Assembly: GCA_021157895.1 (NCBI GenBank) | Contig: JAGGVQ010000016.1 | Coordinates: forward strand, 1-44,585 | DNA length: 44,585 nucleotides | Direction: 5' to 3' | Source of the DNA: Dehalococcoidia bacterium | GTDB lineage: Bacteria > Chloroflexota > Dehalococcoidia > GIF9 > AB-539-J10 | Part shown: piece by piece, positions 1 through 44,585 of the stretch | Numbering within the stretch: position 1 is the first letter of the stretch | How the letters are laid out: each line of letters starts with the position of its first letter | Position numbers and translations under genes: made by a program | Notes under the pieces: generated by a model | Seen by the model: only the letters and a program-made list of their open reading frames with translations | Database searches by the model: none | What the model was told of the DNA's origin: nothing

Positions 1-74
1 AGGCGGAGACGAAAGCAGGAAAAGGAAGAGAAAAAGCAAAGGGAAGATTGAGTATAGTTTTGAGGGTATTGCAT

Positions 75-566
75 ATGAGCAGGCTGGCAGTAGAAAAAGC
101 TATAGAGATTCATGCCCATCATCCTGGACTATCCTTTCCAATAGATATGGAGTGATTATCCAATGCGGAGGGCTGTGATCTGGTTAACTGGCCATTTCTG
201 CTACCGATTAAAGAGGTAAAACGGAGCCACTGGATAGGTATTGCTGAAGGTCTCAATAAAAGAGAGCGGCGTCATCTGATTGCCCATGCCCTCGCCCATC
301 ATATCCTGCATTGTGGCAATCAGCTATCGTTCCGTGATTGGCAGAAAACGACTGTAGTTAAACAAGAAAGAGAGGCTGAAGAATGTGCTGCTCACATCTT
401 GATGCCGGAGACAGAACTGGCAAGGGTGATTGATATATCGGTCTGGGAGATCGCTGAGTATTTTGGAGTGCCTAAGGAGCTGGCGTGTCAGAGAATCAGT
501 GAGTTTGCTACGGAGGAAGAAGTCTATCATTGGCAATTGGCAAGAGAGGATAACTTCACTGTATAG
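75..566 (+). pseudogene. ImmA/IrrE-like (DUF955) metallopeptidase pseudogene, in-frame TGA at 153-155
   Basis: Reading from ATG 75: MSRLAVEKAIEIHAHHPGLSFPIDME*LSNAEG...RRHLIAHALAHHILHCGNQ...REAEECAAHILMPETEL...; matches the ImmA/IrrE pattern (HExxH-like, then E..A..FA..LLMP) but is interrupted by a stop and has HALAH in place of HExxH. Confidence 0.7.
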
Positions 567-587
567 ATTCACATCAGGAGGAATCGT

Positions 588-2123
588 ATGTCTAAAGAAA
601 CTGGTGGTAAACAGTTAAGGTGCTGTGTGTATGCCCGGGTATCGACCGAGGAGCAGGCAGAAAGAGACCTCTCTATTCCTTTCCAGCTGGAGAGATGTCG
701 CTATCACGCTCAGTGTAAGGGATGGGATGTAGTTAAAGAGTTTGTTGATGCCGGCGAGAGCGCCAGGACAGATAAAAGACCACAATTCCAGCAGATGATT
801 GGGGCAGCCAGGACTAAAGCGTTTGATATTATCCTGGTGCACAAGTTTGACAGGTTTGCCTGTAATGACTATGACTTCATTGTCTATGAGAAGAAACTTG
901 GGGACCTGGGGATAACCGTTGAGAGTGTTAGTGAGCCGGGTTGATGCCTCCACTCCAGCCGGCTATATCAGCCGCAGGATGATGCAGGTAATAAGCACCT
1001 AGTATTCCAAGAACCTTGCCATTGAAGTCAAGAAGGGTCTGCAGAAGAAGGTGGAGAATGGCGGCTGGCCTAAACAGGCTCCATTCGGTTATCTTAACAA
1101 GCATGATAAAAACTCTGCCTGGATAGAAGTTGACTCCAAGAATGGGGCATTTCTAACTGAAGCTTTCAAAGAGATGGCAACCGGGAAGTGGACATTGCAG
1201 AGCTGGGCAGAGGAAGCATATTCAAGAGGCTATCGAAGTAAGTACGGCAACCAGATAGCGAGGTCAAAGTGGAACGATATCTTCCATAACCGTTTCTACC
1301 TTGGAGAGACCTGGGTCAAAAAAGGTGACATACCAATTAAAGGGGCTCATAAACCACTGGTAGATGAAGATACTTTTACTCAAGTCCAGCAGGTCCTAAG
1401 ACAGCACGATAAGAATAAGCAGCATACTAAACGGCATAAGTATCTACTGCGCGGGTTAGTGCATTCTATGGATGCTGACAGCCTCTGCTGGGCAGAGACA
1501 AATAATAAGAAAAACATAAGCTACTATCGCAATCGTAAGAAGGTAAATGGGAGCCAGATCTTCTATAACAGCCGGGATATCGAGGATCAACTCCCTGCTA
1601 TCTTCAAGGATATTACAATCACCAAGAAAGCCCATCAGAATCTGCGTAAAGAGCTAATAGCTCTATTTGAAGCAGAAGCCAGCGGTGACGGCGAGCTAAA
1701 GAAAGCGGAAATTCGGTTAGCCAAGCTGGAAAGGATGGAAAAACCTGCAGCGACTGGTAATTGAAGGGCAAACATCATTTGAAGATTTTAAGGAGCATCG
1801 CTCACAGATTGAGGCTGAGAGATCAAGGCTTAAGAACACGGTTGACGCTATCAGACAACGACAGCATCTAGTACAAGCCGACTTTGGAGCCGCTCTTGAG
1901 CTGGCTACCCAGCTAGACTTTCTCTTTGAAAAAGGTACTTTTGATGAGCGGCGATTAATCTGTGAGACAGTGTTTAAGCGTATCTACGTAGAGGAAGGTA
2001 GAATGACTAGGGCAGAACTCAACACGCCTTTCGCTATTATCGCAGCCAGCGCTAAAGATTCGGGAGCTGTTACGAGCGGTGGGGAAGGGGGAACTCGAAC
2101 CCCCACGCTTTTCAGCACATGAT
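588..2123 (+). pseudogene. Large serine recombinase (resolvase + recombinase + zinc ribbon/coiled coil), fragmented
   Basis: N-terminal YARVSTEEQAERDLSIPFQLERC...FDIILVHKFDRFA; after a frameshift near 940 and an in-frame TAG near 1000 it continues as VDASTPAGYISRRMMQVIST*YSKNLAIEVKKGLQKKVENGGWPKQAPFGYLN; another frameshift near 1742 leads to LQRLVIEGQTSFEDFKEHRSQIEAERSRLK... running into the tRNA. Confidence 0.85.
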
Positions 2124-2161
2124 CCTAAGTCATGCTCGTCTGCCAATTCCGACACCCCCCC
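2080..2161 (-). tRNA. tRNA-Leu (anticodon TAG)
   Basis: Reverse complement GGGGGGGTGTCGGAATTGGCAGACGAGCATGACTTAGGATCATGTGCTGAAAAGCGTGGGGGTTCGAGTTCCCCCTTCCCCA: 7-bp acceptor, CATGA/TCATG anticodon stem with loop CTTAGGA, variable arm and T-arm; CCA not encoded. Confidence 0.93.
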
Positions 2162-2291
2162 ACAAAACCGCTCGATATTTTAGCATCCCCTTTGACTCTC
2201 TGCTTGATACACAAAACGAGTAAGGATTTACAGCACTAATCCATTACTTTGTAGCTTCCCGGCAACACATAAAACAACTAAGGAATAAATT

Positions 2292-2399
2292 ATGTTTCAA
2301 CCAGATCCATGGATGCGCATTGAAGAAATGCCAATACACAGGCGGATTCAAGCAGTAAAAGGAGTTAAACTTGCCAGAGATGTGCTTGCCGCGCCATAA
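2292..2399 (+). CDS. Small ORF, 35 aa (MFQPDPWMRIEEMPIHRRIQAVKGVKLARDVLAAP)
   Basis: Short ATG-to-stop ORF only; no recognised family. Confidence 0.25.
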   Translation: MFQPDPWMRIEEMPIHRRIQAVKGVKLARDVLAAP

Positions 2400-2428
2400 T
2401 AACTATGTGTAGGGGAAACAAAGATAAT

Positions 2429-2527
2429 ATGGATTTTCTGTTTCAGCTTATATTACTAGCACTGGGCATTATTATAATAGGAATTTTCCTGTGGAGAAGG
2501 AACTTCCCACATAACGGCGGTAGGTAA
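2429..2527 (+). CDS. Small single-TM ORF, 32 aa (MDFLFQLILLALGIIIIGIFLWRRNFPHNGGR)
   Basis: Hydrophobic helix followed by basic tail; short. Confidence 0.25.
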   Translation: MDFLFQLILLALGIIIIGIFLWRRNFPHNGGR

Positions 2528-2664
2528 ATCAGACACATCTCCCTAGAGTAACCTGTATTGTGTTATCTATTGTATTATCCAAGAAATGTCCAATGTAACG
2601 TCAACTACCACAATGCCGCAGAGAAAACCAAAGAAGCAAGCACCATACTACTCAACACCAACTA

Positions 2665-2880
2665 TCACTTCACATCCCGTTCTTGACCCCGTAATTGCTT
2701 GGCCTTCCGCCTATAGCGCCAGCTAACTACTAAAAGGCCTATGGCAATGGCCAGGGGAATCAGGCCAAAGAACTTAACAAATGGAATGATACTTACACTG
2801 GCCACAAAACATGCTCCGCCAGCATAAAGATAGAAAGTCTCCTTGCGCTTTACCTGAGTATATCCTTCTTTAGCCTTCAT
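2665..2880 (-). CDS. Small two-TM membrane protein, 71 aa
   Basis: Two hydrophobic segments with a basic C-terminus; no competing ORF. Confidence 0.5.
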   Translation of the reverse strand: MKAKEGYTQVKRKETFYLYAGGACFVASVSIIPFVKFFGLIPLAIAIGLLVVSWRYRRKAKQLRGQERDVK

Positions 2881-3047
2881 ATAAATTCAACCTTATTACA
2901 AGACGTTGCCAGGACAAGCGCTAAAAAGCTATCGTAATGAATACTCACTACAAGAATAGCAAAAGTGATTTTCTGATTTTCAGATAAAATACCTGACACA
3001 TTTACATCCGCAATAGTAAGAAATTACACTATTCTTTATATAAAAAC

Positions 3048-3182
3048 GTCCCAAGTAATCTCACCTATTTCCAGCTTCTACCCTTTCGGCTTCCACCCTC
3101 CACCTGCTAGGCCTTTGACTTCCTAGCACCTTCGCGCTTCTGCCTACTCAGTCCCCTGGTGCTTCGATTGATCACTTGGGAC
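3048..3182. repeat. 135-bp element bounded by inverted repeats (GTCCCAAGTAATC / GATCACTTGGGAC) with an internal hairpin
   Basis: Ends complementary at 12/13 positions; internal TGCTAGG(3105-3111)/CCTAGCA(3122-3128); on the minus strand the closing arm is followed by GTTTTTATAT. Confidence 0.5.
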
Positions 3183-3279
3183 TTCTAAAATATATCATGT
3201 GATTGGGTACTCTGTCAAGAAAATGTACTCGTTTAGAACAAATGGACTCACTCTGCGTTTCTTGCTATATTAGCATGCT

Positions 3280-4479
3280 GTGCTTAACATAATTGCTCAA
3301 GGCACCGTTACAACAGTCAACGGATTTCTTGCTGGAGCAACTTGTGCCGGGATAAAAGACAAAGATAATCTGGACCTCGGCATTTTATACTCCCTGGCAC
3401 CATGCACAGCTGCTGGCGTCTTCACCAACAACAAAGCCAAATCTCCCCCTGTTGTACTATCACAACAACATCTAGCAAAAAAACAAGCCCAAGCGATAGT
3501 AGTCAACTCCGGGTGTGCCAATACTTCTGTGGGCAAACAAGGACAAGCTGATGCCCACAAAATGGCAGAAATAGCCGCAACAAAACTAGGCATCTCCTCT
3601 CAAGAAGTGCTCGTGGCTAGCACAGGTATTATAGGAACTCCGCTACCCATAGGTAATATCCAAAGTAGCATTGGTAGAATAACTTTGAAGCAAGATGGAG
3701 GACATGAGCTTGCTCGAGCAATGATGACAACGGACACAAGACCCAAGGAAATAGCAATTCAATTCAATATGCAAGGACACAAAGTAACCATCGGCGGCGT
3801 AGCTAAAGGAGCAGGAATGATACACCCCAACATGGCTACAATGCTAAGCTTCATCGTCACCGACGCCAGGGTGAATGCTGACTTTCTCCAAGCGGCATTG
3901 CGCCAAGCTGTAGATGTTTCCTTTAATATGATCAGCATTGATGGAGATACCAGTACCAGCGATTGCGTCTTCTTACTAGCCAGTGGATCCGCAGGTAATG
4001 CAACTATTGGCCTCGATAATGGGAAGTTGTTCCAAGAAGCATTGACCAATGTTTGCTTACACTTAGCCAAGTCTATAGTACAGGATGCCGAGGGAGCAAC
4101 AAAATTACTGGAGGTAACGGTAGAAGGGGCCAGGAACCTGGTAGAAGCTCGTCAGGCAGCTCGAACCATCGCTAGTTCAACATCGGTAAAAACGGCAATA
4201 CATGGCAATGACCCCAACTGGGGACGCATCATCGCCGCTCTAGGAAACAGCCAGGCAGATATAGTGGCTGACAGCATAGACATCCGTCTGGACAACACAT
4301 ATGTGCTAAAGTGCGGTACCCCCGTTCACTTCGACAGAGAAAAGATAAAATCCATCTGGCACCTTACAGGCAATGCAAGTATAAAGGTGTCTCTGAACAT
4401 GGGGCACGCCGCAGCTACTGCGTGGGGATGTGACCTATCTGAAGAGTATGTTACCATTAACAGCGAGTACACAACATAA
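3280..4479 (+). CDS. argJ: Bifunctional glutamate N-acetyltransferase/ornithine acetyltransferase
   Basis: ArgJ family; cleavage-type motif GGVAKGAGMIHPNMATMLSFIVTDA; followed by argB/D/G/H; GTG start. Confidence 0.95.
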   Translation: MLNIIAQGTVTTVNGFLAGATCAGIKDKDNLDLGILYSLAPCTAAGVFTNNKAKSPPVVLSQQHLAKKQAQAIVVNSGCANTSVGKQGQADAHKMAEIAATKLGISSQEVLVASTGIIGTPLPIGNIQSSIGRITLKQDGGHELARAMMTTDTRPKEIAIQFNMQGHKVTIGGVAKGAGMIHPNMATMLSFIVTDARVNADFLQAALRQAVDVSFNMISIDGDTSTSDCVFLLASGSAGNATIGLDNGKLFQEALTNVCLHLAKSIVQDAEGATKLLEVTVEGARNLVEARQAARTIASSTSVKTAIHGNDPNWGRIIAALGNSQADIVADSIDIRLDNTYVLKCGTPVHFDREKIKSIWHLTGNASIKVSLNMGHAAATAWGCDLSEEYVTINSEYTT

Positions 4480-4487
4480 GATTTATC

Positions 4488-5273
4488 TTGCAACAGTTAG
4501 AAAAAACCGTAGTAGTCAAGCTTGGTGGCAGTACCCTGGGGAATCATGACACCATCCTCAGTGATGTGGTCGAACTTCAAAAGCAGGGAGTACCGGTAGT
4601 ATTAGTTCATGGTGGTGCCCAGCGAGTTTCCCAATACCTCTCCCTTCTGGGTATCCCCACGACTTTCTACAAAGGGCTCAGGTTAACTGACAAAAGGACA
4701 TTGGAGATCGTGACTGCTGTACTTGCAGGGTTAGTCAATAAAGAACTCGTGGTAGCGATTCAAGGTCTAGGTGGAAAAGCCATCGGCCTAAGCGGCAGCG
4801 ACGGAAACCTCCTGCAAGCTAAGATAAAAGATCCTAATCTGGGTTATGCCGGTGAAATATTGGCCAGTGATCCTTCTATTCTGAAAATTATGCTTGCCGC
4901 AGGATATACACCAGTAGTGGCACCGATCAGTTTCGGCTTTGTGGATAACACAGCCACATTATTAAACGTAAATGGTGACACTGCTGCAGGCGAAATTGCG
5001 GTTGCGCTGGAAACCACAAACCTGATATTTCTTACTGATGTCAGTGGTATCCAAAATCAAGCTGGGAAAACCATCCCCCTGATCCACACAACAGAGGCCC
5101 GCGAAATGCTCTACAATGGAGATATATCAGGTGGCATGATTCCCAAGGTAGAATCCTGTCTCAGAGCATTAACTGTCATACGTAAAGCACGCATCATTGA
5201 TGGGAGAAAACCCCACAGCCTGTTAAATGAAATCAATGGTGCAACAGGAGGAACAACTATTGTCCCAGACTAA
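4488..5273 (+). CDS. argB: Acetylglutamate kinase
   Basis: VVVKLGGSTLG..., VHGGAQRVSQYL, LTDVSGI; TTG start. Confidence 0.95.
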   Translation: MQQLEKTVVVKLGGSTLGNHDTILSDVVELQKQGVPVVLVHGGAQRVSQYLSLLGIPTTFYKGLRLTDKRTLEIVTAVLAGLVNKELVVAIQGLGGKAIGLSGSDGNLLQAKIKDPNLGYAGEILASDPSILKIMLAAGYTPVVAPISFGFVDNTATLLNVNGDTAAGEIAVALETTNLIFLTDVSGIQNQAGKTIPLIHTTEAREMLYNGDISGGMIPKVESCLRALTVIRKARIIDGRKPHSLLNEINGATGGTTIVPD

Positions 5274-6447
5274 CTGGCAGGAACTAGAACACAGGCTATT
5301 CCTTAGAACATTCAATAGATCTCCCGTGACACTGGTACGCGGCCAGGGAGCCTGGGTCTGGGACGACAAAGGTAAGAAGTACCTCGATTTTGTCGGTGGC
5401 TGGGCAGTAGACAGCCTAGGACATTGCCCCACACCAATAATAGAAGCTTTGGAACTCCAATCTAGAACATTAATACAGGCATCCAACCAGTTTTACACTG
5501 TTCCCCAAATAGAACTAGCCCAACTTCTGGTACAACACAGTTGCCTTGACCGAGTATTCTTCGGCAACAGCGGGACAGAGGTCAATGAGGGAGCAGTAAA
5601 GCTAGCTCGGCGATATGGGAAGATCTACCTAAATGGTGCCTTTGAGGTTATCACAACAAGCAGTTCATTCCATGGCAGAACTTTAGCCATGACTGCTGCA
5701 ACAGGCCAGGATAAATTCCAGGATGCTTACACTCCATTGCCCGCTGGTTTTATAAATGTAAATTACAATGATTTTACAGCAATCAAGGCAGCAACCACTG
5801 AGCGAACCTGTGCTGTATTGTTAGAACCAATTCAAGGTGAGGGAGGGGTAAACCTGCCCGACGATGACTTTCTCAGTAAAGTACAGCACTGGTGCCAAGA
5901 GAAGGGAATACTGCTTATCCTGGATGAAGTTCAAACAGGTATGGGGCGCACTGGCACACTATTTGCCTATCAACAATATGGCATCGAACCAGATATTATG
6001 ACGCTGGCTAAAGGGTTGGGTAGTGGTGTCCCTATTGGAGCCTTGCTAGCAAAAGAACATGCCTCGGTATTTGTGCCTGGTGACCATGGGTCTACCTTCG
6101 GTGGCAACCCATTAGTTTGTGCTGCCGCCTATGCTGTAGTGAAATTTATGATTAGCAACAATATTCCCCAACATGTTGCAATTGTAGGGCTAAATCTCAT
6201 AAACCAGTTGAAGCAACTCGAGTTGGAGTTTAGTTTTATCACGAACGTAAGAGGACGAGGATTGCTGGTAGCACTGGAATTCGATACAGATATTGCTGCA
6301 AAAGTAATTCTGAGCTGCTTGAAGAGAGGGCTATTGCTCAACCGTGTAAAACCAAATACCATTAGGTTCATGCCACCTCTAATTATCACTGAGGCGGAAA
6401 TAGATAAGGCAATTGACATTTTAAGAAGTGCATTAAGGGAAACGTAG
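5260..6447 (+). CDS. argD: Acetylornithine aminotransferase (track start 5227; TTG 5260 fits RBS CAGGAGG better)
   Basis: Class III aminotransferase: FFGNSGTEVNEGAVKLAR, LILDEVQTGMGRTG, STFGGNPLVCAAA. Confidence 0.93.
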   Translation: MSQTNWQELEHRLFLRTFNRSPVTLVRGQGAWVWDDKGKKYLDFVGGWAVDSLGHCPTPIIEALELQSRTLIQASNQFYTVPQIELAQLLVQHSCLDRVFFGNSGTEVNEGAVKLARRYGKIYLNGAFEVITTSSSFHGRTLAMTAATGQDKFQDAYTPLPAGFINVNYNDFTAIKAATTERTCAVLLEPIQGEGGVNLPDDDFLSKVQHWCQEKGILLILDEVQTGMGRTGTLFAYQQYGIEPDIMTLAKGLGSGVPIGALLAKEHASVFVPGDHGSTFGGNPLVCAAAYAVVKFMISNNIPQHVAIVGLNLINQLKQLELEFSFITNVRGRGLLVALEFDTDIAAKVILSCLKRGLLLNRVKPNTIRFMPPLIITEAEIDKAIDILRSALRET

Positions 6448-6465
6448 AACAGGAGGATTCATATA

Positions 6466-7671
6466 TTGAACAAGGTAATATTGGCATACAGCGGAGGACT
6501 TGACACATCGGTAGCCATTCAGTGGCTCAGGGAAAAATACAACCTGGATATTATAGCTCTAACAGTGAACTTGGGAAACATGTCTGATCTTGAGTCCATC
6601 CGACAAAAAGCACTCGACATCGGTGCAATAAAAGCGATAGCAATTGATGCCACCAGTTCCTTCATTGAATCCTATGTTTTCCCTGCCCTTCAAGCTAACG
6701 CTATATACGAAGATGAATATCCCTTAGCCTGCGCTCTAGGTCGTCCCCTCATTGCCCAACTCATGGTGAAAGCAGCTCATGACGAAGGAGCTGCCATCGT
6801 AGCTCACGGATGTACAGGCAAGGGGAACGATCAGGTAAGACTTGATGTCAGCATATCAGCTCTGGACCCCAAGCTTAAGATAGTGACTCCAGCCAGAGAA
6901 TGGAATATGACACGGGAACAAACCATCGCTTATGCTCAAACCCATGGGATACCTGTCCCTATAACCAAATCCAGTCCATACTCTATTGACGAGAATTTGT
7001 GGGGTAGAGCAATCGAGTGTGGAGTATTGGAAAATCCCTGGAGCGAACCCCCTCGAGATGTATTTGCTTGGACAAAACCTATTGAGGAAACTCCCGATAT
7101 TGCTAACTATGTGGAGATTAATTTCAGCCGAGGGATACCAACAGGCCTCAATGGTAAAGAAATGAATCCCGTCAAGTTAGTCCAGACGCTGCATGAAACA
7201 GCAGGGCAACATGGTATAGGACGGATTGACCACATAGAAAACAGGATAGTGGGAATAAAATCACGAGAGATTTATGAGGCTCCCGCCGCTATCGTCCTAG
7301 TCACAGCACATCGCGCTTTGGAACAACTGGTGCTGAGTAAAGAGCAACTTTGTTTCAAAAGTATGGTAGCCAACGAATATGCTGAGCTTATTTACAATGG
7401 ATTATGGTTCACTGGCATTAGACAGAATCTAGCTGCCTTTGTAACCAGCTCGCAGGAATATGTGTCTGGGACCGTAAAAATTAAGCTCTTCAAAGGTAAC
7501 TGTCAGGTAGTAGGTAGAAAAAGCCCATACTCTCTATATGATTATAACCTAGCCACCTATGATGAAGGTGATACTTTTACCCCCAGTGATGCCACCGGCT
7601 TTATCCACATCTGGAGTCTGCCAGTCAAGACCCAGGCTCAAGCCCAAATGCCACCTCATGAGAGAAGATAA
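6466..7671 (+). CDS. argG: Argininosuccinate synthase
   Basis: LAYSGGLDTSVAIQWL, AHGCTGKGNDQVR; RBS AGGAGG upstream. Confidence 0.97.
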   Translation: MNKVILAYSGGLDTSVAIQWLREKYNLDIIALTVNLGNMSDLESIRQKALDIGAIKAIAIDATSSFIESYVFPALQANAIYEDEYPLACALGRPLIAQLMVKAAHDEGAAIVAHGCTGKGNDQVRLDVSISALDPKLKIVTPAREWNMTREQTIAYAQTHGIPVPITKSSPYSIDENLWGRAIECGVLENPWSEPPRDVFAWTKPIEETPDIANYVEINFSRGIPTGLNGKEMNPVKLVQTLHETAGQHGIGRIDHIENRIVGIKSREIYEAPAAIVLVTAHRALEQLVLSKEQLCFKSMVANEYAELIYNGLWFTGIRQNLAAFVTSSQEYVSGTVKIKLFKGNCQVVGRKSPYSLYDYNLATYDEGDTFTPSDATGFIHIWSLPVKTQAQAQMPPHERR

Positions 7672-9035
7672 TGCTATCAGGCAAAGATAAATCACTAATA
7701 GATTACATGGCCTCCATCCCATTTGACCAGAGGTTATATCGCCATGATATCAGGGGAAGCATAGCCCACGTTAACATGCTGGCAAGACAGGAAATAATAT
7801 CTCACGCGGATGCTGAAACTATAGTCAATGGTCTGACCGTCATCATGAACGAGATAGAGCACGGGCAATTCCAGTTTAAACTAGAGATGGAAGATATACA
7901 CATGAATATTGAGGCCAGTTTGTTTGAGAAAATCGGAGATGCGGCAGGAAAACTGCACACAGCCCGTTCCAGAAACGACCAAATTGCCCTAGATATCCGC
8001 CTCTTCCTTAAAGAGCAAACTCAAAAAACCACTGCATATCTGATTGACCTACAACAAGCTATCCTGGATATCACTGAAACCAACAAGGCAATCATAATGC
8101 CCGGCTATACTCACCTACAGCAAGCTCAGCCAATCCTGCTAGCACATCACCTGCTGGCCTACTTTGAAATGTTTCAGCGCGACAAGGAAAGATTTGCCGA
8201 CTGTTTGAAACGCATTGACGTCCTGCCTCTAGGAAGTGGCGCGCTAGCTGGGGTTTCCTATCCCATAAACCGACTGTATCTGGCACAGGAACTGGGATTC
8301 AGCAAAATAAGTGCCAACAGCCTAGATGCAGTATCTGACAGAGATTTTGTGGCGGAATATGAGGCAGCAGCAGCTTTATGCATGATGCATATTTCCCGAT
8401 TGGCTGAGGAACTTGTCATATGGTCATCCAGCGAGTTCAGCTTCATTGAAATCGGAGAAGCCTATACTACAGGCAGTAGCATAATGCCTCAGAAAAAAAA
8501 TCCTGATGTTGCAGAACTAGCCCGAGGCAAAACTGGTAGGGTATATGGCAACCTAATGGCCATATTAACCACCATGAAAGCACTGCCATTAGCTTACAAT
8601 AGAGACCTGCAAGAAGATAAGCAGAATCTATTTGACACTATTGATACATTGCATTCTTCAGTGAATATATTTGCCAGAATGATAAAAACAGTGAAATTTA
8701 ATGCGGAGCGCATTCGAGATGCCATCAGGAGAGACTATATTCTCGCGACTGACCTGGCCGACTACTTGGTAAAAAGAGGAATGCCTTTTCGAGAAGCGCA
8801 TCATATTGTTGCTCAGCTCAGCCAATATGCTATCCGCAAGAACAAGAGTTTCCACGATCTGAGCTTAAAAGAATACCACGACGTTTCCCCACTTTTCGCC
8901 AGTGACGTGTATACCATTACACTGGAATCATCTATAGCCACCAAGAATGCCATTGGAGGCACCGCTGCTAGTCAGGTAGAGGAAGAACTGATACTGGCAA
9001 GGAAACTAATAGAAAACAGAGATAATGAACAATAA
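7671..9035 (+). CDS. argH: Argininosuccinate lyase
   Basis: HTARSRNDQIALDIRLF, GSSIMPQKKNPDVAELARGKTGR. Confidence 0.97.
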   Translation: MLSGKDKSLIDYMASIPFDQRLYRHDIRGSIAHVNMLARQEIISHADAETIVNGLTVIMNEIEHGQFQFKLEMEDIHMNIEASLFEKIGDAAGKLHTARSRNDQIALDIRLFLKEQTQKTTAYLIDLQQAILDITETNKAIIMPGYTHLQQAQPILLAHHLLAYFEMFQRDKERFADCLKRIDVLPLGSGALAGVSYPINRLYLAQELGFSKISANSLDAVSDRDFVAEYEAAAALCMMHISRLAEELVIWSSSEFSFIEIGEAYTTGSSIMPQKKNPDVAELARGKTGRVYGNLMAILTTMKALPLAYNRDLQEDKQNLFDTIDTLHSSVNIFARMIKTVKFNAERIRDAIRRDYILATDLADYLVKRGMPFREAHHIVAQLSQYAIRKNKSFHDLSLKEYHDVSPLFASDVYTITLESSIATKNAIGGTAASQVEEELILARKLIENRDNEQ

Positions 9036-9690
9036 AGTCAAATTAGCCCCTTCAATATTAAGCGCTGACTTTGCTCATCTAGGAGAACAGGTAGATGAGG
9101 TCGCAAAAGCAGGAGCTGACTATATCCATGTCGATGTCATGGACGGACACTTCGTCCCCAATATCAGTATAGGGATCCCAATCATAGATTCCCTGCATAG
9201 ATGGACAGCCTTGCCGTTAGACGTTCATCTGATGATTGAAAAACCAGAAAATTATATCAAGCAGTTCGCTGCTGCGGGTGCCGCCATTATCACTGTGCAT
9301 ATTGAAGCCTGCACTCACATACACCGAACATTGGAATCGATCAGGGAACTTGGAGTAAGAGCAGGAGTGTCCCTGAATCCAGCCACTCCCCTGAATCTTA
9401 TAGACGAAGCGATCATGTATGCAGACCTGGTGCTTGTTATGAGTGTGAACCCTGGTTTCGGCGGGCAAATTTTCATCCCGGAAACACTCAACAAAATCGC
9501 ACGCCTGCGCCGAATGCTCAATGATAGACATCTCGAGGCTGAAATTGAGGTCGATGGAGGTATTAATGTCAGCAACGCACCCAGTATCGCGAAGGCAGGA
9601 GCTCAAGTTCTTGCTGTCGGGAACAGCATATTCCAAGCTAAAGAAGGAATAACTAAAGCAATAAAAAGATTCAGGGAGATAAGAAATTAA
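9025..9690 (+). CDS. rpe: Ribulose-phosphate 3-epimerase
   Basis: LAPSILSADFAHLGEQ, HVDVMDGHFVPNISIG, VMSVNPGFGGQ. Confidence 0.96.
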   Translation: MNNKVKLAPSILSADFAHLGEQVDEVAKAGADYIHVDVMDGHFVPNISIGIPIIDSLHRWTALPLDVHLMIEKPENYIKQFAAAGAAIITVHIEACTHIHRTLESIRELGVRAGVSLNPATPLNLIDEAIMYADLVLVMSVNPGFGGQIFIPETLNKIARLRRMLNDRHLEAEIEVDGGINVSNAPSIAKAGAQVLAVGNSIFQAKEGITKAIKRFREIRN

Positions 9691-9869
9691 TGTGCTGCCT
9701 TATATTGGCTACGCAAACATCTAGTGCAGGCATTAACTCTCTTTGTTTCTCCACCGACAACAATACTAACTCGATGAATATTGGGCAACCATCTCCGGTT
9801 AGTGCGTCTCTTGGAGTGACTTACACTATGTCCATATTGGGGCCCCTTACCACAAATATCACACTTCAT
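9687..9869 (-). CDS. rpmB: 50S ribosomal protein L28
   Basis: MKCDICGKGPQYGHSVSHSKRRTNRRWLPNIHRV... zinc-type L28. Confidence 0.92.
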   Translation of the reverse strand: MKCDICGKGPQYGHSVSHSKRRTNRRWLPNIHRVSIVVGGETKRVNACTRCLRSQYKAAH

Positions 9870-9952
9870 AAGGAAACCTTCCCTCCACCTTTGCTATAAG
9901 TTTGAACCAGCATGTTATCATATCATGATTATTGCATAAGACAAAGAGAGAA

Positions 9953-11611
9953 ATGAAAAAAATACATAATGTAGAGCACAACATCAATTTAGCTGATGGC
10001 CAAACATTGAAGGACATGTTCACGGCAGGCACTGAGTGGCTAGAAAAAAGTGTCCCCGAAATTAATGCCATTAATGTCTTCCCCGTACCTGATGGGGACA
10101 CTGGAACCAATATGCTACAAACAATGAGATCAGCCATAGACGAGGTAAACCAAAATTCCGATGGTGGTGCAGTCTCGACAGTAGCTAAATCCATATCTCA
10201 TGGTGCATTAATGGGGGCACGGGGTAATTCCGGAGTCATCTTGTCTCAGTTCTGGAGCGGCTTAGCTAAGGGTCTGGCAAGTGGGACTTATTTCACTGCT
10301 AAGGATTTTGCCAACGCCCTAGCGGAAGCATCAAAAGCTGCTTATGAGTGTATCCCAACACCTGTAGAGGGAACAATCCTCACAGTCCTCAAAGATGCTG
10401 CCTCGGCCGCCAATATAGCAGCCCAAGAAACCCCCCAAGATCTAACCATAGTGCTCCAGGCTACAGTAAAATCTGCCAAAGAAAGCGTAGCCCGAACCCC
10501 TGACCTATTACCAGTATTAAAGGAAGCGGGTGTGGTGGATGCTGGGGGACAAGGACTATATGTTTTGCTAGATGGAGCCCTTCATTATTTAAAAGGGGAA
10601 TCAGGGAAAATGCAGTACCGGAAACCCCAACTAGCTGTTGCTAATATACCACCACATTCCCAACCACACATAGCAGCCACACAGGTAGAAATTCCATATG
10701 GGTATTGCACCAACTTCATCCTAGAGGGACAAAAAATAGATGTCAGAAAAATCAAGAGAAACCTCAAAAGGAAAGGACAATCTCTGGTTGTCACTGGCGA
10801 TGAGTCCATGGTCAGAGTTCACATCCACAGCCTGAAGCCAGGCGAGGTGCTCAACTATGCCTCAAAACTAGGCAAATTACATGAAATAAAGATTGATAAT
10901 ATGGATGACCAGTACTCAGAATTTCTCCAGATGCAAAAAGAAAGAATGCCCCTGGCAGATATAGCTACAGTAGTTGTTGCCTCGGGAGAAGGCTTCTTCC
11001 AAGTTTTTCGCAGTCTGGGCGCAACCATCATCGTTCCAGGTGGCCAGACCATGAATCCAAGTGTTCGGGAATTATTACAGGCAGTGGAATCGACTCCATC
11101 CAATGAGATAATTTTGCTCCCCAATAACAAAAACATCATTCCATCAGCCTCCCAGGTTGAGATGCTCACAGAAAAAAAGGTAAAAGTTGTTCCAACCCGA
11201 ACTACCCCCCAAGGGATAGCCTCCTTCTTGGCCTTCAACTACGACATGAATCTAGAGGAAAATGCCAGAGCTATGGAAGAGGCTGCACTGGCTATAACTA
11301 CAATAGAAATCACCAGGGCAATACGTAAAACACACCTCAATGGGTTGAAGATCAAGAAAGGTCAATTCATCGCTATTCTCAACGACGGAAATTTAATATC
11401 CAATAATGATAAAGTGCTCCCCGTCATCTTCGAAGCCTTGGACAAAACAAATGCCGGCCAGGCAGAGATAGCAACCATTTATTACGGCGCAGAGACCAAA
11501 GCCTCCGAGGCAGAAGAAATAGTTCAGAAAATACGAGAGAAATACAACCTTGAGGTTGAGTTGATTCATGGTGGCCAACCCCATTATCAATACATAATTT
11601 CTTTAGAGTAA
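9953..11611 (+). CDS. DAK2/DhaL domain protein, fatty acid kinase FakA-like
   Basis: INVFPVPDGDTGTNMLQTM, GARGNSGVILSQ; followed by a DegV gene. Track start 9932; ATG 9953 more likely. Confidence 0.9.
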   Translation: MKKIHNVEHNINLADGQTLKDMFTAGTEWLEKSVPEINAINVFPVPDGDTGTNMLQTMRSAIDEVNQNSDGGAVSTVAKSISHGALMGARGNSGVILSQFWSGLAKGLASGTYFTAKDFANALAEASKAAYECIPTPVEGTILTVLKDAASAANIAAQETPQDLTIVLQATVKSAKESVARTPDLLPVLKEAGVVDAGGQGLYVLLDGALHYLKGESGKMQYRKPQLAVANIPPHSQPHIAATQVEIPYGYCTNFILEGQKIDVRKIKRNLKRKGQSLVVTGDESMVRVHIHSLKPGEVLNYASKLGKLHEIKIDNMDDQYSEFLQMQKERMPLADIATVVVASGEGFFQVFRSLGATIIVPGGQTMNPSVRELLQAVESTPSNEIILLPNNKNIIPSASQVEMLTEKKVKVVPTRTTPQGIASFLAFNYDMNLEENARAMEEAALAITTIEITRAIRKTHLNGLKIKKGQFIAILNDGNLISNNDKVLPVIFEALDKTNAGQAEIATIYYGAETKASEAEEIVQKIREKYNLEVELIHGGQPHYQYIISLE

Positions 11612-11624
11612 AGGAGTAGATGCT

Positions 11625-12461
11625 ATGGTAAAGATTGTCACTGATAGCTGTTCAGGAATTAACCCTGAATCAGCTGAAAGATTTGGAGTTACAGTACTGC
11701 CCCTATACATACACTTTGGTAATGAAATTTACCAGGACAACATCGATTTAACCACGGAAGAGTTCTATCGTCGGCTGGAAAAGGAAGAAAACCTGCCCAC
11801 CAGTTCAGCAGTGAATCCTGACACATTTGCCAAAGTTTTCACCCAACTGGCAAAGGAGACAGACGAAATACTTACTATCTCCTTTTCCGCAATGCTCAGC
11901 GGCACCTACGGGGCAGCTCTACAGGGCAAAGCAATGGTCGGCAAGAAGTGTCACATTGAGGTTATTGATTCCCAGCTAGCCATAGGCGCACAAATGCTTC
12001 TGGTTGTCTTTGCTACCAAACTGGCTCAGTCTGGAGCTAACCTAGATCAGATCTCCAAACGGGTTAAGAACGCAATTCCCAGAATACATCTACGCGCGAC
12101 TTTATATACATTGGAGTACCTGAGAAAAGGCGGACGCATTGGTAAAGCACAGGCCCTTCTCGGTAGCCTGCTAAAGGTAAATCCTATTCTAACCTTAAAG
12201 GATGGTATGATTTTCCCAGTGGCTCGGCCTCGTAGCCGCACTCAGGCAATAAATCAGCTGATTGACTTTGCCAAAAGTTTCCCCCACATAGAGGCTTTAG
12301 CTGTCGAGGATGCCACTACCCATGATGAACTGGAGGTGCTGGCTGAGAAGCTTAAAGGCTTAGTCCCCCCTGAGAACTTTTACCGCTCCAAAATTGACCC
12401 TGTGATAGGTATTCATCTGGGACCTGGCGTCTTGGGAGTCAGCGTGCTTGAAGGAGAATAA
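11625..12461 (+). CDS. DegV family (FakB-like) fatty-acid-binding protein
   Basis: MVKIVTDSCSGINPESAERFGVTVLPLYIHFG, SFSAMLSGTYGAA. Confidence 0.92.
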   Translation: MVKIVTDSCSGINPESAERFGVTVLPLYIHFGNEIYQDNIDLTTEEFYRRLEKEENLPTSSAVNPDTFAKVFTQLAKETDEILTISFSAMLSGTYGAALQGKAMVGKKCHIEVIDSQLAIGAQMLLVVFATKLAQSGANLDQISKRVKNAIPRIHLRATLYTLEYLRKGGRIGKAQALLGSLLKVNPILTLKDGMIFPVARPRSRTQAINQLIDFAKSFPHIEALAVEDATTHDELEVLAEKLKGLVPPENFYRSKIDPVIGIHLGPGVLGVSVLEGE

Positions 12462-12549
12462 CTAAAACAGTTCACAGCGTGTGCAGAGAAGAACTGCTAA
12501 AACATGGCATTTCTCCATGCCATATGTTGTGCTAGAGGTAATTTCTTAA

Positions 12550-15024
12550 GTGGCACATATCGGCTCACTGCGAGACGTTCTTAATTTAGAATGCGAAAAA
12601 GGTTACACCAACCGCGCAGTATTCGGGGGACTGGAAAAATATCTCCAAAAACAAAGCAACCTCCTCAAACAAAGCATCCCTAATCCACAACTGTTAACGG
12701 AATTTGAGCAACTCAACTTAGCTAGCTCCACCTATAATTCCTGGAGTATTGATAAGCGAGAAAAATGGCTGGCTGAAATCCTTCAATGGCTAGGCAAACT
12801 GGAAGATGCAGAGAGGAACAAAGAAAAGAAACAGGTTCGACCTCTGATATCGATACATGGCAAACCCATAGAGCCTGCTGCTAAATCAAGAAAAGGTTCT
12901 CGCACAGGGAAGGGCTCTCTACACTCCCCGGTTACCACGATTAGAGGCATTACCCCCATTTCACTTAAGAAGCTCAGCAGACTGAATGTAGCAACTGTGG
13001 AGGATCTACTATACTTCTTTCCACACAGATATGTAGACTATAGCCAGATAAAACCAATTGCTGGGCTTGAGGAAGATAAGGAGCAAACTATTATCGGTAC
13101 AGTTTGGCAATCCAGGATAACCCTCCTCGGATCTCGGCGAGGAACTGAGGTCATTCTAGGAGATGCCACTGGAAACATCAGGGCTATCTGGTTCAATCAA
13201 CCCTATCTGGCTAGAGGATTCCGCACCAACACTAAAATAGTGCTCAGCGGCACAATCAGTAGCTTTCATGGACAAAAAGTATTTACATCTCCCGAGTGGG
13301 AAATACTCGGGAATAGAGAATTGCTACACACCGCTCGATTAGTGCCCATTTACCCTCTCACACGAGGATTATATGCCAAACAAATAAGAAGGTGGACGAA
13401 AGAAGCTATCGATACTTATGTGGGAGACTTAACCGATTTTTTACCCATAGGAATAAAAAAACGCTGTCAGCTACTTGATCTCCCTGAGGCCATCACCCAG
13501 ATCCACTATCCTGACAATTACCAGGTGGCGCAGAAAGCACAGAAAAGGTTAGCCTTTGATGAATTATTCCTGCTCCAGATAGGCGTGTTGAGCAGAAAGC
13601 GATATTGGCAGGAAAGCCAGCCAGGTAATGCCTTTAATATAGACCGAGAAGTCACCATGAGCTTTTTAAACCGTTTGCCCTTTACCCTCACAATGGCACA
13701 ACAAAAAGTACTGGAGGAAATTATTGTTGATCTCCAGAAACCAAAGGCAATGTCCCGTCTCCTTCAAGGAGAGGTGGGCAGTGGCAAGACAATCATCGCC
13801 ACTCTGGTGTTATTGCTCACAGTAGCAAACGGCTATCAGGGAGCGTTCATGGCTCCAACTGAGCTATTAGCCGAGCAACACTTCCACACGCTCTGTAATT
13901 ATTTGTCCCAGTACAGTACGCCAAAGCAGAATACGAACAATACCATCAGCTATGAAAATGTTTTCCCCCAACCTGTTACCATAGCTCTTCTTGTCGGTAA
14001 TCTCAGCAACAGAGACAAGAAAAACCTGCAGCAGAATATTGCTCATGGCGAAGTTGATATCATTATCGGCACACATGCTATTATTCAAGAAAAGGTGAAA
14101 TTTTCCAAACTGGGCTTGGCGGTCATAGATGAACAACATCGTTTCGGAGTCATGCAACGCCAAAAATTACGTCAAAAGGGATTCAACCCACATATCTTAG
14201 TTATGACAGCAACCCCCATACCCCGAACGATGGCTCTAACATTATATGGTGATCTCGATATCTCGGTAATTGATGAGCTTCCTCCAGGAAGACAAGTTGT
14301 GAAAACAAAACTGCTCGAGCCAGATCAAAGAGAGAAAGCATATACCTTTATCAGAAATCGGATAGCTGATGAGGGTGGACAGATATTTATTATCTATCCC
14401 CTAATCGAAGAATCTGAAGCGCTCGAAGCAAAAGCAGCAACAACAGAATATGAAAAACTATGTCAAGAAATTTTTCCAGAGATGAAACTGGAGTTACTTC
14501 ATGGCAGAATGCCTCCTGAGGAAAAGGAAAATGTAATGCGACGCTTCCGCGATGGAGAATTCAACATCCTGGTATCAACCTCGGTCATAGAGGTAGGCAT
14601 CGATATCCCTAAAGCCACAGTCATGCTAATTGAAAACGCTGATCGTTTCGGGTTATCACAATTACATCAATTTAGAGGACGAGTGGGTCGAGGGGCAACA
14701 CAATCTTATTGCCTATTGATTACAGATAAAAAACTATCACCGGAAATAAAAAACCGCCTCAGTCTGATTGAGAAGATCCATGATGGTTTTCGATTAGCCG
14801 AGGAAGACCTGAAGCTAAGAGGACCAGGTGAGATTTTTGGCACTACACAAAGTGGTTTACCTACCCTCAAAGTAGCCAGATTGTCTGACTTTCACCTCAT
14901 GGAGCTAGCTCGACATGAAGCATTACTTCTGTTTCAAGACGACCCCAATCTCAAAAAGGCTGAACATGCTTTATTACAAGACAAACTATCCCGGATATGG
15001 TGTAATAACACTGAATGGAGTTAA
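12550..15024 (+). CDS. recG: ATP-dependent DNA helicase RecG
   Basis: OB wedge region, RLLQGEVGSGKTIIA, VIDEQHRFGVMQR, MTATPIPRTMALT; long N-terminal extension. Confidence 0.96.
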   Translation: MAHIGSLRDVLNLECEKGYTNRAVFGGLEKYLQKQSNLLKQSIPNPQLLTEFEQLNLASSTYNSWSIDKREKWLAEILQWLGKLEDAERNKEKKQVRPLISIHGKPIEPAAKSRKGSRTGKGSLHSPVTTIRGITPISLKKLSRLNVATVEDLLYFFPHRYVDYSQIKPIAGLEEDKEQTIIGTVWQSRITLLGSRRGTEVILGDATGNIRAIWFNQPYLARGFRTNTKIVLSGTISSFHGQKVFTSPEWEILGNRELLHTARLVPIYPLTRGLYAKQIRRWTKEAIDTYVGDLTDFLPIGIKKRCQLLDLPEAITQIHYPDNYQVAQKAQKRLAFDELFLLQIGVLSRKRYWQESQPGNAFNIDREVTMSFLNRLPFTLTMAQQKVLEEIIVDLQKPKAMSRLLQGEVGSGKTIIATLVLLLTVANGYQGAFMAPTELLAEQHFHTLCNYLSQYSTPKQNTNNTISYENVFPQPVTIALLVGNLSNRDKKNLQQNIAHGEVDIIIGTHAIIQEKVKFSKLGLAVIDEQHRFGVMQRQKLRQKGFNPHILVMTATPIPRTMALTLYGDLDISVIDELPPGRQVVKTKLLEPDQREKAYTFIRNRIADEGGQIFIIYPLIEESEALEAKAATTEYEKLCQEIFPEMKLELLHGRMPPEEKENVMRRFRDGEFNILVSTSVIEVGIDIPKATVMLIENADRFGLSQLHQFRGRVGRGATQSYCLLITDKKLSPEIKNRLSLIEKIHDGFRLAEEDLKLRGPGEIFGTTQSGLPTLKVARLSDFHLMELARHEALLLFQDDPNLKKAEHALLQDKLSRIWCNNTEWS

Positions 15025-15031
15025 CGTAGAT

Positions 15032-16690
15032 ATGGTCAAGGAAAAATTACTCAAGTGCATACAACAGGCAGTCAGCGATACACAACAAGAAGGATGCATC
15101 CCCTTAGCAATATTGCCCGATATAAATATTGAACGACCCAAGGATCTCAGACACGGAGACTATGCAACAGGGCTACCACTGAAACTAGCTCGGATATCAG
15201 GTATTTCTCCTCTAGAAATAGCCAAACGCATAATCAACCACCTATCGCTACCTGAAGAAATCGATAATGCGGTCGCTGCTCCTCCAGGCTTCATCAATTT
15301 TACTCTGAGTGACAAGTGGCTATGCCAACAAGTGTCCGTCATCCTAAATGCAGATAAGTCTTATGGTGATACCAATCTAGGTTCCAACACATATATCCAG
15401 TTTGAATTTGTTAGCGTCAACCCTACAGGCCCTCTGCATATAGGCCATGGTCGCGGTGCTGTTCTCGGTAGTACACTCGCCAATATTTTCACCTCTGCAG
15501 GATATAAGGTAGAAAGAGAATACTACCTGAACGACACGGGAAACCAGATAAACATCTTTGGAACTTCGTTATATGCTCGTTATCAACAGTGCCTCGGCAA
15601 AGAAGCTGATATGCCAATCAACGGCTACTTTGGCAATTACATGACTGCCCTAGCCAGAAAAATTATTTCGGAACATGGAGAGAAATTTCTACAGCTCTCA
15701 CAACAAGAGGCCATCACCCAACTAACCAAAATAGGCATGGAAAAAATAGTGCAGGGCATCAAGCAAGATCTCCAACTTCTAAAAGTTGACTTTGATGTAT
15801 GGTATAGCGAGAAAGACCTGTACCACAATGGACAATATCAACAAGCAATGGAAAAGTTACAACAAAGGGGCTATATAACCAAGAGGGAAAATGCTACATG
15901 GTTCGAATCCAGTGTCCTCGGCGAAGACAAGGATAATGTCTTGGTGCGCAGCGATGGTTCCCCTACCTATTTCGCCTCCGATATTGCTTACCACCATAGT
16001 AAGTTCTTACAGAGAAAATTCGACAGAGTGATTGATATCTGGGGGGCGGATCACCAAGGCCACGTTCCCCGAATGAAAGCAGTACTTAAAGCCCTCAGCA
16101 TCGATCCTGAACGACTTAGCGTAATCCTCTGCCAGCTGGTAACACTACGCCGCGGTAAAGAGGTAATTAAAGTATCTAAGCGAAGTGGTGATGTTATTAC
16201 CCTGCGGGAAGTGATTGATGAAGTGGGAACAGATGCTTGTCGCTTTTTCTTTCTGTCTCGGTCTGCTGACAGCCAAATGGATTTTGATCTAGAGTTAGCT
16301 AAAAAACAATCGGTGGACAACCCTGTATACTATATCCAGTATGCCCACGCCAGAATTGCCAGCATCCTGCGCCTAGCAAATGAAAAACATATAGCCTATG
16401 ATGAAGGTGACCTCTCACTGCTTTCAACTAAACCTGAGCTTAGCCTCATTCGCTGCCTAACATTCCTGCCTGAAACCATAGAAAATGTCGTAGACACTCT
16501 ACAACCTCAATACCTAACATATTATAGCCAAGAACTAGCCACCCTCTTTCATAGCTTTTACAAACAATGCAGGGTTGTATCTCAAGATGAGGCACTAACT
16601 AAAGCTCGCCTCAAGCTAGTCAGAGCATCTCAAATCACCTTAGCTAAAACACTTCGACTAATGGGTATGACGGTTCCAGAAACCATGTAA
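15032..16690 (+). CDS. argS: Arginine--tRNA ligase (track start 14915 overlaps recG; ATG 15032 preferred)
   Basis: VSVNPTGPLHIGHGRGAVLGSTLANI (HIGH), DALR/anticodon-binding C-terminus. Confidence 0.95.
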   Translation: MVKEKLLKCIQQAVSDTQQEGCIPLAILPDINIERPKDLRHGDYATGLPLKLARISGISPLEIAKRIINHLSLPEEIDNAVAAPPGFINFTLSDKWLCQQVSVILNADKSYGDTNLGSNTYIQFEFVSVNPTGPLHIGHGRGAVLGSTLANIFTSAGYKVEREYYLNDTGNQINIFGTSLYARYQQCLGKEADMPINGYFGNYMTALARKIISEHGEKFLQLSQQEAITQLTKIGMEKIVQGIKQDLQLLKVDFDVWYSEKDLYHNGQYQQAMEKLQQRGYITKRENATWFESSVLGEDKDNVLVRSDGSPTYFASDIAYHHSKFLQRKFDRVIDIWGADHQGHVPRMKAVLKALSIDPERLSVILCQLVTLRRGKEVIKVSKRSGDVITLREVIDEVGTDACRFFFLSRSADSQMDFDLELAKKQSVDNPVYYIQYAHARIASILRLANEKHIAYDEGDLSLLSTKPELSLIRCLTFLPETIENVVDTLQPQYLTYYSQELATLFHSFYKQCRVVSQDEALTKARLKLVRASQITLAKTLRLMGMTVPETM

Positions 16691-16717
16691 TGCGTAAGGG
16701 CTTAAAGGCCGCTTCTT

Positions 16718-16790
16718 TAGCATAGGCATACATGATGGACTCGAGCGCAGGCAATAAACCCAGCGTTGCATTTACCATCCTCCTATGCTA
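16718..16790. other. 73-nt inverted repeat (TAGCATAGG...CCTATGCTA) between argS and thiC
   Basis: 9-bp perfect terminal complementarity plus inner GATGG/CCATC. Confidence 0.5.
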
Positions 16791-16846
16791 GATTTACTGG
16801 CCATCTTTCCTACGACAAAATCACCTGACAAGATGTTTCTACGAAA

Positions 16847-18145
16847 ATGACTCAATTAGAACTAGCCAAGGCTGGCATTATTTCTCCCCAGTTGGAACAG
16901 GTTGCTCAACAAGAAAAACTCGACGTTAATATCCTGCAACAGGGAATTGCTGAAGGCAAAATTATAATTTTGGCGAACCTCAGACATAGCAACTCGACTC
17001 CCTGTGGCATTGGAAAAGGGCTCAAGACAAAGGTCAACGCTAATATAGGAACTTCCTCCGACCTTTGCGATGTCAATTTGGAGTTAAGAAAATTACGGAT
17101 GGCAATTGACACCGGCGCCAACACCGTAATGGATTTAAGCACCGGAAGCAATATATCAAATATAAGACAGGCTATTATCGCCAACAGCACTATCCCCGTC
17201 GGAACCGTCCCCATATACCAAGCTGGACTCGAAGCAATCGAGAAACATAAGGCCCTCGTCGATATGAAGGTTGATGAAATATTCAGTGTAATCGAAAATC
17301 AGGCCAAGGACGGCGTTGACTTCATCACCGTACACTGCGGCGTAACCCAAGCATCCATAGCAAGGTTAAAAAGTGAGGGCAGAATAACTAGCATCGTATC
17401 AAGAGGAGGAGCCTTCCTCACTGGTTGGATATTACACAATGGCCAGGAAAATCCCCTATTCCAATATTATGACCGTTTACTGGATATTGCACATGAATAT
17501 GATGTAACCTTAAGTTTGGGTGATGGTTTCCGCCCAGGCTGCCTGGCTGATGCTACAGACAGAGCTCAAGTAGAAGAACTAATCATACTTGGAGAGATGG
17601 TAGATCGCGCTAGAAAGGTTGGTGTTCAAGCAATGGTCGAGGGACCAGGCCATCTACCACTAGACCAAATAGTTTCCAATGTTAAATTAGAAAAGAGCCT
17701 GTGCCATGAAGCTCCTTTCTACGTTCTAGGCCCCTTGGTCACTGATATTGGTGCAGGTTATGACCATATCACAGGTGCAATTGGTGGAGCTATTGCCGCT
17801 GCTGCCGGTACCGACTTTTTATGTTACGTAACTCCTGCCGAGCATCTCTCCCTGCCTGACGTAGACGATGTTAAGCAAGGGGTAATAGCTTCACGTCTCG
17901 CTGCTCACGTTGGAGATATTGCTAAGGGCGTGGCTGATGCTAAGAAATGGGATGAGCAGATGGCCAGGGCTCGCAAAGATCTCAACTGGAAGACACAAGC
18001 AGAACTATCTCTAGATCCAGAGTTATCACGTAGCATTCACAACAAAATTCCTGCCACAGGAAAAACTTGTAGCATGTGTGGCAAATATTGTGCTATGGAA
18101 ATAGTGAAAAAGCACTTGGACAACTCAACAAATCAAATAAACTGA
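16847..18145 (+). CDS. thiC: Phosphomethylpyrimidine synthase ThiC (or ThiC paralogue)
   Basis: ThiC family; C-terminal [10 protein letters not shown] radical-SAM cluster motif, [13 protein letters not shown]. Confidence 0.9.
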
Positions 18146-18282
18146 GGATAATATCTTCAGGGTGCCTCAACTGTCTACACATAAAAACTGATTTATGGTA
18201 CTCTTCTCTCCTGTTAGTGTTGGCTTAATCCCTCAAAAATCTAGTTCCGTCAGTAAGGAAGAAGGTTATCTAAAAAGATTTC

Positions 18283-18651
18283 ATGCACTTAATCATAGAT
18301 GGTTACTCCAATAACTCTGCGGTTCTCAGCGATAAAGAATATCTCCATGATTGGTTAGATGGCTATCCTGCCACAATTGGAATGACAAAAATTTCCCCGA
18401 CTTTCGTCACCGAATATACAGGCCCAAACCCCAAAGACTGGGGAATATCTGGATTTGTTGTTATCGCTGAAAGCCATATAAGCTTTCATACCTTCGTGGA
18501 ACGAGATTATGTAAACGTCGATGTCTTTTCCTGCAAAGACTTCGATGCTGATAAAGTAATTAGCGACATACAAAATACTTTTCAACTGGTAGAATCTTGG
18601 CCTCGTCTCATCGACCGGGAATGGACAGCAAACCCCACTGTAAGAAATTAG
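18283..18651 (+). CDS. S-adenosylmethionine decarboxylase proenzyme (SpeH-like)
   Basis: VVIAESHISFHTFVERDYVNVDVFSC contains the ESH processing motif of prokaryotic AdoMetDC. Confidence 0.88.
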   Translation: MHLIIDGYSNNSAVLSDKEYLHDWLDGYPATIGMTKISPTFVTEYTGPNPKDWGISGFVVIAESHISFHTFVERDYVNVDVFSCKDFDADKVISDIQNTFQLVESWPRLIDREWTANPTVRN

Positions 18652-18652
18652 A

Positions 18653-18692
18653 TCCAGCAAGAAAGGCGTCACGCCAGCGCTTTCCTGCTGGC
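18653..18692 (+). terminator. Strong hairpin after the AdoMetDC gene
   Basis: CCAGCAaGAAAGGCGTCACGCCAGCGCTTTCcTGCTGG; no clear T-tract. Confidence 0.4.
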
Positions 18693-18773
18693 CAAGTTAG
18701 CCTACAATTAACTGGCTATGTGGTGCCCAGCAATTGACACCCTAACCCTTTTTATCCTATCATTCCCTAGCCT

Positions 18774-19559
18774 GTGAAAGATACTCCCAGCCAGAACGCA
18801 ACACTGCTCGATATAGCTACTGTTTTCATTACCTCTTTACCTGCGCAAAAAAAAGAGGTCGCACAATCCGAATTACGCAGATTCATTCGTTGGCTGGGCT
18901 CCCACCGAAAACCAAGCGAATTAAGCCCTATCGATATCTCCAGTTACGGGGAATTAATTACACCACCATCTGCAAAATTAATAAAACCTTTTCTAACCTA
19001 CCTACACCGGCAGGGATTCACTACAATAAACTTGGCACTTCACCTTCGAGCAAAGAAATCCCCACAAAAAGGATTCCCTCATTCACAGCAAAGACCTCCA
19101 AATTCAGCAATATTAACCACAACAGGACATGCTAACATGAAGGCAGAATTATCTACTCTCAAGAGCCAGCGAATTCAAGTCACAAGGGAAATACACAAAG
19201 CAGCAGAAGATAAGGACTTCAAAGAAAATGCTCCTCTTGAAGCAGCTCGAGAACAAAAGTCTCTCTTGGAAGGAAGAATCCAAGAACTGGAAACGACATT
19301 AATGTCAGCCACAATCGTAAAAGACAAACAAAACTCTTCACAGATCACCATAGGCAGTACAGTAATACTTCACAATCTAGATTCTGGAGAAAAGCACCGC
19401 TACACCATGGTAGATCCGAAAGAGGCAAACCCAATTTCAGGGAAGCTCTCTATCTCTTCTCCGCTCGGCAAGGTGATCTCTGGCAAAAACACAGGGGAAA
19501 CAGTGGAACTTACTGCCCCCGCTGGTATTTTTCACTACATCATCGAAGATGTACTTTAG
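18774..19559 (+). CDS. GreA/GreB family elongation factor with a SAM-like (phage integrase core-binding-like) N-terminal domain
   Basis: C-terminal half MKAELSTLKSQRIQVTREIHKAAEDKDFKENAPLEAAREQK...GSTVILHNL...SPLGKVISGKNTGETVEL is complete GreA; N-terminal SELRRFIRWLGSHRKPSELSPIDISSY...KPFLTYLHRQGFTTINLALHLRAKK is recombinase SAM-like. Confidence 0.85.
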   Translation: MKDTPSQNATLLDIATVFITSLPAQKKEVAQSELRRFIRWLGSHRKPSELSPIDISSYGELITPPSAKLIKPFLTYLHRQGFTTINLALHLRAKKSPQKGFPHSQQRPPNSAILTTTGHANMKAELSTLKSQRIQVTREIHKAAEDKDFKENAPLEAAREQKSLLEGRIQELETTLMSATIVKDKQNSSQITIGSTVILHNLDSGEKHRYTMVDPKEANPISGKLSISSPLGKVISGKNTGETVELTAPAGIFHYIIEDVL

Positions 19560-19693
19560 CGATAGCATGCCCCCTCAGGTTATATATATAACAACTCCAC
19601 ACTCTACTATCGCTAAGAATTTCAGCAAAGAGCCAATGGCAAGCTTTATCCCGGTAGTAGCACCTTACGCCAACATGTGGCAGAGAGGATAAG

Positions 19694-20512
19694 TTAGTCC
19701 GGCGACACAATCGTCGATAATAACATTCTCACAGAGCTAAAATGACCACCATCTAGCATAATGGTCTGCCCCGTCATATAGCTTGAGGCTTCAGAAGCCA
19801 GAAATATAGCGGCACCAACAATTTCATCTGGTTCAGCTATACGACCAAGAGCGGTACTGTCCTCAGTCTCCTTCCTGATCACCGGATTGCTCCATAACGC
19901 TGTGGAAAAGCGAGTTTTTACTATCCCTGGAGCAATGGTATTCACCCTAATATTATAGTGCCCCCATTCCTGGGCAAGCACCTGTGTAAGCATAATAACG
20001 CCCGCTTTACTTATAGAATATACCCCGGCTCCTAGGCCAGGACGAATCCCATCTTCTGAAGAAACATTAATGATACTTCCTGAACCCCTGGTCCGCATCA
20101 CCTTGCCCACTGCCTGACTTAAGAAAAAATATCCCTTTAAGTTTAAGCCCATAGTGACATCCCACATCTTCTCGTCCACGTTGAATACTGAACCAAACAC
20201 GGGGTTGGTGGCAGCATTATTCACCAGTATGTCAATATGATAAAATTTCCCTTGAGCCACCTGCACCAGATGGTCAATCTGCGCTAGGTCACGGATATTC
20301 GTAGGCACAGCGATAGCCTCTTGCCCCATATTAGCTATTTCCTGCGCAACAGCCTCGAGATCAGGCAGCTTGCGGCTAGCCAGAACAACATCAGCCCCCG
20401 CCTGTGCTAAGCCCAAAGCAATAGCTTTTCCAATGCCCCGACTCGCACCACTGACTAAAGCAACTTTGTGTTGCAAGGCAAACCTATTTAAACATGCTCC
20501 CTCTTTATCCAT
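19694..20512 (-). CDS. SDR family oxidoreductase
   Basis: KVALVSGASRGIGKAIALGLAQAGADVVLASRK, NVSSEDG...YSISKAG. Confidence 0.93.
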   Translation of the reverse strand: MDKEGACLNRFALQHKVALVSGASRGIGKAIALGLAQAGADVVLASRKLPDLEAVAQEIANMGQEAIAVPTNIRDLAQIDHLVQVAQGKFYHIDILVNNAATNPVFGSVFNVDEKMWDVTMGLNLKGYFFLSQAVGKVMRTRGSGSIINVSSEDGIRPGLGAGVYSISKAGVIMLTQVLAQEWGHYNIRVNTIAPGIVKTRFSTALWSNPVIRKETEDSTALGRIAEPDEIVGAAIFLASEASSYMTGQTIMLDGGHFSSVRMLLSTIVSPD

Positions 20513-20550
20513 CTCTATAAAAACATGCGCCGTGCCAACAATATTTCCCG

Positions 20551-22050
20551 CTAATCTGTACTATGAGTATCCCGAGTATCCCCCAGATCAGGTTCCAAAC
20601 GTAAGTCTCTCGATTGATCCAATTTGGTAACTAGCCCTCCAAGATATCTCGCTATATTTTTCTTGGCTTCATAATCATACTCAGCATTCAATGTGATAGT
20701 TTCCATAATAGGCGATCCCCCACCATGAACCCCTGCTATTGCATACCAGTGAGTCATGGCAGAAGACCCGACATTTTCCACTAGCCTCCAGACAAGATGT
20801 GAGTCTTCAGGAGAAATTTTGGGGTTTCTTACGATATACTTTTGTAAATCCCTCCGGGTTTCCTCTGCATAAAAATCAGACTCAAACGGCAAAGTCACTG
20901 ATAAGCCACCAGCTATCTCAGTTAATAGATTATACTCGTGATAAATAGTTTCACCCATAAGCCGCCTGCCCACGTTAGCATACACTGCATTTGGAAAAAA
21001 CGTGCCTGATGATGTTTTCTCACCATAGATGGCACTTGCTATACCAGCAGCGTAGGATAATTCAGCGCCACCAACAAATTCAGAGAGCTTTTGCCTTACA
21101 TGAGCCATTCGCTCTATGTTATTAGCCTCAGCTACCAGAGCAGTCACCCCACACAAAATATCCGACACTGCAGGTTTGCAACCAGTATAACTGTGCCTAT
21201 GAGAATCCGCAAAAAGCAAAGCAAGCCTCCTGCCAAAGTCCCACTCCTGACACATAAACACTCTTTCTTTGGGTATAAAGGCATTATCAAAAACTACCAC
21301 GGAATCCGAAACACCATATTGGGATAAGGGAGCTGCTCCTCTCTCTCTCTGCCTAAACCAAACGGGGCGAGTTATCAAACGCACATTGTCCCAGTCTGCA
21401 GGAATAGCAAAGGCTACAGCATAATCCTCGTCCTCCGCTCGCAAAGCACGCGTTGGTACAACAATAATCTCATCAGCATAAGCCGCCATAGTTATACTTA
21501 TCTTAGCCCCTCGTACCACGATTCCATCCTTCTTGATATCAACGATATGCACATAAGAGTCAGGGTCAGCCTGCTCAGCAGGCCTCTTGCTCCTGTCGCC
21601 CTTCATATCAGTCTGGGCACAGGCAGCGGTCAAATCACGCTCCTGAAAATCTTTCAAGTAAGCATTGAATCGGCGACTGTACTCCGTCCCATACTTATCA
21701 TCCATTTCCCTGGTAGCAATAGACAAGGCAACCAAAGCATCATGCCCCATACACCTCTGGATACAGCCACCAACTCTTTGTGTCAACAGACGAATCATCT
21801 TTTGCTTCTGCATTAAGTCATACGATGTTTGCGGAGGACGAGTGAATCTATTAACTCTATTCCCAGTGAAGTACGACTCCGCTGTCAGCAAACTTTGCCA
21901 ATCTGTATCCTGGGCCAAATCAAAGGTCACAGACATGACATTTATGCCCGGCTGAATCCTTGCATCCCCCCTGCCCACCTTCTCTCCCCCTATATAAAGG
22001 TTGGGCTTCATGTTCAATAAGTCCTCACGATATCTAGCTGAACTTCTCAT
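20551..22050 (-). CDS. 4-hydroxyphenylacetate 3-hydroxylase family; 4-hydroxybutyryl-CoA dehydratase-like
   Basis: DMKGDRSKRPAEQADPDSYVHIVDIKKDGIVVRGAK; GGCIQRCMGHDA (CxxxC) and HRHSYTGC (H-x6-C) fit the Fe-S ligand pattern of AbfD-type enzymes. Confidence 0.85.
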   Translation of the reverse strand: MRSSARYREDLLNMKPNLYIGGEKVGRGDARIQPGINVMSVTFDLAQDTDWQSLLTAESYFTGNRVNRFTRPPQTSYDLMQKQKMIRLLTQRVGGCIQRCMGHDALVALSIATREMDDKYGTEYSRRFNAYLKDFQERDLTAACAQTDMKGDRSKRPAEQADPDSYVHIVDIKKDGIVVRGAKISITMAAYADEIIVVPTRALRAEDEDYAVAFAIPADWDNVRLITRPVWFRQRERGAAPLSQYGVSDSVVVFDNAFIPKERVFMCQEWDFGRRLALLFADSHRHSYTGCKPAVSDILCGVTALVAEANNIERMAHVRQKLSEFVGGAELSYAAGIASAIYGEKTSSGTFFPNAVYANVGRRLMGETIYHEYNLLTEIAGGLSVTLPFESDFYAEETRRDLQKYIVRNPKISPEDSHLVWRLVENVGSSAMTHWYAIAGVHGGGSPIMETITLNAEYDYEAKKNIARYLGGLVTKLDQSRDLRLEPDLGDTRDTHSTD

Positions 22051-22219
22051 AATCTTAGCCCCCTATCATCATTGATGTGCTTCACTAACATGCCATGGCT
22101 TTCAGAAATACAACCCTATTAAATCCCCTCGGTTGTATCATGTTCACATACAGACACAGCATTCTCGTAATAAATCGCCATTAGAAGATATCAACCTCTT
22201 GCTGGAAAAAGCCAATACA

Positions 22220-23296
22220 TTAGTAACCCTTAATCAATTTTTTAAGCTGACTGGGCTCGCTACTCTTAAGCAACGCCTCCTCAATGGTTACCTCTCCATT
22301 TCTTACCAGATATGCTAGCGACTGATTTAGCGTCTGCATGTGGTCTCGAGCACCAAGCTGAATAATGCTGGGCAACTCGAAAGTCTTGCTAGTACGTATT
22401 AAGTTTCTAACTGCAGGAACAGCAATCAAAATCTCAAATGCCGCTATCCTGCCTTTACCCGCAGCACGCGGCAACAGAGTCTGCGACAGTACCGCCTCCA
22501 ACACCAAGGCTATCTGTAATCTGATTTGGTGCTGGTGAATCGGAGGAAACACATCAATCATTCGGTCAACAGTTTGAACAGCATCAACTGTGTGCAATGT
22601 CCCTAAAACCAGATGCCCCGTTTCAGCAGCAGTAATGGCAGTAGCGATGGTATCAAGATCACGCATCTCCCCTACCAGAATTACGTCAGGGTCATGGCGA
22701 AGCGCATGTACCAATGCAGTATTAAATGAAAGGGTATCATCCCCAAGATCTCTCTGGGCAATAATACTCTTCTTATTGTGATGTAAATACTCGATAGGAT
22801 TCTCAATGGTAATAATGTTCCTGCCTTCACGTTCATTCAGATAGTCAATCATGGAAGCCAGGGTAGTACTCTTACCACTCCCAGTAGGTCCAGTAACCAG
22901 AATAAGCCCCCTCGGCTTAAGACTAAGGCTCTTACATACCTGCGGTAACTCAAGGTCATCAATCGTTGGAATTTCAAATGGTACACGCCGGAAGGCTATG
23001 CTCATTGTTCCCCGTTGCAGCATTACGTTAACTCTAAACCGAGCTACATTAGGTACACTATATGCGAAATCAAGTTCCAAATCTCGGTAAAACATCCTCT
23101 GCTGCTCTTCTGTAGTAATATGATTAAAGATCTGACGCATTCTATCTGGCGTCATCTCTGGTAAGTCAACTAGCGGTTTCAACGCGCCATCAATTCGCAG
23201 CACAGGTGGACTAGGAACCCGGAGATGCAAGTCAGATGCTCCCTCAGCTTTCATAAAGCTAAGAAGTTCTTCTATACGAACATCACCCTCGATCAT
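22220..23296 (-). CDS. pilT: PilT-family type IV pilus retraction ATPase
   Basis: GLILVTGPTGSGKSTTLASMIDYLN, ITIENPIEYLHHNKKSIIAQRDLG, LVGEMRDLDTI. Confidence 0.92.
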   Translation of the reverse strand: MIEGDVRIEELLSFMKAEGASDLHLRVPSPPVLRIDGALKPLVDLPEMTPDRMRQIFNHITTEEQQRMFYRDLELDFAYSVPNVARFRVNVMLQRGTMSIAFRRVPFEIPTIDDLELPQVCKSLSLKPRGLILVTGPTGSGKSTTLASMIDYLNEREGRNIITIENPIEYLHHNKKSIIAQRDLGDDTLSFNTALVHALRHDPDVILVGEMRDLDTIATAITAAETGHLVLGTLHTVDAVQTVDRMIDVFPPIHQHQIRLQIALVLEAVLSQTLLPRAAGKGRIAAFEILIAVPAVRNLIRTSKTFELPSIIQLGARDHMQTLNQSLAYLVRNGEVTIEEALLKSSEPSQLKKLIKGY

Positions 23297-23634
23297 ACTA
23301 CAATCTTATCCTGCCCTAGACACAGAATCAACTACTACTCAACAATATAGTAAATGGTCAGATCTCAGCACATATCCCCAAATTCCGCAAACGCCACTGC
23401 GCGCTAGATTATTTATGGGGCAAATTCTATTGGGCAGGATACGAAAGCCATGCGCAATAAGAAAACAGAAGGCAACAGGTTAAGGATAAAAGATTTTACC
23501 AAAGAGCTGAGCCTACTAAAGTTTAATTAAAAGGAAATAACGGGCATGCTAGTGACAATAAGAATCACTACAGAGAGTTCGGATTCGCTGTAGTAAGTAA
23601 CCAGATGCCCAGCCACCTGAAATCAAATGCAAAA

Positions 23635-23675
23635 TCGGGGTGAGAGGATTCGAACCTCCGACCACCTGAACCCCA
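23635..23675 (-). pseudogene. tRNA-Pro-like 3' half (anticodon loop to discriminator)
   Basis: Reverse complement TGGGGTTCAGGTGGTCGGAGGTTCGAATCCTCTCACCCCGA: intact T-arm and 3' acceptor strand CACCCCG-A, but the expected 5' acceptor CGGGGTG and anticodon 5' stem are absent. Confidence 0.7.
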
Positions 23676-23858
23676 TGTAGCTCGAAGAAAAGGCGAAGAC
23701 CGCTTGCCTCCTTTCAGTAAATGGTTATACCACCTTAGCCCCTAGCAGTCAACATACCCCACCTACGCCTTTTGTTTTCAATTTGCCACCTACACGAAAT
23801 GGACTATTATTGGAAAAGAGGTAACAAACGCCTTACTGATCGCCTCTGTACCACCACG

Positions 23859-25790
23859 TCAAAACTCGAAAAGTCTTACTAAGACAGTTTCGTTCGCCGC
23901 ATAAAATCCGTCTTTCGGTGAAAACCCGTTCTTCTTCCTTTTATAGAATGGCTTGTCTGATAGATATGTCTCTAGAATGCCTGTAGCGGCAAGAGTCGAT
24001 TTGCTTATGCTTGGAAGCCCCTCCAGAAAATGTGCCGCACCAACTGCGAGTCCACTCCCCAAGGCTGCTGAACATGCCTGGATTCCATGTCTCTGCCAAT
24101 AGTTGTCTCTGCCCGGCTTTCGAAAATTGTGAATTGCTCCCAACCCAACGGCTACTTTGTGAGTTACTAGTAGGTTATGAAAGTCATTAATGCAAGTCTG
24201 CCTCAGCTCCTTAAAAACACTCCGCTCATGTCTAGTTCTTTGGTTGTTGATATTGTATGCACCAGTCCCTGTAGTAATACTGCAGATATTCGAGGTACGC
24301 GACGTTGGGCGCTCAGCAGTTTCTGCACACCCAAACACATCATAGCAGGCGCAAAGAATAGCGTTTGCCCCGTGAGGTAATGGTATTATTCGATTGTCTC
24401 GTTCATAGTCTTGGGAATAACATATGTAGTGAGAGCTTTCGTCATCGCTGGTTGGGAAAACTTTGCGTCCTATGCCTGCAATTCCTTTCTTGTTCCAAGC
24501 AACACATAATTGGTCTGACCAAAAATAATTAGAATCCTCTGGCCCTGTGGTGCCATCGACTCCAATGATAATAATCACACCAGGAGAACTATGTGATAAG
24601 TACTGGCAGCTATTAGTACAAACATTATGGAAGGAGGCATTCTCAAGCGCTGTTACTCTTTCTGCATATGGTAATGAGCCAAGATATTTATCTAAGCAGA
24701 AGAAGCCACCAGGTAATATCAGAGCATCAATGTCAGACCAACCGCGGTTACCAATTTCGTGAATTGTCTTCTGCAGAAGTTTCTGTCTTTCAGCATTAGA
24801 GTGGATGTTCTCTAAAGACTGACCCAAAACACAGGCCGAGACAATACGGGTTTTGGCGCCTGCTTGCGCTGTTTTGCTCATCATCGACTGCCCTTGTGGC
24901 TGGATATTTGAGCGACGAGCATTCCTTGCTACCTGAACTAGTAGTTTGTTTAGCTCGCTCGCGGCATTGGAGAGTGTCCAATCATATTCCTTATCTTTGA
25001 TACGTAAAACTGTATAGCCATGTCTGGAGGCTAAAATGTCCCGTAAGCTATCATAGAATGCCCTTTGCTCATCACGGTATTCTGGATCTCGATCAGTCGC
25101 TTGTGTTGTTTTACAGGCTGATATCCAAGCATTTTTATCAAATCCAAGGTTTAGCTCACGGGGATAGTTCGAAAGTGCGAGTGCCCTAGGAATCGTAAAG
25201 TGCTGTCTTTCATCATACTCGATAATCAGGCTTTGTGAAGGGATGAAATAGTCTACCTGCAAATGTAAGCCGGGCGAGAAGAAATTCCTATAACCCCGAT
25301 ATGAAGATAATACTTCCACAATTTTTATTAGAGCATTATCCATTGAGCCCCGGCTTGGAACTACCAACCAGTTATGACTAACCTCAGTCTTTACCACACC
25401 AAAATGCTGTTTAAGCAGCTTCAATAAAGCTTGTCTCTGTGCTTTTGGGGCTGAACCAGCCCAGGCCCGCCTACTAGCGGGGTTAGCACTTGACCTAACT
25501 TTGCTATGTTGCTCTAGAGAGGAGATTTCTTCAATCTTGAAACCCAGGTTTTCTAAAAATAAGTTTGTTTCTTTACCACCATTGAATTTAGAGGGATCAA
25601 GTTCCTGGCCATTAGCATATTTGTTTGCTAAGGACACGACATATTTCGGGGGGAATGTCTGATTGTCAACAACGAGTTGAAATCTAGTTGCTCTACGCCT
25701 CTTCGGAATCGTGTTTTCTCTGATATACCCGATGGCACTTATTATGTTTTGCCAACTAATATTTGAGGGGATCATTTTTGTCACCTCCAA
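23859..25790 (-). CDS. Three-part protein: ScoMcrA-type N-terminal head + PD-(D/E)XK-like nuclease domain + carbon-nitrogen hydrolase (nitrilase)-like domain
   Basis: N: IPKRRRATRFQLVVDNQTFPPKYVVSLANKYANGQELDPSKFNGGKETNLFLENLGFKI; middle: VDYFIPSQSLIIEYDERQHFT...YRDEQRAFYDSLRDILASRHGYTVLRI; C: DALILPGGFF...GVIIIIGVDG...GIGRKVFP...ILCACYDVFGCAE. Confidence 0.7.
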   Translation of the reverse strand: MEVTKMIPSNISWQNIISAIGYIRENTIPKRRRATRFQLVVDNQTFPPKYVVSLANKYANGQELDPSKFNGGKETNLFLENLGFKIEEISSLEQHSKVRSSANPASRRAWAGSAPKAQRQALLKLLKQHFGVVKTEVSHNWLVVPSRGSMDNALIKIVEVLSSYRGYRNFFSPGLHLQVDYFIPSQSLIIEYDERQHFTIPRALALSNYPRELNLGFDKNAWISACKTTQATDRDPEYRDEQRAFYDSLRDILASRHGYTVLRIKDKEYDWTLSNAASELNKLLVQVARNARRSNIQPQGQSMMSKTAQAGAKTRIVSACVLGQSLENIHSNAERQKLLQKTIHEIGNRGWSDIDALILPGGFFCLDKYLGSLPYAERVTALENASFHNVCTNSCQYLSHSSPGVIIIIGVDGTTGPEDSNYFWSDQLCVAWNKKGIAGIGRKVFPTSDDESSHYICYSQDYERDNRIIPLPHGANAILCACYDVFGCAETAERPTSRTSNICSITTGTGAYNINNQRTRHERSVFKELRQTCINDFHNLLVTHKVAVGLGAIHNFRKPGRDNYWQRHGIQACSAALGSGLAVGAAHFLEGLPSISKSTLAATGILETYLSDKPFYKRKKNGFSPKDGFYAANETVLVRLFEF

Positions 25791-25872
25791 AACAGTTATA
25801 AAACTTCGTCTGGATTTCTTTATCTCAGTGTTAGGGTACCAACACCAGCATCAATTCCCATTGGGTCACAAC

Positions 25873-26109
25873 TTATCCTGCCGTTTCGATATACTCAGTA
25901 GAGGTTTTGCTCCCTCCCTGAGCGCTAGCAGGAGCAACTATTGCTGGTTGCCTCCCTTCAAATACCCTGCTCAGTCTAAGACTTACCCAAGCCAGACCAT
26001 AACATAACAATTGAAGCAACCTGAGAGCAATATAAAGCAATAGCAAGAATATTGTTAGTAGAGGAATGCTAAATATAAAAAGAAGAAGAATCGCGCCTAT
26101 GATCTCCAT
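25873..26109 (-). CDS. Small membrane protein, 78 aa
   Basis: Strongly hydrophobic N-terminal half; occupies its own intergenic space. Confidence 0.4.
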   Translation of the reverse strand: MEIIGAILLLFIFSIPLLTIFLLLLYIALRLLQLLCYGLAWVSLRLSRVFEGRQPAIVAPASAQGGSKTSTEYIETAG

Positions 26110-26219
26110 AGCCCTCTGTCTACCCCCCCCTTATCTTCATATAATAGTTTTCTCAAAACAGCTTATACTCCTATTTTTTAATTCTTTCTCTTCTTGTTTC
26201 CTCCCCAGAAAGAGAACTT

Positions 26220-26987
26220 TCACCACAAATGGCTCCATAATGGCAATGGGAATAGCTGCCTCGAGCATTCGTTGCAGTATCTGCCCAATGGCACTATGTT
26301 GGATTGTGTAATCCCATTACTTGTTGGTGTGTCCATTGATATTTCAATCACTAGATATGGCTTGTTGAAATTGATGATATCGTGGCAGTTATAGCAGTGG
26401 TCGTCGTTGATCATGCTAATGGGGTTCGCGTTGTACGTACCTCCAAGCAAGCCAGTTATATCCAGCGCAATAGAGAAATCAGAAACACCCGCAAGAAAAC
26501 CTCGTGCTGACGCTTCTCTTACACGGGTGTCAGATTTCATTCGGGCTATCGCATCGGCTAGCAATCGGGCGTACGTGTAGAAGCCGCGTATTTCAAGATC
26601 AACAAGCTTTGGTTTGTGTACCCACCTTAATTCATGGTGAGCAGATAGGAGAGTGCACGGCCTACATACTTGTAATGATGCCATAGCATCAATTACCTTT
26701 ACCTTCTTGGTGCCTTCTCTGCCTCCGGAAGTTTCCCAACGTCTAGAAACGCAGATGGATGTCTCACCTCTATCCATTGACTTACCACAGATAAAGCAAA
26801 TGCATCCACCATCGCCATCGTTGTGGCTTGGCATCCCCCTAAAAGGGTCAGTTGGGTACGGGATCACTATTTCTGAAGAATACGTCTTAACTTGATGCAT
26901 TCTTGCTGCTTCCTCCTCCTCCATCAATGCTTCCCATGATTCTCCTAGTACCACAATATCACCGGCTTGTGACACCTGCATTGTCAC
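26220..26987 (-). CDS. Cysteine-rich protein with multiple CxxC pairs (putative zinc ribbons); start uncertain
   Basis: CFIC, CRPC, CYNC, CNEC motifs; the upstream GTG start overlaps a palindrome, and internal ATGs with GGAG-type RBS may be the true start. Confidence 0.6.
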   Translation of the reverse strand: MTMQVSQAGDIVVLGESWEALMEEEEAARMHQVKTYSSEIVIPYPTDPFRGMPSHNDGDGGCICFICGKSMDRGETSICVSRRWETSGGREGTKKVKVIDAMASLQVCRPCTLLSAHHELRWVHKPKLVDLEIRGFYTYARLLADAIARMKSDTRVREASARGFLAGVSDFSIALDITGLLGGTYNANPISMINDDHCYNCHDIINFNKPYLVIEISMDTPTSNGITQSNIVPLGRYCNECSRQLFPLPLWSHLW

Positions 26988-26988
26988 A
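26968..26988. promoter_or_regulatory. Palindrome copy 1: TGTGACA-CCTGCAT-TGTCACA
   Basis: Perfect 7-bp arms, 7-nt spacer, at the 5' end of the Cys-rich gene. Confidence 0.7.
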
Positions 26989-27154
26989 AATCATATTATT
27001 ATTTACTGTGAATAAGAATAGATAAGCATATTAAACACATGGTATCTCTATAATTTTTGTGCCCCTTTTCATCGACAATGCACTTAAAACAACCATGACG
27101 GACTGAGCCGCACGCAATATGCTGGGCAAGGACTGCCCTGAATGTATAAGCCCC

Positions 27155-27385
27155 TCAGATTGGCTTGAATCCTCCGGCAGCTTGAGTGAATGGTTGCCGG
27201 TCATAGGCAGCAAGAATGATCATTTGGAAAAGGCCATTTTCAGGATCTCTCTGAATTCTTGTCTTGGTGAAAGCTTCGGGAAATGTTGTGTAAAGCTTGG
27301 CATAAGAAGGTAATTTATGCTTTGTATAGATTTCGATAGGCTTCCCTGCAAGCATTCTTGCTATCTGCTCAGACGTTGTTTGCAC
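27155..27385 (-). CDS. Hypothetical protein, 76 aa
   Basis: Overlaps the end of the RNase H-like gene by a few nt, operon-like spacing. Confidence 0.5.
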   Translation of the reverse strand: MQTTSEQIARMLAGKPIEIYTKHKLPSYAKLYTTFPEAFTKTRIQRDPENGLFQMIILAAYDRQPFTQAAGGFKPI

Positions 27386-27872
27386 CCCCTAATACCCCCA
27401 TCAGTATCCTTAGATTCACCACATCCTCTTCATTGTACTTCAGCAGCATAGCCAGCGCATTCCGGTCACCATTTTGATATCTCCACCACAGCATTACTGC
27501 CTCCAGTCCGCCAATACCTTTTAATTGGCGGGGAATGCCTAATTGTTGTTCAACTGACTTGAGCCCTCCATAAAGATTATTCTTCCAGCAATCATACATC
27601 AGGTCATGATGGCAATAACTATCGGTCAGGTCCATCCTTAAAGAAGCACGTATAAAGGGGAGGTCAAAACGGCTGCCGTTATAGGTATAGATTGTATTTG
27701 TACCCTTAAGAGTATTAAGGAGGTTTTCTCTAGTTATCTGCTCACCTACCAACTGAATGAGCTTATCATCTTTGCCGTTACACAGGTAAATGCCAATTAC
27801 GGTTATATAGTCATGATACAAAGATAGGCCTGTGGTTTCAATATCCAGATATGCCTTAAATACTGGATTCAC
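27369..27872 (-). CDS. RNase H-like (YprB-type) 3'-5' exonuclease
   Basis: AYLDIETTGLSLYHDYITVIG, YNGSRFDLPFI, YNEEDVVNL (DEDD-type motifs). Confidence 0.85.
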   Translation of the reverse strand: MNPVFKAYLDIETTGLSLYHDYITVIGIYLCNGKDDKLIQLVGEQITRENLLNTLKGTNTIYTYNGSRFDLPFIRASLRMDLTDSYCHHDLMYDCWKNNLYGGLKSVEQQLGIPRQLKGIGGLEAVMLWWRYQNGDRNALAMLLKYNEEDVVNLRILMGVLGGANNV

Positions 27873-27897
27873 TCCTATACTTTTCCTGCTTTCTTAC

Positions 27898-28329
27898 TTA
27901 GAAAACCCCTTGATATCTACTCTTTATCTGTTTAAGAGCATCCGCCACTATTTGTTTGAGAGGTTCATCAGCATCGGTAGGCAACACACCGATGGAGGTT
28001 ATTGCCCTCTCGTCTCCAATACCTCCAAGAGCTGTTACTGCCAGCCATCTAACAGCTCCGACCTCATCCTTCAGGGCAGCAATGAGGGGTCCCTGGACTC
28101 TGGCATCTCCAGTATTTCCAAGAATCCACGCGGCGCCACTGCGAATATCAGCATCCTTATCTCTCAGGGCTTCAATAAAAGGTTTACTGGTCCTATGCCC
28201 TATATCTTCAAGAGCATCTTCCACTGCTCCCGCAACTCGAATATCATCACTCTTCATTAGCGCCTTTATCAATCCCTTAACATCATTTTTGGCTCTCATT
28301 TCCTCTATGTTTGGTTGGGATAGTCTCAT
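27898..28329 (-). CDS. HEAT-repeat protein
   Basis: Repeated VAGAVEDALEDIG, RSGAAWILGNTGD, VRWLAVTALGGIGDE. Confidence 0.85.
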   Translation of the reverse strand: MRLSQPNIEEMRAKNDVKGLIKALMKSDDIRVAGAVEDALEDIGHRTSKPFIEALRDKDADIRSGAAWILGNTGDARVQGPLIAALKDEVGAVRWLAVTALGGIGDERAITSIGVLPTDADEPLKQIVADALKQIKSRYQGVF

Positions 28330-28365
28330 TTTTATAGTTCCTCATGTTCCATAGTTACATATTCC

Positions 28366-28386
28366 TGTGACACCTGTATTGTCACA
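28366..28386. promoter_or_regulatory. Palindrome copy 2: TGTGACA-CCTGTAT-TGTCACA
   Basis: Perfect arms, between the WYL gene stop and HEAT gene start. Confidence 0.75.
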
Positions 28387-28392
28387 AATTCC

Positions 28393-29370
28393 CTACTCTT
28401 TATGATAAACATCTAGCATGGCCTTGGCTGTTTCGATGATATTCTGGCGGAGTTCTGCTGGTTCCAGCACCTCTATGCTTTCTCCCCACCCCAGTATCCA
28501 GGATCGAAACTCCACCGTATCGGTGACCTTCAGGCTCATTATTACTGAGCCATCACTCTGTTTCTCTAGCACCTGTGATGGGTGCCATACTGTCTCTGCC
28601 ATTATCCGGGCCAGCTCGGGGTCAGCGATCCTCAGCCTGATGGCCTTGACTTCGTCCTCCACGACGACACCCCAGGAAGATCCCAGAAGCTCATTAGCGT
28701 CGAAGTCAGAAGGAATAGTATAGGGCTCAGAGGTTGTCTCAATGGCATCTATGCGCTCTATCTTGAATGTTCTTAGAGCTTTAGCTCGGTGGCAGTAGGC
28801 GAAAATATAGCTGGAATGCCCGACTGCCGCCGGCTCAATAAAGTAAGGTTCGATAATTCGCCCGGTTGCCTTCTCTTCCCCCAGTGATTGGTACACTATC
28901 TTAACCCTGTGCCGCGATACCCATGCCTCAGTCAGGGTTGCCAGGATACTCAGGTGTTTTTCGTTCGTGGGTAGTTTTTGCATCCAGTCTAGAGTCCTCT
29001 GAATTTGCTCCCTTAGTGAGGGCGGGACTATGGAATCCAGCTTCATGAAGGTTGAAGCTACATTGGGGTCATAGCGATGGGCATAATTAAGCATCAGACG
29101 GGCGGCAAGGAAGATGTTCAGTGCCTCGGGCAGGGTAAACTGAATGGGAGGCAGGAAGTAATTTTCCTCAATGCCGCGTATGCTGCCTTTTTCCCAGAAG
29201 GGAATATGCAGCCTGGATTCGAGGTCATTAAGGTCGCGGTATATCTGCCGGGTGCTGACATTACAAATGCGGGCCAGGTCCTTTATCTTCAAGCCCGTGC
29301 GGTTCTGGTAGAGGAGATGCTCTATCTGTATTAAACGGAGGGTGCGGTCTTTCGTCTTACCCTTGCCCAT
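28393..29370 (-). CDS. HTH-WYL domain transcriptional regulator (track start 29403)
   Basis: LKIKDLARICNVSTRQIYRDLNDLE HTH; RVKIVYQSLGEEKATGRIIEPYFIEPAAVGHSSYIFAYCHRAKALRTFKIERIDAIE WYL. Confidence 0.9.
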   Translation of the reverse strand: MGKGKTKDRTLRLIQIEHLLYQNRTGLKIKDLARICNVSTRQIYRDLNDLESRLHIPFWEKGSIRGIEENYFLPPIQFTLPEALNIFLAARLMLNYAHRYDPNVASTFMKLDSIVPPSLREQIQRTLDWMQKLPTNEKHLSILATLTEAWVSRHRVKIVYQSLGEEKATGRIIEPYFIEPAAVGHSSYIFAYCHRAKALRTFKIERIDAIETTSEPYTIPSDFDANELLGSSWGVVVEDEVKAIRLRIADPELARIMAETVWHPSQVLEKQSDGSVIMSLKVTDTVEFRSWILGWGESIEVLEPAELRQNIIETAKAMLDVYHKE

Positions 29371-29460
29371 TTCATTCCTCCCCGGCGGGATAGCCCTTGT
29401 CACTATTGTAGCACTCTATTTCAATAACCATTCGTAGAAAATGAAAACCCCGGGCAAATT

Positions 29461-29481
29461 TGTGACAGAACTGATGTCAAA
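29461..29481. promoter_or_regulatory. Palindrome copy 3: TGTGACA-GAACTGA-TGTCAAA
   Basis: Same arms/spacing with one mismatch, in the divergent WYL/AAA+ intergenic region. Confidence 0.7.
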
Positions 29482-29542
29482 ACCCCGTGTTACCCTGATT
29501 CTGGGTAAAAAGTTGATCGATAGAAAGGAGGCAGAATAACAA

Positions 29543-30907
29543 GTGAGCGAAGAAGAAGTGACCCTGGAGGACTTGGAGGAGGAAGCAGAAACAGGAATGT
29601 TATCGATGCCCGACCTCATATGGCGCAGGCGAGAGAGACTGCAGCAAAAGAATAAAGCTACGATCGAGGACTTTCTCGGTGAGGGCGATCGAGCCGATGC
29701 GGTAACCATAATGCCAAGATACTATGGAGAGCTACTGACCTGGGCCCTCAAGCGTCACCTTGAAAAAGAGGGGTGGAAAGTTATACGAGCCCTCGGCTAC
29801 CACGGGCGTAAGCCCGTGTATATAGACGTGAGCACGGACTATGATCATCACGAGAACCTCTTGAGGGATGGCCAGTTGCTGATAGAAAAGGGTGACAGAC
29901 ATTTCGTAGTCACCGTCGATATAAACCTGCAGTGGAGGAACTCAGTCCAGGTGGAGGCTCCTGCCCCCCAAAAGAAGGCGGTGGAGAGATTTGTTCATGA
30001 AGTTAAGATCATTGCTGAAAAGCAAAACTTCTACCGGGGCAAAAAGATTGAATTCGGAGGGCGCATTCACTTTCTGAATGTCAGGGATAAATCGTGGGAC
30101 AGCATCATCCTAGATACAGATGTAATGAGGGAAATAAGGGCCAATACCATCGAGTTCTTGAACAAAAGGGAATGCTGGGCGAAATATGGTATACCTCAGA
30201 AAAGAGGTATTCTCCTGGCAGGTGAGCCAGGCACCGGAAAGACAGTAATCTGTAAAGCCCTGATGGCAGAATCAGATGGAGTGACCTGCATCACCGCCAA
30301 TGCTTATGCCTTAAGTGCCGATGGATATATCACTGAGCTTTATGATATGGCAGAGGACCTGAGCCCCTGCATCGTATTTATCGAGGACATAGACCTGATA
30401 GGGCTAAACCGGGAGGAGAATCATTACCAGCATGGCCCTGCCTTACTTTCGCTTCTCAATGTACTCGACGGAGTTGAGGAGAAGCAGGAAATAATAACCG
30501 TGGCCACTACCAACAGCCTGGATGCGCTGGACAGGGCGATAACCCAGCGCCCTTCCCGCTTTGATCGCGTGGTAAAGCTCTCTCTCCCGTTACTGGAGGA
30601 ACGGAAAAAGCTGGTGAGCCTGCTGAGCCAGAAGATTCCGGTGGATGAGCCCACGCAGGATTATATCGCCCGCAAGGCAGAACGCTGTACGCCGGCGCAG
30701 CTGCAGGAGATTGTCTACAGCCTGGTTATCGAGCACGATGAAGAGTTCTCCGAATTGCCCAACCCTGAGATCAGCAAGGATGATGTTGACCACATCATCT
30801 CCAGGATAAATGGTAGGAACGGACACCGGATAGGCTTCGACCTTTCAGATAGCCGTGATGGTCATAAGGCGGGATACCTGGAAGTCCGGGGGAAAGGGGG
30901 ATGTTGA
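29543..30907 (+). CDS. AAA+ ATPase (FtsH/Bcs1-like central domain) with novel N-terminal region
   Basis: RGILLAGEPGTGKTVICKALMAE Walker A, CIVFIEDIDLIG Walker B, RPSRFDRVVKL; RBS AAAGGAGG. Confidence 0.9.
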   Translation: MSEEEVTLEDLEEEAETGMLSMPDLIWRRRERLQQKNKATIEDFLGEGDRADAVTIMPRYYGELLTWALKRHLEKEGWKVIRALGYHGRKPVYIDVSTDYDHHENLLRDGQLLIEKGDRHFVVTVDINLQWRNSVQVEAPAPQKKAVERFVHEVKIIAEKQNFYRGKKIEFGGRIHFLNVRDKSWDSIILDTDVMREIRANTIEFLNKRECWAKYGIPQKRGILLAGEPGTGKTVICKALMAESDGVTCITANAYALSADGYITELYDMAEDLSPCIVFIEDIDLIGLNREENHYQHGPALLSLLNVLDGVEEKQEIITVATTNSLDALDRAITQRPSRFDRVVKLSLPLLEERKKLVSLLSQKIPVDEPTQDYIARKAERCTPAQLQEIVYSLVIEHDEEFSELPNPEISKDDVDHIISRINGRNGHRIGFDLSDSRDGHKAGYLEVRGKGGC

Positions 30908-31083
30908 GCAGGCTAATGAGGTTAGTCCTGATTCCACCCCTGGTGATTGCGGTGACAGCACTGGTGATCATCGGGCTGGTGAACTTCGACCTGCTGATGG
31001 CAATAGTTCCCAAGCTCATAGTGGCAATTATCGCTGTTGGAGTGCCCATGCTCGTCGTTAAGATGATGTTTTTCCCTAAATGA
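30901..31083 (+). CDS. Small two-TM protein, 60 aa
   Basis: ATG overlaps the end of the AAA+ gene (translational coupling); hydrophobic. Confidence 0.65.
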   Translation: MLSRLMRLVLIPPLVIAVTALVIIGLVNFDLLMAIVPKLIVAIIAVGVPMLVVKMMFFPK

Positions 31084-31108
31084 AATAAGTAAGAAGGAGG
31101 TGAGAGAG

Positions 31109-31258
31109 ATGAAGAACCCGAGGATATGCCCGAACTGCAAGGGGACTGGGAAGGTACCCAGGAAGGACCTGCCGCCTCTGATGAGAGGGGCGATTGGTGT
31201 TCGCCAGCATGACGAATGTCCGATTTGCAACGGCCTTGGCTATGTCGAAGGCAGCTGA
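31109..31258 (+). CDS. DnaJ-type zinc-finger micro-protein, 49 aa (absent from ORF track)
   Basis: MKNPRICPNCKGTGKVPRKDLPPLMRGAIGVRQHDECPICNGLGYVEGS: two CxxCxGxG motifs; RBS AAGGAGG. Confidence 0.8.
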   Translation: MKNPRICPNCKGTGKVPRKDLPPLMRGAIGVRQHDECPICNGLGYVEGS

Positions 31259-31356
31259 TAGTCTGTTTGGGCGAGGGAGAGAAACAGTGGGTGGTGGCAT
31301 CGCCTCTTTCCCGAGGGGTGGTGCTACCGCCTCATGTATAGTAGAAGAGGATTAAT

Positions 31357-32223
31357 TTAGTAACTCGATTGCTTGTTTATCAGTTTCGAGGCCCATTCTA
31401 TAGCTTCGGGATACTGACTCGTGTCCAGTACGAACTCTTGCCCTTGGGGCACTGTCTCTAGATATGTATAATTTCCCTCTTGACTCCATCTTTTCTGATT
31501 TGAATGACAGCTGAGCGGTTGGCGTCCGTGACTCGAATATGGATAGAACCACTTCGGGAGTCGCCAGAACGATCGAGTTTTGTTTGGCGCAGTCAGGCGC
31601 AGGCTATCATCATAATAGGGGAAAACACCAGCTCCGCGAGCGCGGCTCGCAATATGACTGAGCGAGAGAGTTCTAGTAGCCACATATATTCGGTCGTTGG
31701 CGCTGAATTGCCTCTCAACATGTGGATGATACTTTGCCCACAGGGGCACGTCGTCGCGTTTAGGGTCCCAGATATCGCCAATTTGAAGCCAGCCGTAAAT
31801 TACATGAAGGTCGGGTTCTCCTCTGACATACCGATACTTACCATTTACAACTTCGGTTTTCCGGAACCATCCAAAGAAAAGGAAGAGGTCACCTTTTGTC
31901 ACCTTTTGATCTTCCAAGTGGGATTGTGCTTTCCCATCTTGGCCAAAGAGGGGTAGCCAACCTTCACCTCTTGGTAAATATATTTCTTCATCCAGATCTG
32001 GATCAAGGTGCACAGCATCGTCACGCGTGATTTTATTATCGGTGAGATTTGAAACAATATCGCCAATAACTCCAGATGGATATCCTCTGATATGCAGATC
32101 TCTATACCTGATTTTTGATTTCAGTGGGATCGGCAATGATAGTAACCTGCCATTCGGGAGAATGGGACTTGCTACTCTCCCGTTGGAAGAATCAAAACCT
32201 TTTCTACTCAAAATTATTTTCAT
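31357..32223 (-). CDS. Nmad3-like (nucleotide modification associated domain 3) protein (track start 32268)
   Basis: MKIILSRKGFDSSNGRVASPILPNGRLLSLPIP...HLDPDLDEE...GWLPLFGQDGKAQSHLEDQKVTKGDLFLFFGWFR. Confidence 0.8.
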   Translation of the reverse strand: MKIILSRKGFDSSNGRVASPILPNGRLLSLPIPLKSKIRYRDLHIRGYPSGVIGDIVSNLTDNKITRDDAVHLDPDLDEEIYLPRGEGWLPLFGQDGKAQSHLEDQKVTKGDLFLFFGWFRKTEVVNGKYRYVRGEPDLHVIYGWLQIGDIWDPKRDDVPLWAKYHPHVERQFSANDRIYVATRTLSLSHIASRARGAGVFPYYDDSLRLTAPNKTRSFWRLPKWFYPYSSHGRQPLSCHSNQKRWSQEGNYTYLETVPQGQEFVLDTSQYPEAIEWASKLINKQSSY

Positions 32224-32554
32224 GTTCTTAGAACAAAGCTCTGCTTTGATGTGCCATCCAAATATCAATTATAGCAGAGGGATTTTTGAAATGGAATGGC
32301 CATACCCCAGTGGTTCAGGTGGGTTATACTGAAAGACACTGACAGAATGCTAGGTGATATACTGAATAACTCTCTCAAATTATCTTAGTACTATGTACTA
32401 TTCTCTCCCGTAGCTGTGTTTTGGTAGTCTAGGTGAAAACACTGAACAAAATGACGAAATGTACAATCCTCCTTAGCCTGAATTGCCTGCCCTAAGAATT
32501 ACTCTTACATGCTATGGCGTTTTGGGCTCTTTACAGTGAAATGGTTCATTGGTG

Positions 32555-32600
32555 TCATGATCCGAAGGTCATCGGTTCGAAATTCCAACCCTAGCCACCA
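32555..32600 (+). pseudogene. tRNA-Met-like 3' half including CCA
   Basis: TCATGATCCGAAGGTCATCGGTTCGAAATTCCAACCCTAGCCACCA: anticodon-loop CAT, T-loop TTCGAA and terminal CTAGCCACCA, with degraded T-stem and no matching 5' acceptor. Confidence 0.65.
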
Positions 32601-32887
32601 AATTACTCTCACACTCGCCCGTAGGGCTGTGATGCCCTTCGGATTGCTTAGCAGCTGTCGGCAAGCATTCGCTGTTTGCTACAACTATTTTAACTTCTTT
32701 TTCCGACTGTTGATTATCAATAGCACACATCGAATTGTCCACCCCACAATAGTCAATTCATCCTAAACAATTCGAAGAGGGGAAAGGGTTGTCTTTTAAT
32801 TGACGGAGTTTTACACTAGTAGTACCCATTCATATCAAATACGGAATATGATTCTATAGAACGAAACCTATCTTATCAACTCGTGCA

Positions 32888-35800
32888 ATGGTAGACAGTG
32901 GTACGATATCAACATGTATTGACCGATGGAGAAAGCAACTTCTTGACCTCACTGGGCGTAACCGAATGCTTTTTTACCGGAGGTCTCGCGCATCGCTTGA
33001 AATCCAACACAATGAGAGCTTCGTATGGGATAAGCTGAGCGAAGAGGCCATAATAGAGCTGGATGAAAAATCACTACTACCAGAATCAATTTCCGAAAAA
33101 GACAAACCCAGGCATCTAGAAGAAGTCTCTAAACGAATTAAACGATTGTCTGAAGTTGCACATGCTTTTCTAGATGAGCAGGGTGTCCACGTTATATATG
33201 CAGCCTTCGGTTGGCTCAACTGGGTTGACGAGAGTAAGCCTCCTATGCCTGGAGAAGACACTGTTGATCTGAGTAACGGAAAGAAAGCACGGAAAGTTCA
33301 ATCTCCTTTATTATTTGTTCCCATCTCCCTTGAAAGAACGGCCAAAGGTGTTATACGTGCCAAGTTGGAAGAGAGTGCGGTAATTGAGACCAATCTTGCC
33401 CTGGAGTCCTACTTAGATCAGCAACACGGACTGGGCATCAACTTGGACCCGGATGACAACCTTACTCCATCAATGGTTGTCAAAGCTTGGCGCCAGGTCA
33501 TTTCAAACTACGAGCATTGGAGCGTAGAGGAAAGAGAAACTGTCCTGATAGATTCATTTTCATTTAGGAAAATATCGTTGCTAAGACAGCTTGAGCGATC
33601 TATTGATCGCATTAAAGAACAGCCAGTTTTGCAGGCGCTCTGCGGAGACGCTCAACAACTGTTAGAAGCACCCCCAGTGCCTTCGTACGACGATCTTGAT
33701 GATCCTAAGATTGCTGAGCGATTAAACATAGTGGTTCCAGCAGATTCAGCGCAGATTGAGGTTTTACATGCGGTTCAGTGTGGCGCTAACTTGGTTGTCC
33801 AAGGGCCTCCTGGAACAGGAAAGAGTCAAACCATTACGAATATCATTAGTACTCTTATCGCAGAAGGCAAACGTGTACTTTTTATTGCCGAGAAACGTCA
33901 GGCGAGGGAAATAGTTGTAGAAAACCTAATAGTATGCGGGCTTGGGGATATAGTACTTCATATCACGGAAGAAGTAAGCGGCCAAAGAGGAAGGTCACAG
34001 GCCAAACGCGATATCGTTGACCAGTTGTCGGACATACTAGGACAGGGTGCTGGCACTTACACGATTGACAGAGACTACCAAGCTGATTACAGACGCGTAT
34101 GCTCTGAATTGAATCATTATACAAGAGCTCTGCATAATAGAATTGGGCCGTCATCCATATCAACTCCATTCCAGTTAATGGCGAACTGGGCTCACCTAGA
34201 TCCTGCTTTGGCGAAAGCGGTGGGTGATCCCTCGTCCTTGCCGTCAATCACGAAAGTGAATGACGTCTGGATAGAACAGGCGTTTGAATTCGCCAGTCGA
34301 ATCGATGATCTTAACGAAGATGTTCTAAACTCCACTTCTAGCCCATGGTTCGAAGCACAAATATCGGGCTGGGATTCTACAACTGAAGCAGAAATATTGT
34401 CTGCATTAAATATTCTACTTGATGCCCCTAAGCACATCACAGAACTGTTGCAACAACATTGGGCAGAAAGCAGTATAGGTAGTGAATACACATTCCAGCA
34501 ACTAGAAAACCATATCCAACTACTCACCTTGGTTGGTGAGCATTACAAAACTAAGCAAAGAACTCTGGGAATCGTTACCACAAAGTACTGGCAAACAAGG
34601 GGTGATTTCTTGCGCTTTGAAGCAATGGGTGGAACCAATGCAGATTTTGCGCTATATACGTCATTGCAACTCAAGGAACTTCTTGATGTAATTCGCAAAG
34701 CATGTGGATTAATCGCTACGCTGTTTCCCAAGTACTCAGACACAGAATCGATCACAGAACTATCTCAGTTCGCAAATCTACTCCAAAACTCCATTAGCAC
34801 GGCACCAAAGTGTGCACAAATCCGAGGACGCTGTTTAGATGCTAAAGAGATTGGAATCACTGAGTTATTACTGGAACTAGTACGACTTAGAGAGCCGGGA
34901 GAGAGCATCAAAGAGGCTCTAGAAACAACCCTCGCCAAACATTGGGCTACAGAAGCTATTGAAAGCGATAAATCCTTGCTTACCGAGGGCAGCACATTAA
35001 ATAGACTTGCAGGGCGCCTACGAGAATATGAAAGGCGAGCAACTATAAACGCGAGAGCCCAGGTGCTTAATGCAGTTGCTCCCTACCGACCGAGTTTCCT
35101 AAATGTTGCTCCTAGAGATAGTGAACTAGGTATGCTGAAACAGCAAATCAATGCTAAAAGAAGAAAGTCCCTTCGCTGGCTTTTTACGAAGGCCGCAAAC
35201 TCGATCCTCCAAATGAAACCGTGTATTGTAGCCTCGCCTTTGGCCGTGGCACAATTCCTGCAATCTGATGCATACAAATTTGATATCGTCGTATTCGATG
35301 AGGCTTCACAAATTCCTACTGCTGATGCTGTAGTCCCAATTTCCCGCGCCCGTCAGGTAGTAGTTGTCGGAGATAGTCAGCAGATGCCTCCAACCAGCTT
35401 CTTTGATAGGGCTGTTAGTTTTGATACTGAAGATGCAGATGAATTCGCCTTTGAGAGCATGTTACAGTCCTGCGACGCAATATTACCATCACTTTCACTT
35501 ACCTGGCATTACCGTTCTCAAGATGAACGTCTGATTGCATTCTCTAATCATCACTTCTATGGTGGTAGACTCCTTACATTTCCGTCAGCATGGATAGAGC
35601 GTCCCGACCTCGGAGTTAAGTTTGTCTATGTCGATAATGCCCAATATGGACGTGGGGGCTCGAAAGCAAACCCTGAAGAGGCGGAACGTGCTATATCAAT
35701 TTTGGAGGCGGAGTTAAAGTCTGACCCACAACAGGAAGTGGGGATAATCGCTATGTCGATTGCCCAAGCCGCTGAAATTGAAGCTCGACTCGAACAGAAA

Positions 35801-37249
35801 TCTCAATCTTCCAACTATATTCGTGAGTGGCTTGACAGCGGTGGCAGAGTACGTAATTTGGAGACGGTTCAGGGTGACGAGTTTGATGTTTCTATACTTA
35901 GTTTCGGTTATGGTCGGGACTCTGCTGGAAATCTACAACTGAACTTCGGCCCATTGTCACGTGAAGACGGGTATAAAAGATTAAATGTCTGTATCACTCG
36001 CGCGCGAAAAAAGATGCTTGTGGTTTCCAGCATACGAAGTGTCGACATACCTCCGGGACGCGTACAAGAAGGAGGTCAACGCGTACGACAGTTTCTTGAG
36101 TACGCCGAGCACGGCTCATCAACACTTTCATCGGTACCGGAAAAAACAAGCGCTGTCTTTGTATACGAATCTCCATTTGAGCAGCAAGTAGCAAATGAAA
36201 TCATGGCATTTGGCTGGTCGGTGGATACGCAGGTAGGCGTCCAGAGATTTAGAATAGATATCGGTGTTAGACATCCAGAATACGCTGGAAAGTATCTCGC
36301 AGGAATTGAATGCGATGGAAAAACCTACCACAGCCATAAAACCGCAAGAGATCGGGATATCGGAAGACAACAGGTATTGGAACGATTGGGATGGAGTATC
36401 TTTCGCATTTGGTCAACAGACTGGTTTCGAGATAAGGAACGTGTTCTACAAAGAGTAAACGAATTTCTTACCTCTCTTTTACACAAGGATAATGATAATG
36501 GTGCTGAGGCGGGACCTCCCCACGTTCCAGAGACAGACAACCCAATAACAGAGAAAAATAGCGGCCCTAAATTTAACCCCATGAATCCTAACCACAAACT
36601 CGGAAATGTAAAATATCGCTTCGACATTCAATATTACACAGATCAGGAGTTGCTTCGTGCTCTTTCCTTAGCTTGCTTCGAGGTAGGCAGCATTCCCAAG
36701 GCAGATCTCGTTAGATTCACCACACGGTTTCTGGGCTTTCCTCGTGTAACAAAGAGGATTACGTTCAGGCTAGAATCGCTTGTATCGGAGGCTATTCAGG
36801 AGGGATATGTTAGGGAAGACGGAGGAAGATATCTGCCAGGTGATCAATCCAAGTACCACTTTACTGTTGTGGCTGAAGAGACACCGAAGACAAGAGAGGG
36901 AAGGATAGCTGAAGCAGTTATCCGACCGAGCCAAGATAAACCGGCTACTACAAAGCTACATCCCGAGCAACCAGTTTCTCCAAAGATGACCACGCGGTCA
37001 TATGTGAAAGAATCCTATAAGAGTGGACAGGCCGTAAGAATTCAATATTGTAACGCAGCTGGGCAGGCGACTACTCGTATCGTTGAAGTTTTGGGAGTGA
37101 GCACCAACTATTTCGATGCGTTTGACCATTTACGAAACGAGCAAAGAACTTTCAGAATAGACAGGGTAATGAAAGCAGAATGGGTAGGCATTAGACGCCA
37201 AAAAGCCAGATACTACTCCCCAAGCAGTTGGGTGGCGAGCTCCAAGTAG
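32888..37249 (+). CDS. DUF4011-type N-terminus + SF1 helicase + Vsr/MTES_1575-like nuclease + C-terminal WYL-like domain (1453 aa)
   Basis: CIDRWRKQLLDLTGRNRMLFYRR; VVQGPPGTGKSQTITNIIS; IVVFDEASQIPTADAVVPISRARQVVVVGDSQQMPP; IGVRHPEYAGKYLAGIECDGKTYHSHKTARDRDIGRQQVLERLGWSIFRIWSTDW; YFDAFDHLRNEQRTFRIDRVMKAEW. Confidence 0.9.
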   Translation: MVDSGTISTCIDRWRKQLLDLTGRNRMLFYRRSRASLEIQHNESFVWDKLSEEAIIELDEKSLLPESISEKDKPRHLEEVSKRIKRLSEVAHAFLDEQGVHVIYAAFGWLNWVDESKPPMPGEDTVDLSNGKKARKVQSPLLFVPISLERTAKGVIRAKLEESAVIETNLALESYLDQQHGLGINLDPDDNLTPSMVVKAWRQVISNYEHWSVEERETVLIDSFSFRKISLLRQLERSIDRIKEQPVLQALCGDAQQLLEAPPVPSYDDLDDPKIAERLNIVVPADSAQIEVLHAVQCGANLVVQGPPGTGKSQTITNIISTLIAEGKRVLFIAEKRQAREIVVENLIVCGLGDIVLHITEEVSGQRGRSQAKRDIVDQLSDILGQGAGTYTIDRDYQADYRRVCSELNHYTRALHNRIGPSSISTPFQLMANWAHLDPALAKAVGDPSSLPSITKVNDVWIEQAFEFASRIDDLNEDVLNSTSSPWFEAQISGWDSTTEAEILSALNILLDAPKHITELLQQHWAESSIGSEYTFQQLENHIQLLTLVGEHYKTKQRTLGIVTTKYWQTRGDFLRFEAMGGTNADFALYTSLQLKELLDVIRKACGLIATLFPKYSDTESITELSQFANLLQNSISTAPKCAQIRGRCLDAKEIGITELLLELVRLREPGESIKEALETTLAKHWATEAIESDKSLLTEGSTLNRLAGRLREYERRATINARAQVLNAVAPYRPSFLNVAPRDSELGMLKQQINAKRRKSLRWLFTKAANSILQMKPCIVASPLAVAQFLQSDAYKFDIVVFDEASQIPTADAVVPISRARQVVVVGDSQQMPPTSFFDRAVSFDTEDADEFAFESMLQSCDAILPSLSLTWHYRSQDERLIAFSNHHFYGGRLLTFPSAWIERPDLGVKFVYVDNAQYGRGGSKANPEEAERAISILEAELKSDPQQEVGIIAMSIAQAAEIEARLEQKSQSSNYIREWLDSGGRVRNLETVQGDEFDVSILSFGYGRDSAGNLQLNFGPLSREDGYKRLNVCITRARKKMLVVSSIRSVDIPPGRVQEGGQRVRQFLEYAEHGSSTLSSVPEKTSAVFVYESPFEQQVANEIMAFGWSVDTQVGVQRFRIDIGVRHPEYAGKYLAGIECDGKTYHSHKTARDRDIGRQQVLERLGWSIFRIWSTDWFRDKERVLQRVNEFLTSLLHKDNDNGAEAGPPHVPETDNPITEKNSGPKFNPMNPNHKLGNVKYRFDIQYYTDQELLRALSLACFEVGSIPKADLVRFTTRFLGFPRVTKRITFRLESLVSEAIQEGYVREDGGRYLPGDQSKYHFTVVAEETPKTREGRIAEAVIRPSQDKPATTKLHPEQPVSPKMTTRSYVKESYKSGQAVRIQYCNAAGQATTRIVEVLGVSTNYFDAFDHLRNEQRTFRIDRVMKAEWVGIRRQKARYYSPSSWVASSK

Positions 37250-37426
37250 CTTTATTACCCACTGTAGAAACTCTACAACACAGCATATCCGTACTCGTTA
37301 CTATCATTCTGCTATTTAGTATCACATCTTGCAGTTTACAGTCGGAGTCCCATTACACCTTCTAGCGGATTGTTTTACGTCCAGCTGTAGGAGTATGATT
37401 GGAGCGTAAGCTATGAGGTCATCAAG

Positions 37427-38689
37427 ATGTCGCAACATAGTGATTTGCATTCAGCCTTAAAGACAGAGGTGGTCCTTTCTGCTGAGGGAGGGGGAGTTCA
37501 GTTCAAGCTCGTAAGACTCCAGTCTTCCAAAGACGATGTTGTTTATAGCGTCCATGCTAATCCAAGCACATTCTCTTTTTCTGGAGTCCAGACTGCTGGT
37601 CTGCTGACACACCTGGGTTTTCAAGCTGGCTCGTGCGCTTTCTTTCCCGGAGGTAAATGCCTCGCAGCGGCCGTACGAATCGATTTCCCTTTGAAAGAGT
37701 TTGCAGAAGCATTCTCGAAGGCGTACCCCGCTCTCCGTAAAGCTGGAAAGCTACTGGGAGAATGTGGCTTTGTCTTGACCCAACCGGACCGGTTCTCAAC
37801 GTCCGGCGATGGACATACGTCTCCACAGTCAAAAGAGATGAAGCAATCTGAAGATGATCATTTCATCTTTAAGATGTCGTGGATTGAGGGAGGACGAGAC
37901 AAAGGATGGACATTTCACTATCACCCAAAGCACATTCCTTTGTCTGAGGAAATGCGAGCGGCATTTGCCTTCCTTGAATTACGCGAATTCCAGCAATGCC
38001 CATATTTCGATTTCGAACCATGCTATTATCGTTTCTTCTCATTCCAACAGAGGAGTGAGTCGTTCTTTGATAGCAATGCGGAATACGTGCATCGTAGTTT
38101 TGATAAGCATCACGATGCCTTCTCGGCGGGAACCGAGAAGCTTTTGGGAGTCGACGGATTACTGCGACCATTCGATTTTGAATTCTTACCTCAGGCTAAA
38201 AACGAGACAGGCACCTCTCGTCCGGCTACTACCTCTTACCACCAACCAATGCGTTCTGAGCCTTCAGACATACCGAAGTTCGATTTCGACGTCGCCGTGT
38301 CCTTCGCGGGTACCGAAAGGACCCACGCCGAGAGACTGTCCTTGTTAGTTAAAGATGCTGGCTTTGAGGCTTTCTATGACAGCTTTTACCCCGAGCAGCT
38401 CTGGGGAAAGGATCTAGTCGTGTTCTTTGACGAAATCTATCGGAAGCGCTCCAAATTCTGCGTAATATTCGTATCGCAGGAGTACCTCAATAGGATGTGG
38501 ACCAACCACGAGAGGAAGAGCGCGCAGGCAAGAGCCATTCAGGAGAGAGGTAATGAATATATTCTCCCTGTTAAGGTTGATGATAGTGAACTCCCAGGAC
38601 TTCAGCCCACGATCGGCTATCTTAGACTGAAAGAATATGGAATCGAGAGAATTGCGGAGATATTGGTGGCCAAATTGAAGAGTGTTTGA
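37427..38689 (+). CDS. TIR-domain protein with a novel ~280-aa N-terminal region
   Basis: FDFDVAVSFAGTERTHAERLSLLVKDAGFEAFYDSFYPEQLWGKDLVVFFDEIYRKRSKFCVIFVSQEYLNRMWTNHERKSA. Confidence 0.88.
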   Translation: MSQHSDLHSALKTEVVLSAEGGGVQFKLVRLQSSKDDVVYSVHANPSTFSFSGVQTAGLLTHLGFQAGSCAFFPGGKCLAAAVRIDFPLKEFAEAFSKAYPALRKAGKLLGECGFVLTQPDRFSTSGDGHTSPQSKEMKQSEDDHFIFKMSWIEGGRDKGWTFHYHPKHIPLSEEMRAAFAFLELREFQQCPYFDFEPCYYRFFSFQQRSESFFDSNAEYVHRSFDKHHDAFSAGTEKLLGVDGLLRPFDFEFLPQAKNETGTSRPATTSYHQPMRSEPSDIPKFDFDVAVSFAGTERTHAERLSLLVKDAGFEAFYDSFYPEQLWGKDLVVFFDEIYRKRSKFCVIFVSQEYLNRMWTNHERKSAQARAIQERGNEYILPVKVDDSELPGLQPTIGYLRLKEYGIERIAEILVAKLKSV

Positions 38690-38834
38690 CGTGTCACCTT
38701 TGAGTGGAATATTAGACCAAGCTGGCTTCAGCTAGTAAGAAAGTAAAAAGTTGCCCAACAAAAGGGCGAAACGTGTGGTGAACAAAGTGACAGTGTTATA
38801 ATCGGATACAATCCCGTTGGAGGAGGTAGTACAG

Positions 38835-39566
38835 GTGCAAAAGAATAAGTATGACAGCTTAATCGCAGACTACACGAGACGAAAAGTGGAGTTGGAGGCT
38901 AAGTGGCAACGTAGGCAGCGCCCAAGAACTCAGGAGGAGGCTTTTGCGTTGTTCGTGAGCTGCATACTGAGTTCCAGGACTAACTGGAACAAGGTGGTAG
39001 TCGTGGTCAAGGAACTGCAACGAAACGGGTTGCTTTACAGAGGGAATACAACTCAACTTCTTGACCCAGTGAAAAAGATTGGCGGCATGGTCAATTACAA
39101 GGATAGAGCAGAGTGGATAGTGGAGGACCGCAAGCTCTTTCCTGTCGTGTTTTTGCTTATCAACTCAGTGCAGAAGGGGGAAATCCCTGTGAGAGCGGAA
39201 GGACTGGGGCCAAAAGATATCTTCGAGGAACGTAATTTGCAGAACTCCATGAGCCTCCTTCAGGAGAGGGGTGTGACTCAAGAAGCTCTTCGCACTGCGG
39301 TAAAGGGGCTGAAAGGGGCCAGCGACAAGCAAGCAAGCCACTTCCTCACTTCGCTCGGATTCGAAGGCTACGCGATTATAGATACCTACATCCTGCACAA
39401 GTTGGCTGAGTTCGGTATCATTGAGGAGAAACGGAATAATCTCACTTCGAGTCGCTATCACGCCATCGAGCAATGCATGAAACAGTGGTGTAGTAGGATT
39501 GGGATACCAATGCATTTTCTCGACATGCTCTGGTGGAGGGGTGGCGTTCTTGACGATACCGAATAA
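38835..39566 (+). CDS. HhH DNA glycosylase/lyase, Ogg2-like (track start 38817)
   Basis: LKGASDKQASHFLTSLGFEGYAIIDTYILHKLAEFGII (HhH Lys and downstream Asp); RBS GGAGG. Confidence 0.75.
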   Translation: MQKNKYDSLIADYTRRKVELEAKWQRRQRPRTQEEAFALFVSCILSSRTNWNKVVVVVKELQRNGLLYRGNTTQLLDPVKKIGGMVNYKDRAEWIVEDRKLFPVVFLLINSVQKGEIPVRAEGLGPKDIFEERNLQNSMSLLQERGVTQEALRTAVKGLKGASDKQASHFLTSLGFEGYAIIDTYILHKLAEFGIIEEKRNNLTSSRYHAIEQCMKQWCSRIGIPMHFLDMLWWRGGVLDDTE

Positions 39567-39693
39567 AGTGGGTGAAGTTGGCAAAATTCAGGGCATGTCC
39601 ACCGTTGAAACTCAAACTTCAGTTAGATTAGCCCGTTGGAAAGGGAGAAAAACATCAACTAATTTACACAATAGTCCAGAAGGTACAACGTAC

Positions 39694-39716
39694 GTAACAA
39701 AATCCTGTTTTGTTAC
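39694..39716. other. Perfect inverted repeat GTAACAAAA-tcctg-TTTTGTTAC
   Basis: 9-bp perfect arms; no T-tract, so operator or hairpin. Confidence 0.5.
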
Positions 39717-39780
39717 CTGACTCGCACAAACCGATGTATTGTGGACTCCACAAAAGCTATGTACAATTATGGTAGGAGTC

Positions 39781-40002
39781 ATGCAGAGTCCAGGTAAACT
39801 CTTAATTCTAACCGGGGTTTTCCTTATTATGTTTGGTTTGCTCTTCACCTTTTGGCACCAACTTCCGCTCTTAGGGAGACTTCCCGGTGACATATTTGTA
39901 AACAGAGGACGTCTCCAATTCTATTTTCCCTTGGTAACCTGCCTTATCCTCAGTGGAGTGCTGACCTTTATCGCCAATATCATTATTAGGTTGCTCAGGT
40001 AA
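39781..40002 (+). CDS. DUF2905-like small membrane protein (track start 39739)
   Basis: MQSPGKLLILTGVFLIMFGLLFTFWHQLPLLGRLPGDIFVNRGRLQFYFPLVTCLILSGVLTFI. Confidence 0.85.
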   Translation: MQSPGKLLILTGVFLIMFGLLFTFWHQLPLLGRLPGDIFVNRGRLQFYFPLVTCLILSGVLTFIANIIIRLLR

Positions 40003-40124
40003 CATTCTGGCTTTTCGTATAATTAAGGAAGCATAGGGCTCTCGACATCAAGGCGGCGAATAGGGAGTATGCTATTGAGGAATCCGGTGGCTGTTTGAAC
40101 CCATTCGTCTAGTATGGGGTTTTA

Positions 40125-40661
40125 CTAAATGTTTCTACTGGCTGTATTTGCATCATCAATAGGGTGTTTGTCTTGCATCTCGCCATAATCATAGATAGCT
40201 CTTAGATAAACTTCTATCTTAAGCGGCTCGTCTGAGAAATATTCCTCTACTACAAGTTTCACATCCTCCCATTTTAATTTACCCAATCCACAACCAAGTT
40301 GAGGCATAGCAATAGACTTAAGTCCCCATTGATGATAATGGTCTCTAAGATAAGACAAGCCTTGTTCTATCCACTCAATCCGAGATTGCCCACGCCAATG
40401 GTTCTTCGTAGGAAATAAAATTATCTTCGGTTGCTTCCAATCAAAGAAATCCATTTGTACAGCTAATTGAACTAATAGCAGCTTACCAGGTATTAGCTTG
40501 TTGTCAGCACAAGCTTTTTTATATGGCTTAACACATTCAGGGAACTTCTTCTTGAATATTTTAGCTATACCTTTACCCATAGCTCCTTTACAATTTACTG
40601 GATTTACCAAAGCCTCTGCTTGGCTCTCAAATAAATCTCTGCCTCTTATATACTTAATCAT
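40125..40661 (-). CDS. darG: Macro-domain ADP-ribosylhydrolase, DarG-like antitoxin
   Basis: EALVNPVNCKGAMGKGIAKIFKKKFPE; AMPQLGCGLGKLKWEDV; adjacent to darT. Confidence 0.85.
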   Translation of the reverse strand: MIKYIRGRDLFESQAEALVNPVNCKGAMGKGIAKIFKKKFPECVKPYKKACADNKLIPGKLLLVQLAVQMDFFDWKQPKIILFPTKNHWRGQSRIEWIEQGLSYLRDHYHQWGLKSIAMPQLGCGLGKLKWEDVKLVVEEYFSDEPLKIEVYLRAIYDYGEMQDKHPIDDANTASRNI

Positions 40662-40681
40662 ATCCCGATTACCCCCCTCCC

Positions 40682-41311
40682 CTAGAAATAATGTGATCTA
40701 TCTATAACGCAATAGCAATTCGTTTGATTTTTTAATGCAATTAATGCATCTTGGGAATAGACTACAATGTGATCAAAGAATCCGATTGGTACGTGATCAG
40801 GCACCAAAACTTCACTGGCCTTTTTCCGCTGATAATCAGAATTATAGCATTGGGGATATTCATTAGGTAGATGTATGATATCCCAATCAAGTTTATCAAG
40901 ATCTGCCACATCAGAGTAGAACTTGGTTTGTTTTGAAGCCGCATTTCCATCTGTAAAGAAAACTCCTTCCAACTGAAACACCCTGTTTGCATTTATCTCA
41001 ATAATTACTAATTCTTCCTGCGACAGACTTTGTTTACGTCCTTTGGTGGGTGCATTTGTTATGAGAATATATTGCATGGGAGTGTGGGTTGTGAAAAACA
41101 GAGGAACATAGCGATGAATTTCTTTGCCTATTTTTGGAACTTGACGCCGGCGGCGTCTTTGAACTGATGCGTTAGAAAAATCGTAATGATCTAAGTTTTG
41201 AACCCTTTCATGACACAAAATTCCTTGTGCGAAGATTGAAGGCATGTTCCTAAGGTGCACTATATAGTGTAATTGGTCTATATTGTATTTCTTTAATTGC
41301 TTATCTATCAT
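40682..41311 (-). CDS. darT: DarT-like DNA ADP-ribosyltransferase toxin
   Basis: YIVHLRNMPSIFAQGILCHERV, HRYVPLFFTTHTPMQYI, RKKASEVLVPDHVP (catalytic Glu region). Confidence 0.85.
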   Translation of the reverse strand: MIDKQLKKYNIDQLHYIVHLRNMPSIFAQGILCHERVQNLDHYDFSNASVQRRRRRQVPKIGKEIHRYVPLFFTTHTPMQYILITNAPTKGRKQSLSQEELVIIEINANRVFQLEGVFFTDGNAASKQTKFYSDVADLDKLDWDIIHLPNEYPQCYNSDYQRKKASEVLVPDHVPIGFFDHIVVYSQDALIALKNQTNCYCVIDRSHYF

Positions 41312-41450
41312 ATCCTTGCCCTCCTGGATTGCTTGAGTGGCACAATCCTACATTTTAATTATACTATCTTGTTTTGAGACTAAGCTTTTCATCTTTATTT
41401 TTCTCTCGCTTCGCCCTCCTGTTTTGTTTCTAGGACCATGATTCCTGAAA

Positions 41451-42542
41451 TCATCTTTCCTTTTTGGACTGAATTAATTCCTCAAGATCATGAGTAATCT
41501 CTTCAACATGCTTGATAGCAGATGCTGCTTGCGGCGGGGCACATTCAACGAATCTTTTGAAACAGACTATTGCCTCCTGAAACCTCCCCAAAGCTGCCAG
41601 AAAAAGTCCTTTCATACGCCATGCTTCAGCATCTCTGGGGTTTATCTCCAGAGCTCTGTCATAGCAGGCCAGTCTCTCTTGAGGCTTTCGCAGAAAAAGT
41701 CCTTTCATATGCCATGCTTCAGCGTCTCTGGGACTTATTTCTATAGCATTATCTAGGCAAGGTATTGCTTCTTCATTCCTATCGAGTGCCATTAGAGAAC
41801 GCCCCTTTTCCTTCCAAGCCTCAACAAATCTTGGGTTTACCTCCAGGGCCCTGTCATAGCAGGCTATTGCCTCCTGGGGCTTTCCCATCTTCGCCAGAGT
41901 AAACCCTCTGTTGAACCACACGTTATCGTCGTTTACATCTATCTCTAGAAGTTTATCAGTGCAAACTAGCGCTTCTTTATATCTTCCCAGCTCAAATAGA
42001 GAACGCCCCTTTCTATCCCAAGCTTCAATAAACCTAGGTTTTATCTCCAGGGCCCTGTTATAGCAAGCTATTGCCTCCTGGTACTTTCCCGTGTTCGCCA
42101 GTGAAATTCCTTTCAAAACGAGGTAGCCCTCCTTTGATCCCATGTCTTCTGAAGGCAAAGTGTCAGATTCTTTCATGGATCCATCGGGCTCACAATACAC
42201 GCAATCTCTCTCCCCAAACACAACACACATTGACAATCCTTTTTGTTCTGCAAGCTTTGAGGCAAGCTCGGCAACTATCTCTCGTGCGGATTCAGTAAGT
42301 TTTTTATCCTTATAGGGCTTTTGTAGCACTATCGTTAATTTACCTTTCTCGGACTCGACCCTGTCGCTGGGAACAAATGCTATGGGAAAATTGCTATATG
42401 CCCCGTTGCTAGTTTGTATGACGAGATAGGAGGGATGGGGGGTCAGGGAATTATCGGGACCTGTGGCGGGAATATGGTCTGCCATTTTGTCCGGATGCCC
42501 TTCGGATACCGATTCTGACCTGGTCGGATATTCTATTTTCAT
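41451..42542 (-). CDS. TPR-repeat protein with a MetK-like N-terminal tag and a domain shared with the next gene (track start 42629)
   Basis: MKIEYPTRSESVSEGHPDKMADHI...; CVVFGERDCVYCEPDGSMKESDTLPS; repeated TPRs (YQEAIACYNRALEIKPRFIEAW...); RBS AGGAGG before ATG 42542. Confidence 0.85.
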   Translation of the reverse strand: MKIEYPTRSESVSEGHPDKMADHIPATGPDNSLTPHPSYLVIQTSNGAYSNFPIAFVPSDRVESEKGKLTIVLQKPYKDKKLTESAREIVAELASKLAEQKGLSMCVVFGERDCVYCEPDGSMKESDTLPSEDMGSKEGYLVLKGISLANTGKYQEAIACYNRALEIKPRFIEAWDRKGRSLFELGRYKEALVCTDKLLEIDVNDDNVWFNRGFTLAKMGKPQEAIACYDRALEVNPRFVEAWKEKGRSLMALDRNEEAIPCLDNAIEISPRDAEAWHMKGLFLRKPQERLACYDRALEINPRDAEAWRMKGLFLAALGRFQEAIVCFKRFVECAPPQAASAIKHVEEITHDLEELIQSKKER

Positions 42543-42606
42543 TGTTTTCCTCCTGAAGATGTTTATCACTGTTTTCGTTTTCCATGACAAGCATTCCGTT
42601 TGCCAG

Positions 42607-43092
42607 CTATTTCGATGACTCAGCATCACCTATAGCCATTGAAGGTACTGAGGTACTTTTGGTTCGGGAGCCATCCAAGTTGAGATACTCGCAATCATCC
42701 TCACCGAATACAGCACACACCATGTGCTCCCCATGCAGTCGGTTGAACACTGTTTCCGCAATATCGAGAACAGCCTGCCTTGCCTTCGGAGTCAGCTTCC
42801 CGCCCAGATAGGGGTTCGGTAACACTATCCAGTAACTGTCTTCATGTTTCAGCTGCTGTGACTTATCGTAAAGAAATTCTACGGGAAAGCTCCCATAGGT
42901 TGCGGCCATATATCGTACGACAATATAAGGATAGTTCTTTTCGGGATCGAGCATCCTGTTTAGGGATGGGGTAGTAACAGAGCCTGGTATTCTAACGTTA
43001 TACTTCTGTTCCCGGGTATTGTCCGGAGTAATTGATTCTGAATCCGGTGAATGTTCTGCCCTGATGTTTTCCCTTCCAAAAATATTCTCCAT
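42607..43092 (-). CDS. Stand-alone paralogue of the TPR protein's N-terminal domain
   Basis: YIVVRYMAATYGSFPVEFL...KLTPKARQAVLDIAE...CAVFGEDDCEYLNLDGSRTKSTSVPS aligns with YLVIQTSNGAYSNFPIAFV...KLTESAREIVAELAS...CVVFGERDCVYCEPDGSMKESDTLPS. Confidence 0.8.
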   Translation of the reverse strand: MENIFGRENIRAEHSPDSESITPDNTREQKYNVRIPGSVTTPSLNRMLDPEKNYPYIVVRYMAATYGSFPVEFLYDKSQQLKHEDSYWIVLPNPYLGGKLTPKARQAVLDIAETVFNRLHGEHMVCAVFGEDDCEYLNLDGSRTKSTSVPSMAIGDAESSK

Positions 43093-43263
43093 CTTAGTTC
43101 TCCTTTTTATTTTTATGTCTCTAAAGTCATACAGGTTGGATCTCTTCTTTCCCCCAGAGCTTCCCCCTCAATCCAGTACGAGAAAGCGGGGATTCACTTT
43201 GTTTAAAACAAAAGCCGCCTCCTTTCTAGCTTCAGGCTATCGAGGATGCGGCCGTTACCGGGA

Positions 43264-43288
43264 CAACAAAAAACCTCCTGGCGGAGGT
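43264..43288 (-). terminator. Rho-independent terminator of the riboswitch expression platform
   Basis: Minus strand ACCTCCGCCAGGAGGTTTTTTG; an overlapping alternative pairing GGCGGTAGACCTCCGCC could act as antiterminator. Confidence 0.8.
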
Positions 43289-43323
43289 CTACCGCCTTCC
43301 TTTTTCACAGTCCCTGCTGTGAC

Positions 43324-43423
43324 CTATCGCTTCCCTTTCGGGCTGGCTTTAGCACCTTTAAGAAAGACTTAAAGGTTGCTGTGCGGATCTACGGGCCAGT
43401 TCCCTAACCGCAACTCTCGATAG
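43324..43423 (-). ncRNA. SAM-I (S-box) riboswitch
   Basis: Minus strand CTATCGAGAGTTGCGGTTAGGGAACTGGCCCGTAGATCCGCACAGCAACCTTTAAGTCTTTCTTAAAGGTGCTAAAGCCAGCCCGAAAGGGAAGCGATAG: P1 CTATCG/CGATAG, P2 GTTGCGG/CCGCacaGCAAC, GGGAACTGGCCC, P3 TTTAAG/CTTAAA, P4 CCCGAAAGGG, CTGGC/GCCAG pseudoknot. Confidence 0.93.
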
Positions 43424-43628
43424 CTGAAAACTTATTTTATTCTTAAAGAACTATGGTAATTATAACATAGTCATTATCGAATTTATATAGTCAGGAGGCT
43501 CTATCAAGCTAGGATTTGAGAATTATCCCTCTGGCACTCCTATATTGGTTGAATCAAGGGAGCTAACATACCTAAATTGGCCATTCCCTGAGGTTGGACC
43601 CCATTGTTAGAACAGGATAGGGGTGATA

Positions 43629-44510
43629 TTAAGGATTGGGTTCTGCTATCCTCAAAGGATCTAATGTTAAGGATTCTACCATACCTCTACTGGCTGCTTC
43701 TACCTGGGTTGCTGTGTACACCTCGTCCGGTGTCCGGTAACCATGGGCCTGATGGGGGCGTTCGGTGTTGTAGAAACAGAAGTAGTCACTGATACCTGCT
43801 CTGGTTTCTCTGCCATCCTCGCATGCTTTCAGATACACTTCCCCGCACTTTACTGACCGCCATAGCCTCTCTATGAACAGGTTGTCATTGTAGCTTCCCT
43901 TCCCATCCATGCTGATTCTGACTCCATGCTGCTTCAGGAGACCGGTAAACGCCTCGCTGGTGAACTGAGAGCCCTGGTCGGTGTTGAAGATATCTGGCCG
44001 TCCTCTCTTGAGTGCCTTCTCCAAAGCATCAACACAGAAGCCGGCGTCCAGTGTATTTGATAGCCTCCAGGAGAGCACATACCGGCTGTACCAGTCGATG
44101 ATGGCCACCAGGTAGAGGAATCCCCTCGCCATGGGAATATAGGTTATATCCGCCGCCCACACTTGGTTGGGCCGTGTTATCTTCATGCCACCCAGCAAGT
44201 ACGGGTAGATTTTATGGCCTGACGCTAGCTTACTGATCCCGGGGTGGCGGTAGATAGCCTTGAGCCCCATTATCCGCATGAGTCTGCGGACACGTTCCCG
44301 GTTGCCCTGATGGCTCTGACCTTTCAGCCAGGCAGCTATCTTGCGTGACCCGTAGAACGGCGTGACCAGATATTGACGGTCGATCAGCTTCATAAGGGTG
44401 AGATCCTCCTCAGAGATTCCTTGAGTCTGGTAGTACAGACCGGAGCGGCTAATTCCCAGTAACCGGCACTGGCATACTATTGAGAGCGACGGATGTCGGC
44501 GGTCCACCAC
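43629..44510 (-). CDS. IS3-family transposase OrfB (DDE integrase core)
   Basis: ITRPNQVWAADITYIPMARGFLYLVAIIDWYSR, FNTDQGSQFTSEAF, SYNDNLFIERLWRSVK, YNTERPHQAHGYRTPDEVY. Confidence 0.95.
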   Translation of the reverse strand: MVDRRHPSLSIVCQCRLLGISRSGLYYQTQGISEEDLTLMKLIDRQYLVTPFYGSRKIAAWLKGQSHQGNRERVRRLMRIMGLKAIYRHPGISKLASGHKIYPYLLGGMKITRPNQVWAADITYIPMARGFLYLVAIIDWYSRYVLSWRLSNTLDAGFCVDALEKALKRGRPDIFNTDQGSQFTSEAFTGLLKQHGVRISMDGKGSYNDNLFIERLWRSVKCGEVYLKACEDGRETRAGISDYFCFYNTERPHQAHGYRTPDEVYTATQVEAASRGMVESLTLDPLRIAEPNP

Positions 44511-44524
44511 CTCTCGCCGCCGCC

Positions 44525-44585
44525 TTACACTAAGCGACCCAAAGCGTCCTCCAAGAAATCCCGCTCTACCTTGAGCTGGCCTATC
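44525..44585 (-). CDS. IS3-family OrfA, C-terminal fragment
   Basis: Minus strand reads IGQLKVERDFLEDALGRLV*; continues past the window. Confidence 0.7.
   Translation of the reverse strand, partial: IGQLKVERDFLEDALGRLV

Follow-up and report, generated by a model that had tools for sequence, protein, structure and literature searches.

Riboswitches are usually assumed to be tied to the pathway of their ligand. Among described systems, the leader analysed here is closest to the SAM-I (S-box) riboswitch (RF00162), with which it shares aptamer architecture, pocket bases, an intrinsic terminator and the logic of an off-switch; it differs in adding a second terminator, T2, whose 5′ arm is predicted to pair with the 5′ segment of the aptamer, and in having a MetK-fragment/TPR chimera under its control where a methionine or SAM gene would be usual. 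Two intrinsic terminators behind a single aptamer are also found in Bc1, a c-di-GMP-I riboswitch of the Bacillus cereus group in which the second terminator stays formed and masks the response (PMC11218506); our leader, with both terminators predicted, differs in its ligand and in a T2 that the 5′ segment of the aptamer is predicted to open. Spermidine riboswitches, which are SAM-I variants, likewise put an S-box fold ahead of genes that do not normally belong to the SAM regulon, but they control polyamine genes, and changes in their J1/2 and P3 internal loop alter the SAM-contacting bases (PMC10853860), whereas our leader has kept its pocket. Canonical S-box operons of the Dehalococcoidia (mtnA, threonine-synthase-like) belong to the same class as our locus and use the same aptamer family, yet the 30 strongest, at about 80–92 bits, have no T2. 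On the protein side, the described relative is MetK, whose start motif SESVSEGHPDK (PF00438, N-terminal domain) recurs in gene 2 of our operon, although only about 24 residues are left and the rest of the enzyme is missing.

The locus lies near one end of a 44,585-nt stretch of a Dehalococcoidia contig, referred to here as the window (Table 1). A cmscan of the window returned RF00162 as its sole Rfam family, matched over its full length at 43426–43321 on the minus strand; the 49.1 bits of this match (E = 2.2e-8) exceed the gathering score, 44.4. An S-box at this position had been proposed in a preliminary description that named a covariance-model search as one check, and the search bears it out; the epithet "textbook" was too generous, since 49.1 bits is modest beside the strongest canonical Dehalococcoidia S-boxes. 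The aptamer is the only S-box present in the 737-kb, 68%-complete genome. Upstream of it no strong −35 hexamer was found, and the promoter scan performed no better than chance.

In the RF00162 alignment, the pocket bases UAUC-GAGAG, GCAACC, AAGGUGC and GAUA are all of the SAM type; the SAM-contacting positions we take, from the solved structure, to be the P1 A-U/U, the J1/2 G, and the CAA and UG of the P3 loop. By its sequence, the leader is a genuine SAM-I RNA, from which we infer that it binds SAM. It is conceivable that the aptamer changed its ligand, as the spermidine-binding variants did, and that the odd genes reflect an odd ligand. The non-SAM gene context and the modest aptamer score would fit such a change, but J1/2 (GAGAG), GCAACC, AAGGUGC and GAUA are SAM-type and the same leader type precedes metK elsewhere, which leaves this explanation very improbable; a spermidine-variant aptamer in particular was rejected, as the bases of J1/2 and the P3 internal loop are unaltered.

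Table 1 Predicted features of the S-box operon in the window (positions from the first letter of the window)
Feature	Coordinates	Strand	Basis
TATAAT-like −10 hexamer, ~33 nt upstream of aptamer	43459..43464	-	Read from sequence
SAM-I (S-box) aptamer	43321..43426	-	RF00162 match; pocket bases conserved
Aptamer 5′ segment (P1 5′ strand, J1/2, P2 5′ strand), proposed T2 antiterminator	43405..43425	-	Complementarity to T2 5′ arm; covariation
Proposed T1 antiterminator: P1 3′ strand AGGTC (43325-43321) with GACCT (43289-43285)	43285..43325	-	Sequence and constrained fold
Intrinsic terminator T1	43268..43290	-	Terminator scan and folding; hairpin 43290-43271, then T-run
Intrinsic-terminator-like hairpin T2, loop motif CTCGATAGC	43205..43253	-	Model R1, 63.2 bits (window sequence is part of the R1 training set); stem covariation
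Gene 1 (P0002), 161 aa, rare uncharacterised family	42607..43092	-	ORF, good Shine-Dalgarno; homologues in G249 and G849
Gene 2 (P0001), 363-aa chimera: MetK N-terminus, P0002-like domain, TPR superhelix	41451..42542	-	ORF, good Shine-Dalgarno
MetK-derived start of gene 2, about 24-26 codons	42465..42542	-	PF00438 match; MetK identity
P0002-like domain within gene 2, residues about 38-133	42144..42431	-	35-38% identity to P0002
TPR region of gene 2, residues 137-363	41454..42134	-	Pfam TPR_1, E 2.5e-44; AlphaFold2 pLDDT mostly >90

The terminator scan and folding identify an expression platform comprising the T1 terminator and an AGGUC/GACCU antiterminator, a pairing that is maintained in the leader of genome G046 as AGGC/GCCT, on both sides. 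The intrinsic terminator of the preliminary description thus stands, while the second hairpin behind it had been overlooked. T2 is present in 16 leaders of at least seven families, 63–87 nt 3′ of the aptamer and with a conserved loop, CUYGAUAGC. The T2 alignment and the model built on it, R1, draw on the 14 of these 16 leaders that have a T-rich tail. Its stem covaries: 97% of cells are paired, and 13 changes affect both sides of a pair, compared with 3.9 in shuffles (0/500). Across the 393 genomes of the class, R1 yielded ten matches at or above 45 bits, every one of them 3′ of a T2-type S-box and every one a training member, so that the search measures specificity and not the discovery of new members; on 30 canonical S-box loci R1 found no match (best E 0.94). 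T2 is missing from one leader of this type, G062b, and is degenerate in G262.

The 5′ arm of T2 and the 5′ segment of the aptamer are complementary; their predicted duplex in the window reaches −27.2 kcal/mol. In the 16 leaders, 89% of the cells of this pairing are paired and six pairs show changes on both sides; such cells number 13 against 5.9 in shuffles (0/500) and 0–4 in slid versions, with the shuffles preserving column composition and not the relatedness among leaders, so that the pairing is supported but unproven. Furthermore, duplexes within a leader are more stable than those between swapped leaders (mean −25.2 versus −22.4 kcal/mol; 0/20000 permutations), a contrast weakened by the wrong T2 arms entered for G046 and G190, for which the covariation test used the right ones. 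The complementarity has a mean z of −3.6 in T2-type leaders versus +0.2 in 29 canonical Dehalococcoidia S-boxes. The P2 part of the pairing is imperfect in several leaders, and pair 14–25 fails in 7/16. In nested folds of the window leader, the state with P1 and T2 (−83.9 kcal/mol) and the one in which T2 pairs with the 5′ segment of the aptamer (−82.8 kcal/mol) lie about 1 kcal/mol apart.

These observations suggest that a single aptamer probably controls two terminators, T1 and T2. At high SAM, the aptamer would fold with P1 keeping both of its own strands, T1 and T2 would form, and transcription would halt ahead of gene 1, leaving the operon off. At low SAM, the P1 3′ strand would pair with the 5′ arm of T1 and open it, and the released aptamer 5′ segment would do the same to the 5′ arm of T2; with both terminators open, P0002 and P0001 would be produced. 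If this model is true, the leader has an unusual expression platform, in which one aptamer acts on two successive terminators through both strands of P1.

Backup terminators are common. T2 may thus be a mere backup that does not switch, its 5′-arm complementarity being left over from an origin as a copy of the P1/P2 3′ strands; the base stem of T2 could remain paired while the loop is bound, and in Bc1 the downstream terminator does stay formed (PMC11218506). The compensatory changes between aptamer and T2 arm, and the lack of the complement in canonical S-boxes, speak against a passive T2, and we consider it possible but doubtful. Our literature search, mostly of freely accessible papers, found no account of an S-box with such a second terminator, and the aptamer-tied T2 appears to be the new, previously undescribed element of this locus. 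In a few other leaders (L077, ~4490–4540; L078, ~4800–4850; L082, ~6064–6130), the 3′ arm of T2 includes an AAGGAGG immediately before the start codon, where T2 may also mask the ribosome-binding site.

The two genes behind the leader are those of the preliminary description, a small protein and a TPR protein. Gene 1 had no match in Pfam, PHROGs or PADLOC, and clear homologues of its product, P0002, beyond the window occur only in G249 and G849 (genomes surveyed: 84 from the order, 393 from the class, 151 from the order to which G249 belongs and 400 from the phylum); there are none in other genomes among the 84 of the window's own order, and no relatives in viral contigs, phages or plasmids. 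The AlphaFold2 model of P0002 (pLDDT 52.7) was too poor for a fold search. In G249, an S-box (L057, 10084–9978) is followed by the P0002 homologue (9804–9382) and by metK (9391–8168), which overlaps it, and genes for a helicase and a restriction-modification enzyme of type IIG lie nearby. The association with metK suggests a SAM-related role for the small-protein family. The homologue in G849 is free-standing, with no S-box or metK within the 3.3 kb examined.

Gene 2 opens with 24 residues of MetK (MKIEYPTRSESVSEGHPDKMADHI). Its first ~31 residues resemble the MetK N-terminus, residues 8–31 matching PF00438 with 24.6 bits (E = 3.7e-5), a score below the curated cut-off because the MetK piece is a fragment; model positions 5–28 alone are matched, the catalytic remainder is absent, and gene 2 is not a complete MetK. 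Of its first 24 residues, 17 are identical to the S-box-controlled MetK of G148 and 16 to the MetK of JANYKH and the first MetK of G046, compared with 13 for the housekeeping MetK of the window genome, which is encoded on another contig in an ahcY-metK operon without an S-box. The same ordering holds for the first 78 nt, which agree ungapped at 54–58 positions with S-box-controlled metK genes and at 44 with the housekeeping gene. A GTG start at 42629 is unlikely, as AGGAGG stands before the ATG at 42542. Confident AlphaFold2 prediction of P0001 is confined to the TPR part, the small domain being poorly predicted. Close relatives of P0001 were absent from 84,980 species genomes, and its PHROGs matches were of TPR type alone, with weak E-values. 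The chimera comes from a single contig of an incomplete MAG, and an assembly error at the metK-fragment junction is conceivable. T4-like matches to another protein, P0003 (E about 0.1), were judged to be chance.

To the preliminary description, neither gene looked like a methionine synthesis, transport or SAM enzyme, which is partly right. The S-box controls no complete methionine or SAM gene, given a gene 1 without family match and a gene 2 with ~24 MetK residues; the description missed the MetK N-terminus of gene 2 and the metK that adjoins the gene 1 homologue in G249. Because gene 2 begins as MetK and G249 has the order S-box, P0002 homologue and metK, the operon resembles an S-box-metK operon that has been remodelled, matching the G249 order with the fusion gene in the place of metK. 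From the scar in gene 2, metK is the likely source of the leader. We infer an order of events in which an ancestor arranged as in G249 had its metK replaced by a fusion in which the metK start codon and first ~24 codons are joined to another copy of the small-protein domain and to a TPR scaffold. P0001 and P0002 would then most likely be a TPR scaffold and its small partner, with an accessory or regulatory role and not that of a SAM synthase; that the scaffold carries the domain of the small partner suggests that the two form a complex. Taken together, we think it probable that a metK-derived SAM-I off-switch now controls a remodelled operon whose products are an accessory or regulatory pair induced at low SAM.

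The locus might instead be in decay, with the S-box and MetK start as relics from which the genes are transcribed by chance, to no SAM-relevant end. The separate housekeeping ahcY-metK operon makes the S-box copy dispensable, gene 2 retains little of MetK, and an IS3-type transposase stands just upstream. On the other hand, the pocket bases are all intact, as are T1 and T2, each ORF is open and has a good ribosome-binding site, and the same leader is kept before non-metK genes in several other genomes; decay is therefore unlikely in our view. The transposase itself (43629–44510, minus strand; rve, HTH_21) lies directly upstream of the leader and near the contig end.

A search of the 84,980 species genomes turned up the core pattern of the leader in seven contigs, each with the label Dehalococcoidia or Chloroflexi; none of the IMG/VR viral contigs had it, so that a phage origin is unsupported. 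Together with lower-scoring S-boxes of other families, the core-pattern contigs make up a set of about 18 leaders. In five loci (G046, JANYKH, G148, G190 and G249) the leader precedes metK, directly or after a small protein. About twelve loci, the window included, have other genes behind it: small unknown ORFs in G056, G062 and G011; a 316-aa protein, twice, in G179; a 75–81-aa protein, once in G397 and twice in G262; and further genes in G281 and G340. The strongest S-boxes of the class, by comparison, precede mtnA, threonine-synthase-like and similar genes. The preliminary description had offered a SAM-responsive accessory function or a hijacked leader; since this type of leader stands ahead of metK at five loci and ahead of different genes at about twelve, the survey supports the hijacked leader well, with metK as its likely source, so that the proposal as a whole is partly sustained. 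Here the SAM switch and its leader appear to have been transferred together to unrelated genes, a move of which the window retains the molecular scar.

Tyrosine recombinases or transposases flank several copies of the leader. In five of the seven core-pattern contigs, the end comes within 600 nt on the downstream side of the aptamer (0.63 expected under uniform placement, p = 7e-5), which suggests repeated or variable sequence there, such as population variants; the contigs that end soon after the leader are L043, L045, L047, L048 and L049.

Phage T3 SAMase counters type I restriction-modification, and E. coli turns on methionine genes in response to phage SAMases (PMC7877911). Such lyases provide a rationale for a SAM-depletion alarm, in which defence genes recruited the leader and a fall in SAM, for example through a phage SAM lyase, induces restriction systems, metK and their partners. 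Behind the 75–81-aa protein of G262 comes either a DNA methyltransferase that has an Mrr domain or HsdR-HsdS; in G249 a leader stands beside the type IIG system, in G056 one is near type I restriction-modification and CARF genes, and in the window one lies upstream of DarT/DarG. Several leader-controlled genes are, however, not recognisably defence genes, defence genes form islands anyway so that adjacency may be chance, and DarTG may have its own promoter. The window context (DarT/DarG, a TIR protein, a helicase) permits an alarm, which we nevertheless rate as quite improbable. Our literature search, again mostly of freely accessible papers, found no S-box on restriction genes. A broader reading, which we advance tentatively, is of a mobile dual-terminator S-box, with one aptamer-helix strand for each terminator, that moved from metK onto defence and accessory genes as a response to falling SAM, the window operon being an intermediate caught on the way. 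It raises a testable question, namely whether the SAM level serves bacteria as a cue for restriction and other accessory genes.

The DarT/DarG pair (40125–41311, minus strand; PADLOC E = 2.2e-40 and 8.2e-56, respectively) shares its strand with gene 2 and begins 139 nt beyond it, with a TATAAT-like box in the gap; the terminator scan found no terminator between them, and the pair could be partly co-transcribed with the S-box operon. Farther along, 28393–38689 resembles a defence island, with a 1453-aa helicase-nuclease of PDC-S37/Hhe type, a TIR protein, a WYL regulator and an IetA-like AAA ATPase. In G046, an S-box is followed by two tandem metK genes (L046, 3591–4910), the first of which encodes a MetK of a branch 67% identical to that of G249 and separate from housekeeping MetK; the contig ends inside the aptamer of a second S-box. 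The 75–81-aa family (L076, 9722–9952; L077; L078) has an invariant GDPDIIATD and no Pfam match and occurs in two Dehalococcoidia families. The G179 contigs L079 and L080 carry near-duplicate S-box islands that share the downstream 316/317-aa and small genes.
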